From a virus, in IMG/VR virus record IMGVR_UViG_3300042868_009961, positions 1 to 54,895 of that record: a DNA stretch of 54,895 nt, one strand, 5' to 3'. Below, one piece after another: positions 1 through 54,895 of the stretch. The number at the start of each line of letters is the position of its first letter. Position 1 is the stretch's first letter. The position numbers and the translations under genes are program-made. A model generated the notes under the pieces. It was not told the origin of the DNA. It worked only from the letters and a program-made list of their open reading frames with translations, and made no database searches.

Positions 1-147
1 GACTCTGATATTATGAAACTTCAAGGACAAATAGAATATCAATCTACAATTGTTGAAGCTCTTAAAGATATTATGGACAATATAAAGTGGAGACAGTCTA
101 CAATTAAAAATATCATAGATTGGAAGCGATTTACGTCAGGCGTTTAA
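1..147 (+). CDS. uvsY: UvsY recombination mediator, C-terminal end only
   Basis: The window opens inside this gene; 48 codons run in frame 1 to a TAA at 145-147. The end of the protein (KNIIDWKRF near the stop) matches the C-terminal helix of T4 UvsY, which ends with a similar IKHIQDMRAFEAG stretch. UvsY loads the UvsX recombinase onto gp32-coated single-stranded DNA. The stop codon overlaps the uvsW start (TAATG), the same neighbour pair as in T4, which supports the call although only a third of the protein is visible. Confidence 0.75.
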   Translation, partial: DSDIMKLQGQIEYQSTIVEALKDIMDNIKWRQSTIKNIIDWKRFTSGV

Positions 148-899
148 TGACAAACCTAGGCATAACTAAAGTTGACGAAACGTCATTGAGAATAGTCTCT
201 AATGATTCTGGAATTCTTATGGAGCTTTCAGAACATTTTACATTTTATGCTGAAGGCTATAAGTTTATGCCAGCGTATAGAAATAAATTATGGGATGGAC
301 GCGTTAGATTATATAATACTAAAACATCAACACTACCATATGGACTGTTGTTTGAAGTGTTAAAGTTTGCAAACTCTCATGGTTATAGTTATGAATTGCA
401 TCCTAGCATAACTGAACGAGATATACCAACATCACAGTCATTGTTAGACTATGCAAACAGTCTACATATAACGAGTGGTGGAACGCAGATAACACCACGA
501 GACTATCAGTATGATGCCTATGTACATGCTTGCACTGAAGGACGTGGACTCGTAATATCTCCTACAGGTTCTGGAAAAAGTTTAATTATCTATTTATGTG
601 TTCGTTGGTTTTTAGAACACTATGACCAAAAGGTATTGATTGTAGTGCCTACAACATCACTCGTTCACCAAATGACAAAAGACTTTGAAGAGTATTCTAA
701 ATCTGATGATACATTTAATGTTGAAGATAGTGTATCTATGATAATGAGCGGATATGATAAAAATCCCCAAAAAAATAAAATTAAATTGACTATGGAAGAT
801 GGATCAATACAGTCGTATTTTCCAAATGATATAGTAAATACTAGTAATAGAGGTAAAATTAAAGCTGGTGATTTAACTTTAAAAGATGACATAGTATAA
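147..899 (+). CDS. uvsW: UvsW helicase, N-terminal half (gene interrupted)
   Basis: UvsW is a superfamily 2 DNA/RNA helicase that resolves recombination intermediates and ends origin-dependent replication. This 250-aa half carries the N-terminal substrate-binding domain (WDGRVRLY, PYGLL as in T4 UvsW), Walker A GSGKS at residues 141-145 and motif Ia VVPTTSL. It breaks off before the DEAH motif. The last 43 residues, from about nucleotide 769, have no counterpart in UvsW; they read like a Hint/intein strand pattern (MEDGSIQ, then AGDLTLKDDIV). I start at ATG 147, overlapping the uvsY stop; an in-frame TTG at 120 would also be open. The rest of the helicase is encoded at 1743-2654, past a homing endonuclease. 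Confidence 0.85.
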   Translation: MTNLGITKVDETSLRIVSNDSGILMELSEHFTFYAEGYKFMPAYRNKLWDGRVRLYNTKTSTLPYGLLFEVLKFANSHGYSYELHPSITERDIPTSQSLLDYANSLHITSGGTQITPRDYQYDAYVHACTEGRGLVISPTGSGKSLIIYLCVRWFLEHYDQKVLIVVPTTSLVHQMTKDFEEYSKSDDTFNVEDSVSMIMSGYDKNPQKNKIKLTMEDGSIQSYFPNDIVNTSNRGKIKAGDLTLKDDIV

Positions 900-902
900 A
901 TA
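895..902 (+). promoter_or_regulatory. Late promoter TATAAATA for the homing endonuclease
   Basis: This is an exact match to the T4 late promoter recognised by gp55. By T4 geometry (+1 six bases after the last A) transcription would start near 908. It overlaps the stop codon of the uvsW N-terminal half and lies just upstream of the hairpin at 903-926. Confidence 0.65.
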
Positions 903-926
903 TACCTATAACAACCTTTGTAGGTA
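903..926 (+). promoter_or_regulatory. RBS-masking hairpin before the HNH endonuclease
   Basis: Bases 903-911 pair with 918-926 (nine pairs, one G-U), loop 912-917. The 3' arm contains the only Shine-Dalgarno-like bases (GTAGGT, 920-925) and the A of the start codon. RNA started at the late promoter (about 908) would lack most of the 5' arm. This is the layout known for I-TevI of T4, where early read-through RNA is not translated and late RNA is. Confidence 0.6.
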
Positions 927-1756
927 TGAATTACTTTTTAAATGAACTTAATAATCTTGCGATAAGCAATAAATATACAAAATGGTATAATGCCTTAATC
1001 AATCGCGCTATATCTAGGAATATATTAGATAATCCTATTGAAAACCACCATATATTTCCAGTTTCGTTTAATCGTGATTGGAAAAATAAAAATGATAACA
1101 AAGTAGTTCTTACGATTCGGGAACATTTTATTTGTCATTTACTTTTAACAAAGATGTTTTTTGGAGAAAATAGGTTAAAAATGGTTAGAGCGATGTTCTT
1201 TCTAAATCGCAGAAATAAATCTAAATCTTCAAGACAATATCTTGATTATAAATTGATTTGGATAGATCATATGCAGAAAAATAATCCATTATTTGATGAT
1301 AATACCAAACAGAAAATTAGTAAGGCTTTAAGTGGGAGAACTAAAGAAACTCATGATTATATTAGAATCGCTAATATAAAAAAATCACAATATACTGCTG
1401 AGAATTCACAATGGCTACGAGATTCGCGAAATAAATTCAATGAAACTATTGCTAAGATGACAAAAGAAGAGCGGAAACAGAAATTTGGACATGAATGGTC
1501 TGATGAAGTTAGAAAAAAGTTTAGTTTAGAACGAACTGGTCAAACAAAGGAAAATTCAGATCGTGTTCGCAAAATGTCGAAAACTAAAATAAAAAATAAT
1601 TCCTTATTAAGCGCTGAAGAACGTAAAGCCAAACATTCTACTACTACAGGAATGAAATGGTATCATAATGATGAATTACGAATTTCAAAGTTAATGTTTC
1701 CTATTATAGATAATAATGAATGGGTGTTAGGCAGAAAAAAATATGAAAATATCTAA
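926..1756 (+). CDS. HNH homing endonuclease inserted in uvsW
   Basis: This 276-aa protein has a family-typical HNH core: E39-N-H41-H42-I-F-P, then LTIREHFICHLLLTKMF. The second half is rich in NUMOD3-like DNA-binding repeats (KISKALSGRTKE, KFSLERTGQTKE). Such enzymes cut intron-less or insert-less alleles and spread by recombination. It is free-standing: it is in another frame from uvsW, has its own late promoter and hairpin, and its end overlaps the downstream uvsW part by 14 nt. Base composition is more AT-rich than uvsW, consistent with recent arrival. Family sure; cleavage site unknown but presumably inside uvsW between motifs Ia and II. Confidence 0.9.
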   Translation: MNYFLNELNNLAISNKYTKWYNALINRAISRNILDNPIENHHIFPVSFNRDWKNKNDNKVVLTIREHFICHLLLTKMFFGENRLKMVRAMFFLNRRNKSKSSRQYLDYKLIWIDHMQKNNPLFDDNTKQKISKALSGRTKETHDYIRIANIKKSQYTAENSQWLRDSRNKFNETIAKMTKEERKQKFGHEWSDEVRKKFSLERTGQTKENSDRVRKMSKTKIKNNSLLSAEERKAKHSTTTGMKWYHNDELRISKLMFPIIDNNEWVLGRKKYENI

Positions 1757-2654
1757 AATTGATATCATTGAAACTCCATCGCCTGTTATTATTACTACAT
1801 GGCAAAGCGCAATCACATTACAAAAATCCTGGTTTCAAAGCTATGGTATGGTTATAGGAGATGAAGCACATCTCTTCAAAGCAAAAAGTTTAAATACGAT
1901 TATGTCTGCATGTGTTAATGCATGTTATCGCATAGGCACTACTGGCACCCTTGATGGCAGTCTTTGCAATGAACGAGTACTTGTTGGCAATTTTGGTCCA
2001 ACTCATCGAGTAATTACAACAAAAGAGCTTATTGATAACGATACTCTTGCTGCATTAAAAATTAAATGTATTGTATGCAACCACAGTGATGAACTTAAAA
2101 AGGTAATCTCTAAAGCCGACTATCAAACTGAGATAGATGCAATTGTGACTCATGCTGGTCGAAACTCTTTTATAGCAAACCTTGCACTCGATCAAAAGGG
2201 CAATACACTCGTACTCTTTAATCTAGTTCAGAAACATGGCAAACCTCTTTTTGAACTTATAAGTAGTATTAATGGTGATTCTGATAGACATATATTCTAT
2301 GTGTCTGGAGAAGTAGACGCAACAAACCGAGAACACATACGTGAATTAACTGAAACACAAAACAATGCAATTATTGTGGCGAGTGTTGGTACGTTTAGTA
2401 CAGGAATCAATATCAAAAATCTGCACCAGATTATATTTGCTGCGCCAACAAAGAGTCAAATACGTGTATTGCAAAGCATTGGTCGAGGACTACGAAAATC
2501 TGATGATGGTCGACCAACAACAGTCTATGATATATCAGACAACTTCTCCTGGAAAAAGAAAAAGAATTACACGCTGCAACACGCAATAGAGCGTACCAAA
2601 ATGTATGCAAAGGAAGGGTTTAACTATAAACTATATGAAATACCACTGCAATGA
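1743..2654 (+). CDS. uvsW: UvsW helicase, C-terminal half (gene interrupted)
   Basis: This 303-aa part supplies the rest of the helicase: DEAH box D40-E-A-H43, motif III GTTGTL, motif V ASVGTFSTGINIKNLHQ and motif VI QSIGRGLRK, all close to T4 UvsW. It is in the same frame as the N-terminal half but separated from it by stops and the endonuclease. Translation probably starts at ATG 1743 within the endonuclease end; no clear Shine-Dalgarno is present. Together the halves cover the whole T4 protein, so activity may be restored by assembly of two polypeptides, as shown for the split NrdA of Aeromonas phage Aeh1. Its stop overlaps the next gene (ATGA). Confidence 0.85.
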   Translation: MKISKIDIIETPSPVIITTWQSAITLQKSWFQSYGMVIGDEAHLFKAKSLNTIMSACVNACYRIGTTGTLDGSLCNERVLVGNFGPTHRVITTKELIDNDTLAALKIKCIVCNHSDELKKVISKADYQTEIDAIVTHAGRNSFIANLALDQKGNTLVLFNLVQKHGKPLFELISSINGDSDRHIFYVSGEVDATNREHIRELTETQNNAIIVASVGTFSTGINIKNLHQIIFAAPTKSQIRVLQSIGRGLRKSDDGRPTTVYDISDNFSWKKKKNYTLQHAIERTKMYAKEGFNYKLYEIPLQ

Positions 2655-3112
2655 TTGATGGCTTATATTCAAAAGTAAAAGATCTTGACATACGGGTCTT
2701 TACATTGTCGAGTGGTAAAGTTCTTATAGGAGAAGTTGTGCATGCCTATGAAGATGGCGTACAGTTAAATTATCCACTAGAAATAAGAAAAGCACTTGTA
2801 AAGTCTGGAGTCTATACCCAAGTAATGCTACCACTTGTAGCTGGGAATGACAGTGAAAATTGTATTGTCTATGATCGTAGTATTGAAACAGAATCTGATA
2901 CATCTGATGAGGTTAAACGTAAATATACAGAAGCACTTATATATCAGAGACTACTTCACTTGATGTCCAATTCTTCTAAAGAAACAGATGAGAATGAATT
3001 GGATGAATCAGAAGATTTAAATTATCCCATTCCTGAAATTGATCCACCAGAAGAATCACAATCTGACGAAGAATTATGGAATATTTTCTTAGATCGTTGG
3101 AAGAATGTATGA
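2651..3112 (+). CDS. Sm-like domain protein, T4-type conserved hypothetical
   Basis: The 153-aa protein starts in an ATGA overlap with uvsW. Residues 12-50 (VFTLSSGKVLIGEVV, then VQLNYPLEI) have the strand-rich pattern of an Sm/LSm-like barrel, and the rest is acidic and low in complexity. Environmental T4-like phages carry a similar protein between uvsW and gene 55. An RNA-binding or transcription-related role is a guess from the fold and from its gp55 neighbour. Confidence 0.5.
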   Translation: MIDGLYSKVKDLDIRVFTLSSGKVLIGEVVHAYEDGVQLNYPLEIRKALVKSGVYTQVMLPLVAGNDSENCIVYDRSIETESDTSDEVKRKYTEALIYQRLLHLMSNSSKETDENELDESEDLNYPIPEIDPPEESQSDEELWNIFLDRWKNV

Positions 3113-3127
3113 TGACTATCAAACAAT

Positions 3128-3160
3128 CATAGATTATTATACACTCTTTTATAATCTATG
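3128..3160 (+). terminator. 10-bp hairpin after the Sm-like gene
   Basis: CATAGATTAT (3128-3137) pairs perfectly with 3151-3160 around a 13-nt loop. It follows the stop at 3112 by 15 nt and precedes the gp55 promoter. No T-run follows, so it may be an RNA-end or processing structure rather than a strong terminator. Confidence 0.4.
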
Positions 3161-3194
3161 TAAATAACAAAATTCACATAGATGTAAAAAAGTA

Positions 3195-3222
3195 TTTACA
3201 TTTGCAAAATATAGTATATAAT
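3195..3222 (+). promoter_or_regulatory. Early-type promoter for gp55
   Basis: TTTACA at 3195-3200, a 16-bp spacer, and TATAAT at 3217-3222. The predicted +1 (about 3229) is the A of the gp55 start codon, giving a leaderless mRNA. The -35 lies inside a palindrome, ATGTAAA (3182-3188) and TTTACAT (3195-3201), which could be an operator. Confidence 0.65.
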
Positions 3223-3228
3223 GAAGCT

Positions 3229-3831
3229 ATGAAAACTGAAAAGACAAAACGAAAATCACGCGGTGATGACTATGTCAACAATAAAGATTTCTCTACTGCT
3301 GTTGTTGAGTATGTAAGTGCAGTTACAGAGGATAAAGCAAGTGGTCGAGAACCTCGACAAATTACCAACTATATTGGTGAATGCTTTATGAAGATTGCAA
3401 ACGGACTGTCACGCAGCCCAAACTTTATGAATTATAGTTATCGTGAAGACATGGTTATGGATGCAGTAGAAAATTGTATCAAGGCCATTATGAATTATGA
3501 CATCAATAAGCCAACGCGCACTGGCAATCCAAATGCATTTTCATATTTTACACAAATTTCATGGTATGCGTTTCTACGTCGTATTGCAAAAGAAAAGAAG
3601 CAGGCTGATATCAAGCAACTACTAATCGAAAAAGGTGGCATTGGAAACTTTGCTGAGTTTGAAGACGATTCAGACTATGGTGAATCGCTTGTCGAAAAGA
3701 TGCGCCAGCGTAATGACGCTTTTTACAAAGAAAGCAATGAAGTTGCTGAGACAAGTGAAAAGCCACGCGCACAGAAAAAAGTCAAAGAAGAATCACAAAA
3801 GATTGGTGCTCTTGACAGTTTTATCTCATGA
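3229..3831 (+). CDS. gp55: RNA polymerase sigma factor for late transcription, gp55
   Basis: The 200-aa protein matches T4 gp55 through YVNNKDF, the Q..NYIGECFMKIANGLS stretch, the REDMVMDAVENCIKAI helix and NPNAFSYFTQISWYAFLRRI, the region-2-like core that contacts the RNA polymerase beta' clamp. gp55 directs host polymerase to TATAAATA late promoters, many of which occur in this window. I take ATG 3229 because gp55 homology begins soon after it; a TTG at 3202 lies inside the promoter. The end overlaps gp47 by four bases (ATGA). The lysine-rich C-terminus may be the clamp-binding tail. Confidence 0.95.
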   Translation: MKTEKTKRKSRGDDYVNNKDFSTAVVEYVSAVTEDKASGREPRQITNYIGECFMKIANGLSRSPNFMNYSYREDMVMDAVENCIKAIMNYDINKPTRTGNPNAFSYFTQISWYAFLRRIAKEKKQADIKQLLIEKGGIGNFAEFEDDSDYGESLVEKMRQRNDAFYKESNEVAETSEKPRAQKKVKEESQKIGALDSFIS

Positions 3832-4892
3832 AAATAGCAATACTCACTGATACCCATACCGGTGTTAAAAATGGTAGCGACGTCTTTATAGACTACACTG
3901 AGCGGTTCTATTCTGAGGTCTTTTTTCCGGCCTGTCAGGCTCAGGGTATTACTCAGATACTTCATCTCGGTGATTACTTTGATCATCGTAAATATCTTAA
4001 CTACAAAGTATTGGCACGTAACCGAGCCATGTTTCTTGACAAACTTGAAGAGTATGGCATGACCATGGATATTATTCCTGGTAATCATGACACATTTTTT
4101 AGAAATACAAATTCACTTTGTAGCCTTACTGAGTTATTGCAATATCATAGTAAGAATGTAAATGTGATTATGTCCCCTACGGTGCGAGACTATGATGGCC
4201 TCTCAGTTGCGTTGCTGCCATGGATTACGCCTGAAAATTATGCAGAGTCATGTGCCTTTATTGAAAAAGCACACGCGCCAATAATTGGAGCTCACTTGGA
4301 ACTTGCTGGATTTGAGATGATGAAGGGCGCTCCAGCAGTCAGTCATGGCATGTCAGCAGATTTGTTCTCTCGGTATGAAATGGTTCTCTCTGGTCACTAT
4401 CACACAAAGAGCAGTCGTGGCAACATTCATTATCTTGGTGTGCCATATGAGATTACTTGGGCAGACTGCAATGACCCCAAATACTTTCATATATTAGACA
4501 CAAACACCCGTGAACTTTCAGAGATTCGCAACCCGCTTTCACTCTTTAAAAGATTGACCTATGACGACACCCTTGGTCCTGTCACCCTAGTTGAACCAAG
4601 TGAAGTATCTGGAACATATATAAAGGTTGTTGTCACAGCTAAAAAAGATCCATATGCTTTTGATAAGTATATTGACTCAATAAACACTGCAGAACCATTT
4701 GATCTAAAAATCGTTGAATCATTTGTAGAATATTCTGCTGACTCTATAGATGATGACTGCATTGAGGTGTCTGATACTCCTTCACTCTTGAATAGTTATG
4801 TTGATGCAATTGAAACCGATCTCGATAAGACTCGTATAAAAACTAAACTTCAAGAACTCTATCTTGAATCTCAACTAATTGATGGCATATGA
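3828..4892 (+). CDS. gp47: gp47 recombination exonuclease subunit (SbcD/Mre11 type)
   Basis: gp47 is the nuclease of the gp46/gp47 complex, which resects DNA ends for recombination-dependent replication and takes part in host DNA breakdown. The 354-aa protein has the calcineurin-like phosphoesterase motifs in order: TDTHTG (residues 7-12), LGDYFDHR, PGNHD and SGHYHTK, followed by the VPYEITWAD segment as in T4 gp47. Length is close to T4 gp47 (339 aa). It overlaps both neighbours by four bases, so translation with gp55 and gp46 is probably coupled. Confidence 0.95.
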   Translation: MKIAILTDTHTGVKNGSDVFIDYTERFYSEVFFPACQAQGITQILHLGDYFDHRKYLNYKVLARNRAMFLDKLEEYGMTMDIIPGNHDTFFRNTNSLCSLTELLQYHSKNVNVIMSPTVRDYDGLSVALLPWITPENYAESCAFIEKAHAPIIGAHLELAGFEMMKGAPAVSHGMSADLFSRYEMVLSGHYHTKSSRGNIHYLGVPYEITWADCNDPKYFHILDTNTRELSEIRNPLSLFKRLTYDDTLGPVTLVEPSEVSGTYIKVVVTAKKDPYAFDKYIDSINTAEPFDLKIVESFVEYSADSIDDDCIEVSDTPSLLNSYVDAIETDLDKTRIKTKLQELYLESQLIDGI

Positions 4893-6610
4893 TTATTTTT
4901 ACTTCTTTAACATATTGTAATTTTTTAAGCGTAGGAGACAAAGAGATTACGATGAATCTAAATGATTCTCGTTCTACCTTGATTGTAGGTCATAATGGTT
5001 CAGGCAAATCACTTATGCTTGATGCATTGTCATTTGTACTTTTTGGCAAGCCTCATCGTAACATAAACAAGCCACAACTCGTTAACAGTATTAATGGTAA
5101 AAACTGTCTTGTGACTGTTGAGTTTAAATTAGGGCCATCACAATATAAGATTATTCGTGGTCTAAAGCCAAACATTTTTGAAATTTGGCAAAACGGAATA
5201 CTCGTCAACCAGGAATCTCATTCGCGTGACTATCAAAAGTTACTTGAGACAAATATCTTAAAGTTGAATCATAAGAGTTTTCATCAGGTTGTTGTACTTG
5301 GTAGTAGCAACTTTATTCCGTTTATGCAACTCAGTACTCATCACCGGCGCGAAGTTATTGAGGACCTACTTGATATTGGTGTGTTTAGTAAGATGAATGC
5401 AGTGCTAAAAGAAAATGCGGCAAAACTTAAGGATAATTTAAAGGACACAGAAAACCAATTGTTTACCTTAAAAGAAAAAGTTGATTTACAAAAAAAGCAT
5501 ATCTTACGACTGCAGCAACTAAATGAAAGTAATGCAGCAAAATATTCTGAAGAGATAGTAAATCTTCGAAATAACATTGATGAGATGATGACAGAAAATT
5601 TATCTCTTAGCTCGGAATATAGCAAGGCATATGGCAAGACTCAGCAGCAATTGCAACGTCATGAAAAAACAAAGGCTTCATTGCTTTCGTATGAGAGACA
5701 AATAAAAGACAACATTAAAAAAATTGTGTCTGACTCTCAATTTTATGAAAATAATACAGAGTGTCCAACATGTAACCAAACTATAGGCTCGGAGATTCGT
5801 GAACATAAAATTAGCGAATGCAAACATAGCGCGCAAGAATTAAATTCTGGATATGACAAGCTTAAAGAGTCTTTAGCTCAAACCGGAGATTCTATACAAG
5901 AAGTGTCAAGTGAGTTGCAAAGACTAAACTCTCTACATAATAAAATACACAGCAATCAAAACTTGGTTAGTGGGTTTGAAAAGCGAATCTCTGACTTGAC
6001 AACGTTAATGAATACTCGTCATGAGACTTCAGAAGTCACTGATGCACAGTCTTCTCTTGACTCCATCTACTCTGAAAGAGAGAGCCTTCAGGAATTAAAG
6101 TCTACCCAACTTGAAGAGAGAATGTACAATGAGATTCTCGCTGAACTCTTAAAGGACACTGGAATAAAGACGAAAATTATTCGTCAGTATTTGCCAGTTA
6201 TGAACAAACTTATAAATCACTATCTACAAATTTTAGACTTTTTTGTTTCATTTAACCTTGATGAAAATTTTACAGAGACGATACGCTCACGTCATCGCGA
6301 TGACTTTTCATATAGTTCATTTAGTGAAGGAGAAAAACAACGAATAGATTTGAGTCTGCTCTTTGCATGGAGACAAGTCGCAAAGATGAAAAATAGTAGC
6401 AATACAAATCTACTCATTCTCGACGAAGTATTTGACGCAAGTCTTGATTCTGATGGTATTGACAACCTACTTAAGATTATGAACACCCTTGATGCAGACA
6501 CACGCATATTTGTGATTAGTCATAAGCAGGATCTTCTAGAAGGCAAATTTGAGCAAAAAATCGAGTTTGAAAAGGTTAAAAACTTCACAAAAATCAAGGA
6601 AATGGCCTAA
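4889..6610 (+). CDS. gp46: gp46 recombination ATPase subunit (SbcC/Rad50 type)
   Basis: The 573-aa SMC-like ATPase partners gp47. Visible features: Walker A GHNGSGKS at residues 34-41, long coiled coils on both sides of a zinc hook C292-P-T-C295, ABC signature FSEGEKQRIDLS near 475-487, and Walker B LLILDEVFD near 508-516. Length is close to T4 gp46 (560 aa). ATG overlaps the gp47 stop. This is the last gene of the uvsY-46 run; a new promoter follows at 6677. Confidence 0.95.
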   Translation: MIIFTSLTYCNFLSVGDKEITMNLNDSRSTLIVGHNGSGKSLMLDALSFVLFGKPHRNINKPQLVNSINGKNCLVTVEFKLGPSQYKIIRGLKPNIFEIWQNGILVNQESHSRDYQKLLETNILKLNHKSFHQVVVLGSSNFIPFMQLSTHHRREVIEDLLDIGVFSKMNAVLKENAAKLKDNLKDTENQLFTLKEKVDLQKKHILRLQQLNESNAAKYSEEIVNLRNNIDEMMTENLSLSSEYSKAYGKTQQQLQRHEKTKASLLSYERQIKDNIKKIVSDSQFYENNTECPTCNQTIGSEIREHKISECKHSAQELNSGYDKLKESLAQTGDSIQEVSSELQRLNSLHNKIHSNQNLVSGFEKRISDLTTLMNTRHETSEVTDAQSSLDSIYSERESLQELKSTQLEERMYNEILAELLKDTGIKTKIIRQYLPVMNKLINHYLQILDFFVSFNLDENFTETIRSRHRDDFSYSSFSEGEKQRIDLSLLFAWRQVAKMKNSSNTNLLILDEVFDASLDSDGIDNLLKIMNTLDADTRIFVISHKQDLLEGKFEQKIEFEKVKNFTKIKEMA

Positions 6611-6676
6611 TTGAAGGCCCCCGAAGTCTTTGGTAGCTTAACTTCCGCACTTTTTTCATAAATTTTCACTTTTTTA

Positions 6677-6705
6677 TTTACAAGTGCCGATTTTTATGCT
6701 AGAAT
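6677..6705 (+). promoter_or_regulatory. Early-type promoter for the HExxH/vWA gene
   Basis: TTTACA at 6677-6682, a 17-bp spacer, and TAGAAT at 6700-6705 preceded by TGC (extended -10). Predicted leader to ATG 6715 is about 3 nt with no Shine-Dalgarno. Upstream T-rich repeats (CACTTTTTT twice, 6648-6675) resemble an UP element. Confidence 0.6.
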
Positions 6706-6714
6706 AGTCTCACA

Positions 6715-9006
6715 ATGGTTGCAGTAGCAAATCGTGAGAGTCAAACAGTCCTAGCCAAACTCTTGGCTAAAGAGAACATTCAAGTTGCAATTGGCAACTA
6801 CAAGACAGCATTCTTTGATGTCAAGAATCGTGTGCTTGGTCTTCCAACATGGAATACAGACAATAAGAATGTATCTGACTTACTTATTGGTCATGAAGTT
6901 GGACATGCTCTATATACTCCATCAGATGCAGTGACTCGTTTCAAAGAGAAGTTTCCTACTCTGCCATTTGATATTGGAAACATTGTTGAAGATGTTCGTA
7001 TTGAACGACTTGTGCGAGACACATATCCAGGTCTTGTTCTCTCTTTTAAAAATGGTTATCGTCACTTTATCGAAAAAGACTTTTTTAAAATCTCTGGTGT
7101 TGACTTATCAACTCTTGGATTTGCTGATCGCCTCAATTTGCGTGCCAAAATCGGCCAACTAGTAGATGTGCCTCTCAACGAAAAAGAGACAGATATTTAC
7201 AAACGATGCCTCTCTGCAAATACTTACGATGAAGTTTTACAAATTTGTGCAGACATTGCTGAAATGGTCAAAGGAGAAAAACCACAGACACAGCAGTCTC
7301 ATGAATCCCAAGACTCTGAATGTTTTGAAACTGATGATGACACTGAGATTGATCCCACACAAGGTCAAGATTCTTCAAATTCAGATTCGCGAGGCAATGA
7401 ACGAGACAGCGACACATCTTCAGACGAATCTTCAAATGAATCTTCAAATGAATCTTCAGATAATGGTGACGAACAGTCTTCTCAACAAACTGATCAAGAG
7501 GGCCAAAATCCAATGTCGAGTTCAAAGCCGCTTGATAACGACAACTCTTCTGATTCACAAGGCTCTGGAAATGAGGGAGGTCATTCATCAGTTGTTCAAG
7601 AACTACAATCTAAAACCATGCGTGAGGTTGAAAAAAATCTGCAAGACATGCAGGTTCGTGAAACAACTCATATAATGTGCAACAAGCCTTATGTCCAGGA
7701 CATGATGTCAGCTATCATTCCAGTAAAAGAGATTATGGCTGCTCGTCGTCATGATGAATATCGCTACTCGGCCATTATGACAAACGAACAAGTTGTTCAA
7801 GACTGGACAGAGTTTGCTGCATCTACTAAAAAACATGTTGCAATTCTCGTCAAAGAGTTTGAACGTCGCAAGGCAGCATACCAATATAGCCGGGCAACTC
7901 GGTCTACTACTGGAGCACTAGACGTCAATCGCTTGCATTCCTATCGGTTTGAAGATCAAATTTTTAAGAGTGTCACTCGACTCGCAGACGCTAAAAATCA
8001 CGGCATGGTATTTTTTATCGACTATTCTGGTTCGATGCGTGATACAATAGGTCGAGTGATCGTTCAGGCTCTTCAACTTGTGACATTTTGTAAAGCGGTC
8101 GGCATCCCCTTTGAAGTCTATGGATTCACAAGTCGCTATCACAATCCTAGTGAATCACAGTGTCCATTGCCTGGCTACAATCTTGACTTTTCTGACACCA
8201 TCATATTTCAACTATTGCACTCACGCATGGCTCGCTCTGAGTTTGAAACTGCGTGTCGTGAACTCAAAGCTCAGACTATCTATCGTGATTCTTATGGTCG
8301 TGGCGAACTTGCATTTAACAGCAAATATGAAGTTATGAATGGTACACCTCTCAATGAAACTATTATTATTGCTCATGAGATTGTTCGCCGCTTTCGTGAC
8401 AACTACAAGGTTCAAAAGATGAACACAATCTTTTTAACTGACGGCGATTCATGCCCTCCGCGCTATCGTAAAAATAACGTAGGTGAAGAGTATGAACACA
8501 CCCACCCTCGTCCCTGGAACGCGACCAAAGTGTTGCCACTCTATGGTAAGAATATCGAGATGTTTACTAATCACTCTATCCGAAGCCTCTACCGTGATCT
8601 CGTCATGAGCCTCAAGAGGACATGTGATACCACAGTAATTGGTTTCTTTGTAGCTAACTACAAGTCAGACTATAAAAATAACTGCATCACTGCTCTTCGT
8701 AGCCGCAAACGTGATCTTTCATGGTCAGATGCTGTGATCGAGTTTAATGCACTACAAAAGATTGCTAGGAAAGAAAAGTGTCTTGCTATTCAAAATGGAT
8801 TTGGCTATGATGCATATTTTGTCTTCGACTCTAAAAATGGACTCGATATTATCGAAGATGGTGACGAGTTTGTGAGTGAAGGCTTCTCAAAGGACGTGAC
8901 TGACAACTCGTCACAAAATAAAATTGCCAAGGATTTTGCTAAATTCAATACTGAAAAACGTGTTTCTAGAGTGTTTTTGAATAAATTTGCTGAGTTTATT
9001 GCATAA
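6715..9006 (+). CDS. HExxH metallopeptidase-like protein with von Willebrand A domain (CobT/NorD-like)
   Basis: The 763-aa protein has three parts. Residues 1-180 carry H60-E-V-G-H64 followed by NIVEDVRIE, the zinc-ligand layout of gluzincin-type peptidases and of CobT/NorD-like proteins. Residues 190-300 are an acidic Ser/Asp/Gln linker with four 12-nt repeats (7417-7464). The C-terminal half is a von Willebrand A domain with a MIDAS motif D436-Y-S-G-S440. The next gene encodes a MoxR/CobS-type ATPase, and such pairs normally act together to remodel protein complexes. No cobalamin genes are present, so a cobalt chelatase role is unlikely. Whether the peptidase is active, and on what, is unknown. 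Confidence 0.8.
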   Translation: MVAVANRESQTVLAKLLAKENIQVAIGNYKTAFFDVKNRVLGLPTWNTDNKNVSDLLIGHEVGHALYTPSDAVTRFKEKFPTLPFDIGNIVEDVRIERLVRDTYPGLVLSFKNGYRHFIEKDFFKISGVDLSTLGFADRLNLRAKIGQLVDVPLNEKETDIYKRCLSANTYDEVLQICADIAEMVKGEKPQTQQSHESQDSECFETDDDTEIDPTQGQDSSNSDSRGNERDSDTSSDESSNESSNESSDNGDEQSSQQTDQEGQNPMSSSKPLDNDNSSDSQGSGNEGGHSSVVQELQSKTMREVEKNLQDMQVRETTHIMCNKPYVQDMMSAIIPVKEIMAARRHDEYRYSAIMTNEQVVQDWTEFAASTKKHVAILVKEFERRKAAYQYSRATRSTTGALDVNRLHSYRFEDQIFKSVTRLADAKNHGMVFFIDYSGSMRDTIGRVIVQALQLVTFCKAVGIPFEVYGFTSRYHNPSESQCPLPGYNLDFSDTIIFQLLHSRMARSEFETACRELKAQTIYRDSYGRGELAFNSKYEVMNGTPLNETIIIAHEIVRRFRDNYKVQKMNTIFLTDGDSCPPRYRKNNVGEEYEHTHPRPWNATKVLPLYGKNIEMFTNHSIRSLYRDLVMSLKRTCDTTVIGFFVANYKSDYKNNCITALRSRKRDLSWSDAVIEFNALQKIARKEKCLAIQNGFGYDAYFVFDSKNGLDIIEDGDEFVSEGFSKDVTDNSSQNKIAKDFAKFNTEKRVSRVFLNKFAEFIA
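7417..7464 (+). repeat. Four imperfect 12-nt tandem repeats in coding sequence
   Basis: Units of the form TCTTCAAATGAA encode repeated Ser-Ser-Asn/Asp-Glu in the acidic linker of the vWA protein. Two central units (7429-7452) are identical. They look like slippage-prone linker sequence rather than a mobile element. Confidence 0.7.
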
Positions 9007-9041
9007 AAGTGAAAAAAAGTGAGTTTTTTATCATTTTCTTA

Positions 9042-9070
9042 TGTACAAATCGTGAATTTTAGTGTATAAT
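9042..9070 (+). promoter_or_regulatory. Early-type promoter for the MoxR/CobS ATPase
   Basis: TGTACA at 9042-9047, a 17-bp spacer, and TATAAT at 9065-9070. The leader of about 30 nt contains GTAAGCAA and CAACCACAACAT, shared with the promoter leader at 32332. Upstream 9005-9021 is AAAAGTGAAAAAAAGTG, also shared. Confidence 0.6.
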
Positions 9071-9106
9071 CATCCTGTAAGCAAAAGCAACCACAACATA
9101 CAAAAT

Positions 9107-10276
9107 ATGACAAACGAACAAAAAGCATCTGTCCTCAAAGAATTGTTTGCTAACAATGATCCAAAATCTGTCTCTAGCAAGACAATTTTTGACGCTGGTC
9201 GGACCCATTCCCTAAAGTTTAGGGAAATTGATGAAGTCTTTATCAAGCGTGCGCGAAAAGTTGGTCGTGGTAAATTTGACATCTCTGGACTGCTCGATAC
9301 AGAGTCAAGCATTCCAACCGCACCAGTCTCAGTGCAGGAAGTTCCTCAGCATGCAATGAAACTTGCTTGTGCAGTGGCTTCGGTCTCGAATGATGAAATC
9401 TTCATTCCTGAAAATGACCATACCTTTGTTAAATGGGGTGAATATAAAACCATTCAAAAAATTATTGAATCACGAATGTTTTTTCCGCTCTATATCTCTG
9501 GTATGTCAGGCAATGGCAAAACTATGATGGTTGAACAAGCTTGCGCCAAACTCAAACGCGAGTATATTCGAGTACAAATCTCCCCTGAGACTGATGAAGA
9601 TGATCTAATTGGTGGTTTTCGCTTGATAAATGGCGAGACTGTATTCCAAAAAGGTCCTGTGGTAAAAGCCATGGAGCGAGGTTGTATCTTGCTCATTGAT
9701 GAGCTTGATCGCGGTAGCAATAAGATTATGTGTCTTCAGGGGGTGCTTGAAGGTAAGCCAATTCTAATCAAAAAGGTTGGTGAAGTCGTCACCCCGGCCC
9801 AAGGGTTCAATGTGATTGCTACTGCAAACACCAAGGGCCGGGGGTCAGATGACGGCCGCTACAGCGCGGCCAACATTATTGATGAAGCCTTTATTGAACG
9901 ATTTGTGGCTACAATTGATCAACCATATCCTCCTTACAAGGTTGAACGCAACATCATCAGCAAACATATGGAGTATTTCAAAGTTGATGACAATGAATTT
10001 GTTGATAAGCTTGTTGCATGGAGCAGCGTTATTCGCAAAACATATGATGCAGAAGGGGTTGATGAACTCATCTCAACTCGTCGCTTGTGTCATATTGTCA
10101 AGGCTTATAGCATCTTCCACGATCGTTTGACCGCAATTGGAATGTGTATTGCTCGATTTGAAACTGAAACTCGTGAAGCATTTCTCGATCTTTACACCAA
10201 GATTGACAGCAACCAAATTCAGGCTGAAACAACCTCTGCAACTGAAACTCAAACACCAGAAGAACCACCATTTTAA
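9107..10276 (+). CDS. MoxR/CobS-type AAA+ ATPase
   Basis: The 389-aa protein has Walker A GMSGNGKT at 132-139, Walker B LLIDELD with D198-E199, a sensor I ATAN and an arginine finger region IDEAFIERF. CobS-like ATPases are common in environmental T4-like phages and usually pair with a vWA partner, encoded directly upstream here. The first 60 residues form a small domain (KTIFDAGRTHSLKFREI) that recurs in the AT-hook protein at 32615. I use ATG 9107; an in-frame ATG at 9062 lies in the promoter. A cobalamin function is not supported by context. Confidence 0.85.
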   Translation: MTNEQKASVLKELFANNDPKSVSSKTIFDAGRTHSLKFREIDEVFIKRARKVGRGKFDISGLLDTESSIPTAPVSVQEVPQHAMKLACAVASVSNDEIFIPENDHTFVKWGEYKTIQKIIESRMFFPLYISGMSGNGKTMMVEQACAKLKREYIRVQISPETDEDDLIGGFRLINGETVFQKGPVVKAMERGCILLIDELDRGSNKIMCLQGVLEGKPILIKKVGEVVTPAQGFNVIATANTKGRGSDDGRYSAANIIDEAFIERFVATIDQPYPPYKVERNIISKHMEYFKVDDNEFVDKLVAWSSVIRKTYDAEGVDELISTRRLCHIVKAYSIFHDRLTAIGMCIARFETETREAFLDLYTKIDSNQIQAETTSATETQTPEEPPF

Positions 10277-10280
10277 ACAC

Positions 10281-10322
10281 TTTAGCGGTTGGTCTACGCT
10301 AAACCATGAATCTATAGACCAA
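10281..10322 (+). promoter_or_regulatory. H-type RNA pseudoknot upstream of the winged-helix gene
   Basis: Stem 1 is 10281-10287 with 10297-10303 (TTTAGCG/CGCTAAA, seven pairs). Stem 2 is 10289-10296 with 10315-10322 (TTGGTCTA/TAGACCAA, eight pairs). Loop 1 is the single base 10288, there is no base between the stems, and the last loop is 10304-10314. All 15 pairs are Watson-Crick. A run of 37 A-rich, unstructured bases separates it from the start codon at 10360. The layout matches the gene 32 mRNA leader pseudoknot of T2/T4, which nucleates autogenous repression. It could alternatively protect the 3' end of the upstream mRNA. Confidence 0.65.
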
Positions 10323-10359
10323 AACTGAATAAACATAATTGAAACAGAAAACATATAAT

Positions 10360-10617
10360 ATGACTAAAATTGAAACAACCAAGTTGGCACGTCTCGTTAA
10401 GAACATGACTCAAAAGGAAGCTCTCTATGCTTTCCTTGAGCAAGGTCATGAATTCTCCGCTGCCGAAGCACGTAAGGCTGGTATTGCTGACCCAAGTCGT
10501 GTCATCAGCTCGCTTCGCAACGACCACGGTCTTGCAATCTACCTTAACCCACGCAAGACCCGTACTGGCGAGCGCATCAATCGCTATCGCCTTGGTACCC
10601 CACGTAAGAACGGCTAA
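10360..10617 (+). CDS. Small winged-helix DNA-binding protein
   Basis: The 85-aa basic protein has the pattern of a phage winged helix-turn-helix family: a helix LYAFLEQG, FSAAEARKAGIADPSRVISSLRN as the HTH, then a wing AIYLNPRKTRTGERINRYRLG. Its codons end in C or G more often than its neighbours (for example CGT, AAG, CTT, ACC), suggesting high expression. ATG 10360 fits the family; a TTG at 10339 is in frame but lies in the leader. A pseudoknot lies 37 nt upstream and a strong terminator directly downstream, so this looks like an individually controlled abundant DNA-binding protein. Confidence 0.8.
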   Translation: MTKIETTKLARLVKNMTQKEALYAFLEQGHEFSAAEARKAGIADPSRVISSLRNDHGLAIYLNPRKTRTGERINRYRLGTPRKNG

Positions 10618-10631
10618 TTGCTAAGTTAAAT

Positions 10632-10663
10632 ATGCGGCAACAGTGTAAAAGCTGTTGCCGCAT
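10632..10663 (+). terminator. Rho-independent-like terminator after the winged-helix gene
   Basis: A perfect 12-bp GC-rich stem (ATGCGGCAACAG, 10632-10643, with 10652-10663) and an 8-nt loop, followed by TTCTTCC. It ends only 10 nt before the next start codon, so that gene would depend on read-through. Confidence 0.75.
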
Positions 10664-10672
10664 TTCTTCCCT

Positions 10673-10972
10673 ATGAAAAAAACAAATGCCGAAGTTGGAG
10701 TTAAGTATGATTCGGAAAAACCCGACTATAGTCTAATTCCTCCACATGCTCTTGATGAAACAGTAAAGGCGCTCACATACGGCAAAAACAAATATTCTAG
10801 GGATAATTGGAAACTACTCGACGACGCCGAAAATCGCTATTTCGCCGCCGCTCAACGACACCTATGGGCTCTCCGCAAAGGAGAAACCTATGACCACGAG
10901 TCTGGATTGCATCATGCTGCACACGCAATGGCATGCATACTTTTTTACTATGAATTACAAATGCAAAAATAA
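10673..10972 (+). CDS. dATP/dGTP diphosphohydrolase-like protein (DUF5664 type)
   Basis: The 99-aa protein shows the family's order of motifs: GVKYDSEKPDYSLIPPHALDE, then YGKNKYSRDNW, then AAQRHLWALRKGETYDHESGLHHAAHA. Related all-alpha NTP pyrophosphohydrolases from phages hydrolyse purine dNTPs or shape nucleotide pools for modified DNA. I start at ATG 10673; a TTG at 10655 lies inside the terminator stem. Given the dCMP hydroxymethylase elsewhere in the window, a nucleotide-pool role fits, but the substrate is not shown. Confidence 0.7.
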   Translation: MKKTNAEVGVKYDSEKPDYSLIPPHALDETVKALTYGKNKYSRDNWKLLDDAENRYFAAAQRHLWALRKGETYDHESGLHHAAHAMACILFYYELQMQK

Positions 10973-10977
10973 TTGCA

Positions 10978-11006
10978 TTTACACTCGCTCTTTTTTGATA
11001 TATAAT
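10978..11006 (+). promoter_or_regulatory. Early-type promoter for the sliding clamp
   Basis: TTTACA at 10978-10983, a 17-bp spacer, and TATAAT at 11001-11006. The predicted leader before ATG 11018 is about 5 nt, without a Shine-Dalgarno. Confidence 0.65.
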
Positions 11007-11017
11007 ACACTTACATT

Positions 11018-11692
11018 ATGACTAAACTATCCTCTCAAACAATTGATATTCTAAAGAATTTCTCAGGCATCAACTCTAATCTTGTTGTAAAAGCAGGAGA
11101 ACCACTCTCTACAATTTCTGAAGCCAAAAATATTATGGCAATTGCAGATATTACTGAACAATTCTCTGCTGATTTTGGTATCTATGACCTAAATGAATTT
11201 ATCTCAATGTTTTCGCTACTTCAGGATCCAGATCTTGAGTTTACAAATGATAGTGTACAGTTTAAGTCTGGACGTACTCGTGCCTCTTACCGATTTGCAG
11301 ATCAAAGTATTCTTACAAGTCCTAAGAATAAGATCAATATGCCGCAGTCTGATTTAACTGTAAACATTACTTCTGAACTACTCTCTCAAGTTCGTAAAGC
11401 AGCTGGAGTACTTGGTCATTCAATTGTTTCGTTGAAAGGCGAAGACGGAACTGTTACACTTTCTGTTGTTGATCCTAAAAACTCTTCAGCAAATACATTT
11501 TCAGTGGTATTAGATGAGAACAACTCACAACATGGTTCATTTGACCTGCAATTTTTGATTAATAATCTTAAAGTGCTTCCTGGTGACTATGTGGTGAATA
11601 TCTCGTCAAAACTTATTAGCCACTGGAAAAATGAAAATACTCCAGTGCAATACTATATTGCTCTGGAAAAAACTTCAACGTTTAATAACTAA
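11018..11692 (+). CDS. gp45: Sliding clamp gp45
   Basis: gp45 is the trimeric processivity clamp that tethers gp43 polymerase and also activates late transcription by contacting gp55. The 224-aa protein (T4: 228) keeps the family pattern: a start with LSSQTIDILKNFSGINSNLVVKAG, LNEFISMFSLLQDPDLEF, and VNISSKLISHWKN near the end. It heads a run with a conserved small protein, a membrane protein, DsbA and the clamp loader, the order found in environmental T4-like phages. Confidence 0.92.
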   Translation: MTKLSSQTIDILKNFSGINSNLVVKAGEPLSTISEAKNIMAIADITEQFSADFGIYDLNEFISMFSLLQDPDLEFTNDSVQFKSGRTRASYRFADQSILTSPKNKINMPQSDLTVNITSELLSQVRKAAGVLGHSIVSLKGEDGTVTLSVVDPKNSSANTFSVVLDENNSQHGSFDLQFLINNLKVLPGDYVVNISSKLISHWKNENTPVQYYIALEKTSTFNN

Positions 11693-11705
11693 TATATATA
11701 TTACT

Positions 11706-11969
11706 ATGGAAAAACAAACAACTGAACAAACAACTGGAAATGAAATCACTCTTGGTGATCTTATTTTGATGCATAACATTATTGCTACAGTATCTCGCCG
11801 TGGCGGGTTTGAAGCAAGTGAATTTAAACTTGTTGGATCGCTTTTTGAAAAGCTTAAAACATATGTCCCAGCAAAAGAAGACACTGCAGAAACCTCTAAT
11901 ACCTCTGATGAGCAACCAGACAATCAATTGAATTTTGATTTTGCTAAAGGAGAAACCGTAACTCAATAA
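11706..11969 (+). CDS. T4-type conserved small protein after gp45
   Basis: The 87-aa product has a core (DLILMHNIIATVSRRGGFEASEFKLVG, split as visible helices) seen in small proteins near the clamp genes of environmental T4-like phages, followed by an acidic Gln/Asp tail. Function is not known. I use ATG 11706, 13 nt after gp45; the longer open frame back to 11631 overlaps gp45 and lacks homology. Confidence 0.65.
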   Translation: MEKQTTEQTTGNEITLGDLILMHNIIATVSRRGGFEASEFKLVGSLFEKLKTYVPAKEDTAETSNTSDEQPDNQLNFDFAKGETVTQ

Positions 11970-11970
11970 T

Positions 11971-12204
11971 ATGTCAAAAGATAGGCTTGATGGGACTAGT
12001 GGCGGAGGAATACTATACGAGATATTTGCATTTCCTGGACGTGTGGTGCTATGGTTGCAATATATGAATCCTAAGGGAGGAATGGCAGGAGTAGCAGCAT
12101 CTAAGCGTCGTGCCAATAGTCCCATCATGACCTTCATCTATGCGTTGGGTTTTTGGGCATTAGCAGGATTTATTGCATATATGCATTACTTTGGAGAAAA
12201 ATAA
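11971..12204 (+). CDS. Small membrane protein, unknown
   Basis: The 77-aa protein is basic up to residue 50 (AASKRRANS) and then has one transmembrane helix, about 53-72 (FIYALGFWALAGFIAYMHYF). It lies between the clamp and DsbA, two bases after the previous stop. I do not recognise a family. A short glycine-rich start (GTSGGGILYEI) may be peripheral. Confidence 0.65.
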   Translation: MSKDRLDGTSGGGILYEIFAFPGRVVLWLQYMNPKGGMAGVAASKRRANSPIMTFIYALGFWALAGFIAYMHYFGEK

Positions 12205-12210
12205 TATATT

Positions 12211-12465
12211 ATGATTGAAATTGAAGACGATAAAACAAAACAAGAATTGCTTGGAGCGATTCGCGAAATTACTCTCGAACTGTCTAAGATGGACGAGAGC
12301 CGAGATGCCATCAAAGAAATTATCTCTGCAACCGCAGATGCCTTTGATTTGCCTAAACCATTAATTCGTAAGGTTGCTAAATTATACCATAAGAAAACTG
12401 CAGCACAGTTTGAAACTGAAGCAGAAGAAATTAAAAGTGTGTACAAACAAATCACTTTGGTATAA
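12211..12465 (+). CDS. dsbA: DsbA-like double-stranded DNA-binding protein
   Basis: The 84-aa protein aligns with T4 DsbA, best at its end: PLIRKVAKLYHKKTAAQFETEAEEI corresponds to the T4 stretch containing LLALYHKDNRDVFEAETEEV. T4 DsbA binds duplex DNA and was linked to late promoter regions. It sits between gp45 and gp44; the gp44 promoter overlaps its last codons. Confidence 0.75.
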   Translation: MIEIEDDKTKQELLGAIREITLELSKMDESRDAIKEIISATADAFDLPKPLIRKVAKLYHKKTAAQFETEAEEIKSVYKQITLV

Positions 12466-12466
12466 T
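12440..12466 (+). promoter_or_regulatory. Early-type promoter for the clamp loader
   Basis: TGTACA at 12440-12445, a short 15-bp spacer, and TATAAT at 12461-12466, inside the end of dsbA. The predicted leader before ATG 12477 is about 4 nt. Confidence 0.5.
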
Positions 12467-12476
12467 ATAGTCACAT

Positions 12477-13418
12477 ATGAAAACTGATGAATTTCTTTGG
12501 GTAGAAAAGTATCGTCCCCAGACGATTGATGATTGTGTACTCCCCGCAGAGTTAAAGAAAACATTCAATGAAATAGTGCGGGGAGGTCAACTCCCCAATC
12601 TATTATTGGCTGGCTCTGCAGGCCTTGGAAAAACTACAGTTGCACGTGCGCTGTGTAATGTCTTGAACCTTGATTATATGTTGATCAATGGTTCTGAAGA
12701 AAGTGGTATTGATGTACTACGCAACAAGATTAAACAGTTCGCATCAACAGTATCATTAAATGGCGGATACAAAGTAGTTATTCTTGATGAGGCTGACTAT
12801 CTTAACCCCCAGAGTACAATGCCTGCGTTGCGCGGGTTTATCGAAGAGTTTAGCAACAATTGTCGCTTTATCCTCACTTGCAATTTTAAGAATAAGATTA
12901 TCGAACCACTACACAGTCGCTGTTCAGTAATTGAATTTAATACTACTAAAAAGTCGTTGGCTTCTCTTGCTGGTGACTTTATGAAACGGTTGATCTTTAT
13001 TCTTAAGACTGAAGGAATCAAGTATCATGAGCAGACTCTTGCTGAACTTATCATTCGTTATGCCCCAGACTGGAGACGAGTGCTCAATGAGTGTCAACGA
13101 TACAGCACGAGTGGCGAGATTCCAACTGCTATTTTGGTTGGTATGTCAGATCAGAGTATTGCTGAATTGGCTCGTTACCTTAAAAGCAAAGACTTCAAGT
13201 CGATGAGATCATGGGTTGTAAACAATAGCACACTCGATAGTGCAGTTGTTTTTCGTAAACTCTATGATTCACTCTATGATGTTGTCGCTCCATCTTCTAT
13301 TCCGTCTGCAGTTCTTATTCTTGCCGACTATTCTTACAAAGCAGGATTTATGGCTGACAAAGAGTTGAATATGGTTGCATGCATGACAGAACTAATGGGA
13401 AATATTGAATGGGTGTAG
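12477..13418 (+). CDS. gp44: Clamp loader large subunit gp44
   Basis: gp44 is the AAA+ ATPase of the gp44/gp62 complex that opens and loads the gp45 clamp. The 313-aa protein (T4: 319) has VEKYRPQTIDD at the start, Walker A GSAGLGKTT at 46-54, Walker B VVILDEADYL near 100-109, sensor I LTCNF and the SRC motif with arginine finger (LHSRCS). It overlaps gp62 by 10 bases. Confidence 0.95.
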   Translation: MKTDEFLWVEKYRPQTIDDCVLPAELKKTFNEIVRGGQLPNLLLAGSAGLGKTTVARALCNVLNLDYMLINGSEESGIDVLRNKIKQFASTVSLNGGYKVVILDEADYLNPQSTMPALRGFIEEFSNNCRFILTCNFKNKIIEPLHSRCSVIEFNTTKKSLASLAGDFMKRLIFILKTEGIKYHEQTLAELIIRYAPDWRRVLNECQRYSTSGEIPTAILVGMSDQSIAELARYLKSKDFKSMRSWVVNNSTLDSAVVFRKLYDSLYDVVAPSSIPSAVLILADYSYKAGFMADKELNMVACMTELMGNIEWV

Positions 13419-13861
13419 AAAATAAAAAACTCTCGCCATTTGACTTTATTAATAGCATTAATGAAGGTCAAAATGGTAAAAATTTACTAGAAGCTTCGCG
13501 AGCAGATAACAGTGAAAGCCTTGATCATGATAGTCTAGATAAACAGTATGTGCCCTTTATAGTCAATCGCGGGCTGTCATACTTTAATGATACTATACTA
13601 CTTGCAAATGAAATGAATAGACGAGCATTCTTGCCGCACAAGATGCAGTATGATTTTTTAAAACATTGTACACGTCCTCGTAAGCGATTTAGCAAATGGA
13701 CAAAAAAGTCAGATGACTCTGAATATATAAAATGTATTATGGACGAATACTCGTATAGTGCTGAAAAGGCGCGAGCAGTATTCAGCCTGTTTACTCAAAA
13801 TCAACTAACACAACTAAAAAACAAAAGAGATGTCGGAGGAAGCACGCGAAAAAGTAATTGA
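13409..13861 (+). CDS. gp62: Clamp loader small subunit gp62
   Basis: The 150-aa protein follows gp44 with a 10-base overlap and matches gp62 of environmental T4-like phages: LSPFDFINSI at the start, YVPFIVNRGLSYF, ANEMNRRAFL and KRFSKWTKK, ending with a YSAEKARAV helix. It is the non-ATPase subunit bridging gp44 to DNA and clamp. It is shorter than T4 gp62 (187 aa), as usual in this group. Confidence 0.88.
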   Translation: MGVENKKLSPFDFINSINEGQNGKNLLEASRADNSESLDHDSLDKQYVPFIVNRGLSYFNDTILLANEMNRRAFLPHKMQYDFLKHCTRPRKRFSKWTKKSDDSEYIKCIMDEYSYSAEKARAVFSLFTQNQLTQLKNKRDVGGSTRKSN

Positions 13862-14039
13862 AGCAGAAGTATTGTCAGACACCCCAGTTGAAAAACTTCA
13901 GATTGATCCGTCTAAGTTTATTAAACGTATGATGGCAGGAGGTTGGAGGACATCTTCTAGCAAAAAGAATTTATCTCCAGGGCGAGTAGAAAAACGCCGC
14001 AAGAAAAATAAGGCTGCTAGAAAAAGTAGAGGGAGGTAA
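13830..14039 (+). CDS. Small basic protein overlapping gp62
   Basis: The 69-aa product starts 32 bases before the gp62 stop in another frame. The first half is acidic and the end is strongly basic (RVEKRRKKNKAARKSRGR). The ATG is followed by a full open frame and the gene fills the gap before regA, which supports it being real. I do not recognise a family; nucleic-acid binding is suggested only by charge. Confidence 0.5.
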   Translation: MSEEAREKVIEAEVLSDTPVEKLQIDPSKFIKRMMAGGWRTSSSKKNLSPGRVEKRRKKNKAARKSRGR

Positions 14040-14048
14040 ATTGTAAAC

Positions 14049-14076
14049 ACGATATATTATAAATATAGTATATCGT
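14049..14076 (+). promoter_or_regulatory. Late promoter inside an inverted repeat before regA
   Basis: TATAAATA at 14058-14065 lies in the loop between ACGATATA (14049-14056) and TATATCGT (14069-14076). The 3' arm ends one base before the regA ATG. The predicted late start (about 14071) falls in the 3' arm, so late RNA cannot form the hairpin, whereas read-through from the clamp-loader operon can. Confidence 0.5.
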
Positions 14077-14077
14077 T

Positions 14078-14515
14078 ATGACAGTACCACTTTCCCCCAC
14101 AGATATCGTTGATTGGTCACCGCCTCAGATGCTTGAGGTGTATTTGAATGACCCTGATGACTTTTTAAAGATTAAAGAAACTCTTTCTCGCATTGGTGTC
14201 TCTTCTAAACGAGAAGAGAATGTGCTCTTTCAAAGTTGTCATATCTTGCATAAACAAGGGCGCTACTTTATTGTGCACTTTAAGGAACTCTTTATGCTTG
14301 ATGGCAAGCCATCTACATTTATGTATGATGACATGTGTCGCCGAAATACAATTACAATTCTTCTTTCTGATTGGGGTTTGCTTGAAATTGTCAATAGAGA
14401 TCAAGTGAAAGATACCACTAGTCTAAAACAAATTAAAATTATCTCTCACCGAGATAAAGCCAATTGGGACCTGCGTTCAAAATATAGCATTGGCAACGTT
14501 AAGAAAAAGGTATGA
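14078..14515 (+). CDS. regA: RegA translational repressor
   Basis: RegA binds ribosome-binding regions of many early phage mRNAs and represses their translation. The protein matches T4 RegA along its length: DPDDFLKIKETLSRIGV, VLFQSCHILHKQGRYFIVHFKELF, LSDWGLLEIV and KYSIGN near the end. At 145 aa it is longer than T4 RegA (122) because of a 17-residue start; T4 homology begins at the internal ATG 14129, which could be the true or a second start. It overlaps the next gene by four bases. Confidence 0.92.
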   Translation: MTVPLSPTDIVDWSPPQMLEVYLNDPDDFLKIKETLSRIGVSSKREENVLFQSCHILHKQGRYFIVHFKELFMLDGKPSTFMYDDMCRRNTITILLSDWGLLEIVNRDQVKDTTSLKQIKIISHRDKANWDLRSKYSIGNVKKKV

Positions 14516-15198
14516 AAAGCTTCGTTGAGTATAACGCCTGTTCAATTCAAGAAGAGCATGACTACTACGAAGCTTTGTCACTTCTTGAAACTGCCGAGCT
14601 GACTGAAAACGTTTTAAATGGCTTGACCTCTGGAGTACGAGCCAAACTAGACTTTATAAAGACTCTCGCATCAACTGCTGGAGCAAATTTGCAAGACACT
14701 CTAACACTCTTTAAAGATAGTCGGGTTTTTAAGTTTTTTAGTGCGCTACGTTTTAACTTAGCTAATCTTTGGAAATCAATAAAGGCTGGTTTTGCAGCAT
14801 ATGCCCAAATACAACGGGCAATCGCAGAATATGTTTCAAAAACTAAAATTGGCAGATGGACAGAGGAGGCACTTCGTGATCTAGACGTCTGGCTACAAAA
14901 ACACCCTGTTATAAAAAGAATAGGAGGCTTTGCTGTCGCAGGTCTGTTACTCTATATTTGGTTGAATATGTCATTTACAGGTGATTTGTCATATGACTTT
15001 GACTCTTCTGATATACTAGCTGCGCTTTCAGGAAATTTTGCGCTATCAACACTTTTTGCAGGCACAGAGGGTACGCGAATGTTATTACTATTTGTTACTG
15101 GAGTAATTGGTTTAAGCTTTCCATGGCCAGGACCTACAAGCGCAAAATTAGCATTGTCAGTGTTAAATGGCCTAAGAAAGATGGTAAAAACACGGTAA
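14512..15198 (+). CDS. Membrane protein with possible head-targeting start, unknown
   Basis: The 228-aa protein begins MKSFVEYN, like the capsid-targeting starts of the late island, and has two hydrophobic segments, about residues 141-155 (FAVAGLLLYIWLNM) and 188-205 (LLLFVTGVIGLSFPWPG). Between them lies an amphipathic helical region (AAYAQIQRAIAEYV). No family is recognised. It follows regA with an ATGA overlap. Confidence 0.6.
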   Translation: MKSFVEYNACSIQEEHDYYEALSLLETAELTENVLNGLTSGVRAKLDFIKTLASTAGANLQDTLTLFKDSRVFKFFSALRFNLANLWKSIKAGFAAYAQIQRAIAEYVSKTKIGRWTEEALRDLDVWLQKHPVIKRIGGFAVAGLLLYIWLNMSFTGDLSYDFDSSDILAALSGNFALSTLFAGTEGTRMLLLFVTGVIGLSFPWPGPTSAKLALSVLNGLRKMVKTR

Positions 15199-15209
15199 AA
15201 ACGTAGTAT

Positions 15210-15217
15210 TATAAATA
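15210..15217 (+). promoter_or_regulatory. Late promoter TATAAATA for the Ntn-hydrolase
   Basis: An exact late promoter match; predicted +1 near 15223 and a leader of about 15 nt before ATG 15238. It sits within a local AT palindrome. Confidence 0.6.
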
Positions 15218-15237
15218 TAATATAACCATTATCACAT

Positions 15238-16152
15238 ATGTGCGTAGTAGCAGTAAAATACATTAAAAAGTTTGGTTGGGTAGGTGCAAAAAATCGCGAT
15301 CGTAACTATCCTACGGAAATTAAAGTAGTTAACTCTAACCGTGATGGCATTCAAAGGTTGTTTATCGACGACCAAACTACTCGTTGGACAGAAGGCGTCA
15401 ACGAATATGGACTATCAATTATAAGCGCTTCATTCAGCGTAAAGAGCGATGAAAAAGAAGGAGAAAAAGTGCTTTCTAAAAATAAGAAAAAAACACCAAT
15501 CGTTTCTCCAGACGGTCTTGCAATACGCAATGCTCTTCGTATGAAGACTCCTGAAGCAGCAGCAAAATATCTTATAGAAAAAGAATTAGCTGGAGCTACA
15601 TTCGTGTTTAATCCTGAAAAATGCTATTTGCTCGAAGGTGGATTTACTGTTAAAAAAGATGATGCTACTGCAGAAAATCCACGCAAGTATATACACAACT
15701 TAAAAGAAATAACTCGAGAAGAAGATCATTGTGTACGTACGAATCATGGCATCGATTTACCAATTCTTGGATATAGCAAAAAGGCAACAGATACTCATCT
15801 GCAAGCAGCTCGTAAAAGTTCAGAGACTCGTTGGGAAATAGTAAACAACTATCTTCGTGACAATGATATATCTGATCCTTATGAGTTTCTTGAAGCAATG
15901 TCTCAAAAGCCAAATGATGATAAGTTTATGAATCCGATCAGAACTGGAAATCTCAAAAAGGCAGACATGGTTACAACTGGTCAACTACTCTTAGTTGCAA
16001 AGGAACGTACCCTACACTATCGCCCAATATACTCAGCAGTATCATTTGACTATAAAAAGTTAAATTCAGAATCTGCAAAAACATTCTTTGAAATAATTTC
16101 TAGTAGAAAATTACTTTCTTTCAAAGAATTTGTACTTCCTGAATATAAATAA
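15238..16152 (+). CDS. N-terminal nucleophile (Ntn) hydrolase, cysteine type
   Basis: After removal of Met the 304-aa protein starts with Cys2 (MCVVAVKYI), then GWVGAKNRDRNYP and WTEGVNEYGLSIISAS, the classic order of the C45/C69/NRDE-like Ntn-hydrolase families in which Cys2 is nucleophile, KNRDR lines the pocket and NEYGL forms a core strand. LEGG and TNHG (residues near 135 and 164) also fit. Such enzymes cleave amide bonds, for example acyl-amino acids or peptides. Its own late promoter suggests a late or virion role. The C-terminus (LLSFKEFVLPE) looks like a capsid-targeting peptide but at the wrong end. Substrate unknown. Confidence 0.7.
   Translation: MCVVAVKYIKKFGWVGAKNRDRNYPTEIKVVNSNRDGIQRLFIDDQTTRWTEGVNEYGLSIISASFSVKSDEKEGEKVLSKNKKKTPIVSPDGLAIRNALRMKTPEAAAKYLIEKELAGATFVFNPEKCYLLEGGFTVKKDDATAENPRKYIHNLKEITREEDHCVRTNHGIDLPILGYSKKATDTHLQAARKSSETRWEIVNNYLRDNDISDPYEFLEAMSQKPNDDKFMNPIRTGNLKKADMVTTGQLLLVAKERTLHYRPIYSAVSFDYKKLNSESAKTFFEIISSRKLLSFKEFVLPEYK
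16144..16151 (+). promoter_or_regulatory. Late promoter TATAAATA upstream of hsp20
   Basis: An exact match overlapping the last codons of the Ntn-hydrolase gene. The leader would be about 85 nt and contain a hairpin (16178-16184 with 16198-16204, one G-U) and a strong AAGGAG Shine-Dalgarno at 16229-16234. Confidence 0.5.
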
Positions 16153-16241
16153 AGTTGTATAACCATGGTGGTTGTACCAGTAGATGCCAGAAATGGGTCT
16201 GCTGAACATATATAAAACTCGCTTAAAAAGGAGAAACGAAA

Positions 16242-16649
16242 ATGAAAATAAGTACAACGTATAGGCCGTTTGGCATTGGGTTTGATCAACTCTTTCAAGA
16301 GTTTGATTCGATTAACAAAGAAAATTCGAATGTTTATCCGCCCCACAACGTGGTTAAACTCGACGAAGATAGGTTTGTCATTGAGTTGGCAGTCGCTGGA
16401 TTCGCTGAGTCGGAACTCGACATCGAAACTGTAGAAAATTCGCTAGTGATCACTGGTGAAAAGTCTGAAAAAGACGAAAGAGAGTATGCCCACAAGGGTA
16501 TTAGCGCACGTAAATTTACTCGGCGCTTCACGTTGGCAGAGCATGTCGTCGTGAGTGGGGCTTCTCTACAAAATGGAATCCTATCAATCTCGCTTGAGAA
16601 ACAGGTTCCAGAAGAGAAGAAACCTCGCAAAATTGTAATAAACAAATAA
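16242..16649 (+). CDS. hsp20: Small heat-shock protein Hsp20
   Basis: The 135-aa protein has an alpha-crystallin domain: YPPHNVVKLDEDRFVIELAVAGF, ELDIETVENSLVITGEK, RKFTRRFTL and the GILSISLEK strand, then a basic end with the IVI-type motif (KIVIN). Hsp20 chaperones are core genes in marine T4-like phages near regA and gene 43. Unlike most genes here it has a clear Shine-Dalgarno (AAAAAGGAGAAAC). A terminator follows. Confidence 0.93.
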   Translation: MKISTTYRPFGIGFDQLFQEFDSINKENSNVYPPHNVVKLDEDRFVIELAVAGFAESELDIETVENSLVITGEKSEKDEREYAHKGISARKFTRRFTLAEHVVVSGASLQNGILSISLEKQVPEEKKPRKIVINK

Positions 16650-16670
16650 ATAAAAATTAATACATAAAAT

Positions 16671-16710
16671 TAAACCGGCAAAGATTGCTGTTTACATCTT
16701 TGCCGGTTTA
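16671..16710 (+). terminator. Terminator after hsp20, overlapping the gp43 promoter
   Basis: A perfect 15-bp stem (16671-16685 with 16696-16710; core CCGGCAAAGAT) and a 10-nt loop. The loop and 3' arm contain TTTACA (16691-16696), the -35 of the polymerase promoter. The trailing sequence TGTTATAATG is the -10 rather than a T-run. Confidence 0.75.
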
Positions 16711-16719
16711 TGTTATAAT
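16691..16719 (+). promoter_or_regulatory. Early-type promoter for DNA polymerase gp43
   Basis: TTTACA at 16691-16696, a 17-bp spacer, and TATAAT at 16714-16719 with TGT just before it (extended -10). The predicted leader before ATG 16728 is about 2 nt. The -35 lies in the preceding terminator hairpin. Confidence 0.7.
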
Positions 16720-16727
16720 GCTCTTAC

Positions 16728-19289
16728 ATGATTAATGGATTCTATACTTGCATCGAGCGAAAGATGAATACTCTCCTGTACAGGGGATATGACGAAGACG
16801 GACAAAAGATTTATACAACATACAGGTTTCGTCCTGTAATGTATCTCGAAAGTAAGGATAGCAATGCAAAGTGGCGGTCTCTCGACGGGTTGCCTCTTGA
16901 ACCAATGCGGTTTGAGAGCATGTCTGATTGCCGTGCGTTTATTAAGAGCTATGAAGGAATTGATAACTTTAAAATTTATGGAAATGATCGTCATATACCT
17001 GCTTTTATTCAGGCAGAATTTCCAAATGAAATTAAGTATAACCCTAAAAAAGTTGATGTCGTTTCTCTTGACATTGAGTGTAAGTCTGACAACGGTTTCC
17101 CAGAGCCATCGGTGGCTGATCAAGAAATAACAGCAATTGGACTTAAGAGCAGTCGGCTCGATCATTATATTGTTTGGGGCTTAAAGAACTATGACCCTTC
17201 GCAGTCAAGTATTCCTCATTTGAAAAAACAATTTAAACAATTTGATAGCGAATCTGAATTGTTGACAGATTTTTTATCTTGGTGGTCAGACACACTAAAC
17301 ACACCAGATGTAATTACCGGTTGGAACATTCGTTTGTTTGATATTCCATATCTCGTCAATCGCATCTCTCGTGTACTTGGTCAAGACTCTGCAAAAAAGA
17401 TGTCGCCATGGAATTTTGTTGAACAAAAGTCTGTAATGATTAAAGGTAAAGAGAATTTCTTATACAACCTATATGGAATTCAGCAATTAGACTATCTTGA
17501 CCTCTTTAAAAAGTTTGCAGCAAATACCTATGGCGCCCAAGAGTCTTATCGTCTTGATTTTATTGCTGAAGTTGTACTTGGACAAAACAAGATTGATTAT
17601 AGTGAATATGGCACACTTACTGAACTTTATGAACGTGACTATCAAAAATTTATTGACTATAACATTGTTGACATTGAACTTATTGAACGTTTAGAAGCCA
17701 AACTCGGTCTTATCAACCTTGTGTTTACACTTGCATATTTTGGCGGCGTAAACTATGGAGATACATTAGGGACTGTTGCAATTTGGGACAGCATTATTTT
17801 TCGAAAACTTGCAACTCGAAAAATTGCGATTCCGCCAAACTCTCGATCATTTAAAACAGACTATGCTGGTGGATTTGTTAAAGACCCGCAAGTCGGTCGT
17901 CACCAATGGGTTATGAGTTTTGACCTTAACAGTCTCTATCCCAATCTTATTATTCAATATAATATGAGTCCTGAAACAATTGTGCCTCATATGAAAGTGG
18001 CATCATTGCAGAATGGTGGAGAAGACAAGATTTTAAACTCTGAACAAACATGGGCGCCAGAAGACAATCTTGCAGTTGCTGCAAATGGCGCATGCTTTCG
18101 TCGTGATAAACAAGGCATCCTTCCAGAAATTATTGAAGAATTATACAACCAACGTGTTGCAGTCAAACGACAAATGCTTGACTATGAGAAGGAAGCAGAG
18201 CTTACTGATAAAAAGACTGCGCGATATCATACACTTCAAATTGAAATTGATCGAGCGAGCAATCGGCAAATGTGTTTAAAGATTCTTCTTAATAGTTTGT
18301 ATGGCGCAGCGGCAAACCAATATTTCAGATACTTTAACCTTGATATTGCAGAAGGTATCACGTTATCTGGTCAACTTGCAATTCATACCGCAGAAAATGC
18401 AGTAAATGAGTATTTGGCGAAGGCTCTTGCTGATAGCATTCCAAAGGATCGTATTGTAGCATCAGACACAGATTCAATCTATATTAACTTATCAGATGTT
18501 GTACAAAAATGCAATCCAAAAGACCCTCATGCATTTTTAATTAAATTTGGTAAAGAGGCTCTTGAACCAGTAATTCAAACAGCTTATGAAAACTTGTCAC
18601 GTAAAACAAACTCTTATAAAAACACAATGGTAATGAAAGTAGAAAAGATTAGTAGTGTTGCTATCTTTACTGCCAAAAAACGATATATCCTAAACGTTCT
18701 TAGTAGCGAAGGTGTGCAGTATACAGAACCAAAAATTGTTATGAAAGGCATTGAGGCTATTAAAAGCAGTACTCCTAAAATTTGTCGCGAAGAGTTTAAA
18801 AAGATTTTTAAGATTTTAGTTACTGGTTCAGAGTCTGATATTCAATCAGAAGTTTCAAAGTTTCGTGATGTGTTTGACCACTATCCAATTGAAAAGATGG
18901 CATTTCCTAGGGGAGTGTCTGATATCAATAAATGGATGCAAAAAGTTGGTGTAAATGGTGTAAAAGTTCCATATAAGAGTGGCACACCAATTAACAGTCG
19001 TGCAGCAATTATGTACAACTCGTTGTTAAAACAACATGGCCTGACCCAACAATATCATCTTATTAAAGGTGGTGACAAGATTAAATACATCTATCTTAAA
19101 AAGGGTAATCCAACTGGTGAAAATGTTATTGGATTTATTGATACTTTGCCAACAGAATTTGAATTAGAAGGTTGGGTGGATCGTGACTTGCTTTTTGAAA
19201 AAACATTTTCTGATCCGCTACAACTGGTGCTTGATGCAGTTCATTGGAAAGCAATTCCAGTTGCAAGTCTTGAAGATTTTTTTAATTGA
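16728..19289 (+). CDS. gp43: Family B DNA polymerase gp43
   Basis: The replicative polymerase, 853 aa (T4: 898). The start NGFYTCIERKM fits T4 gp43 (KEFYISIE). Proofreading exonuclease motifs are intact: Exo I D115-I-E117, Exo II GWNIRLFDIPYL, Exo III YNIVDIELI. Polymerase motif A is SFDLNSLYPN with D399, motif B KILLNSLYGA from K518, motif C D580-T-D582. It works with gp45, gp44/62 and gp41. No intein or intron interrupts it. Confidence 0.97.
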   Translation: MINGFYTCIERKMNTLLYRGYDEDGQKIYTTYRFRPVMYLESKDSNAKWRSLDGLPLEPMRFESMSDCRAFIKSYEGIDNFKIYGNDRHIPAFIQAEFPNEIKYNPKKVDVVSLDIECKSDNGFPEPSVADQEITAIGLKSSRLDHYIVWGLKNYDPSQSSIPHLKKQFKQFDSESELLTDFLSWWSDTLNTPDVITGWNIRLFDIPYLVNRISRVLGQDSAKKMSPWNFVEQKSVMIKGKENFLYNLYGIQQLDYLDLFKKFAANTYGAQESYRLDFIAEVVLGQNKIDYSEYGTLTELYERDYQKFIDYNIVDIELIERLEAKLGLINLVFTLAYFGGVNYGDTLGTVAIWDSIIFRKLATRKIAIPPNSRSFKTDYAGGFVKDPQVGRHQWVMSFDLNSLYPNLIIQYNMSPETIVPHMKVASLQNGGEDKILNSEQTWAPEDNLAVAANGACFRRDKQGILPEIIEELYNQRVAVKRQMLDYEKEAELTDKKTARYHTLQIEIDRASNRQMCLKILLNSLYGAAANQYFRYFNLDIAEGITLSGQLAIHTAENAVNEYLAKALADSIPKDRIVASDTDSIYINLSDVVQKCNPKDPHAFLIKFGKEALEPVIQTAYENLSRKTNSYKNTMVMKVEKISSVAIFTAKKRYILNVLSSEGVQYTEPKIVMKGIEAIKSSTPKICREEFKKIFKILVTGSESDIQSEVSKFRDVFDHYPIEKMAFPRGVSDINKWMQKVGVNGVKVPYKSGTPINSRAAIMYNSLLKQHGLTQQYHLIKGGDKIKYIYLKKGNPTGENVIGFIDTLPTEFELEGWVDRDLLFEKTFSDPLQLVLDAVHWKAIPVASLEDFFN

Positions 19290-19310
19290 AACAAATATAT
19301 ACAATACATT

Positions 19311-19721
19311 ATGAGTACAAATTGGGTAAAAGACATATATGATATGCATGCAAAGTATGGAGTGCATAAGGCAATTGAAAACTTTGACGCGGAAAAACTT
19401 AGACAGTTTCTACAGTTTCGTTTGAGTTTTCTTGAAGAAGAGCTTAATGAAACTAAGACTGCAGCAACCAGTGAACAAATAGACGCCGAAGAAGTAGTTG
19501 ATGGACTAATTGATCTGTGTGTCGTTGCGATTGGAACTCTTGACGCGTTTGGAGTTAATGCCTATACAGCATGGAGTGCGGTGCATACAGCAAATATGAA
19601 CAAACAAGTTGGAATAAAAGAATCTCGACCAAATCCACTAGGTCTTCCAGATCTTATTAAACCAGAAGGATGGTGTGCTCCTTCTCATGCAGGCAATCAT
19701 GGCAAATTAAGTAGTTTATAA
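19311..19721 (+). CDS. MazG-like nucleotide pyrophosphohydrolase
   Basis: The 136-aa protein shows the all-alpha NTP pyrophosphatase pattern: FLQFRLSFLEEELNET (EExxE-type helix) and, 20 residues on, EEVVDGLIDLCVVAIGTLDAFG (ExxDG...D helix), the two metal-binding helices of the MazG/PRA-PH superfamily, to which T4 dCTPase gp56 also belongs. The end (NPLGLPDLIKPEGW) is typical of phage members. Likely nucleotide-pool control; a dCTPase role would fit gp42, but specificity cannot be read. Confidence 0.75.
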   Translation: MSTNWVKDIYDMHAKYGVHKAIENFDAEKLRQFLQFRLSFLEEELNETKTAATSEQIDAEEVVDGLIDLCVVAIGTLDAFGVNAYTAWSAVHTANMNKQVGIKESRPNPLGLPDLIKPEGWCAPSHAGNHGKLSSL

Positions 19722-19726
19722 AATCA

Positions 19727-19755
19727 TTTACATTCTATTTAGAATAGATTAGAAT
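19727..19755 (+). promoter_or_regulatory. Early-type promoter for the primase-like gene
   Basis: TTTACA at 19727-19732, a 17-bp spacer, and TAGAAT at 19750-19755. The predicted leader before ATG 19765 is about 3 nt. Confidence 0.6.
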
Positions 19756-19764
19756 AGTCTTCGA

Positions 19765-20706
19765 ATGCAATACAGTCTTACGATATTCACTTCTATCTTT
19801 GACAACAAGACGCATCGTCGAATGACGTTTGATAGTGTCGATGCCTTTGAAAAGTTGTTGTATAAACTTAGTGAACAACCAGGATACAAACCTAAAAAGG
19901 GAGAGTTTCGTACAGGCTCTCCACTTATAAGTCCTGCTCGCTTTGTTGAAAATGAAACGCGCAAAAATGTGAATGTAATTTCATGGGGCGGGTGGGCTGC
20001 ACTTGATGTTGATGACTATAGTGGTTCATTTGAAGATGCTATAGTTGGGTTTAAAAACGCACGTTTCATCTGTTATTCTTCTGCAAGCAGTACGCCTGAA
20101 AAGCCAAAGTTTCGAGTTGTATTTCCACTCACATGCGAAGTGCCAGCAGAAAACATAAAACATTTTTGGTATGCACTAAACACAGAATACAACTCATTGG
20201 GAGATCCACAAACCAAGGACCTGTCTCGTATGTATTATGTGCCTGCTCGCTATCCTAACAGTCACTGCTTTATATTCTCACACCATGACGCTCCATTGTT
20301 GGATCCATATGCATTGATGGCAAAACATCCTTATGTTGCTAAAGAGACTGCGGCGACATTCCTTGACAAACTACCAGAACACATACGTTTAAAAGTCATA
20401 GAACACCGGCGTGAATCGCTTACAAATACTTCATATACATGGAAGTCATATCATGACTGTCCTTTCGTAAATAAAAATATGGTGTCTGATTATCGCAACA
20501 TCCAACATTCTGGGTGGTACACACAAATGTACAAAATAATGATCAACATCTCTTCTAATGCAATGAAGCGAGGCTATCCTATTACCCCAGTTGAAGTTGC
20601 AACCCTTTGCAAAGAAATAGATCTCGAGACTGGAGGATGGTACAAATCCCGTCCAATGGAACTGGAGGCCTCCCGGGCCATAGAATTTGCCTCCCAAACA
20701 TTGTAA
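19765..20706 (+). CDS. Primase-polymerase-like (AEP-type) protein
   Basis: The 313-aa protein has D81-V-D83-D84 after WGGWAAL, then YSSASSTPEKPKFRVVFPL and DLSRMYYVPARYP. This order resembles archaeo-eukaryotic primase-like (prim-pol) proteins of phages and plasmids, whose motif between the metal aspartates and the Arg strand is usually STASHTPE-like; here Ser replaces the His. No DnaG-type gp61 is seen in the window, so this may be the replication primase or a relic. An AGGCCTCCCGG inverted repeat flanks the end of the gene. Confidence 0.5.
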   Translation: MQYSLTIFTSIFDNKTHRRMTFDSVDAFEKLLYKLSEQPGYKPKKGEFRTGSPLISPARFVENETRKNVNVISWGGWAALDVDDYSGSFEDAIVGFKNARFICYSSASSTPEKPKFRVVFPLTCEVPAENIKHFWYALNTEYNSLGDPQTKDLSRMYYVPARYPNSHCFIFSHHDAPLLDPYALMAKHPYVAKETAATFLDKLPEHIRLKVIEHRRESLTNTSYTWKSYHDCPFVNKNMVSDYRNIQHSGWYTQMYKIMINISSNAMKRGYPITPVEVATLCKEIDLETGGWYKSRPMELEASRAIEFASQTL

Positions 20707-20737
20707 ATTCTCACATTTTTGACCTCCGGGAGGCCTC
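20665..20737 (+). repeat. GC-rich inverted repeat spanning the end of the primase-like gene
   Basis: GAGGCCTCCCGG (20665-20676) and its reverse complement (20726-20737) are 49 bases apart and straddle the stop at 20706. The GC content is striking in this AT-rich genome. It could form a long-loop hairpin that stabilises or ends the mRNA. Confidence 0.5.
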
Positions 20738-20804
20738 TAGATGATCGGTTTCTCTATACGGGGACACTGTCCGGGACCTTTTTTCACTTTTATGAAAAAA
20801 GTTG

Positions 20805-20833
20805 TGTACTTTCTGTGGGTTTTATGCTATAAT
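20805..20833 (+). promoter_or_regulatory. Early promoter, copy 1 of a 57-bp duplicated block
   Basis: TGTACT at 20805-20810, a 17-bp spacer, and TATAAT at 20828-20833 with TGC extension. The block 20793-20849 matches 32297-32353 at 54 of 57 positions. It opens the accessory gene region. Confidence 0.7.
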
Positions 20834-20851
20834 AACCATGTAAGCAACAAT

Positions 20852-21055
20852 ATGACACCACAAACCAAAATGCAACTCGAAGCCCGTAAGTCACTCATCG
20901 CTAGCATCGCTCAGCGTCATGCTGCTGACCGTAAATTGATCAAGTCCTTTGAAGTTGAAGATAGTACTAAAGTTTCAAGTGACTATGATAATCTCGTTCA
21001 AGACGAATTTGCTCGAGTGCGTAAAGCTTCTACGTTCAATCCAATTAGTCTCTAA
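20852..21055 (+). CDS. Small hypothetical protein opening the accessory region
   Basis: The 67-aa product is mostly helical and charged (QLEARKSLIASIAQRHAADRKLIKSFEVED). It is the first gene after the duplicated strong promoter, and its codons are less AT-rich than its neighbours, which suggests strong early expression. I use ATG 20852; longer in-frame starts lie in the promoter. The family is not recognised. Its stop overlaps the next start (TAATG). Confidence 0.65.
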   Translation: MTPQTKMQLEARKSLIASIAQRHAADRKLIKSFEVEDSTKVSSDYDNLVQDEFARVRKASTFNPISL

Positions 21056-21201
21056 TGAAAAAGATCAAAGCAAAAACTTTTGACTATTCACCCATTGCTC
21101 TGAGAGCGCTGACTCGTCATAAGATTGCTCCTCCAACAAAATTCTTTACAGACAGAAAAAAGGCAAGTTCTAAGCTTGCGTGCAGACTCAAATCTCATTG
21201 A
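21055..21201 (+). CDS. Small basic hypothetical protein
   Basis: A 48-aa open frame begins in a TAATG overlap with the previous stop and ends just before the next gene. It is very basic (RHKIAPPTKFFTDRKKASSK) and contains one Cys. Only position and coding continuity support it. Confidence 0.45.
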   Translation: MKKIKAKTFDYSPIALRALTRHKIAPPTKFFTDRKKASSKLACRLKSH

Positions 21202-21203
21202 AT

Positions 21204-21425
21204 ATGAAAGACTATATCCACACCACTCTACAACTTATTCTAAATACTGGCGAGACGTTCTGTACTCACTTTGACATCTCGCCAGATTTATTGACTGACA
21301 CGGTTCAAGATTTTGTAGATCGCTACTACGTCAATAAAAGCTATTTTACTCATAATGGATTTAAAGTTGGAGTCATCACTCAAGTCGATGTACTTGGAGT
21401 AGAAGACGTATTGAAAATTGCCTAA
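21204..21425 (+). CDS. Small hypothetical protein
   Basis: The 73-aa acidic product (MKDYIHTTLQLILNTGE, then FDISPDLLTDTVQDFVDRYY) has no family I recognise. I use ATG 21204, two bases after the previous stop; an in-frame GTG at 21180 would overlap that gene. Confidence 0.55.
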   Translation: MKDYIHTTLQLILNTGETFCTHFDISPDLLTDTVQDFVDRYYVNKSYFTHNGFKVGVITQVDVLGVEDVLKIA

Positions 21426-21431
21426 GCGAAT

Positions 21432-21602
21432 ATGTACAAGATCAAAACTGAAACACTGCGTGACGTTAAAGAACGTCAAATACTATGGCTTCCCTGGATG
21501 CAAGAAAATTGTAAAGGTCTTAGTTTAGATTCACTAGTCGAGACGACCACCCAAATGTTGCCAATTGGAAACTATCTAGTCTCAATTAAACCAGCAAAAT
21601 AG
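21432..21602 (+). CDS. Small hypothetical protein
   Basis: A 56-aa open frame (MYKIKTETLRDVKERQIL, LPIGNYLVSIKPAK at the end) six bases after the previous gene. No family recognised; kept because it fills the run without a gap. Confidence 0.45.
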   Translation: MYKIKTETLRDVKERQILWLPWMQENCKGLSLDSLVETTTQMLPIGNYLVSIKPAK

Positions 21603-21614
21603 AAACACCAAACA

Positions 21615-21767
21615 ATGACACTGCTAACCAAACTATTCGGCAATAAGTCTAAGTGCAAGAATACGAGACCACTCTATGGTTGGTCGATCTTTGCCCTTGA
21701 TGACAGCGTTCATCTTTCAAGACGCGTCACAGAAGCACAACGTAAACAGATGCAACAACTGCCATGA
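21615..21767 (+). CDS. Small basic hypothetical protein
   Basis: A 50-aa open frame (MTLLTKLFGNKSKCKN, then LYGWSIFALDD) whose stop overlaps the next ATG in an ATGA. Basic; no family recognised. Confidence 0.45.
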   Translation: MTLLTKLFGNKSKCKNTRPLYGWSIFALDDSVHLSRRVTEAQRKQMQQLP

Positions 21768-21883
21768 TTTTTACAGTTGAATATATTCAAAACGGATTTA
21801 TCTTTGTAAGTTGGGTTGCTGCAGGTTGGCTCGTTGGAGCAGCAGTCACTGCATATCTGATGCGATCATCGAAAAATAAGTAA
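21764..21883 (+). CDS. Single-pass membrane microprotein
   Basis: A 39-aa protein with one transmembrane helix (FIFVSWVAAGWLVGAAVTAYL) and a basic end (MRSSKNK), consistent with N-out/C-in topology. It starts in an ATGA overlap, which supports translation. Function unknown; such microproteins often act on host membrane complexes. Confidence 0.55.
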   Translation: MIFTVEYIQNGFIFVSWVAAGWLVGAAVTAYLMRSSKNK

Positions 21884-21891
21884 AAAGCAAT

Positions 21892-22023
21892 ATGTCAACA
21901 TACGAAAAAAGAGTTCAAGAACTTGAAGATGAAGGTCTTACAACCTCAGATGCACAAGGAATTGCTGATATGGAATTTGAACAGGAAGCAGTGTATGAAA
22001 ACTTTAACCAAATTTTTAGATGA
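21892..22023 (+). CDS. Small acidic hypothetical protein
   Basis: A 43-aa, strongly acidic helical protein (YEKRVQELEDEGLTTSDAQG, DMEFEQEAVYENF). It overlaps the next start by four bases. No family recognised. Confidence 0.45.
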   Translation: MSTYEKRVQELEDEGLTTSDAQGIADMEFEQEAVYENFNQIFR

Positions 22024-22223
22024 CAAATAGTGCTCAATATGAATTAGAAGTGTTGGTGTTATCGGTACCAGACAAATTAGTAGAATTGGGACTCATCGAC
22101 AATGAAGACGAATATTCATTGTTCTATGCATTGCAGCATCGAGTTAATTCTATACGTTGTAAAAATTCTAAACGTTTAAATTTTTTTACTCGGTTAAAAA
22201 ATAAGTTTTATGGCTGCTGTTGA
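22020..22223 (+). CDS. Small hypothetical protein
   Basis: A 67-aa protein, acidic in its first half (LVELGLIDNEDEY) and basic at the end (FFTRLKNKFYGCC). It overlaps both neighbours. No family recognised. Confidence 0.5.
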   Translation: MTNSAQYELEVLVLSVPDKLVELGLIDNEDEYSLFYALQHRVNSIRCKNSKRLNFFTRLKNKFYGCC

Positions 22224-22497
22224 AATCTTTTTGAATCGTGGCATAAGCCTCTACGAGGGTCGGTTTGCTAACTACAACCGACTCGTGTTCGAGTATGAGT
22301 CACGATTGTCTGGAGAGGATGCAGCAGAAGAGGCATACAAAATAATAAACTCCGCAACTTTTGAATTGCAAGATGACGAACTTGCGATTCAGGAAGAATA
22401 TCTCGCCAACAATCAGGAAATTCTTGCCAGCGGAGATGTAGTAGCAGTTGACGCCGTTGCATATATCTGTTTACCGATAGGTTGGAAAAAGATGTAA
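22210..22497 (+). CDS. Small acidic hypothetical protein
   Basis: The 95-aa product starts within the end of the previous gene (14-nt overlap). The middle is acidic and helical (SGEDAAEEAYKIINSATFELQ split by loops) and the end is hydrophobic (VVAVDAVAYICLPIGW). No family recognised. Confidence 0.5.
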   Translation: MAAVEIFLNRGISLYEGRFANYNRLVFEYESRLSGEDAAEEAYKIINSATFELQDDELAIQEEYLANNQEILASGDVVAVDAVAYICLPIGWKKM

Positions 22498-22504
22498 AAA
22501 AGTG

Positions 22505-22533
22505 TGTACAACCCCTTATAGATAATATATAAT
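22505..22533 (+). promoter_or_regulatory. Early-type promoter giving a leaderless mRNA
   Basis: TGTACA at 22505-22510, a 17-bp spacer, and TATAAT at 22528-22533. The predicted +1 falls on the start codon at 22539. Confidence 0.65.
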
Positions 22534-22538
22534 ACACT

Positions 22539-22703
22539 ATGCAAGTAAATTTTGAAAACGTTGTAGTATTTATTGCATTCGGGCTCTATGCCATGGTATG
22601 CATTGCTCACGCATATAAACAAAACTATGCATGGGCTGTAGTCTGGGGAGGGTACGCTGTATCTAACTTGGGCTTAATTGTAGCGCAATCACTAACAAAA
22701 TAA
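22539..22703 (+). CDS. Two-helix membrane microprotein
   Basis: A 54-aa protein with two hydrophobic segments (VVVFIAFGLYAMVCIAHAY and WAVVWGGYAVSNLGLIVA) joined by KQNY. It is the first gene after a well-formed promoter, so it should be transcribed as a leaderless message. No family recognised. Confidence 0.6.
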   Translation: MQVNFENVVVFIAFGLYAMVCIAHAYKQNYAWAVVWGGYAVSNLGLIVAQSLTK

Positions 22704-22708
22704 AAATT

Positions 22709-23428
22709 ATGGGAATGTTCGATTATGTAAGAGTAGGAACAACTCTACCAGAGTTGCCAGACGCGATTATCTCTCATTGGGGAGATAAAGTAAGTGATAT
22801 TGCCTTTCAAACGAAAGACACACCAAATCAAGCAATGTCAACCTATAGGATTGATGGGCATGGCCAATTATGGTTTAAGCAGGTTGAAGGTCGTTGGGAA
22901 AAGGGCGAAGAGGTTGCAGACGATGCACCGTTTAGTGAAAAGATAGCTGCAATGGGTCACTTTGTAGTCGAAGCGGAGTGGTATGAGAAAGAGCCATATA
23001 CAGGAGCTATCAACTTTTATGAAAGCTATAATCATGCAGAATATAAATCTCCCGAGTTGGATTATGACAGTGATGATTGGAGACGCTTTGAATCCGGTTG
23101 GATTGAATATTGTGCATTGTTTAAAAATGGAAAGCTCGTTGAAGATATCACGCTTGTAGAGCATAGAGAGCCTAAAAAATATACTGATGAAGAGTATGCT
23201 GCCAGACAAAAGGAATGGGCGGCAGATCGCGAAAAGTGGGAAATAACTTTTAAAGAGAATCGTAAAAAATATCCTAGTGTTGAACAAAAGCTTATAGATA
23301 ATATTGAACGTGAAACTAAACTAGCAACCGCAATATTTGATGAGCAAGACATATCAAATGCGCTGTCTAATATTAGAATTTTTATTAAAGAATATAGAGA
23401 AAAACATGATAAATGGTACGAACAATGA
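22709..23428 (+). CDS. Phage hypothetical protein with MGMFDY start
   Basis: The 239-aa protein begins MGMFDYVRV, then LPELPD, FQTKD and a YRIDGHGQLW strand, an order shared by a widespread phage and bacterial hypothetical family. The C-terminal third is a charged coiled coil (RQKEWAADREKWEITFKENR). No catalytic motif is visible. Confidence 0.6.
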   Translation: MGMFDYVRVGTTLPELPDAIISHWGDKVSDIAFQTKDTPNQAMSTYRIDGHGQLWFKQVEGRWEKGEEVADDAPFSEKIAAMGHFVVEAEWYEKEPYTGAINFYESYNHAEYKSPELDYDSDDWRRFESGWIEYCALFKNGKLVEDITLVEHREPKKYTDEEYAARQKEWAADREKWEITFKENRKKYPSVEQKLIDNIERETKLATAIFDEQDISNALSNIRIFIKEYREKHDKWYEQ

Positions 23429-23567
23429 AAGTAAATGGTATAAGTTTCGTGGCAAGGTTTTTGAATGTAGTGAATCTATCATTCGTCAACTAAACCTTGC
23501 ACTCGCATACAACAGAGCAAAAGAACGTTATGAAGAAGTTAAACCAAACACAACAAGAAAAAGTTGA
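23406..23567 (+). CDS. Small hypothetical protein
   Basis: A 53-aa open frame that overlaps the previous gene by 23 bases (ESKWYKFRGKVFECSESIIR). Charged and helical at the end. An alternative ATG at 23425 opens only 22 codons, so 23406 is preferred. Confidence 0.4.
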   Translation: MINGTNNESKWYKFRGKVFECSESIIRQLNLALAYNRAKERYEEVKPNTTRKS

Positions 23568-23733
23568 GACTGCTAGAGCAGCAATCAAGCAACTTCAAGA
23601 TGCAGAAGCTATCATCTATAGCAAACTCATCGAAGAGGTAGATCTAGATAATGACTGGCTCTATGACTATGTCTTCAACTGCGCAACTGAAGATGACTAT
23701 TCTGCGATGGTAAGAAGAGAAATCTTTGAATAA
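23530..23733 (+). CDS. Small acidic hypothetical protein
   Basis: A 67-aa product: a coiled-coil start (LNQTQQEKVETARAAIKQLQ) followed by an acidic part (EEVDLDNDWLYDYVF). I use ATG 23530, inside the previous gene's end. No family recognised. Confidence 0.5.
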   Translation: MKKLNQTQQEKVETARAAIKQLQDAEAIIYSKLIEEVDLDNDWLYDYVFNCATEDDYSAMVRREIFE

Positions 23734-23735
23734 CT

Positions 23736-23945
23736 ATGGCAGCAACAAATGATATTACTGGAGACTCAATTGCTTCACGAGTGCTTTCAGCTCAAGGTCG
23801 AGAAAACTTTGATGCTGCATTTAAGAAAAAATCTCTCTACAAATGGTATCTTGATGAAGGCATTATCATTGATGCTGAAGGAGAAGAATATCATACACCA
23901 GTCAGCTATTCTGAATTTAGAACACACTTTAGAAACAATAGATAA
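23736..23945 (+). CDS. Small hypothetical protein
   Basis: A 69-aa protein beginning two bases after the previous stop (MAATNDITGDSIASRVL, LYKWYLDEGIIIDAEG). No family recognised; operon position supports it. Confidence 0.5.
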   Translation: MAATNDITGDSIASRVLSAQGRENFDAAFKKKSLYKWYLDEGIIIDAEGEEYHTPVSYSEFRTHFRNNR

Positions 23946-23948
23946 AAT

Positions 23949-24188
23949 ATGAAACTAATCTTAGCAAGTGCAAGTTGGTGCGGTCCGTGTCAAGTAGTTA
24001 AGGCACGATTGCAATCAGAAAATTTAAGTGATAGAATAGAAGTAAAAGATGCAGATACCGATATCTCTTTCTTTAAAGATCACGGCATCAAATCTGTGCC
24101 TCGCTTGTTAGTCATTGATGGCGAAACTGTTGTAGAAACAGTTCAAGGCACTGAAGATATTATTAAACGCATTAAGCAAGATCAATGA
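23949..24188 (+). CDS. Thioredoxin-like protein
   Basis: The 79-aa protein has the redox motif W10-C-G-P-C14, a cis-Pro region SVPRLLVIDG and the thioredoxin strand order. T4-like phages encode NrdC-type thioredoxins that reduce ribonucleotide reductase; phage NrdA/NrdB are encoded at the end of this window. It is shorter than E. coli thioredoxin (108 aa). Its stop overlaps the next ATG by four bases. Confidence 0.85.
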   Translation: MKLILASASWCGPCQVVKARLQSENLSDRIEVKDADTDISFFKDHGIKSVPRLLVIDGETVVETVQGTEDIIKRIKQDQ

Positions 24189-24619
24189 GCTATAACCTTT
24201 TTCTAGATGACATGCGCAAACCAGAGCATGCGTATATCCATCCTAAGCGTGATGGTAATAGCATCGTTATAACGTCGCATAGTTTAGAAAATATGTCTGG
24301 TGTGCCTAACGACAACTGGGTTGTTGTTCGTACCTATGAAGATTTTGTACAAACAATCGAAGAAAAGGGTATTCCTAATGCAGTAAGTTTTGATCATGAT
24401 TTGGATGAAGAACATATACGTCACTATTATAAAGTAACTGAAAGCACTGGAGTTATTGAGTATAGTAATTTAAAAGTAAAAACTGGAAAACACTGTGCAG
24501 AATATTTTGTACAAAAGTATAAAGAACTGCAACCACCTCATATTCCCCACGTTTATATACACAGTGCAAATCAATGGGGAGTACAAGAAATTAAGCGAGC
24601 ATTAAAAGAAATTTGTTAA
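24185..24619 (+). CDS. Cyclic-phosphate-processing receiver-like protein
   Basis: The 144-aa protein begins YNLFLDDMRKP, has WVVVRTYEDFV and AVSFDHDLDEEH, and ends VYIHSANQWGVQEIKR, which is the pattern of the receiver-like family annotated as cyclic-phosphate processing (cREC). D8-D9 and the DHDLD box would form the acidic active site. The family was proposed from context to act on cyclic phosphate ends of RNA or signalling nucleotides. A counter-defence role is possible but unproven. Confidence 0.7.
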   Translation: MSYNLFLDDMRKPEHAYIHPKRDGNSIVITSHSLENMSGVPNDNWVVVRTYEDFVQTIEEKGIPNAVSFDHDLDEEHIRHYYKVTESTGVIEYSNLKVKTGKHCAEYFVQKYKELQPPHIPHVYIHSANQWGVQEIKRALKEIC

Positions 24620-24621
24620 AA

Positions 24622-25140
24622 ATGATTAAAAGAATATTTCAAGATTTAGATGAGTGTATCTTGCATACATATGTAAACAGCATGCCGCCTACCGAGTATG
24701 TTGAGTTTATACTCAGTGAAGACATGCATACCTATCGTACGATGATTCGTCCGTGCGCAAAGCGACTCTTTGAATACTACAACAGTGTCGTAGGCAAAGA
24801 AAATGTTTATATTCTTACAAGCGCAACTCGTGACTATGCTGAAAGCTTGAATCGTCTTGGTGAGTTTGGTTTAGATAACGATCACATCTACACACGCGAA
24901 GACATTCAGCAGTATAGCATTTCACATGGCTATGGTGGTGAAGGCACTCTTCCAATGCCTATCGCTGATAAAGACAATGTTCTCATTGACAATCTTCCAC
25001 CTCGCTATAATTACAACAAGATGGACATGATGGGCATCGTCACTAAAAACTACTATCAAACAAGAGAGTATTATGGCTTGAATGATGATGACGAATATTT
25101 CTTTGAAGATGTTGTAGAGTTTATCAAAGCGAGACTATGA
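24622..25140 (+). CDS. HAD-superfamily phosphatase-like protein
   Basis: The 172-aa protein has D8-L-D10 in IFQDLDECIL as HAD motif I, LTSATRDYAESLNRLGEFGL as motif II region and VLIDNLPP as motif IV, matching small HAD phosphatases of the FCP1/nucleotidase kind. I use ATG 24622; a TTG at 24613 overlaps the previous gene. It may dephosphorylate nucleotides or nucleic-acid ends, possibly together with the cREC protein encoded just upstream. Confidence 0.7.
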   Translation: MIKRIFQDLDECILHTYVNSMPPTEYVEFILSEDMHTYRTMIRPCAKRLFEYYNSVVGKENVYILTSATRDYAESLNRLGEFGLDNDHIYTREDIQQYSISHGYGGEGTLPMPIADKDNVLIDNLPPRYNYNKMDMMGIVTKNYYQTREYYGLNDDDEYFFEDVVEFIKARL

Positions 25141-25415
25141 AATATAAAATTACAATTAGCGAAGGATGCACAGCATTCTGTACTGAAATCAATGGTAGAG
25201 TTGTTGGTGGTGAAGATCCACGATATAGTTTTCCAGAAGAGGAAATTGACAAACTTATCGACTATCTTTGCGAGCGATTTAAAGAAGAGCGTAAGATGTG
25301 TACAGTGCTTCTCGACGATTTAATTAAGTGCTTTCAGCCAGACAGTTGGCACTATGATGACGAGCCATGTGATCAGTGTGGCGACACTGTAAGCTCGCAA
25401 ACTTGGGAGTTATGA
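25137..25415 (+). CDS. Small protein with CxxC motif
   Basis: A 92-aa protein starting in an ATGA overlap. Acidic; ends with CDQCGDTV, a possible half zinc site together with C10/C14 at the start (EGCTAFC). No family recognised. Confidence 0.5.
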   Translation: MKYKITISEGCTAFCTEINGRVVGGEDPRYSFPEEEIDKLIDYLCERFKEERKMCTVLLDDLIKCFQPDSWHYDDEPCDQCGDTVSSQTWEL

Positions 25416-26104
25416 TGCTTCTAATCGAAGATAAACAATCTTATGATACGAATTGCGAATTGATACAGCAATTTAGTTTAATCTACGAAGAAGCATTTCC
25501 AGATGAAAATGAAAGAGAAGAGTTGAGTTCGATTTACAATCGTTTAGATGCAAACTCAACTCCATTCACCTTTTTAATTTTTGATGTAATTGATAATAAT
25601 GTTCAAGGTGGATTGGTCGTTGATGTTTATACAGAGAGTGAAATTGCTCACTTGATTTATATTGTAACCGATCCCAAATTAAGACAGCAAGGCGTTGCTA
25701 AAAAATTACTAAAATCATATCTACCAAAAGTACTAGAAAAGATTAACAAACAATTTAGCATTAGCATTGAAAATGTTGTCTTTGAATCTAATAATCCACG
25801 ATTAACGCAGATAGATTCTTTTGATGCAAAATTGAGATTAGATATCTTTAGGAAATTAGGAGCCAAGCACATACCTATAAAATATATCCAACCTCCATTA
25901 GAAGGCAGATCAGAACGAGTTGACAATCTGTTTCTTTTTGTTTATACTCCGCATAACTATATCGATTCGCAAAAACTTATAAAATTTATTGGGCAACTAT
26001 ACTATGGATTAGGTATCCATAACTATGAAAGTGATGAAGACTATATATCAATGATTGAGTCGATTGAGTTAAGTACAATAAATAGCAAGATACAAATTTT
26101 ATAA
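25412..26104 (+). CDS. GNAT-type N-acetyltransferase
   Basis: The 230-aa protein has the acetyl-CoA-binding motif A, YIVTDPKLRQQGVAKKLLKSYL, with the Q-x-x-G-x-A turn, and a preceding strand GGLVVDVY. I use ATG 25412 in the ATGA overlap. Phage GNAT proteins can modify host proteins, toxins or modified bases; nothing here names the target. Confidence 0.7.
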   Translation: MMLLIEDKQSYDTNCELIQQFSLIYEEAFPDENEREELSSIYNRLDANSTPFTFLIFDVIDNNVQGGLVVDVYTESEIAHLIYIVTDPKLRQQGVAKKLLKSYLPKVLEKINKQFSISIENVVFESNNPRLTQIDSFDAKLRLDIFRKLGAKHIPIKYIQPPLEGRSERVDNLFLFVYTPHNYIDSQKLIKFIGQLYYGLGIHNYESDEDYISMIESIELSTINSKIQIL

Positions 26105-26106
26105 AA

Positions 26107-26766
26107 ATGATTGAAATTTTAGTAGTTAGCGATATTCATCTTGGAACTTCAGTAAGCCAAAAAGAAAAGGTGCTAGAAGTTCTTTCGCTTGATTTTAATA
26201 CATTATTAATCAACGGTGACTTGTTCGATAACTATTCTTTCAAACGCTATGACAAGCGTGATTGGAAAATTCTTGGAAAGATTCGCAAACTTTCAAAAAC
26301 ACATAATGTTATTTTAGTTAAGGGCAATCATGATAGTAATGCAGAATTTTTAAGTGCGATTACTGGCATGGAACTACTAGAAAATTATGCAACCACAATC
26401 AATAACAAAAGATTTTTCTTTGAGCATGGCGACAAGTATGATCATTGGATAAAACACCGACCATTATTAACTTGGTTTTTTACTGGTTTATATTATTGGA
26501 TACAAAAGTTTGACAGGACTCATAAAACTTCAAGATTTTTGAAGCGATTGAGTAAATCGTGGATTGAAGCAAAAGATATTGTTTGTAAGAAATTCGTCGA
26601 GAAACACGGCAAAAAACATGATGTACTTCTTGCTGGTCACACACACTATGCAGAAGTAAGAAAAATCGATTCTTGCACCTATATAAATTCTGGTTCGTTT
26701 TGTGAGCATCGATGTTCTTATGTCGAGATTTATCCTGATGGAAAATTTAAATTAAAATACATTTAG
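26107..26766 (+). CDS. Calcineurin-like phosphoesterase (LpxH-like)
   Basis: The 219-aa protein shows all metallophosphoesterase motifs: SD9-I-H11-LG, NGD38-LFDN, KGNHDSN, FEHGDKYD and AGHTHYAE. The set resembles UDP-2,3-diacylglucosamine hydrolase (LpxH) and related small phosphoesterases. LpxH acts in lipid A synthesis, so an envelope role is possible, but family members also act on nucleotides. Confidence 0.8.
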   Translation: MIEILVVSDIHLGTSVSQKEKVLEVLSLDFNTLLINGDLFDNYSFKRYDKRDWKILGKIRKLSKTHNVILVKGNHDSNAEFLSAITGMELLENYATTINNKRFFFEHGDKYDHWIKHRPLLTWFFTGLYYWIQKFDRTHKTSRFLKRLSKSWIEAKDIVCKKFVEKHGKKHDVLLAGHTHYAEVRKIDSCTYINSGSFCEHRCSYVEIYPDGKFKLKYI

Positions 26767-26769
26767 TTG

Positions 26770-26798
26770 TTTACAAACCTAAGGAGTTATGGTATAAT
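26770..26798 (+). promoter_or_regulatory. Early-type promoter giving a leaderless mRNA
   Basis: TTTACA at 26770-26775, a 17-bp spacer, and TATAAT at 26793-26798. The predicted +1 is the A of ATG 26805. Confidence 0.7.
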
Positions 26799-26804
26799 GA
26801 GCTT

Positions 26805-27002
26805 ATGCAACCGCTAAGTCCAACTGAAATTTACTCTCTCATTGAATATGAGAAGTTGCGGAGTTTTGTCGAACTTGTGTCGAATGGCAAACGACCAGAC
26901 GGCACATACAACTATTGTCGTGAAGCATTGGAAAAGAAAGCGCAGCAACTGTTGCAAGAATTAAAACAAATTAAACAAGACGGATTGAGAAATCTTTGCT
27001 AA
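26805..27002 (+). CDS. Small hypothetical protein
   Basis: A 65-aa, mostly helical protein (PTEIYSLIEYEKLRSFVELV, then ALEKKAQQLLQELKQIKQ). First gene of a transcription unit with a textbook promoter and no leader. No family recognised. Confidence 0.6.
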   Translation: MQPLSPTEIYSLIEYEKLRSFVELVSNGKRPDGTYNYCREALEKKAQQLLQELKQIKQDGLRNLC

Positions 27003-27003
27003 T

Positions 27004-27159
27004 ATGAAGTTATGGAGAGTATGGGCTAAAGCAATGGGATCAAAGATTAGCGACAATGATCGCGAGTCTGATATCGCTGCAGTAGTAAGAACAATTTTCT
27101 GGATTGTAAATTTGATCACTTGCTTTTTTATTATGGCAAATACAATACGACACTGGTAG
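27004..27159 (+). CDS. Conserved small T4-like membrane protein
   Basis: A 51-aa protein, MKLWRVWAKAMGSKISDND, followed by a transmembrane helix (TIFWIVNLITCFFIMANTI). Similar RVWAKALG...SDND/E proteins occur in many environmental T4-like phages. Function unknown. Confidence 0.65.
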   Translation: MKLWRVWAKAMGSKISDNDRESDIAAVVRTIFWIVNLITCFFIMANTIRHW

Positions 27160-27162
27160 AAT

Positions 27163-27357
27163 ATGATTATGACAACTATTCCTGATAAAGCAGATTTAAA
27201 GCGAATCGACAAATACAATTCTTTGGATCAACTTATGATTCTTAAAGATATCTGTAATCGCATGTATATTGCACGAAACATTACAATGTCACAAGATTCG
27301 ATGATTGACAACTTAGAAAAAATTGATAGACTGTTCAGAGATGAAAATTACAATTGA
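27163..27357 (+). CDS. Small hypothetical protein
   Basis: A 64-aa charged helical protein (KADLKRIDKYNSLDQLMIL). ATG 27163 or 27169 are both possible. It overlaps the SemiSWEET-like gene by 17 bases. No family recognised. Confidence 0.5.
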   Translation: MIMTTIPDKADLKRIDKYNSLDQLMILKDICNRMYIARNITMSQDSMIDNLEKIDRLFRDENYN

Positions 27358-27613
27358 CATTGTTAGAGAATGTTCTGGAGCAATTATGTCAATTTGTTGT
27401 ATGATTGGAGCAATACCACAAATTTTTAAAGTGCTTAAAACAAAACATGCATCAGATCTTTCACCACACAGTCTTTCTATCGGATTATTGTGTGGAATTT
27501 CTGGTCTAATATATACATTAACAGGACCATACGGCGTGTGGTTGCTAATTAACTGCATAAGCGTTATAGTGCTGCAATCAATTCTGCTAGTTTGCTGGTC
27601 AAAATATAAATGA
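27341..27613 (+). CDS. SemiSWEET-like PQ-loop transporter
   Basis: The 90-aa protein has three transmembrane helices and a PQ motif in the first: MIGAIP26-Q27-IFKVLKTKHASDLSP, then SIGLLCGISGLIYTLTG and LLINCISVIVLQSILLVCW. Length, helix count and the PQ-then-Lys/Ser-Asp-Leu-Ser pattern match bacterial SemiSWEET half-transporters, which dimerise to move sugars or other small molecules. I use ATG 27341, 17 bases inside the previous gene. Substrate unknown. Confidence 0.75.
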   Translation: MKITIDIVRECSGAIMSICCMIGAIPQIFKVLKTKHASDLSPHSLSIGLLCGISGLIYTLTGPYGVWLLINCISVIVLQSILLVCWSKYK

Positions 27614-27617
27614 TGTT

Positions 27618-27920
27618 ATGAAAGAGATTCAATTTGTGTCAGAACTAACTGAAGCAGAAGTACGTCAACTGTTGTTTGATATCTACGAGCGAGTACCAAT
27701 CGCTGGTGAGGATCTTTCCTATTCAGCATTGCCAGATAAAATCACTCGCTATGTCAATGAAGCACATCGTCTCTTTAAACTAGAAGAAGCAGCGACAAAA
27801 TATATTGTTGAAGAATGTAATAATGGGGACATTGGTGTTCAAGACCCAATTAACTTTTTACTGGCGTCTCATCGTATGCTGAGACATAACTTACATGATA
27901 CTTGGAAAGAAGAATATTAG
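27618..27920 (+). CDS. Hypothetical protein
   Basis: A 100-aa acidic helical protein (ELTEAEVRQLLFDIYERVPI, YVNEAHRLFKLEEAATKYI). A TATAAATG sequence (27605-27612) lies six bases before the start, possibly a variant late promoter but more likely chance coding sequence. No family recognised. Confidence 0.55.
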   Translation: MKEIQFVSELTEAEVRQLLFDIYERVPIAGEDLSYSALPDKITRYVNEAHRLFKLEEAATKYIVEECNNGDIGVQDPINFLLASHRMLRHNLHDTWKEEY

Positions 27921-27921
27921 T

Positions 27922-28092
27922 ATGAAAATAAAACTAGAAAAAATTGAAGAGGCATCTGATCATGCTCTAAACAAGTTGGAAAATTTAGAGCAGAAACTAA
28001 AAAATTTGGATACCGACACCAAACAAAATAAAATTATAATTTGGGTGATAGCATTCATTATCGCTGCAATTATAATCACAATTAAATCTTAA
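27922..28092 (+). CDS. Coiled-coil and membrane microprotein
   Basis: A 56-aa protein: a coiled coil (HALNKLENLEQKLKNLDTDT) followed by a C-terminal transmembrane helix (IIIWVIAFIIAAIIITI). The layout recalls small tail-anchored or spanin/antiholin-like proteins, but there is no lysis gene next to it. I use ATG 27922; 27895 would overlap the previous gene. Confidence 0.55.
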   Translation: MKIKLEKIEEASDHALNKLENLEQKLKNLDTDTKQNKIIIWVIAFIIAAIIITIKS

Positions 28093-28095
28093 ACA

Positions 28096-28353
28096 ATGGA
28101 AGGTAAATATTTTAAATGCGAATGTGGGTGTGGTGTTCTTAATATAGAATACGACTCTGATTGGGGCTTAAATATTGCGATGTATGAACGCTGCGTTTCA
28201 AGATCGTGGTGGAATAGAATACGTCTTGCTTGGCGAACGCTATGTGGCCGCCCATACACTGATATGATTATTTTAAATGACCAACAGGTTGCAGATCTTG
28301 CAGACTATCTGTTTCTTGTACAAAATCCAGATCAAACTATAAACAATATATAA
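28096..28353 (+). CDS. Small Cys-rich hypothetical protein
   Basis: An 85-aa protein with a start FKCECGCGVLNIEYDSDWGL; the CxCxC cluster with C33/C50 could bind metal. Tryptophan-rich middle (RSWWNRIRLAWRTL). A similar CECGC start occurs in phage hypothetical proteins; function unknown. Confidence 0.55.
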   Translation: MEGKYFKCECGCGVLNIEYDSDWGLNIAMYERCVSRSWWNRIRLAWRTLCGRPYTDMIILNDQQVADLADYLFLVQNPDQTINNI

Positions 28354-28357
28354 TACT

Positions 28358-28645
28358 ATGAACTACGATAAACAAGAGCCTATTAAGATTAGTGTTGAAG
28401 GTGGTCTGTCTCCAGACAGGACTCTTCAACTTACGATGCATCCACATGCTACGATAGAAGAATGGATTGAGACATTCAAGACTATTCTTATTCATCAGAC
28501 ATTTGCAGAAGATACGATAAAAGAATTGTTTGATAGAGATTATGACGAATCATGTTATGACGTTGATAACGACGATGATTGTAGCGTAGACGAAAATATT
28601 ACATACCGATCTTTTAAACAAAATAATTGGAAACAAGAATTTTAA
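28358..28645 (+). CDS. Hypothetical acidic protein
   Basis: A 95-aa protein, acidic near the end (DYDESCYDVDNDDDCSVDEN). The middle WIETFKTILIHQTFAEDTI is helical. No family recognised. Confidence 0.55.
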   Translation: MNYDKQEPIKISVEGGLSPDRTLQLTMHPHATIEEWIETFKTILIHQTFAEDTIKELFDRDYDESCYDVDNDDDCSVDENITYRSFKQNNWKQEF

Positions 28646-28650
28646 AACAT

Positions 28651-28935
28651 ATGAAGATTGCAATTAACGAGTGTCATGGAGGATTTGATCTTTCGCCTGA
28701 AGCAATGTATTTGTATAGAGAAAGAGCAAATGTTCCTATAGATTTCCCATTGTATGCTTGGCATATTCCTCGAAATGATGAAAATTTAATAGGAGTAATT
28801 GAAGAGTTGGGAGAAACATCTTGGGGGCAATTTGCCAAACTAAAACTCGTTGAGATTCCAGATGATGTTGAGTGGGAAATTGCTGAGTATGATGGAGTTG
28901 AATGGGTAGCTGAGAAACATCGCAAATGGAATTAA
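28651..28935 (+). CDS. Phage conserved hypothetical (NECHGGFDLS family)
   Basis: The 94-aa protein starts MKIAINECHGGFDLSPEAM and ends VEWEIAEYDGVEWVAEKHR, both hallmarks of a hypothetical family common in T4-like and other phages. The conserved Cys-His-Gly-Gly start suggests a ligand or metal site. I use ATG 28651; 28627 overlaps the previous gene. Confidence 0.7.
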   Translation: MKIAINECHGGFDLSPEAMYLYRERANVPIDFPLYAWHIPRNDENLIGVIEELGETSWGQFAKLKLVEIPDDVEWEIAEYDGVEWVAEKHRKWN

Positions 28936-28944
28936 AAAAACTTG

Positions 28945-28973
28945 TGTACATTTTTCGAGTTTTAGTGTATAAT
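28945..28973 (+). promoter_or_regulatory. Early-type promoter giving a leaderless mRNA
   Basis: TGTACA at 28945-28950, a 17-bp spacer, and TATAAT at 28968-28973. The predicted +1 is the A of ATG 28980. Confidence 0.7.
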
Positions 28974-28979
28974 TAGGCT

Positions 28980-29570
28980 ATGATTATTGATACATACAGT
29001 CCCAATCCTTGGAGAGTTTTTAAACATCCTTCGCTGCTGTTTAACAGCTTTTATTGGAGTGATATCAAATACCAAATCAAAGCATGGTTTAATCCACGCC
29101 AGAAATGGTTGACAAAAACTATTCCTAACACATGGTGTGACAAGACTGCTCTTATTCCGCACTTACTTTTTACTTGTCTCACACACTATGTAGAAGACGA
29201 AAAAGGTCTTCAAGATCACATTGATTGGACTGAAGATCTTGAAAAAGGATATATCTCGCAAGAGTATGTTGATAGTGTTAAAAACACTGATAATGAACTT
29301 CGTGAGGTTTATAATTATATTAAAACTGAACGTCCCGAACTTGAAAAACAACATGAGAATTCTTATCCAACACCAAGTTCAAAAGCAATCAATGATATTT
29401 TTATTAAAGAGGAAGATGGCAATTGTACAATGAAAAGCTGTGAAGATCTTTATGGTATGTCATATAAAGAAGCATATGCTGAGACTCATCGTCTTGAAGC
29501 ACTAATTGAAGAAAAAGATATGTGGGCTATGAACACGATCATCAAACATCATCAAAAAATGTGGACATGA
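28980..29570 (+). CDS. Phage hypothetical protein
   Basis: A 196-aa protein, aromatic-rich at the start (WRVFKHPSLLFNSFYWSDIK, RQKWLTKTIPNTWCDK) and charged after residue 70. The PRQKWLTK.IP.TW.DK stretch resembles other phage hypotheticals. No catalytic motif seen. Overlaps the next gene by four bases. Confidence 0.6.
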   Translation: MIIDTYSPNPWRVFKHPSLLFNSFYWSDIKYQIKAWFNPRQKWLTKTIPNTWCDKTALIPHLLFTCLTHYVEDEKGLQDHIDWTEDLEKGYISQEYVDSVKNTDNELREVYNYIKTERPELEKQHENSYPTPSSKAINDIFIKEEDGNCTMKSCEDLYGMSYKEAYAETHRLEALIEEKDMWAMNTIIKHHQKMWT

Positions 29571-30022
29571 AAAACACTGAAGACGACAACAACTATAACA
29601 TTCGATTTAAATCAAAAACAGAAGCAATTGAACAGTTGTGCTTGAAAGTTTTTGGAGCGACTCCTGTTTATGAATCGTCTCTTGAAGATTTAAAGGAAGA
29701 AACACTAGAGAGTATGTATGCAAAGGTAGTTTCTATAGCATTGGATTGTGATCCTATTGCAGCAAAGGATCGTGCTGATGATAAATTAGAACCACCGTGG
29801 GAAGTTTTTGCGCGAGTTAAACGTGAACGCGACATTTGGATAGCTGAAGCTGAACGCTGGAGAAAAAACACTGATCTTTATCACACTGTTTTAGGGCAAC
29901 GCGACAGGCTGGCGGAGGCAATACGAAAACACAGAGATGACCTTGAATTGACATCTGGTGACGCTGTTGACAGGATTTTATGGAACACCCTCGAAGCCGT
30001 AGAAGGAGGAAACGATGAGTGA
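29567..30022 (+). CDS. Coiled-coil hypothetical protein
   Basis: A 151-aa acidic protein with a central coiled coil (FARVKRERDIWIAEAERW, QRDRLAEAIRKHRDDLEL). ATG 29567 lies in an ATGA overlap. No family recognised. Confidence 0.55.
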   Translation: MKNTEDDNNYNIRFKSKTEAIEQLCLKVFGATPVYESSLEDLKEETLESMYAKVVSIALDCDPIAAKDRADDKLEPPWEVFARVKRERDIWIAEAERWRKNTDLYHTVLGQRDRLAEAIRKHRDDLELTSGDAVDRILWNTLEAVEGGNDE

Positions 30023-30323
30023 AACACTTGAAAAGTTGCTGTGGGTTGAACGTGATATGTTTATAACAGCTGGTAAAGTACTCGCTGAAGAATACGAAGA
30101 TCGTCGTTCACAATTTGGTAGTGAGTATCTTTGGCAAAAGCATGAAGACGCCGATTGTGTCAACGCTGCTATTGCAATTTTTACCTCTGCTCAAGTAGGA
30201 AATATCTTCTCAGTTGACGATATGAATAAAGAAGTTAAAAAAGACAGTCAAAGTTGTCCAGAATGTGATGCTTTAGCAAGTCATGGAAGCAATGATGGAC
30301 CATGTGAAACGCATAAATTATGA
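30015..30323 (+). CDS. Small protein with C-terminal zinc-ribbon-like motif
   Basis: A 102-aa helical protein ending CPECDALASHGSNDGPCETH, a possible C2-C/H zinc site. It overlaps both neighbours. No family recognised. Confidence 0.55.
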   Translation: MSETLEKLLWVERDMFITAGKVLAEEYEDRRSQFGSEYLWQKHEDADCVNAAIAIFTSAQVGNIFSVDDMNKEVKKDSQSCPECDALASHGSNDGPCETHKL

Positions 30324-31048
30324 AATATAAATCAGTAAAAGAATTAAACGATAAAATTATGGAAGCTATAGAAGAAGACGATAATTTCGAAGCATATTTG
30401 TTTAGCAAATATCCAAAGCTTTTTCCATGTGATGAAGATGGACAACTGCTTCCACAAAATCAACGTTGCTGGAATGATTGTCCAATTGGATGGATGAGCA
30501 TTGTCGATTCATTGTTTGGGTGTATTGATGACTATGTGTCGCACCATAAACATACTGAAATTAATCCTAAGCAAAGGCTTCGTCTAAAGTTTCGTCAACT
30601 ATATTGGAAATATGTACGCGATCCAATATATAGAAAGTTCAATCCATATAGAGATTTTGAAAAGCGACTGCCCAAAGGTGCAAAGTTTGCTTCTCCAAGC
30701 AATGAAGAGAGAGAGAAAATTAACAAAACTTTTGCTGCACGTATTCGTAATATTGTAAGTACAATTGATAAAATTCTTTTTAATCGTCTAGATCTTTATA
30801 TTGGAGTCTCTCCACCTTCTGTAACGATAGCTCAATACAAAGAAAAGTTTGGCACTCTACGTGTCTATTATGATGGTGGTAATGATGTTGTAACAGGTAT
30901 GGTTCGTTATGCCGAACATCTTTCTTCACTTACTTGTCAAGATACAGGAAAGCGTGGACAACTATGCAAGCGTGGAATGTGGTATGCTACATTGTGTGAT
31001 GAAGAAGCACAGAAAGAAGGTTATAAGCCTGTAGACGAAGAAATTTAA
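30320..31048 (+). CDS. Phage conserved hypothetical (KFGTLRVYY family)
   Basis: The 242-aa protein contains IAQYKEKFGTLRVYYDGG and LSSLTCQDTGKRGQLCKRGMW followed by TLC, a signature shared by a widespread phage hypothetical family; the cysteines may bind zinc. The start has a conserved YPKLFP and GWMSIVDSLF. Role unknown. Confidence 0.65.
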   Translation: MKYKSVKELNDKIMEAIEEDDNFEAYLFSKYPKLFPCDEDGQLLPQNQRCWNDCPIGWMSIVDSLFGCIDDYVSHHKHTEINPKQRLRLKFRQLYWKYVRDPIYRKFNPYRDFEKRLPKGAKFASPSNEEREKINKTFAARIRNIVSTIDKILFNRLDLYIGVSPPSVTIAQYKEKFGTLRVYYDGGNDVVTGMVRYAEHLSSLTCQDTGKRGQLCKRGMWYATLCDEEAQKEGYKPVDEEI

Positions 31049-31052
31049 CGCC

Positions 31053-31652
31053 ATGGAAAAAAACGCCTTTATAGCAAAAGCAGTAAATGAATTGCTTGAT
31101 GACGGCTTTTCACTAAAGCTTATTATGACAAAAGCCATAGACGGAAAGTATGGCGGATGGTTTGATGATAGTAAAGATCAAAAAGAATTTGTAGTCGCAA
31201 TGAAACGTGACTGTGCATTTGAAATATTTGTGCATGAATATTCTCATTATCTACAATGGAAACATCATCGTAAATTCTTTAATTCAAAGGTAAAAGGTTG
31301 TGACATACTATTCAACTGGCTTGATGGTAAGAGATACTCTAAAAAGATAGTATCTCAGGCAGTAAAGGATGCAATAGAATTGGAATGGCATTGTGAGTGT
31401 ATTGCACTTCAAACTATCAAAAAATATAAACTTGATATTGATGTCGATGCCTACACCCGCGGTGCAAACTGCTATCTCTTCTTTTATCATACTGTTGAAA
31501 AATTAAGATCATGGACTAAAAATAGTAAATCTCCATATTCCAAGTCATCGAGAGAGTTAGCGTCGACAAAACTAGACTCTTTAGATTTTTACTTAGACCC
31601 AAATAACTATAGCGACAAGCTTCGCAAAAGGCACGAAAAAATTTGTAGTTAA
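31053..31652 (+). CDS. Zinc metallopeptidase-like protein
   Basis: The 199-aa protein has H61-E-Y-S-H65 in CAFEIFVHEYSHYLQW, followed by E-rich helices (AIELEWHCECIAL) that could give the third zinc ligand, as in minimal gluzincin-like peptidases. No signal peptide, so it would act in the cytoplasm. Target unknown. Confidence 0.7.
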   Translation: MEKNAFIAKAVNELLDDGFSLKLIMTKAIDGKYGGWFDDSKDQKEFVVAMKRDCAFEIFVHEYSHYLQWKHHRKFFNSKVKGCDILFNWLDGKRYSKKIVSQAVKDAIELEWHCECIALQTIKKYKLDIDVDAYTRGANCYLFFYHTVEKLRSWTKNSKSPYSKSSRELASTKLDSLDFYLDPNNYSDKLRKRHEKICS

Positions 31653-31746
31653 GACTTTCATAAGCACATTATGAAACTGAGGAGGGTATTACTTCTCCTT
31701 GTTTGCTGAGGACAAATAATACTAAAGATAGAAAGGAAACAAAATA

Positions 31747-32160
31747 ATGATGAAAAAACTTGTTTATACAATTATAACCTCATTATTGCTTCTTAGTCAC
31801 GCGCATTCAACATACGCAACACCTAAGAATGCTACAAAAATAAAGGCACGCATTACATACTATTATCCTGAATCTCCATGGTGGAGTAGGGTTGCGTGTC
31901 CTAAAACCAAAACTGCAAAAAGCGGGGTGACAGTTGCTGCTCACCCCGATTTCAAGATGGGAACGAAGTTATTCATTCCCGGTTTGAAAGGAAAAGTAGG
32001 AAATGGGAGTTTCGTCGTCCAAGACCGTGGTTCGGCCGTTACTCGCAAAAGTGCTGCTCGTGGTCGTGGATATGTCTTTGACATCTACGTTCCAAGATCA
32101 TCATACACTCAGCTTGTAAAGTCCACTCCTGCCTGGATGGATGTTTATATTCTGAAGTAA
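31747..32160 (+). CDS. Exported 3D-domain (double-psi beta-barrel) protein
   Basis: The 137-aa protein has a signal peptide (KK, hydrophobic 5-17, likely cut after TYA at residue 24). The mature part matches the 3D domain of MltA/YuiC-type enzymes: ARITYYYPE, VAAHPDFKMGTKLFIPGL, FVVQDRGSAV and YVFDIYVP, with the three conserved aspartates. Such domains bind or cleave peptidoglycan. A Shine-Dalgarno (AAAGGAAAC) precedes it. It could serve lysis or envelope change during infection. Confidence 0.75.
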   Translation: MMKKLVYTIITSLLLLSHAHSTYATPKNATKIKARITYYYPESPWWSRVACPKTKTAKSGVTVAAHPDFKMGTKLFIPGLKGKVGNGSFVVQDRGSAVTRKSAARGRGYVFDIYVPRSSYTQLVKSTPAWMDVYILK

Positions 32161-32184
32161 AAATACACTCAGCAAACAGGTTTG

Positions 32185-32217
32185 GGGATAGTGTGGTCAT
32201 TTGTACTACACTATCCC
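32185..32217 (+). terminator. Hairpin after the 3D-domain gene
   Basis: GGGATAGTGT (32185-32194) pairs perfectly with 32208-32217; a 13-nt loop. No T-run follows, but GC-rich sequence (GGCCTCCC, CCCGGGGCC) continues to 32268, so this 204-base gene-free stretch (32161-32364) holds a termination or RNA-end structure followed by an early promoter. Confidence 0.55.
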
Positions 32218-32308
32218 TGTCCCAGGCCTCCCAAGGGCTAAAAATGCCTAAAATGCCGTCCCGGGGCCGAAAAAAGTGAAAAAAAGTGCATTTTGTTGAA
32301 AAAAGTTG

Positions 32309-32337
32309 TGTACTTTTCGTGGGTTTTATGCTATAAT
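32309..32337 (+). promoter_or_regulatory. Early promoter, copy 2 of the duplicated block
   Basis: TGTACT at 32309-32314, a 17-bp spacer, and TATAAT at 32332-32337, TGC-extended. It is nearly identical to 20793-20849. Upstream AAAAGTGAAAAAAAGTG (32272-32288) is shared with the promoter at 9042. Confidence 0.7.
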
Positions 32338-32364
32338 GACCATGTAAGCAACACCAACCACAAC

Positions 32365-32568
32365 ATGACCAAATCAAAATACTTCATCACCTTTCGCAAC
32401 GAAAACTGCTTCAATAGGGCCTGTGATATGGCATGGTATCTTCTCTTTCCAGACGACATCAACAAGGAAACCCTTGAGATGTCATGGAACGAGGAGTGGT
32501 ACCGCAATCATGCTGTGAGCGAACTTTTCAATAAATTTATCGGGGTTGATGCCTACGAACTGGAATAA
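32365..32568 (+). CDS. Small hypothetical protein under the duplicated promoter
   Basis: A 67-aa acidic protein (FRNENCFNRACDMAWYLLF, then MSWNEEWYRNHAVSELFNKF). ATG 32365 follows the conserved leader GTAAGCAACACCAACCACAAC. Strong promoter and favourable codons suggest high early expression. No family recognised. Confidence 0.6.
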   Translation: MTKSKYFITFRNENCFNRACDMAWYLLFPDDINKETLEMSWNEEWYRNHAVSELFNKFIGVDAYELE

Positions 32569-32614
32569 GGAACACAGATATAATACTCTCCTAACAACAA
32601 AACAAAACAAACAT

Positions 32615-33049
32615 ATGCTAACGCGTGTAAAAGAAATGATTGACGAGTTCAATTCTCGTCCCAATGCTTCCGCTGGCTTTACTGCCAAGGAAGTTTATGA
32701 AGTCGGTAAGACCTTTGGTCTTACTTGTCGTGAAATTGGCCAAACCTTCCTTGGCAAAGACAAGTCGATTGGTTATAGTCGCTATTTGCCGCAAATGCCT
32801 CCCGCTGAGGTTATTGCAGCAGCAATGAAGGCTGGTCCAAAGAAGCGTGGTCGTAAACCAGGTGCTGCAAAAAAGGTTGTTGCTGAAGTAGTGCCAGAGG
32901 TTGTTGAAAAGGCAAATGATGAGATTCCTTCTTCAAGCGAAGGTGGAGAAGTCTTTTGTTGGATCGCATCTCCTCAAGAGATTGCTGAAGAGTTTGAGTC
33001 TCCAGCGCCAGTTAAAGCCAAAAAACCACGTAAAGTAAAGCGTCTCTGA
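32615..33049 (+). CDS. AT-hook protein with a domain shared with the MoxR/CobS ATPase
   Basis: The 144-aa protein has an N-terminal domain (FTAKEVYEVGKTFGLTCREIGQTF) resembling residues near 25-45 of the ATPase at 9107. An AT-hook, KKRGRKPG, follows near residue 73, then an Ala/Val/Pro-rich linker and a basic end (KAKKPRKVKRL). This suggests minor-groove DNA binding in AT-rich DNA. I use ATG 32615; 32546 overlaps the previous gene. A -10-like TATAAT (32579-32584) lies upstream. Confidence 0.65.
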   Translation: MLTRVKEMIDEFNSRPNASAGFTAKEVYEVGKTFGLTCREIGQTFLGKDKSIGYSRYLPQMPPAEVIAAAMKAGPKKRGRKPGAAKKVVAEVVPEVVEKANDEIPSSSEGGEVFCWIASPQEIAEEFESPAPVKAKKPRKVKRL

Positions 33050-33071
33050 TATAATTTGACGTTTCTTAAAA

Positions 33072-33106
33072 ATCCCAGATGGTAATTTTAAATTGCTGTC
33101 TGGGAT
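33072..33106 (+). terminator. Terminator after the AT-hook gene
   Basis: ATCCCAGA (33072-33079) pairs with TCTGGGAT (33099-33106), followed by CTTTCTCTT. A late-like promoter starts nine bases later. Confidence 0.65.
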
Positions 33107-33114
33107 CTTTCTCT

Positions 33115-33122
33115 TATAAATC
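33115..33122 (+). promoter_or_regulatory. Variant late promoter TATAAATC
   Basis: One base off the late consensus at the weakest position. The predicted +1 is ATG 33128, so the mRNA would be leaderless. The context TATAAATCACTATATG parallels the 39983 promoter. Confidence 0.45.
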
Positions 33123-33127
33123 ACTAT

Positions 33128-33490
33128 ATGACAGACACTCATCCTATTCTAGATCGCCTCTATTCAATGTTTTGTGCAAAGGCAGATGTACACACCACTG
33201 ACGTTTTACAAAATCAACTATTTTCAAAGGTGCTCGATTTTGTTGAACGTCAAGATTGTTTTAATAGCATTTCATGGTCTTCAATCGAAAATGGTCATTC
33301 AATCAAAGATGCTGTTTCAGATGTTTATCTCTATATCACTAATGATCGACCACTTCAAGTCAATAAAATTATAGAGTGCGAGTTGTCTGAAAATTATGAC
33401 GCGCTCTCTGAGCGCACAGCAGCTCTTGAAGAGCAAGACAACTATCATTTGAGTTTAATCGTCGCGTTTCGCAAAATTATTTTTGGTTAA
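33128..33490 (+). CDS. Hypothetical protein before gp42
   Basis: A 120-aa protein (ILDRLYSMFCAKADVHTTDV, ISWSSIENGHSIKDAVSDVY) with no recognised family. It directly precedes the dCMP hydroxymethylase gene, one base apart, and probably shares its transcript. Confidence 0.55.
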   Translation: MTDTHPILDRLYSMFCAKADVHTTDVLQNQLFSKVLDFVERQDCFNSISWSSIENGHSIKDAVSDVYLYITNDRPLQVNKIIECELSENYDALSERTAALEEQDNYHLSLIVAFRKIIFG

Positions 33491-33491
33491 T

Positions 33492-34226
33492 ATGACAATA
33501 GAGCAAATACGACAATATTTTGTAGGTCAATACAAAAGCAAAAATTTTGTAGTTGATAAGAGTGGTGTCACTACACTCGAGCTTGTTGGTGCAAGCTTTT
33601 GTGCCAATGAACCAAGTATCTTTGGTGAAATTAACGATGACTATATTCAACGCGAGTTGGAATGGTATCTTTCGCAAAGTCTCTATGTAAAAGACATTCC
33701 TGGTGTTGTTCCTAAAATTTGGCAAGACGTTTCAAGCCGAGACGGCAAAATCAATTCAAATTATGGTTATCTTGTTTTCAACTCTGAAAACTATGCGCAA
33801 TATGAAAATGTGTTAATGGAATTGACTCGCTCACCAAACAGTCGTCGAGCAGTCGCGATCTATACGCGACCGTCTATGCACAGCAATTGGTGTGTAAACG
33901 GAATGAGTGACTTTATTTGCACAAATGCAGTGCAATATATGATTCGTAATGGCATGCTAGAGGTTGTAGTACAGATGCGTAGCAATGATATTTGGGCAGG
34001 TTATCGTAATGACTATGCGTGGCAAAAGTATGTTCAAGACAAACTCGTCTATGATTATAATTGTGGTACCAAAAAAGCCGATAAGATTGTCCCAGGAAAT
34101 ATCATTTGGCAAGTCGGCAGTCTACATGCATACGAAAATCAATATTATTTGATTGATCATTATTCTAAAACTGGAGAATTCTACATTTCTAAAAAAGATT
34201 ATAATATTTTGTATAATAAATCTTAA
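33492..34226 (+). CDS. gp42: dCMP hydroxymethylase gp42
   Basis: gp42 makes hydroxymethyl-dCMP from dCMP and methylene-tetrahydrofolate, the first step toward hydroxymethylcytosine DNA. The 244-aa protein is close to T4 gp42 (246 aa) throughout: VVDKSGVTTLELVGASF, YIQRELEWYLSQSLYVKDIPG, NSNYGYLVF, ARPSM-like TRPSM. The catalytic cysteine is C143 (DFICTN). The specificity residue is D174 in RNDYAW, where thymidylate synthases have Asn, so dCMP rather than dUMP is predicted. I use ATG 33492; a TTG at 33483 precedes it. Confidence 0.95.
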   Translation: MTIEQIRQYFVGQYKSKNFVVDKSGVTTLELVGASFCANEPSIFGEINDDYIQRELEWYLSQSLYVKDIPGVVPKIWQDVSSRDGKINSNYGYLVFNSENYAQYENVLMELTRSPNSRRAVAIYTRPSMHSNWCVNGMSDFICTNAVQYMIRNGMLEVVVQMRSNDIWAGYRNDYAWQKYVQDKLVYDYNCGTKKADKIVPGNIIWQVGSLHAYENQYYLIDHYSKTGEFYISKKDYNILYNKS

Positions 34227-34242
34227 CGACATAGAGTTTGGT

Positions 34243-34250
34243 TATAAATA
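34243..34250 (+). promoter_or_regulatory. Late promoter TATAAATA for the GIY-YIG endonuclease
   Basis: An exact match; the predicted +1 is ATG 34256, so leaderless. TTATAAA (34242-34248) could pair with TTTATAA (34266-34272) around the start codon in read-through RNA, an all-AT seven-pair stem. Confidence 0.6.
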
Positions 34251-34255
34251 CCTAA

Positions 34256-34900
34256 ATGGGATATGTTTATAAATTTACTCACGTCAATACTGGAATGTAT
34301 TATATAGGAAGTCATAATGGAAAAAAGAAAAACTATAGTGGAAGCGGTTTAATTTGGCAAAGAGCAAAATTAAAATACAGTATAGATTCTTTTACTAAAG
34401 AATTGTTATATGAAGGAGATTTTTATAGAGAAGAAGAGGAAAGAATTCTTAAAGAATTAGATGCAGCAAATGATCCGTTATCATATAATATGAAAAATGA
34501 AGCATTAGGTGGTTCATTTCATGGAGAAAAAAATGGAATGTTTGGTAAAAAATTAACTGAAGAACACAAATACAAATGTGGAAATGGATTTAGAGGTAAA
34601 AAAAGACCAGATCATTCAGAAAAAATGAAAGGTGAAAATAATCCAGCATTTGGTAAATCAGAACATGCATATGGTATAATTGAATGGGCAAAAAATAATG
34701 AAGGAAAAACATATGATGAAATACACGGAGAAGAAAAAAGTAAAATTTTAAGAAGTAAATTGTCTAAGAGTCAGCGAGGTAAAAAACATAATTTGGCACA
34801 AAAGCAATGTCCTCATTGTCTATTAGTTGGTAGTGGCCCAAATATGTCACGATACCATTTTAACAATTGTAAAAAATATATTCAAGAACACTCCCTTTGA
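34256..34900 (+). CDS. GIY-YIG homing endonuclease
   Basis: The 214-aa protein opens with the GIY-YIG fold: GYVYKFTHVNTGMYYIGSH, then a conserved Glu in EEERIL. The middle has NUMOD3-like repeats (GEKNGMFGKK, GENNPAFGKS), and the end has a CPHC...H...C zinc finger, as in Seg/F-Tfl-type free-standing enzymes. It is a mobile gene sitting after gene 42; gp42 and neighbours are intact. The GIY motif requires the start at 34256. AT content is above that of its neighbours. Confidence 0.92.
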   Translation: MGYVYKFTHVNTGMYYIGSHNGKKKNYSGSGLIWQRAKLKYSIDSFTKELLYEGDFYREEEERILKELDAANDPLSYNMKNEALGGSFHGEKNGMFGKKLTEEHKYKCGNGFRGKKRPDHSEKMKGENNPAFGKSEHAYGIIEWAKNNEGKTYDEIHGEEKSKILRSKLSKSQRGKKHNLAQKQCPHCLLVGSGPNMSRYHFNNCKKYIQEHSL

Positions 34901-34902
34901 TA

Positions 34903-34930
34903 TTTACAAAGCTTAAAAAACATATATAAT
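34903..34930 (+). promoter_or_regulatory. Early-type promoter with almost no leader
   Basis: TTTACA at 34903-34908, a 16-bp spacer, and TATAAT at 34925-34930. Predicted leader before ATG 34938 is about one base. Confidence 0.65.
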
Positions 34931-34937
34931 AACACAT

Positions 34938-35063
34938 ATGAAACAAACTGGAATTAAAGTACAACAAAGGAAAATTAAGCGTAAAGGCATTCATGCTAAA
35001 AGCAAAACTTCACATCTCAAACAAAGTAAAAACTATAAGAAACTTTCTCGCGGCCAAGGTTAA
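34938..35063 (+). CDS. Conserved very basic small protein
   Basis: A 41-aa protein too short for many gene callers: KVQQRKIKRKGIHAKSKTSH and NYKKLSRGQG. Nearly the same sequence pattern (RK.KRKG.HAK.K.S...K.SKNYKK) occurs in many T4-like environmental phages. Its charge suggests RNA or DNA binding. A well-formed promoter precedes it. Confidence 0.7.
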   Translation: MKQTGIKVQQRKIKRKGIHAKSKTSHLKQSKNYKKLSRGQG

Positions 35064-35068
35064 TAAAC

Positions 35069-35158
35069 ATGAAAAAAAGAAAATCACGCCGCAGCACATG
35101 TTGCAATGAATGTGCAACTAATTGGTCTTGGGTAAAAAGAAATAAATTTGAACAATAA
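35069..35158 (+). CDS. Very small Cys-containing basic protein
   Basis: A 29-aa open frame (MKKRKSRRSTCCNECATNW). The CCNEC cluster could bind zinc. It fills the gap between two conserved genes but has only position and composition as support. Confidence 0.35.
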   Translation: MKKRKSRRSTCCNECATNWSWVKRNKFEQ

Positions 35159-35172
35159 AACTAAATAATAAA

Positions 35173-35523
35173 ATGGAAGAAAAGGAAAGCGTAAAAGTAC
35201 TAAAAGAGTGTATTGAATTAACACATAAAAAAGCGAATGACTATCAAAATCCTCATAGCAGGATTCGTCAAGCAGACTATTATCCACGTGGCGCAGCGAG
35301 TATACTCGATGTAATTCATGCAAAGGTACTGCGCATGTCAAGTGTACTTGAAGCAATGGAAAATGATCCAAATTACACCCCAAACTTTGAAAGTATTGAA
35401 GACAGCGGCAAGGATCTAATTAACTATGGCAGCTTTCTCGTTGCATGGTGTCGTGGTGGAATTGATGGTCAGGACCCGGATCGCGACTTTTTAAATCGTC
35501 GTAAAAAACAAACTGAAGCATGA
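35173..35523 (+). CDS. Nucleotide-modification-associated domain 1 (Nmad1/DUF1599-like) protein
   Basis: The 116-aa protein has KKANDYQNPHSRIRQADYY, then IHAKVLRMSSVLE and SIEDSGKDLINYGSFLVAW, matching the DUF1599 pattern (KxADY...N....DK..R....ED...DL..Y). The family is found with phage DNA base-modification genes. It lies between gp42 and a GT-B glycosyltransferase, which fits such a role. It overlaps the next gene by four bases. Confidence 0.65.
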   Translation: MEEKESVKVLKECIELTHKKANDYQNPHSRIRQADYYPRGAASILDVIHAKVLRMSSVLEAMENDPNYTPNFESIEDSGKDLINYGSFLVAWCRGGIDGQDPDRDFLNRRKKQTEA

Positions 35524-36548
35524 GAATACTAATTACTGGTTGTAATAAAGCACAATGTACATATGACTTTTATCTGCAACAACAATTGCAGGTTGCGATG
35601 TGTCAATATAGTTTGCCACGAGTGCTTCGTGATATGGGTCATACAGTTGATATGCGTCCTACTATTATTGGTGAAAGTTTAGATGAATATGATGAGGTGT
35701 TTGTGTTTTTACACAACCCGGCCGGGTTTGCCGGGTTTGTCTATAACGCGCTTTGGGCAATATCACGTCATCCAAATTGTATTTTTGCTTTTGATGATTG
35801 GCAAACCGATAGTATTTTCTCTGGAATCACTTCGCTGAGCGATCCAACTAAGTTATTTAGAAAATTTGTTGTAGACAGTCATACTAATATTCCAAGTGAT
35901 ATTGAAACGCATGCAGATGTATTTCTTCAAGCAATTGAAAAGATAAAGAGCAAAACAAACAGAATGTGTATGCCCGCCTTTGCTGGTGGTGACCTAAGTC
36001 TATTATTAGACTGGCCAAAAGAATTGCTATTTGGATACAACCCAAATCCATATCACTTAAATCGCCAAGCAACACCGGCTCTCTTTCCTGAGCCAAAACA
36101 GCGAGTGTTTAATTTTGCTGGACTAGTCCAAGACAAGACTAAAAAATGGTTGGCAAAACAGGGAGTAGAATCAACAGATTGGCCTCTAAAGCAATATGGC
36201 TCTCGTAAAGATGGCCAAGACAGAGTTGTTGAAAGCGAAATGATGAATGTCTATGCATCACAATGGGGCATACTTATGCCTGGATATTTCCACGCCGGAT
36301 CTGGATGGTGGAGAGCACGACCTCTACAAATTGCTGACGTAGAGTCAATTCTTATTGGTGAACCTAAAGAAATGATGTTGTATTATCGTGACGAGAGCCT
36401 TGCAAACATTCGAGCATCTGACATCGCGACTCTATCAGACTCTAAATTGACTGAAATTGCTATCGCGCAACGAGAAGCGATTTATCGCAATCATCCGCTC
36501 AATAAAGAAGTCACACGTCAAGAATTAAATGCAGTACTAAATGCATAA
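35520..36548 (+). CDS. GT-B-like glycosyltransferase, candidate hydroxymethylcytosine glucosyltransferase
   Basis: The 342-aa protein starts MRILITGCNKAQ, has EVFVFLHNPAGFAGFVYNAL and IFAFDDWQTDSIFSG in the first half, VFNFAGLVQDKT at the domain switch and GSGWWRARPLQIADVESILIG near the end, where beta-glucosyltransferase of T4 has its RVWET-type sugar-nucleotide site. Spacing and the DSKLTEIAIAQREAIYRN end recall T4 Bgt. With gp42 upstream, glucosylation of hydroxymethylcytosine is a reasonable but untested assignment; a virion or surface glycan role is the alternative. Confidence 0.5.
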   Translation: MRILITGCNKAQCTYDFYLQQQLQVAMCQYSLPRVLRDMGHTVDMRPTIIGESLDEYDEVFVFLHNPAGFAGFVYNALWAISRHPNCIFAFDDWQTDSIFSGITSLSDPTKLFRKFVVDSHTNIPSDIETHADVFLQAIEKIKSKTNRMCMPAFAGGDLSLLLDWPKELLFGYNPNPYHLNRQATPALFPEPKQRVFNFAGLVQDKTKKWLAKQGVESTDWPLKQYGSRKDGQDRVVESEMMNVYASQWGILMPGYFHAGSGWWRARPLQIADVESILIGEPKEMMLYYRDESLANIRASDIATLSDSKLTEIAIAQREAIYRNHPLNKEVTRQELNAVLNA

Positions 36549-36555
36549 TTTCTTG

Positions 36556-36583
36556 TTTACTTTACATAAAAACAATATATAAT
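36556..36583 (+). promoter_or_regulatory. Promoter for uvsX
   Basis: TTTACT at 36556-36561, a 16-bp spacer, and TATAAT at 36578-36583. Unlike other promoters here it leaves a 15-nt leader with a Shine-Dalgarno (AAAGGA, 36589-36594). Confidence 0.6.
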
Positions 36584-36604
36584 ATATCAAAGGAAAAATA
36601 AACT

Positions 36605-37669
36605 ATGTCATCTGTACTTGAAAAATTAAAAAAGAATTGCAGAATTAAAGAAGCTGATGTCCTTGCTGACAGCGACTTTTATTCTGAAAAAGACGTTACA
36701 TCTACATCTGTGCCAATGGTCAACGTTGCTCTAAGTGGCAGTATTGATGGTGGTCTGACGAGTGGTCTTACTGTACTTGCCGGCCCATCAAAGCACTTTA
36801 AGACGAGCTTTGCATTGCTTATGGCAGGTGCATACCTTAAAAAACATACTGACGCGTGCCTTATGTTTTATGACAGCGAATTTGGTTCTCCTCAGCAATA
36901 CTTTGAAAGCTTTGGAATTGACACTTCGCGAGTGCTGCATATTCCAATTAAAAACATTGAAGAACTTAAGTTTGATATTGTTAATCAACTTGAGCAGATG
37001 GATCGCAAAGATAAAGTAATTATTGTTATTGACAGTGTTGGTAACCTTGCAAGTAAGAAGGAATTGGAAGATGCGATGAATGAAAAGAGTGTTGCCGATA
37101 TGACTCGCGCTAAAGCTCTTAAAGGATTGTTTCGTATGGTAACCCCCTACCTGACAATGAAAAACATTCCACTTCTTGCAATCAATCATACCTATCAGAC
37201 TCAAGAAATGTTTAGCAAGGCTGTGGTGAGCGGTGGAACAGGAATTATGTATAGCGCTGACAATGTTTGGATTATTGGCCGTCAGCAAGATAAAGATGGC
37301 ACTGAAATCCAAGGTTATCACTTTATTATTAATGTTGAAAAGTCTCGATTTGTAAAAGAAAAGAGCAAGATTCCAATCAGCGTTAGTTGGGAAGGTGGAG
37401 TTCAAAAATGGAGTGGGTTGCTTGATATTGCGCTTGAAGGCGGTTTCGTAGTCAAGCCTAAAAATGGCTGGTATACTGCATACGATCCAGCGACAAAAAC
37501 TGAACTTACAGGAAACCTTCGCGCAGCACAAACGCTGACAAAAGAATTTTGGGAGACTATCTTTACAAAGACAACATTTGCCTCACATATCAAACAAAAG
37601 TATACAATTGGTCTGCGAGATATGATTGATGGCGGTTCAGACCCAATTGTAGAAGACGAAGAAGTATAA
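36605..37669 (+). CDS. uvsX: UvsX RecA-like recombinase
   Basis: UvsX forms presynaptic filaments for strand exchange and recombination-dependent replication. The 354-aa protein has Walker A GPSKHFKTS at residues 60-68, Walker B VIIVIDSVGNL, the INHTY segment and GGTGIMYSADNVWIIGR, all as in T4 UvsX (391 aa). It is one of few genes here with a plain Shine-Dalgarno. One base separates it from the next gene. Confidence 0.95.
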   Translation: MSSVLEKLKKNCRIKEADVLADSDFYSEKDVTSTSVPMVNVALSGSIDGGLTSGLTVLAGPSKHFKTSFALLMAGAYLKKHTDACLMFYDSEFGSPQQYFESFGIDTSRVLHIPIKNIEELKFDIVNQLEQMDRKDKVIIVIDSVGNLASKKELEDAMNEKSVADMTRAKALKGLFRMVTPYLTMKNIPLLAINHTYQTQEMFSKAVVSGGTGIMYSADNVWIIGRQQDKDGTEIQGYHFIINVEKSRFVKEKSKIPISVSWEGGVQKWSGLLDIALEGGFVVKPKNGWYTAYDPATKTELTGNLRAAQTLTKEFWETIFTKTTFASHIKQKYTIGLRDMIDGGSDPIVEDEEV

Positions 37670-37670
37670 T

Positions 37671-38270
37671 ATGAAAACACTTGCCGACTATATATTGTTA
37701 TTAAAAGGCGCAATGCCACTTGATATGTGTGAGGCATTGATTACGAGATATGATTCAATATCAAAAAATGATCCTTTAAAGGTACATCGTAAAAATAAAA
37801 TCCTTGATTTTGAAGAGATTAACATGCTTGATCATCCTGGATTTGAAGAGTTTAGGGTTCCAATGATGACGTTGATGAGAGCAGTCAATAAACACTATCT
37901 TGAAAAAACGTGTAATATTTTAAAGGATCGTTTACCGTGTTATGAACCTCTACAAGATTTTGAGGCGCCACGAATAAAACGTTATGAGCCTGGAACTGGG
38001 CTCTTTGATTGGCACACTGATCATTGTGATGTTCCATCAAGTAAACGTGCAGTTGTAATGTTTTGGTATCTTAACGACGTTGCAGAAGGGGGTGAAACGT
38101 TATTTGATATTGGCACAGAAATTGCGATAAAACCTGAAGCTGGTAATGTGCTCTGTTTTCCACCTTATTATATGTATCCACATAAGGGTGCAACTCCAAT
38201 CTCTAACCCAAAGTATGTAATTTCATCATATGTCTGGCTTCCACAGAAGTATGGAAATTCTTGCGATTAA
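37671..38270 (+). CDS. 2OG-Fe(II) oxygenase, prolyl 4-hydroxylase-like
   Basis: The 199-aa protein has the iron ligands H-x-D in FDWHTDHCD and the distal H in MYPHKGATP, with the 2-oxoglutarate-binding segment YVISSYVW and GGETLFD between. This is the P4H-like fold common in environmental T4-like phages. Protein hydroxylation is typical, but acting on a DNA base or another target cannot be excluded. Confidence 0.85.
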   Translation: MKTLADYILLLKGAMPLDMCEALITRYDSISKNDPLKVHRKNKILDFEEINMLDHPGFEEFRVPMMTLMRAVNKHYLEKTCNILKDRLPCYEPLQDFEAPRIKRYEPGTGLFDWHTDHCDVPSSKRAVVMFWYLNDVAEGGETLFDIGTEIAIKPEAGNVLCFPPYYMYPHKGATPISNPKYVISSYVWLPQKYGNSCD

Positions 38271-38275
38271 AATTT

Positions 38276-38578
38276 ATGCCGAGCGAAATATCTGACTATA
38301 TATTTGTAGATGACCCTACAAATAACAAAGTGTATGCAATACAACTTGTTAGTGGGCCGTATGTAGATACCATCTATAAGTATGCAAATATAAAAATAAA
38401 TGAAGACACAGAAAAAGAAATGTGTACATTATCGTATGCATATAATATAATGTCTACTCCAACTGGATGCGATAAAGAAACATTGCATTCTGATGCAGAT
38501 TTTAAAAACTATATCGGAGACGTATTATCTGATATACTTTCAAACCAAGAATATAAAATAGGAAACCATGGAGAATAA
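38276..38578 (+). CDS. T4-type hypothetical between uvsX and gp41
   Basis: A 100-aa acidic protein (DYIFVDDPTNNKVYAIQL, CTLSYAYNIMSTPTG). A gene of similar size and position lies between uvsX and 41 in environmental T4-like phages. I use ATG 38276; a TTG at 38261 overlaps the oxygenase. It overlaps gp41 by 11 bases. Confidence 0.6.
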   Translation: MPSEISDYIFVDDPTNNKVYAIQLVSGPYVDTIYKYANIKINEDTEKEMCTLSYAYNIMSTPTGCDKETLHSDADFKNYIGDVLSDILSNQEYKIGNHGE

Positions 38579-39956
38579 TCTTCAAGACATCATAATTAAA
38601 AATCTAGTCAATAACGAAGCATTTTGTCGTAAAACCCTACCACACTTAAAACCCGAATATTTTGAAGGACATCATAAGGCGATATATGGTCTTATATTGC
38701 AGTTTATAACAAAGTATAATAAACTCCCAAATTCATCATCGTTAGCAATTGAATTTCAGCAGTCCGAACATACTCGTCGTACAGACGCAGGCGCAATTGC
38801 ACAATCAATCTCAACGTTAAATGAAAATTTTTCAGTTGAGCATGAATGGTTACTTGTTCAAACTGAAAAGTGGTGTAAAGATCGGGCGGTTCATCTTGCT
38901 ATTATTGAAGCGGTTTCTATTATTGATGGCAAGTCTCCTGACAAAGCAGAAGGAGCAATTCCAAGTATACTTAGTAAGGCACTAAGCGTAACATTTGATA
39001 CAAACGTTGGGCATGATTATCTTGAAAACGTAGATGGTCGCTATGAGTTTTATCACAAGACAGAAGATAAAATTCCCTTTGACTTGGATATGTTTAATAC
39101 AATTACTGGCGGAGGCATTCCACGTAAGACGCTAAACATTATTCTCGCTGGTACAGGTTGCGGCAAGAGTTTAGGCATGTGTCACATGGCTGCTGCTGCT
39201 CTTGCCCAAGGGCGAAATGTCTTGTATATTACTCTTGAAATGGCAGAAGAGCGTATTGCAGAACGTATTGATGCTAATTTGCTTGATATACGAATTGATA
39301 AAATCAAAGACCTGTCTCAACGCGAATTTCATTCTCGTGTAGAGGACATCTCTAAACGCACTCATGGAAAACTTATTGTGAAGGAATATCCAACTGCAGC
39401 GGCACATGTTGGTCACTTTAGAGCACTGCTGCTCGAATTAAAACTTAAAAAGAAGTTTGAACCCGATATCATATATGTAGATTATCTTAATATTTGTGCA
39501 TCTTCACGTGTTAAAGGATTAAGCGGTAGCATCAACACCTATAGTTTTATCAAGAGTATTGCTGAGGAGCTTCGTGGTCTTGCTGTAGAGTTTAATGTTC
39601 CAATCTGGAGTGCCACTCAGGTCACTCGCGGAGGATTTAATAATTCAGATGTAGAAATTACTGACACCTCAGAATCGTTTGGACTTCCCGCAACGGCCGA
39701 TTTGATGCTTGCATTTATTCGAACTGAACAACTTGACAAAATGAATCAGATTATGGTTAAGCAACTCAAGAATCGTTATAATGATCCAACAAGCAATAAA
39801 CGATTTACTATTGGAATTGATCTTTCCAAGATGAGACTATATGATATTTCAGATCCTATGGCAAATATTACCAATGATGGTGATAGTTCTCCAGTAGTAA
39901 GCACTCCATTTAATAGTCAACGAAAAAATAGAGACTATAGTAGCATAAACGTGTAA
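38568..39956 (+). CDS. gp41: Replicative DNA helicase gp41 (DnaB type)
   Basis: gp41 is the hexameric 5'-3' helicase of the replication fork. The 462-aa protein (T4: 475) has an N-terminal DnaB-like helical domain, Walker A AGTGCGKS near 195-202, YITLEMAEERIAERID, Walker B IIYVDYLNI and the WSATQVTR motif. The last codons lie inside an inverted repeat containing late promoters of the next gene. Confidence 0.95.
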   Translation: MENNLQDIIIKNLVNNEAFCRKTLPHLKPEYFEGHHKAIYGLILQFITKYNKLPNSSSLAIEFQQSEHTRRTDAGAIAQSISTLNENFSVEHEWLLVQTEKWCKDRAVHLAIIEAVSIIDGKSPDKAEGAIPSILSKALSVTFDTNVGHDYLENVDGRYEFYHKTEDKIPFDLDMFNTITGGGIPRKTLNIILAGTGCGKSLGMCHMAAAALAQGRNVLYITLEMAEERIAERIDANLLDIRIDKIKDLSQREFHSRVEDISKRTHGKLIVKEYPTAAAHVGHFRALLLELKLKKKFEPDIIYVDYLNICASSRVKGLSGSINTYSFIKSIAEELRGLAVEFNVPIWSATQVTRGGFNNSDVEITDTSESFGLPATADLMLAFIRTEQLDKMNQIMVKQLKNRYNDPTSNKRFTIGIDLSKMRLYDISDPMANITNDGDSSPVVSTPFNSQRKNRDYSSINV

Positions 39957-39993
39957 TTATATAAATAATACATAAATTATTTTATAAATACAC
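39951..39993 (+). promoter_or_regulatory. Tandem late promoters inside a long inverted repeat
   Basis: TATAAATA occurs at 39960-39967 and 39983-39990. Arms 39951-39969 and 39976-39993 pair over 17 positions with one mismatch (56/88) and one bulge (62). The second promoter predicts +1 at 39996, one base before ATG 39997. Read-through RNA from gp41 would carry the hairpin; RNA from the second promoter would not. Confidence 0.65.
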
Positions 39994-39996
39994 TAT

Positions 39997-41529
39997 ATGT
40001 CACGACTAACCGAATTTAAACGTTACCTAACAGAGGCGCTCTCTACATCATCTGTAGAAAAAGCAGCATTCATCATTCAACGCTACCTTAAGAAAAAGAC
40101 TGGTACTACATTTTTTAAATATCCTGGATTAGAAAAATACAAGAATTCTAATGGCACTGGTTTTGGACTACGTCTCTATACTACAAAGCGCAACCAAAGT
40201 ATTCGTTTTAACTGGACTCAAAGCTCGCTCGCGGGTCTAAATAACTTAACATCTATTGATTACTGGAATGGTAAGAGCCCAACTCCATTTCATATTGAAT
40301 TTGATCAGAGTGTCTCTCTTGTAAAGACATTGCCAATTGTTGCTGATATTATAATTGCAGGCACTGTTGAACTTGGCAAGATTATGTCTATGCCTGACGA
40401 GGTGCCACTCTATGAAGGAGTGCTAAATGAAGCACGTAGCAGTCATGACTTTGAAGCTATTTTTGATGAGATTGCTGACTATCTTGTTGACCCAAACTTT
40501 GTAAAAAGTAAGATTTACAGCATGTACGGCATTCCTGGAGTCAAGATTTTTGACGCTCTTTCGGCAGCATATCCAAACTATATTGAAAAGCAAGGCATCA
40601 AGTATGTTTGGGTCGGCAAGGCAAAAGACTTAAAGCAAATCAAAGCTGAAAAGGGAAAGATTATGGCTCGTATTGGAGTCGTAGCCGGTGTCGTTTCTAA
40701 AGGTGCTGCTAAAGAAAAATACAGTTATTCTCCGGAAGTAGAACAAATTGAAGCAGATCGTGAGCGCCTATCATTTGAAGCTCAGCTAAAAGATCTTGAA
40801 AACCTAGTTAAACTCACTGTTAGCGGCGCATCAAATGCGCTCTTTGTTTCTGGTAAGGGTGGAGTTGGTAAAACTCATACAACTGAAAAGATACTTGCTG
40901 ATATGGGACTGCGCGATGGCAATGGTTATTTTAAAAATACCGGTTCCGCAAGTGCTGCTGGTCTCTATTCATTGTTGTTCCGTTACAAAAATGATATTGT
41001 TTTCTTTGATGACAGTGACGACGCACTTGGCGATCAGGAAGCTCGTAACCTATTAAAGGCTGCTACTGACACCAAAAAGATTCGTAAACTTGTTTGGAAT
41101 AAAATGGGTAAAAATGTTGTCGATCCTGAAAACGACATGAGTGATGACGAAATTATTGATCAAGGATTGATTCCTCGTTACTTTGAATTTACTGGTAAAA
41201 TTATCTTTATCTCAAACCTTAACCTTGACAAACTTGATCCAGATGGTGCACTACGTACACGTGCTTTTATCATCAACATCGATCCTACTGAAGTTGAAAT
41301 CTATGACTTTATGGAAAAGATTGTAGGAGATATGAAGCTTGAAGACGGTCTTTCACTTGATCAAAAAGCTCGTTTGCATGTTGTTGATTTGCTTCGTAAA
41401 GGCAAAAGCAAACAGAGTGCTAACCTTCGTAAACTATCACGCGGCTTAAATATGGCAGCAGGCGCACTTGCTGCCGGCGTTGAAGTATCTGATGGTGACC
41501 TTGCTCGTATGATCGAGTCCTACGCATAA
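39997..41529 (+). CDS. P-loop ATPase with capsid-targeting start
   Basis: The 510-aa late protein begins SRLTEFKRYLTEALST, matching the T4 capsid-targeting peptide with a gp21-type cleavage site (L-T-E then A). Walker A is GKGGVGKT near residue 289, Walker B DIVFFDDSDD near 330, then a sensor-like KIIFISNLNLD. The first 250 residues are unique, with an inner LYEGVLNEA stretch. Homologues exist in environmental T4-like phages without known function. An injected motor or DNA-remodelling ATPase would fit. Confidence 0.7.
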   Translation: MSRLTEFKRYLTEALSTSSVEKAAFIIQRYLKKKTGTTFFKYPGLEKYKNSNGTGFGLRLYTTKRNQSIRFNWTQSSLAGLNNLTSIDYWNGKSPTPFHIEFDQSVSLVKTLPIVADIIIAGTVELGKIMSMPDEVPLYEGVLNEARSSHDFEAIFDEIADYLVDPNFVKSKIYSMYGIPGVKIFDALSAAYPNYIEKQGIKYVWVGKAKDLKQIKAEKGKIMARIGVVAGVVSKGAAKEKYSYSPEVEQIEADRERLSFEAQLKDLENLVKLTVSGASNALFVSGKGGVGKTHTTEKILADMGLRDGNGYFKNTGSASAAGLYSLLFRYKNDIVFFDDSDDALGDQEARNLLKAATDTKKIRKLVWNKMGKNVVDPENDMSDDEIIDQGLIPRYFEFTGKIIFISNLNLDKLDPDGALRTRAFIINIDPTEVEIYDFMEKIVGDMKLEDGLSLDQKARLHVVDLLRKGKSKQSANLRKLSRGLNMAAGALAAGVEVSDGDLARMIESYA

Positions 41530-41543
41530 AATAAACTAAAAAA

Positions 41544-42086
41544 ATGGAAAACAAACATCTAATTGAAGCTGCTAGAAATATTCTAGAAAATAATACTGTC
41601 GATACCACTTCAAGTGATACACAACTTATAGAAGAAATCGTTCGTGGTATAGTTGAGGAAAAACAAGAAATTAATGAAATTGCTGGCTTAGCACACGAAG
41701 CAATGGAAAATTTAATTTCGATCGCAACTCAACAGCTTGGAAGCGGTGCATCTATGGCACAAATAAAAGCTCTCGCTGCAACTTATGCTGTATTAGCTTA
41801 TGTAGGACCGATAGTTGTATTTTCCATTATTGCCCGAGGCATTAAAAGTACTGTTAATAGTGTAGTTGAACCATTTACTGGGATATGGAATGCTATTAAA
41901 GGAAAATATACACTTAAACCAGACGAAGTAGAAACTGCGGCAAATAATGTAAAGTCATTGCTTGACAAAAACCAAAAGAGCAAAATTACTGGATTAACCA
42001 ATTCTATGAAAAAAAGCATAGCAGATAAAGATTGGGAAAGCGCACAGGTTGCAGCAGACGAAATCTATAAACTCATTAAAAAATAA
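41544..42086 (+). CDS. Late hypothetical protein with hydrophobic segment
   Basis: A 180-aa protein, MENKHLIEAARNILEN at the start, an acidic helix (LIEEIVRGIVEEKQEINEI), a hydrophobic stretch (AATYAVLAYVGPIVVFSII, residues 76-96) and a charged end (KDWESAQVAADEIYKL). No family recognised. It ends before a strong terminator. Confidence 0.6.
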   Translation: MENKHLIEAARNILENNTVDTTSSDTQLIEEIVRGIVEEKQEINEIAGLAHEAMENLISIATQQLGSGASMAQIKALAATYAVLAYVGPIVVFSIIARGIKSTVNSVVEPFTGIWNAIKGKYTLKPDEVETAANNVKSLLDKNQKSKITGLTNSMKKSIADKDWESAQVAADEIYKLIKK

Positions 42087-42116
42087 TTTATCTCTATTAT
42101 AACCTTTAAAAATATG

Positions 42117-42147
42117 CTGGGATCCTAAAACTAGGATCCCAGTTTTT
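42117..42147 (+). terminator. Strong rho-independent terminator
   Basis: A perfect 11-bp stem (CTGGGATCCTA, 42117-42127, with 42132-42142), a 4-nt loop AAAC and a T-run to 42147. It closes the 39997-42086 transcript. Confidence 0.9.
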
Positions 42148-42149
42148 CT

Positions 42150-42157
42150 TATAAGTA
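42150..42157 (+). promoter_or_regulatory. Variant late promoter TATAAGTA
   Basis: One mismatch from the late consensus, directly after the terminator T-run. The predicted leader before ATG 42165 is about 2 nt. Confidence 0.45.
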
Positions 42158-42164
42158 TTGTTGT

Positions 42165-42614
42165 ATGATCTGTATAAAGGTATATGGTTCAAACAGCGAT
42201 AAACGATTAAAACGTTTGTTGCATGATGTTTCACACTTTTACCTAAAACAATTGCTTCCACGAAAACGTAATATACGTATAAAGATACAACTCGTAAAAG
42301 GATTGGTTGAAAGTGAAAAAGTATTTGGAGACTGCTATCAGTGCTACAAAGATGATCCGGACGAAGACTATATTATTAGACTGCATCATGACGAATCCTA
42401 TCATGCTATTATGGTAGTACTTGCCCACGAATTTGTACATCTAAAACAATACGACAGAAACGAGTTATGTTTCTATGCAAAAAATCCAAATGCTGCCCGC
42501 TGGAAGGGCAAGATATACAAAGACTATGACTATGAAAAGTCACCATGGGAAATAGAAGCAGATTCTAAAGAACTAGAACTCTATCATTCTTATATAGAAT
42601 ATAAAAAATTATAA
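42165..42614 (+). CDS. SprT-like zinc metallopeptidase
   Basis: The 149-aa protein has H88-E-F-V-H92 in VVLAHEFVHLKQY, RWKGKIYKDYDY and SPWEIEADSKE, whose Glu would be the third ligand. This WKGK...PWE.EA order is typical of SprT-like or minigluzincin peptidases of T4-like phages. A late promoter suggests late action, perhaps on virion or DNA-bound proteins. Confidence 0.75.
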   Translation: MICIKVYGSNSDKRLKRLLHDVSHFYLKQLLPRKRNIRIKIQLVKGLVESEKVFGDCYQCYKDDPDEDYIIRLHHDESYHAIMVVLAHEFVHLKQYDRNELCFYAKNPNAARWKGKIYKDYDYEKSPWEIEADSKELELYHSYIEYKKL

Positions 42615-42617
42615 ATA
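42610..42617 (+). promoter_or_regulatory. Late promoter TATAAATA with one-base leader
   Basis: An exact match overlapping the stop of the SprT-like gene. Predicted +1 is 42623, one base before ATG 42624. Confidence 0.65.
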
Positions 42618-42623
42618 GACAAT

Positions 42624-43424
42624 ATGGCAGCATCAGAAGGAGTAGATTTAGAATGGGCAATTGTTGAAACTATTAATGGGTCAATTCCATCTAGAACATA
42701 TTCAGATAAAATTAAAAAACAAGCTCAACAGTGCGTTGATCATATACGCGCATACGCAAAGAAAGCTCCGGTTGTTGCATGGCATTCCGATGATCCAAAA
42801 AATCCAGTTGGTAGAGGAATATCTGCCAATCCAGAACCAAAAACTGATATAATTTTAAAAATTGGCTCGAGAGTGTTTTATGTATCTGTTAAAATGGCTG
42901 GAGGAGTTCAACTGGCATCTGGTCAAGGAAATAGTACTGCTGACTTATTTGAAGCCGCTGCATCACAAATTAAAAATGCAAATAAAAGCAAAGTACTTAA
43001 ATCCATAATTAAAGAGTTGAGAGTACTGCCAACTAGAATGCTAGCAGAAAGCAATTTATCACGTATAAAGTCAGAAGGATCTAATAAAATAATTGCAGAG
43101 TTTATAAAGGGTGGAAAAATTATAACTGATAAAAGCTATGATTTATGGTTAAAAAATAATAAGCCAAAATTATTAAATGATCTTTTACAATATTTAGATA
43201 AAGATGGTGATTTCAAACTCGCTTTAATTAAGGAGAGTATGTCTGGACAAATTACTCTAAAAAGTTTTAAAGGAGCTGCAGCTGACAGTATTATCAGTCC
43301 TAAAGGATTTTTTATGATAGATGATTCATATGTAAAAAGTATTTTTAATAAAATCAAATTTGATATACGCGGCAAATCTAGATCAGGAATTACGGGTATT
43401 GCGTTTAGGATAGATCTTAAATAA
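42624..43424 (+). CDS. Late protein with possible PD-(D/E)XK-like core
   Basis: The 266-aa protein has NPEPKTD75-IIL, a strand RVFYVS88-V-K90 and GVQLASGQGNSTADLFEAA, which together look like a restriction-endonuclease-type core in which Ser replaces the usual acidic residue of (D/E)xK. The rest is Lys-rich and helical. No close family is recognised, so the nuclease idea is tentative. Confidence 0.55.
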   Translation: MAASEGVDLEWAIVETINGSIPSRTYSDKIKKQAQQCVDHIRAYAKKAPVVAWHSDDPKNPVGRGISANPEPKTDIILKIGSRVFYVSVKMAGGVQLASGQGNSTADLFEAAASQIKNANKSKVLKSIIKELRVLPTRMLAESNLSRIKSEGSNKIIAEFIKGGKIITDKSYDLWLKNNKPKLLNDLLQYLDKDGDFKLALIKESMSGQITLKSFKGAAADSIISPKGFFMIDDSYVKSIFNKIKFDIRGKSRSGITGIAFRIDLK

Positions 43425-43425
43425 T

Positions 43426-44664
43426 ATGAAAAGCTTTAAACAACACATAACTGAAGCCTCAACGGAAGGTAAAAATTTACATATGGTTCATATTGAGGAT
43501 CAAGTGCTCTATGGCGGTGTAAAGGGCGCTCGTGAAGCAATCATTGCATTACGCAGTATGAGAGACATGTTAGCTGGAAACAGTCCTCAATCATATGACG
43601 TTGCTGCAAAGTTTGATGGAGCACCCGCAATATTTGTTGGAACTGATCCAAGTGATGGAGCATTTTTTGTTGCCAAGAAAGGTATCTTTAATAAAAATCC
43701 AAAAGTCTATAAGAGTGAGCGTGATATTAAGGCTGATACAAGTGGCGACCTTGCAGAAAAATTAACTGTAGCATTTAATGAATTTAAAAAACTAGGCATT
43801 AAAGGAGTATTGCAAGGCGACCTCGCTTACACTCAAAAAGATTTAAAGACAGAACGTTTTGACGGTGTTGAATATCTTACATTTCAACCAAACACAATTG
43901 TCTATGCAATTCCGGCTGACAGCACTCTTGCAAAAACTATAAAGGCATCAAAGATTGGTGTAATGTTTCATACACAATACTCTGGAAATTCATTTGAGAC
44001 CATGAAGGCATCATATGGTTTTGATTCAGGCACTCTTAAAAAGACGTCTGGTGTATGGTTTTCAGACACATACATACGTGATCTTTCAGGCAAAGCTACT
44101 CTAACCGCAAAGGAGACTGAAGAGTTAACAGCGACTCTATCAAAAGCAGGGTCGCTCTTTCAAAAGATTAGTGGTTCAACTCTTCGTGAGATCGAGTCAG
44201 ATCAATCACTTGCACAGACTCTTGAAACATTCAACAACACACTCGTGCGACGCGGTGAAACTATAATCGATACCTCTGCTCATGTTCGCAATCTTCTTGC
44301 ATGGATAAATGACAAATATGCAAAAGACATTGAATCTAAAAAGAGTGAAGCTGGCAAAGCAAGTGCGACTGCTAAACGTGATGAGTTTTTAAAGTTTTTC
44401 TCTGACGAAAACAAGAAAAATCTAGAACTTGTCTATGCATTACAAAACGCTATTGTTGAAGCAAAACTTATTATAATACGCAAACTTGAAACACTTAAAA
44501 AGATGTCAACGTTTGTGCGTACTACTGACGGTTTTAGAGTAACAGGGCAGGAAGGCTTTGCTATCAATGATCATATAAAACAAAATGTGGTCAAGCTTGT
44601 CGACCGAATGACCTTCTCTAAGAATAACTTTGATCCAAATATCATCAAAGGATGGGAAAGATGA
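43426..44664 (+). CDS. KxDG-type nucleotidyltransferase-like protein with capsid-targeting start
   Basis: The 412-aa protein begins MKSFKQHITEAS, a capsid-targeting and gp21-cleavage pattern (I-T-E then A). Then come ligase-like motifs: K62-F-D-G65 (motif I), VLQGD132 (III), E376-G-F (IV) and VVK390-L (V). A helical insertion lies at about 200-350. This is the motif order of covalent nucleotidyltransferases (DNA and RNA ligases, capping enzymes). Homologues are annotated as hypothetical in environmental T4-like phages. It could be a packaged nucleic-acid ligase; activity is not shown. Confidence 0.6.
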   Translation: MKSFKQHITEASTEGKNLHMVHIEDQVLYGGVKGAREAIIALRSMRDMLAGNSPQSYDVAAKFDGAPAIFVGTDPSDGAFFVAKKGIFNKNPKVYKSERDIKADTSGDLAEKLTVAFNEFKKLGIKGVLQGDLAYTQKDLKTERFDGVEYLTFQPNTIVYAIPADSTLAKTIKASKIGVMFHTQYSGNSFETMKASYGFDSGTLKKTSGVWFSDTYIRDLSGKATLTAKETEELTATLSKAGSLFQKISGSTLREIESDQSLAQTLETFNNTLVRRGETIIDTSAHVRNLLAWINDKYAKDIESKKSEAGKASATAKRDEFLKFFSDENKKNLELVYALQNAIVEAKLIIIRKLETLKKMSTFVRTTDGFRVTGQEGFAINDHIKQNVVKLVDRMTFSKNNFDPNIIKGWER

Positions 44665-45122
44665 GCGACTTACAGTCATTTAAAACATATCTTGAAAACT
44701 CTGGCTACTATCGTGGACTAGGAGACAGCACTGCTGATAAAAGACGCGCTCAGTTTAATCGTCAAGCTGATTTGTCAGATGATGATCCTGACTCTTATAA
44801 ACCTGCCCCAGGTGATGCCCACGCAAAAACAAAAGTTTCGAAATGGACAAAAGCCTATGCAGACAAATACGGTATGGACGAAGATGAAACTCTTGCCGAG
44901 GCAGAGATTGAAGCTCTTCGTAAAAAGTCAAAAAAAACGGGAATCGCTTATGGCATTCTTAAAAAAGTATTTGATCGTGGTATGGCTGCATGGAAAACTG
45001 GTCATCGTCCCGGCGCATCACAACACCAGTGGGCATATGCTCGTGTCAATAGCTTTATTGTGGGTGGACCTACTCAAAAGACTACAGATGCTGACCTGTG
45101 GGCGCAACATAAGGGTAAATAA
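44661..45122 (+). CDS. DUF5824-like protein with capsid-targeting start
   Basis: The 153-aa protein begins MSDLQSFKTYLENSG. The C-terminal half matches a phage domain of unknown function: ALRKKSKKTGIAYGILKKVF, RGMAAWKTGHRPGASQHQWA, YARVNSFIVGG. The conserved Arg-Pro-Gly and Trp residues suggest a binding site. I use ATG 44661 (ATGA overlap) rather than 44652. Confidence 0.7.
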   Translation: MSDLQSFKTYLENSGYYRGLGDSTADKRRAQFNRQADLSDDDPDSYKPAPGDAHAKTKVSKWTKAYADKYGMDEDETLAEAEIEALRKKSKKTGIAYGILKKVFDRGMAAWKTGHRPGASQHQWAYARVNSFIVGGPTQKTTDADLWAQHKGK

Positions 45123-45123
45123 G

Positions 45124-45131
45124 TATAAATA
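45124..45131 (+). promoter_or_regulatory. Late promoter TATAAATA
   Basis: An exact match two bases after the previous stop. Predicted +1 near 45137, a leader of about 7 nt before ATG 45144. Confidence 0.6.
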
Positions 45132-45143
45132 TATAATCTGCAT

Positions 45144-45830
45144 ATGAAAAAAGAAGTAAGACTCAAAGATCTACTAACAGTTGACCCTACAGATGGCTCA
45201 TATAACTATGATCCGCTCGACATTATGATCACTGCATACAAAAAACGCAAACGAGATTGGATGATCAGTGAAGAGGACCCAGAATGTGAGTGTCCAGCAG
45301 ACTGTGATTGTGATTGTGACTGTCATAACATAGAAGAGTCTGTCTATGATACTATGTCAAAACATGAGTTGAATGCAGAACTTCGTAGAATTAATGACGA
45401 ACTTAAAAAATTAAAGTCTGCTGAAAAAACAAAAGACACACTCAACAAAATAGGAATATTGACTAATGCTCGTGATAGTGTGTTGCAAATGCTAAACGAA
45501 GAAACAATTGTTGAAGTATTAACTATTCAGCAACGTATGGCACGCCGTGCAGCTATGCGTCGACTCAAGAGTCGCATAAAGGTTGGTCGCGAACGGGCAA
45601 AACGCCGTCGCGCATCAAATGAAGTATTAAAAGCTCGTGCACGTCGCGCAGCTCGTAACCAACTAGCTAAACGTTTACTTGGAGGCAAGAGCAAAAGTGA
45701 AGTATCCTATGCTGCACGTTCACGAGTTGAAAAGGCGCTGTCAAAACAAAAAAATCTTATAAATTCTTTAGCAGCAAAGTTATTAACGCAAGTGCGGGCA
45801 AAGGAAGTTGCACGATTTAGAAAAAAATAA
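45144..45830 (+). CDS. Arg-rich late protein with alternating Cys-Asp cluster
   Basis: The 228-aa protein has CECPADCDCDCDCH at about residues 50-63, a coiled coil (ELNAELRRINDELKKLKS) and a very basic C-terminal half (QQRMARRAAMRRLKSRIKVGR, RAKRRRASNEVL). The basic part, starting with IQQRMARR, resembles structural proteins of environmental T4-like phages. It may coat DNA in the head. The Cys-Asp cluster is unusual and may bind metal. Confidence 0.6.
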   Translation: MKKEVRLKDLLTVDPTDGSYNYDPLDIMITAYKKRKRDWMISEEDPECECPADCDCDCDCHNIEESVYDTMSKHELNAELRRINDELKKLKSAEKTKDTLNKIGILTNARDSVLQMLNEETIVEVLTIQQRMARRAAMRRLKSRIKVGRERAKRRRASNEVLKARARRAARNQLAKRLLGGKSKSEVSYAARSRVEKALSKQKNLINSLAAKLLTQVRAKEVARFRKK

Positions 45831-45834
45831 AATT

Positions 45835-46890
45835 ATGGGAGTTCACTTAAAATCATTTAAGACATACACTGAAGAAAAGACTTCTGAAATTATAGTTTCT
45901 TTTGGTCGTTTTAATCCGCCTACACGCGGTCATGAAGAAAATATTGAAGCCATAGCAAAACTTGCAAAAGGTAAACCATTTAGAATATACGCATCTCAAA
46001 GTGAAGATCCAAAGAAAAATCCTTTGGGTTATGAGGAAAAGATTAAATTTATGCGTAAAATGTTTCCACAATATGGTCGCAATATTATATTAGATCGGTC
46101 TGTTAAAAATGTATTTGACATAGCAACAAGTGCATATGATGAAGGTTATACTCGCTTTACAGTTGCTGTTGGTAGCGATCGTGTTGAAGAGTTTAAGGCA
46201 TTGCTTCGTAAATATGATGGCGTAAAGGGCACGCATGGCTATTATAAATTTCCTGATGGCATAAACATTGTATCAACTGGTCAACGTGATCCTGATATTG
46301 ACAGCCGTACTGGTGCAAGTACCTTTGCCGTTAGTGCTAGCAAGATGAGAAGCGCAGCAGCAGACAATGATCTTGAAACTTTTGCAAAGGGCGTGCCAAA
46401 GACATACGGCGACGTAAAGGATCTTTTTAATGCAGTGCGCAAAGGCATGGGACTAAAAGAAAGTCATAGTTTTAGAAAACACGTTCAGTTTGATACATTA
46501 AGCGAAACTCGTGAACGTTATATCTCTGGTGAGATATACAACGTTGGAGACAGTGTAGTGACGATAAAAGACAACGTAGAATATAAGATTGCCAGTCGTG
46601 GTCCTAATTATGTGACATGTGTAAATGAAACTGAAGACAAACAAGTTAAATTTTTTATACATGACATACGAGAAAAGTTGATGCTCGACGAAGAAACATG
46701 GGAGGCTGGTTATGAGCGTCGTGTGGTAAAAGTTACCAAACCAGATCGTTTAGAAGCTGGATATAAATGGAGAATAAAGGGCAAAGATGACTCTTCACGC
46801 ACTATTAAATATTACAAAGACAAACCAGATTTCGAAGAATTTAAAGCACAAATGCAAAGAGTAGCAGGTCATGAATTTGGAACTCGATGA
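45835..46890 (+). CDS. Nucleotidylyltransferase (HxGH-type) with capsid-targeting start
   Basis: The 351-aa protein begins MGVHLKSFKTYTEEKT. Residues 19-33 are IIVSFGRFNPPTRGH, the (H/T)xGH motif of NMN adenylyltransferase/cytidylyltransferase-type enzymes; AVGSDRVEEF and SASKMRSAA (the ISSTxIR-like motif) follow. After residue 215 a C-terminal region (YNVGDSVVTIKDNVEYKI) looks like a small barrel. Related proteins occur in marine T4-like phages. NAD synthesis or nucleotide transfer on injection is an inference. I use ATG 45835; 45808 overlaps the previous gene. Confidence 0.7.
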   Translation: MGVHLKSFKTYTEEKTSEIIVSFGRFNPPTRGHEENIEAIAKLAKGKPFRIYASQSEDPKKNPLGYEEKIKFMRKMFPQYGRNIILDRSVKNVFDIATSAYDEGYTRFTVAVGSDRVEEFKALLRKYDGVKGTHGYYKFPDGINIVSTGQRDPDIDSRTGASTFAVSASKMRSAAADNDLETFAKGVPKTYGDVKDLFNAVRKGMGLKESHSFRKHVQFDTLSETRERYISGEIYNVGDSVVTIKDNVEYKIASRGPNYVTCVNETEDKQVKFFIHDIREKLMLDEETWEAGYERRVVKVTKPDRLEAGYKWRIKGKDDSSRTIKYYKDKPDFEEFKAQMQRVAGHEFGTR

Positions 46891-47707
46891 AGAATATGGT
46901 GCCGGCTTTGAGGGCACAAAAGGCCTATTGTATAAATATATAAAAGACACCCCTGGGCAAAGCATACAACAATATATGAAAACTAAAAGCTTATCTGAAA
47001 TACTAAAAAAGAGTGATCCAGTCGGAGATTGGATTCGTGATTTTATTGACAGTGACAACTCCCGCTTTGCCGGAAAGTCAAAAAAAGAACGCATCAATAT
47101 GGCACTCGGAGCATACTATGCTGCTCAACGCAATGAGAGCACAGCAGAAGTTGAACTTGAAGAAGGCACAGTATCTGCAAGTCAAATAAACCGGTATATC
47201 GATACAGAAAACTGGAAAGCAATTGCTGACCTTATGAAAGGTCTAACCGATGATGAACACGAATTGTGGGCAAAAAACGGTTATGATGGACGTACCTATG
47301 AGTTGATGATGAAATCTCGTAAGAAAACTCGTAAAGAGTCTATAGAACTCGATGAAATGCGCGAACTCTATGCAGTAGTAGACACTACAGACGGCACAGT
47401 AGTTGCAACCGCATCAAGTGAAGACGGAGCAAAGCGTAGCATACGCAGCGCACACCTTCCACCAATTTCAAGTGAACATCCTTCAAAGCTAAAGATTGTA
47501 AAGACTAAAAAGACTGCACAAGTTGGCTATCCAATCAAGGAAGAGACTGAAATAGGTTTAGACACTCTTCGTATCATGAAGATAGTTTCACTTGCTACTG
47601 GCAGCAAAGACATGGATGCACTCTATGAGTATGCATCCACATCACCAAGCTATTCTTCAATTGTAGAACTAAAAGAAGCCTTTAATAAGTATATTCAACA
47701 AGCATGA
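46871..47707 (+). CDS. Late structural-type hypothetical protein
   Basis: The 278-aa protein includes VGDWIRDFIDSDNSRFAGKS and KKERINMALGAYYAAQR, a segment seen in several late proteins of environmental T4-like phages, and later an AVVDTTDGTVVATASSEDGA strand pair. Overlaps: 20 bases with the previous gene and four with the next. Function unknown; virion association is inferred from the neighbourhood. Confidence 0.6.
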   Translation: MNLELDEEYGAGFEGTKGLLYKYIKDTPGQSIQQYMKTKSLSEILKKSDPVGDWIRDFIDSDNSRFAGKSKKERINMALGAYYAAQRNESTAEVELEEGTVSASQINRYIDTENWKAIADLMKGLTDDEHELWAKNGYDGRTYELMMKSRKKTRKESIELDEMRELYAVVDTTDGTVVATASSEDGAKRSIRSAHLPPISSEHPSKLKIVKTKKTAQVGYPIKEETEIGLDTLRIMKIVSLATGSKDMDALYEYASTSPSYSSIVELKEAFNKYIQQA

Positions 47708-48846
47708 AATCATTAAACGAAATTTTAAACGAATCATCTGGTGACGAGCTGCTCGGTCGCATGATGGCAGAATATAAGGTATTTATTTCTACGCTAAAAT
47801 CTTTAGGTTTTGAAAAGGCTCCAATCGGATCTTCTACATACAAACCAGGACCTAATCGTGGAAAAGTAGAAGAACTTTGGGGCATTCCAATGCGTGCTGG
47901 AAAATGGGCAGACATCTTTTTTGCAGTTATGTATGATGACCGCCTTCCATGGCGTTTAATCGACCGTGATGGCACTGAAAGCTATGCCAAGTTGAATGAT
48001 GTCACTAAGGCACTCATGAAGCGTATGCGTACCATCAAAGAAGAGCAGTCCGATGACGAAACAGATGCTATATATGAGCAGGTCAAAGTTGATGCCACTT
48101 TGGTTAAAGCACTTAAAAAGCGCGGATTTGTTGAGGTTCCAGTTAATAAATTTGCTGGTCATTTTTTTGGCATTAAAAACATAACAAAGGGAAAGATTCA
48201 GCATATCTATGGTGTGTCAACTCGTCCCCGGGTTTGGATAAATCTATTTTTTATGGTCTTGGACGATGAGACTCACCCATATGCAATAGTCTATCGTGGT
48301 GCAGATTCGCAAATATTCTCTGACTATAATGCTGCTCTTAAGGCGCTCGATAAAACGAAAGCAGAATTTGATCGAGAAGATTTTTACAGCGAAAGTACTG
48401 AAGATGAAGAAGTTGATCCAACCGGAGAAGCACTATCAGAACTAGAAGACATTTGTGAAATGGCAGATGAATTATATGAGACTCTCTCCGACCTTGATGA
48501 AATTGATTCTGAAACGCGCAAAAGTATTACAGCAATCTATTTAGCACTTGATGATCTCTATGAAACCATAGATAAAAAATATGAAGTCACAGTTGATGCA
48601 GATGAGTATGAAGAAGTAAACGAAGAGGTTGATATGACCCGCTTTAAGCAACTTGCTTCTACTGGACTTGTATCAAGAGAAGAACTTCCTAAACTCGTAC
48701 TTGCTATGCGTGCACTTGACGCAGACAAACCGCTGTCAATGTCACAAAAAGATCTTATAAATTCAACATTTCAATCACTTATTGCAATTGTAACTGGTGA
48801 TACAAGCGTACTCTCAAAGGTAAAAAGTAGCATCGCTAACAACTAA
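47704..48846 (+). CDS. Late protein with duplicated domain and capsid-targeting start
   Basis: The 380-aa protein begins MKSLNEILNESS (gp21-type L-N-E then S). Two related domains follow, about 25-115 and 125-220: each has LK(S/K)xGF...P, then (W/Y)G(I/V)..R...W...FF.V..D...P and N...KAL.K. An acidic coiled region (LEDICEMADELYETL) and a C-terminal KLVLAMRALDADKPLS end the protein. Family unknown. Confidence 0.6.
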   Translation: MKSLNEILNESSGDELLGRMMAEYKVFISTLKSLGFEKAPIGSSTYKPGPNRGKVEELWGIPMRAGKWADIFFAVMYDDRLPWRLIDRDGTESYAKLNDVTKALMKRMRTIKEEQSDDETDAIYEQVKVDATLVKALKKRGFVEVPVNKFAGHFFGIKNITKGKIQHIYGVSTRPRVWINLFFMVLDDETHPYAIVYRGADSQIFSDYNAALKALDKTKAEFDREDFYSESTEDEEVDPTGEALSELEDICEMADELYETLSDLDEIDSETRKSITAIYLALDDLYETIDKKYEVTVDADEYEEVNEEVDMTRFKQLASTGLVSREELPKLVLAMRALDADKPLSMSQKDLINSTFQSLIAIVTGDTSVLSKVKSSIANN

Positions 48847-48984
48847 TTCTATCTCGCCTTAAAACCCATTAGCCATCCGTCCCGGAACTTTCAGACTATA
48901 GTTTTTATCAAGGTATTTTAGGAAGCTTTTATTGAAAGGAATGTATATTATTATACCAATCAAACCCAAGATGTAAATAACAAA

Positions 48985-50286
48985 ATGCCGAACTACACTA
49001 AAAATTATACGCTGTCTCGTAAGATAGAAGACTTTCTTGATGCTAGTAGTGTTTCAACTAGTCAATCAATATTGCAGTCTGAAACTGCAGGTGACGCATT
49101 TGGCCGACTGCGTACATCATCGCCGCTTACTCTATTTGATTCTAGTCATAGATTTGCTGATAATGGTCTTTGGAGTACTGGTGTAGCTGGTAGCGGTACA
49201 GCAACATTTAATGCAAACCAAGGTCTAATTGATTGTAGTGTTACTGCACTGTCTGGCTCATCTGTAAAGCGAGAAACGACGAAGGTTTTTTCATATCAAC
49301 CTGGAAAATCATTGCTAGTTCTCAATACATTTGTAATGTCACCAGCAAAAACTGGTTTAGTGCAACGTGTAGGATATTATGGTGCCGATAATGGCATCTA
49401 TTTTGAACTTGATGGCACGACTTTAAATATAGTAAAACGCACAATTGTAAATGGATCTTTGCAAAATATCAAAATACCACAATCACAGTGGAATGGCGAT
49501 AAACTATTAGATGGAACCGGTTCATCTGGCTTTACTCTTGATATTTCTAAAGCACAAATTTTATGGATGGATTTTGAATGGTTGGGAGTTGGCAGCGTTC
49601 GAGTTGGTTTTGTAATTAATGGAAAATTTGTTGTATGTCATACATTTCATCATGCTAATATAATTGCTTCTACATACATAACTACTGCTTCACTGCCATT
49701 GCGATACGAAATCGAAAATGCCTCTAACACTGGCAGTACAAGTACTCTTAAGCAAATATGCTCTACAGTAATTTCAGAAGGTGGATATCAACTATATGGA
49801 GCGCAACAAAGCATAGGCACTGCAATTAATGCTCCATATAATTTAATAACTGCTGCGGGCACTGATTATCCAGTGCTTACGATGAGATTAAAATCTACAA
49901 AACTAGATGCAGTTGTAATTCTTACTGCTCTTTCAATATTACCTGTATCAACAACTAACTATAAATGGAAAGTAGTTTCAGGAGGTGCAACTACTGGTGG
50001 AAGTGAATGGCAGCCAGCATCGGCAGATTCAGCTGTAGAATATAAGATGAATGCTAGTGCAATTACCGGTGGAAGAATATTGGCATCTGGTTATATGAGC
50101 TCTACAACTCAGAGCAAACCTTCCCTTGATATTTTAAAAGAAGCGTTATTTAAATTTCAACTTGAACGCAATGGTTTAAGCGGAGTTTCAAATGAATTAA
50201 CATTGGTAATTTCCGCAAGCACTGCCTCAGGTGGTAATCCAGCACAAATTCATGCATCTCTAGACTGGGAAGAAATATCACGCTAA
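48985..50286 (+). CDS. Virion structural protein (beta-rich)
   Basis: The 433-aa protein is rich in Ser, Thr and Gly, with GDAFGRLRTSSPLTLFDSSH, a repeated strand pattern and VFSYQPGKSLLVLNTF, a signature seen in structural proteins of marine T4-like and other phages. There is no targeting peptide (MPNYTKNYTLSRKIEDFL). A capsid-decoration or fibre-associated role is possible. The 138 bases before it hold no clear late promoter or Shine-Dalgarno. Confidence 0.65.
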   Translation: MPNYTKNYTLSRKIEDFLDASSVSTSQSILQSETAGDAFGRLRTSSPLTLFDSSHRFADNGLWSTGVAGSGTATFNANQGLIDCSVTALSGSSVKRETTKVFSYQPGKSLLVLNTFVMSPAKTGLVQRVGYYGADNGIYFELDGTTLNIVKRTIVNGSLQNIKIPQSQWNGDKLLDGTGSSGFTLDISKAQILWMDFEWLGVGSVRVGFVINGKFVVCHTFHHANIIASTYITTASLPLRYEIENASNTGSTSTLKQICSTVISEGGYQLYGAQQSIGTAINAPYNLITAAGTDYPVLTMRLKSTKLDAVVILTALSILPVSTTNYKWKVVSGGATTGGSEWQPASADSAVEYKMNASAITGGRILASGYMSSTTQSKPSLDILKEALFKFQLERNGLSGVSNELTLVISASTASGGNPAQIHASLDWEEISR

Positions 50287-50292
50287 TATGTT

Positions 50293-50607
50293 ATGATGCG
50301 TTTTAAAGAATATATTTCTGAGCAGGCAGAATATGATGGTCGTAAGGTGACTCTCAATGAGCCGTGGCGTAGCGACGATGAAAAGCATAAGTTTTATGTC
50401 TATGTGCGTAATGAAAAGGGCAATGTTATAAAACTTGGATTTGGTGATCCAAAGGCAGAGATTAAACGAGATGATCCAGAGCGCCTTAAAAACTTTAGAG
50501 CTCGCCATCAGTGTGATACAGATCCGGGTCCAAAGTGGAAGGCTCGTTATTGGAGTTGTAAGTTTTGGGAAAAAGGGAAGACTGTAACTGATTTATTGTC
50601 GAAGTAA
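50293..50607 (+). CDS. Small late protein with capsid-targeting start (RHQCD motif)
   Basis: The 104-aa protein begins MMRFKEYISEQAE (gp21-type I-S-E then Q). The body has KFYVYVRNEKGNVIKLGFGD, LKNFRARHQCDTD and ARYWSCKFW, a motif set shared by phage proteins often found near head genes. The conserved Cys and His may bind metal. Start could be ATG 50293 or 50296. Confidence 0.65.
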   Translation: MMRFKEYISEQAEYDGRKVTLNEPWRSDDEKHKFYVYVRNEKGNVIKLGFGDPKAEIKRDDPERLKNFRARHQCDTDPGPKWKARYWSCKFWEKGKTVTDLLSK

Positions 50608-50614
50608 ACGACGA

Positions 50615-50622
50615 TATAAATT
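50615..50622 (+). promoter_or_regulatory. Variant late promoter TATAAATT
   Basis: One base off the late consensus at the last position. Predicted +1 is ATG 50628, so leaderless. Confidence 0.4.
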
Positions 50623-50627
50623 ATAAT

Positions 50628-50996
50628 ATGCAGTTGGTAAATGAGTTAACGGATAAAAATTTTTTAGTCTACGCGGCTAAACATTATAACAATCCACACT
50701 GTCTAGATATAAAAGAGTTTCACGCTGATCTTGCTCATCTGAAGTATATCAAAAAACTCTTTAAAAAATATCAAGATAAAAGTATACTTCAAGAGAGGCT
50801 AATCTTAAACCATCTCATTATACTTCACAATATGTTTTACCCTGAGGCAGCAACACGCATGTGTTTTAATCGAGTAAACGAACACAGTTGGCCAGCACTT
50901 AAGACATTTTTGCTTTATCTAAACTATATTCCAGAAGGCGAATATATAAATATACCTATTGATCTATACGTAGCTCGAACACTTCAAAGAATTTAA
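50628..50996 (+). CDS. T4-like conserved late hypothetical
   Basis: A 122-aa helical protein: LVYAAKHYNNPHCLDIKEF, LKYIKKLFKKY and LQERLILNHLIILHNMFYP followed by AATRMCFNRV. The NP.C.D..EF...RLILNHLI pattern is shared by many environmental T4-like phages. Function unknown. Confidence 0.7.
   Translation: MQLVNELTDKNFLVYAAKHYNNPHCLDIKEFHADLAHLKYIKKLFKKYQDKSILQERLILNHLIILHNMFYPEAATRMCFNRVNEHSWPALKTFLLYLNYIPEGEYINIPIDLYVARTLQRI
50945..50952 (+). promoter_or_regulatory. Possible late promoter inside the 50628 gene
   Basis: An exact TATAAATA, 49 bases before ATG 51001. It is in coding sequence (Y-I-N-I), so chance is possible in this AT-rich genome. Confidence 0.3.
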
Positions 50997-51000
50997 AACT

Positions 51001-51585
51001 ATGGGACTCCTAACACGCACTACAGACACTGTTTACGCATTTAGATTTTTACGCTTACTCACTACTCCATGGACGAAAACAGGAGCCTATAAGATGGGGC
51101 TTATTGATGCTAATGGAAATGTAATTCGCAAACCAGAAACAAGTGAAGAAAAAAGTAAGTATAATATTTTTCATAAATTGGTCTTTAACGTTAAACGTAT
51201 GCTTAATGTAATTCCATTTGGCAAGACTACAATTGCTTCGTATCTTGCGGCGCTCTATCTCATAAAAGAAAAAACTGGAGTTTCTGATCGAGCACTTGCT
51301 AAGGTTATCAAAGAGGCCACTGGGTGCGATCCACGTGCGCTTCATCTTGAAGAGTCTTTTTGGTATCTCAATGAAGACAACACTCTTCGTCATGGAACAT
51401 ACAAATTAACGCGTAACCTACCATTACAACTAACTGGAGACATATTGGCTCTCAAGAATACAACAATATCAATAGCAGAAAATTCATGCCCTGTTGGAAA
51501 TATTTTTGGCGTAAATGTGTATGACGCCGTGCATTGTAAGACTGGACAAAAAGTATTAATAACTCAACACGATATTAAGCAATGA
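51001..51585 (+). CDS. T4-like conserved hypothetical (MGLLTRT family)
   Basis: The 194-aa protein begins MGLLTRTTDTVYAFRFLRLLTTPW, then TSEEKSKYNIFHKLVFNVKR and TIASYLAALYLIKEKTGVSD. This start and SEEK...YN.FH.LVFN.KR pattern is conserved in environmental T4-like phages and found with head or late genes. Function unknown. It overlaps the next gene by four bases. Confidence 0.75.
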   Translation: MGLLTRTTDTVYAFRFLRLLTTPWTKTGAYKMGLIDANGNVIRKPETSEEKSKYNIFHKLVFNVKRMLNVIPFGKTTIASYLAALYLIKEKTGVSDRALAKVIKEATGCDPRALHLEESFWYLNEDNTLRHGTYKLTRNLPLQLTGDILALKNTTISIAENSCPVGNIFGVNVYDAVHCKTGQKVLITQHDIKQ

Positions 51586-51866
51586 AAAACGAAGAAGTAG
51601 TTACTGGAGACGTTGCAATGCCACCTTCTGACTATCCTAAAAGTGGAGCAACATGGAGACTTTTTAATGTACCAACTGACATCTTTAGACGGTTTGAAAC
51701 CGGGCGAAATAAGTTTGAACGCTGGTGTAAATATCTAGATATGGCAGATGAGGAGCAGCAAGCTTTATACAATTATGCCAAGAAAAATAGCAAGCATACA
51801 ATTGTACTACGTGATTCTGTTAGTGGCGCTCTTCGTAGCATACGCAGACGTGCCATGAATGAATGA
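51582..51866 (+). CDS. T4-like conserved small late protein
   Basis: The 94-aa protein has FNVPTDIFRRFETGRNKFERW and TIVLRDSVSGALRSIRRRA, conserved in this phage group directly after the MGLLTRT gene. It ends within an ATGA tandem repeat (51855-51876), so slippage there could change its C-terminus. Confidence 0.7.
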   Translation: MKNEEVVTGDVAMPPSDYPKSGATWRLFNVPTDIFRRFETGRNKFERWCKYLDMADEEQQALYNYAKKNSKHTIVLRDSVSGALRSIRRRAMNE

Positions 51867-51876
51867 ATGAATGAAT
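51855..51876 (+). repeat. ATGA tetranucleotide microsatellite
   Basis: 5.5 copies of ATGA span the last codons and stop (51864-51866) of the small late protein. Each unit carries an overlapping start and stop codon. Confidence 0.8.
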
Positions 51877-51897
51877 CACGAGACGTGTAAAAAATTA

Positions 51898-51926
51898 TTT
51901 ACAACTCGCCTTTTTCTGTTTATAAT
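51898..51926 (+). promoter_or_regulatory. Early-type promoter for nrdB-nrdA
   Basis: TTTACA at 51898-51903, a 17-bp spacer, and TATAAT at 51921-51926. The leader of about 27 nt has no Shine-Dalgarno. Confidence 0.7.
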
Positions 51927-51959
51927 AAACATCTGCTACACAGCGTAACATTTTCCAAC

Positions 51960-52952
51960 ATGAATGACAATAATACACACAGCATCTTCGAAGAACAAAT
52001 TAGCCGCAAACCAAACCACTATCCATGGACAGAGCAGTTTATTGAGGCCATGCACAATGGATTTTGGACAGACAAAGAGTTTAGTTTTAAATCTGATGTG
52101 CAGCAATTTAAGGTTGATTTAAATGATCAAGAACGCGAGATTATTGTGCGTACACTTTCAGCAGTTGGACAAATTGAAGTTGCAGTAAAAACTTTTTGGG
52201 CCAAACTGGGAGAAAACCTGCCGCATCCTAGTCTTCAAGATCTAGGCTATGTTATGGCAAACATTGAAGTTATTCATAATAGTGCCTATGAGCGTCTACT
52301 TAGTGTGCTTGAACTAGAAGATATTTTTGAAGAGAATCTTAAACTTGAATGGATACAAGGTCGTGTTAAATATCTTCGTAAGTATACTCACAAGTTTTAT
52401 AAAGATTCTAAAAAACAATATCTCTATGCTTTGATTCTTTTCACTCTTTTTGTTGAAAATGTTTCGTTATTTTCTCAGTTTTATATTATTAACTGGTTCG
52501 CTCGTTTTAAAAATGTACTTAAAGACACAGATCAGCAAGTAAAGTATACTCGCAATGAAGAAAACATTCATGCTCTTGTTGGTATAAAGATTATAAACAC
52601 AATTCGTGAAGAGCATCCTGAACTATTTGACAATGAGCTTGAGGCACGCATCGCGCATGAAGCTGAAGAGGCATACAAGTCTGAAGCTAAGATTGTTGAC
52701 TGGATGATCAATGGCATAAACGAACCTGGGCTATCAGCACCAATTCTTAAAGAGTTTATTAAAAATCGTATCAATGAATCCCTTGCTCAAATCAGTTTTA
52801 AACCAGTATTTGAAGTGGATAGAGAGTTGCTTGAGTCCACTATGTGGTTTGAAGAAGAACTACTTGGCAATAATATGGCGGATTTTTTTCACACCCGCCC
52901 GACTGAATATTCAAAGAAAAATCAAAGCTTTAGTGAAGACGACCTGTTTTGA
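51960..52952 (+). CDS. nrdB: Class I ribonucleotide reductase beta subunit
   Basis: The 330-aa protein has all metal and radical residues in the ferritin-like helices: E73 (QIEVAVK), E103-V-I-H106 with the radical Tyr at Y110, E166 (FVENVS) and E201-N-I-H204. E73 stands where E. coli has Asp84, as in several NrdB groups. The end SFSEDDLF is the acidic tail that docks on NrdA. It supplies dNTPs together with NrdA downstream and the thioredoxin at 23949. Note the order nrdB then nrdA. Confidence 0.93.
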   Translation: MNDNNTHSIFEEQISRKPNHYPWTEQFIEAMHNGFWTDKEFSFKSDVQQFKVDLNDQEREIIVRTLSAVGQIEVAVKTFWAKLGENLPHPSLQDLGYVMANIEVIHNSAYERLLSVLELEDIFEENLKLEWIQGRVKYLRKYTHKFYKDSKKQYLYALILFTLFVENVSLFSQFYIINWFARFKNVLKDTDQQVKYTRNEENIHALVGIKIINTIREEHPELFDNELEARIAHEAEEAYKSEAKIVDWMINGINEPGLSAPILKEFIKNRINESLAQISFKPVFEVDRELLESTMWFEEELLGNNMADFFHTRPTEYSKKNQSFSEDDLF

Positions 52953-52973
52953 TGTGATATATAGATCTATATT

Positions 52974-54632
52974 ATGAGTGATAAAATATATTGGTTAAAT
53001 AAAGATAGTAGAAAATTTTTAGAGAGAGGATATCTCTTAGAGGGAGAAACTCCAGAACAGAGAATACAGGACATTGGAGATAGAGCGCAGGCGTTATTAG
53101 ATGATATGCCTGGTTTTTCAGACAAGTTTGTAGACTATATGTCAAGAGGTTTTTATTCTCTTGCTTCTCCAATCTGGTCAAACTTTGGCCGTAAACGCGG
53201 GTTGCCAATCTCATGCTTTGGTAGTTATATACCTGATGACATGAATGGAATCCTCTCAAAGGTCGGAGAGATTGGTACAATGTCAAAAGTCGGTGGAGGA
53301 ACTTCCGCATATTTTGGAGATGTGCGCGGTCGAGGAGCCCCAATATCTTCCGGTGGTGCTGCTACAGGTGTGCATCATCAGCTTACAGTTTTTGATTCGC
53401 TTATCAACTATGTCTCTCAGGGCAATGTACGACGCGGTTCTTTTGCAGCCTATTTGCCTATTGATCACCCTGACATTGAAGAGTTTCTTAAGATTCGTTC
53501 TGAAGGCAATGCTATTCAAGACTTGTCCATAGGCGTATGTGTATCAGATGAGTGGATGAAGAGTATGATTGGCGGCGACAAAGACAAACGTAAAGTTTGG
53601 AGCACAGTCATTAAAAAACGATTTGAGTCTGGCTATCCTTATATCTTTTTCTCTGATAATGTAAACAACGGCGCACCCCAGATGTATAAAGACAAGGGTC
53701 TTAAGATACATGCAAGTAACCTTTGCACAGAAATCTTTTTGTCTACATCAGAAGATGAAAGTTTTGTATGTGACCTCTCTTCACTTAATCTTGAAAAGTG
53801 GGACGAGATTGCAGAGACAGATGCAGTAGAGACGCTTGTATATTTCTTGGATGCAGTCATGTCTGAATTTATTTTGAAGACTGGAAATCCTGGCAATGAA
53901 TTTATGAGAGCGCCTCGTAAGTTTGCTATCAATCAGCGTGCACTCGGTGTAGGTGTGCTTGGTTGGCATTCATTGTTGCAGTCAAAGATGGTGCCATTCG
54001 AGTCGATGGAAGCAAAGATGATGAACAATCAAATTTGGAGTACTATCCGTGCCAAGGCAGACTCTGCTACCTCCCAACTTGCAAAACTTTTTGGCGAGCC
54101 ATTTATGTTAGAAGGCTATGGTCGACGCAACTCTACTACGCTTGCAATTGCTCCTACTACAAGTAGTTCGTTTATACTTGGACAAGTATCTCCAAGTATT
54201 GAACCGCTGAACAGCAATTATTTTGTCAAGGATCTTGCTAAAGGCAAGTTTACCTATCGCAATCCATATCTTGAAAAGTTGCTCAAAGAAAAAGGCAAAA
54301 ATGATCAAGAAACATGGAAGGATGTTCTTACTCATGGTGGTTCTGTACAACATCTAGAATTTCTTTCTGCAGAAGAAAAAGATGTATTTAAAACCTTTGG
54401 TGAAATTAGTCAAAAAGAAATTGTCATTCAGGCAGCACAACGTCAAAAGTATATTGATCAAGGACAATCACTTAACTTGATGATTGCACCTACTGCAAAA
54501 CCAAAAGAAGTCAACGAACTTCTTATCTTTGCTTGGGAACAAGGAGTCAAGTCGTTGTATTATCAACGTAGCGCAAATCCAGCACAGGAACTTGCACGTT
54601 CAATCTTAACTTGCAGCACATGTGAAGGGTAA
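52974..54632 (+). CDS. nrdA: Class I ribonucleotide reductase alpha subunit
   Basis: The 552-aa catalytic subunit has C81 (ISCFGS) and C266 (FVCDLSS) as the redox pair, N249-L-C251-T-E253 as the active-site triad, the radical-transfer pair Y529-Y530 (SLYYQRS) and a C-terminal C547-S-T-C550 shuttle. The N-terminal ATP-cone is absent, so overall activity would not be shut off by dATP. The gene is intact, not split as in phage Aeh1. Its end overlaps the next gene by 11 bases. Confidence 0.94.
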   Translation: MSDKIYWLNKDSRKFLERGYLLEGETPEQRIQDIGDRAQALLDDMPGFSDKFVDYMSRGFYSLASPIWSNFGRKRGLPISCFGSYIPDDMNGILSKVGEIGTMSKVGGGTSAYFGDVRGRGAPISSGGAATGVHHQLTVFDSLINYVSQGNVRRGSFAAYLPIDHPDIEEFLKIRSEGNAIQDLSIGVCVSDEWMKSMIGGDKDKRKVWSTVIKKRFESGYPYIFFSDNVNNGAPQMYKDKGLKIHASNLCTEIFLSTSEDESFVCDLSSLNLEKWDEIAETDAVETLVYFLDAVMSEFILKTGNPGNEFMRAPRKFAINQRALGVGVLGWHSLLQSKMVPFESMEAKMMNNQIWSTIRAKADSATSQLAKLFGEPFMLEGYGRRNSTTLAIAPTTSSSFILGQVSPSIEPLNSNYFVKDLAKGKFTYRNPYLEKLLKEKGKNDQETWKDVLTHGGSVQHLEFLSAEEKDVFKTFGEISQKEIVIQAAQRQKYIDQGQSLNLMIAPTAKPKEVNELLIFAWEQGVKSLYYQRSANPAQELARSILTCSTCEG

Positions 54633-54816
54633 AGACTATATAAAACTGTCTCCATTTTGGTATGCACTTAGTATGTTTGCAGTAGTACCATTTGCATCGA
54701 TACTTATGATAGTGTCTGCTCTTTTAATGCTAACATTTTGGCCATTAGTTCCGTTTATCGCATATTTTGAAAGAAAGAACGACCCCATTGTTGATGATAT
54801 AAATAACAGAAAATAA
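54622..54816 (+). CDS. Two-helix small membrane protein
   Basis: A 64-aa protein starting at GTG 54622 inside the end of nrdA, with two hydrophobic segments (FWYALSMFAVVPFASILMIV and ALLMLTFWPLVPFIAYF) and a charged end (ERKNDPIVDDINNRK). No family recognised. The GTG start is inferred from the hydrophobic frame and the overlap. Confidence 0.55.
   Translation: MKGKDYIKLSPFWYALSMFAVVPFASILMIVSALLMLTFWPLVPFIAYFERKNDPIVDDINNRK
54798..54805 (+). promoter_or_regulatory. Late promoter TATAAATA near the window end
   Basis: An exact match over the last codons of the membrane protein gene, 31 bases before ATG 54836. Confidence 0.45.
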
Positions 54817-54835
54817 TTTAAATATATTAAATATA

Positions 54836-54895
54836 ATGATAGAAAACAACAGATGCCCAAAATGTAAATACGTCTACGAAGTCTCTTGGGATGAT
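54836..54895 (+). CDS. Start of a zinc-ribbon protein (cut by window end)
   Basis: Twenty codons are visible (MIENNRCPKCKYVYEVSWDD). CPKC suggests a zinc ribbon or treble clef. The rest lies outside the window, so nothing more can be said. Confidence 0.5.
   Translation, partial: MIENNRCPKCKYVYEVSWDD

What the first reader, a model, noticed from the sequence alone, without database searches (positions are those of the whole stretch)
10281..10322. Perfect H-type pseudoknot with gene-32-like geometry before a winged-helix gene
Two interleaved stems of 7 and 8 Watson-Crick pairs, a single-base loop 1, no inter-stem base and an 11-nt last loop. This is the layout of the T2/T4 gene 32 leader pseudoknot, which lies about 40 nt upstream of its start codon and is followed by unstructured A/U-rich RNA where gp32 binds cooperatively. 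Here the knot lies 37 nt upstream of an 85-aa winged-helix gene with an A-rich spacer. Either the small protein regulates its own translation, or a phage protein such as an unseen gp32 controls it, or the knot protects the end of the ATPase mRNA.
Basis: partly seen in the sequence, partly recalled or inferred. Interest (0 to 1): 0.85.

Follow-up and report, generated by a model that had tools for sequence, protein, structure and literature searches.

The report
Conserved RNA pseudoknot before phage gene
A tight RNA knot in the leader of a small DNA/RNA-binding-type gene of a T4-like virus of bacteria has kept its shape in about 40 related virus contigs although one of its two stems was rewritten in matching pairs, so it is a real, uncatalogued element of that gene's messenger RNA; what it controls is still inferred.

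Summary
At 10281-10322 there is a perfect H-type pseudoknot (7 + 8 Watson-Crick pairs, loops 1/0/11), the only 15-pair one in the window. It is present in the leader of every one of 39 related IMG/VR contigs whose leader is held. In close relatives 28-29 of 29 compared knot bases are identical while fourfold-degenerate codon sites next door have drifted, in the more distant of them, to roughly 45-75% identity. In distant relatives stem 2 is a different sequence (GGUCUA, GAGUUC, GCUCCC) with its partner changed to match: five of eight stem-2 pairs have two-sided changes. Stem 1 is nearly invariant, so it rests on conservation. The knot follows the winged-helix gene, not the ATPase: in one lineage (L340) a short ORF and a promoter separate the ATPase from the knot. 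A terminator-like hairpin always closes the gene. No Rfam family matches. gp32 leaders of two relatives lack a comparable knot, so gp32 control is unsupported. Best reading: a cis-acting 5' element of the winged-helix mRNA, most likely autogenous control by its basic product (inferred, about 0.45), with 5'-end stabilisation as main rival (about 0.3).

The parts
9042..9070 (+). promoter-like TGTACA-N17-TATAAT before the CobS-like AAA ATPase gene (likely start ATG 9107)
   Evidence: consensus scan, 10 of 12; not a proof of function
9107..10276 (+). CobS-like AAA ATPase gene (listed ORF 9062-10276; ATG at 9107 more likely); stop 4 nt before the knot
   Evidence: Pfam AAA_5 E 1e-21, phrog_249 E 1e-109; start codon inferred from promoter position
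10281..10287 (+). pseudoknot stem 1, 5' strand TTTAGCG
10288..10288 (+). loop 1 (G; A in L019 and L340)
10289..10296 (+). stem 2, 5' strand TTGGTCTA
   Evidence: covaries: TGAGTTC in L239, TGCTCCC in L345
10297..10303 (+). stem 1, 3' strand CGCTAAA
10304..10314 (+). last loop (L3), 11 nt, variable in sequence, 8-14 nt in relatives
10315..10322 (+). stem 2, 3' strand TAGACCAA
   Evidence: compensated: GAACTCA in L239, GGGAGCA in L345
10323..10359 (+). A-rich, G-poor, mostly unpaired spacer without Shine-Dalgarno core; 21-39 nt in relatives
10360..10617 (+). 85-aa basic winged-helix gene (HTH_39-like)
   Evidence: PF14090 E 0.0036, below its cut-off; 14 of 18 relatives match; AlphaFold2 pLDDT 90, winged-helix topology; pI 10.5
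10632..10663 (+). 13-bp terminator-like hairpin closing the unit; a comparable hairpin of different sequence in all 18 sequences examined
   Evidence: opposite-strand hit

Best explanation
The knot is a conserved cis-acting RNA element of the winged-helix mRNA: 5' pseudoknot, 21-39 nt of mostly single-stranded A-rich leader without Shine-Dalgarno sequence, ORF, 3' terminator-like hairpin. Shown: knot present, selected, stem 2 covarying, linked to the winged-helix gene. Inferred: the small basic winged-helix protein (or a complex holding it) recognises the coaxial knot, stem 1 being the sequence-constrained part, and from there covers the single-stranded leader so that ribosomes cannot start: autogenous translational repression that works like, but is not a member of, the T4 gene 32 operator. 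The reality of the RNA element is about 0.95; the number below is for the autogenous mechanism.
For: Knot in leaders of all 39 relatives with a held leader. 28-29 of 29 compared knot bases identical against fourfold sites of about 55-75% (winged-helix gene) and 43-51% (ATPase) in the more distant close relatives. Stem-2 pairs 4-8 each have two-sided changes; complementarity is lineage-specific (L345 loop: 7 pairs with its own leader, 0 with six others). Always 21-39 nt before the same gene in the scored leaders, also where the ATPase is not adjacent (L340). The gene closes with a terminator-like hairpin, so the knot's transcript probably ends with this gene. Product is a basic winged helix, pI 10.5, charge +8.7. 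Stem-1 repeat occurs once per record in six records, as expected of a self-specific operator. Precedents: gp32 and rpsO/S15 operators are leader pseudoknots (PMC3014915, PMC535899).
Against: No binding data. Winged helices usually bind duplex DNA. The spacer is not sequestered by the knot, so repression needs spreading or occlusion that is not shown. A 5' knot and a 3' hairpin are equally expected of a stabilised mRNA.
Confidence: 0.45

Rival explanations
1. The knot is a 5'-end protector: it is the first structure of the winged-helix mRNA (made by a promoter just upstream in L340, or by nuclease cleavage of the ATPase-winged-helix transcript elsewhere) and blocks 5'-dependent decay, with no regulator binding.
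For: In L340 TTTACA-N17-TATAAT ends 9 nt before the knot, so the RNA should start within a few nt of it; 3' end also closed by a strong hairpin. T4 gene 32 mRNA is cut by RNase E at -71, just upstream of its knot, and is the most stable T4 mRNA (PMC3014915).
Against: Protection alone would be met by any hairpin; it does not explain a pseudoknot with near-invariant stem-1 sequence kept across lineages that replaced stem 2 and the terminator stem freely.
Confidence: 0.3
2. Another factor reads the knot: phage single-strand binding protein gp32, a RegA-type repressor, a host ribosomal protein, or a small ligand.
For: Same general layout as the gp32 operator; two relatives' contigs code for gp32.
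Against: gp32 leaders of two relatives lack a comparable knot (L249 shows mainly a hairpin over its -35 region); UAAA repeats not conserved in spacers; no Rfam riboswitch match even at E 10. RB49 lacks a gene 32 knot too, so absence is weak evidence.
Confidence: 0.17
3. It is a DNA operator: the stem-1 inverted repeat TTTAGCG-N-CGCTAAA is bound as duplex DNA by the winged-helix protein, and the RNA knot is incidental.
For: Stem-1 sequence is nearly invariant and in L340 lies just downstream of a promoter.
Against: TTTAGC-GCTAAA spacing varies 11-13 nt and a half-site is interrupted in L345; stem 2, including its distant 3' strand, is maintained by paired changes, which a DNA operator does not predict; in the window no promoter-like site lies directly before it.
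Confidence: 0.05
4. A recoding signal at the end of the ATPase gene (stop codon then pseudoknot, as in +1 frameshift or readthrough sites).
For: In the window the knot begins 4 nt after UUU UAA.
Against: Stop-to-knot distance ranges from 2 to about 13 nt (L018) and in L340 the ATPase stop is far away; the bases around the stop are not conserved (TTTTAA, TTCTAA, TTATAA).
Confidence: 0.01

Closest known systems
T4/T2/RB69 gene 32 leader pseudoknot (translational operator of gp32)
   Same: H-type knot with short coaxial stems, leader position about 40 nt before the start codon, single-stranded stretch between knot and AUG (stem and loop sizes of the T2 knot from own knowledge)
   Different: Different gene (winged helix, not SSB), no sequence relation seen, no UUAAA/UAAA repeats, no Shine-Dalgarno sequence; two relatives' own gene 32 leaders lack a comparable knot
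E. coli rpsO (S15) leader pseudoknot
   Same: Leader pseudoknot of a small basic nucleic-acid-binding protein's mRNA, autogenous control
   Different: The S15 knot overlaps the ribosome-binding site and traps the 30S subunit (own knowledge); here the knot ends 21-39 nt before the AUG
5'-end stabilisers such as the ompA leader stem-loop (own knowledge)
   Same: Structure at or near the mRNA 5' end (L340)
   Different: ompA uses simple hairpins
Small H-type pseudoknot riboswitches (preQ1-I, SAM-II; own knowledge)
   Same: Compact H-type fold in a leader
   Different: No Rfam match; no metabolic gene directly downstream; knot does not contain the ribosome-binding site

Membership tests
gp32-type translational operator | H-type pseudoknot in the leader | tested here: met
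gp32-type translational operator | Unstructured stretch between knot and start codon | tested here: met
   21-39 nt, A-rich, G-poor, mean unpaired probability 0.75 in the window
gp32-type translational operator | UUAAA/UAAA repeats and Shine-Dalgarno in that stretch | tested here: not met
   spacers such as ATAACAAAACAAAACAACACA; no SD core in the window
gp32-type translational operator | Located before gene 32 | tested here: not met
   before an 85-aa winged-helix gene; gene 32 lies elsewhere in two relatives and its leader has no comparable knot
gp32-type translational operator | Bound by gp32 | not testable with these tools
   needs purified protein
Any Rfam 15 family | Score above gathering threshold | tested here: not met
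   none in the window; only chance-level matches at E up to 10
Programmed recoding pseudoknot | Fixed short distance from a shift site or stop, conserved slippery sequence | tested here: not met
Autogenous leader pseudoknot (functional class) | Knot consistently linked to the gene of a nucleic-acid-binding-type protein | tested here: met
Autogenous leader pseudoknot (functional class) | Product binds the leader and represses translation | not testable with these tools
   needs gel shift and reporter assays

The most novel reading that the evidence does not exclude
A second, independent phage system in which a leader H-type pseudoknot mediates autogenous control, here by a tiny winged-helix protein that reads an RNA knot rather than DNA, in a group of uncultured T4-like phages.
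Probability: 0.4. Interest if true: 0.75.

Novelty: new variant of a known kind. Interest (0 to 1): 0.62.

Why it matters
[quoted passage not shown] This is a candidate for another, on an unrelated gene, with natural stem-2 variants that serve as ready-made compensatory mutants, so the idea can be tested directly. It also offers an RNA family that Rfam 15 does not hold.

Tried and rejected
Rfam at gathering threshold and E up to 10: nothing relevant. Frameshift/readthrough at the ATPase stop: rejected by variable distance and by L340. ATPase 3'-end protection as the conserved role: rejected by L340. gp32 as regulator: no comparable knot in two gp32 leaders. DNA regulon of the stem-1 repeat: one site per record. 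Patterns with loose stem 1 or stem 2 returned mostly chance matches; beyond the known loci only L083/L201, L179, the L239 group and L327 were real. CobS neighbourhoods of S-PM2, Mosig, S-CRM01 and XG4 show neither the winged-helix gene nor this knot (the Mosig and XG4 scan hits have unrelated sequence, the Mosig one being a terminator-like hairpin). Genome contigs: one fragmentary, unconvincing match. Automatic MAFFT alignment misregisters stem 2, so pairs were counted on a hand-made structural alignment, which leans towards the structure. The whole-leader shuffle test stopped with an error before running; one search replaced it. Fold search of the winged helix gave no PDB match below E 0.001.

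Full report
Observation. The sequence at 10281-10322 forms exactly the knot described: S1 10281-10287/10297-10303 (7 pairs), L1 10288, S2 10289-10296/10315-10322 (8 pairs), no inter-stem base, L3 11 nt, then 37 nt to ATG 10360. In a mechanical scan of both strands it is the only 15-pair knot; twelve dinucleotide shuffles of the whole window gave one in all. So the single sequence is suggestive but not conclusive.

Conservation. Twenty IMG/VR contigs encode near relatives of the 85-aa protein with a held leader; all have the knot at the same place. Against the window, the 23-nt hairpin part plus six 3' stem-2 bases are 28-29/29 identical in the ten compared, whereas fourfold-degenerate sites are identical at 22-30 of about 40 in the winged-helix gene and at about half in the ATPase for the more distant members; L3 varies.

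Covariation. More distant relatives were reached through stem-1 patterns and protein searches. With the first twenty they make 39 contigs, and all have a knot shortly before the gene (L345 and L346 were read by hand because the scorer does not allow L345's bulge and preferred another pairing for L346). Stem 2 is TTGGTCTA/TAGACCAA in the window and L340, TGAGTTC/GAACTCA in L239 (GAGTTC/GAACTC plus a T-G in L238), TGCTCCC/GGGAGCA in L345, TGGTCT/AGACCA in the L341-L350 group. Pairs 4 to 8 of stem 2 each show two-sided changes. When the loop of one lineage is tested against the leader of another, full-length stems form within a stem-2 type; the L239/L238 loops give 7 with each other and 3-5 elsewhere, and the L345 loop gives 7 with its own leader and 0 with the other six. 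Shuffling the downstream leader reproduces a stem as long in L345 in 11 of 20,000, L238 in 87, L239 in 183, the window in 320. Stem 1 is nearly invariant (one A-U to G-U, one lost end pair in the L341 group, one added end pair that is G-C in L238/239 and A-U in L345 next to a bulge), so its support is conservation, not compensation. In the L341 group the junction carries three unpaired bases, so that knot is less tight.

What it belongs to. In L340 (same locus as L327) a short ORF and a TTTACA-N17-TATAAT promoter-like site lie between the ATPase and the knot; the second hexamer ends 9 nt before stem 1. The same promoter type precedes gp45 in the window (10978-11006). The knot therefore goes with the winged-helix gene. 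In every one of 18 sequences examined a 12-14-pair hairpin, of different sequence between lineages, follows the winged-helix stop codon, so the unit is knot, spacer, ORF, terminator-like hairpin. In the window no promoter-like site lies directly before the knot and one precedes the ATPase (9042-9070), so here the knot is probably intercistronic. T4-like cyanophage and pelagiphage CobS neighbourhoods looked at lack both the gene and this knot.

The gene product. 85 aa, pI 10.5, charge about +8.7, weak HTH_39 similarity (14 of 18 relatives), confident AlphaFold2 winged-helix model, no close solved relative.

Mechanism. Shown: a selected RNA pseudoknot in the leader of one gene. Inferred: autogenous translational control (about 0.45), 5'-end protection (about 0.3), reading by another factor (about 0.17). 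The two leading ideas are compatible. gp32 control is weakened by the absence of a comparable knot from two gp32 leaders and of UAAA repeats from the spacers; the T4 operator needs both knot and repeats (PMC535899), although RB49 also lacks a gene 32 knot (PMC3014915), so absence is not proof.

Novelty. No Rfam family. The layout is known from gene 32; gene, sequence and phage group are new. I file it as a new variant of the leader-pseudoknot kind, not as a gp32 operator, because two defining features of that operator were tested and not met.

Noticed in passing
10632-10663: Terminator-like hairpin after the winged-helix gene, kept as structure but with unrelated stem sequences between lineages in all 18 sequences examined.
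   Followed up: yes
10978-11006; L340 2392-2420; L248 gp32 leader: TTTACA-N16/17-TATAAT looks like this phage group's early/middle promoter; some genes instead carry TATAAATA just before the start (for example before 39997 and 42624), as T4 late promoters do.
   Followed up: partly
window, most genes: Few genes have a Shine-Dalgarno core; many leaders are A-rich, which may point to a host with little use of that signal.
   Followed up: partly
L249 (gp32 leader, about 50-75 nt before ATG): Perfect hairpin TTGTTTACA-TG-TGTAAACAA over the -35 region of the gp32 promoter.
   Followed up: no
L353 2446-2892 (S-PM2): About 447 bases between CobS and gp45 carry no annotated gene although small open frames are present in two frames.
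   Followed up: no
L247 2880-3000 (Stenotrophomonas phage DLP_6): A relative of the winged-helix gene in another phage type has a simple hairpin TTGCGC...GCGCAA in its leader, with no pseudoknot seen by eye.
   Followed up: partly
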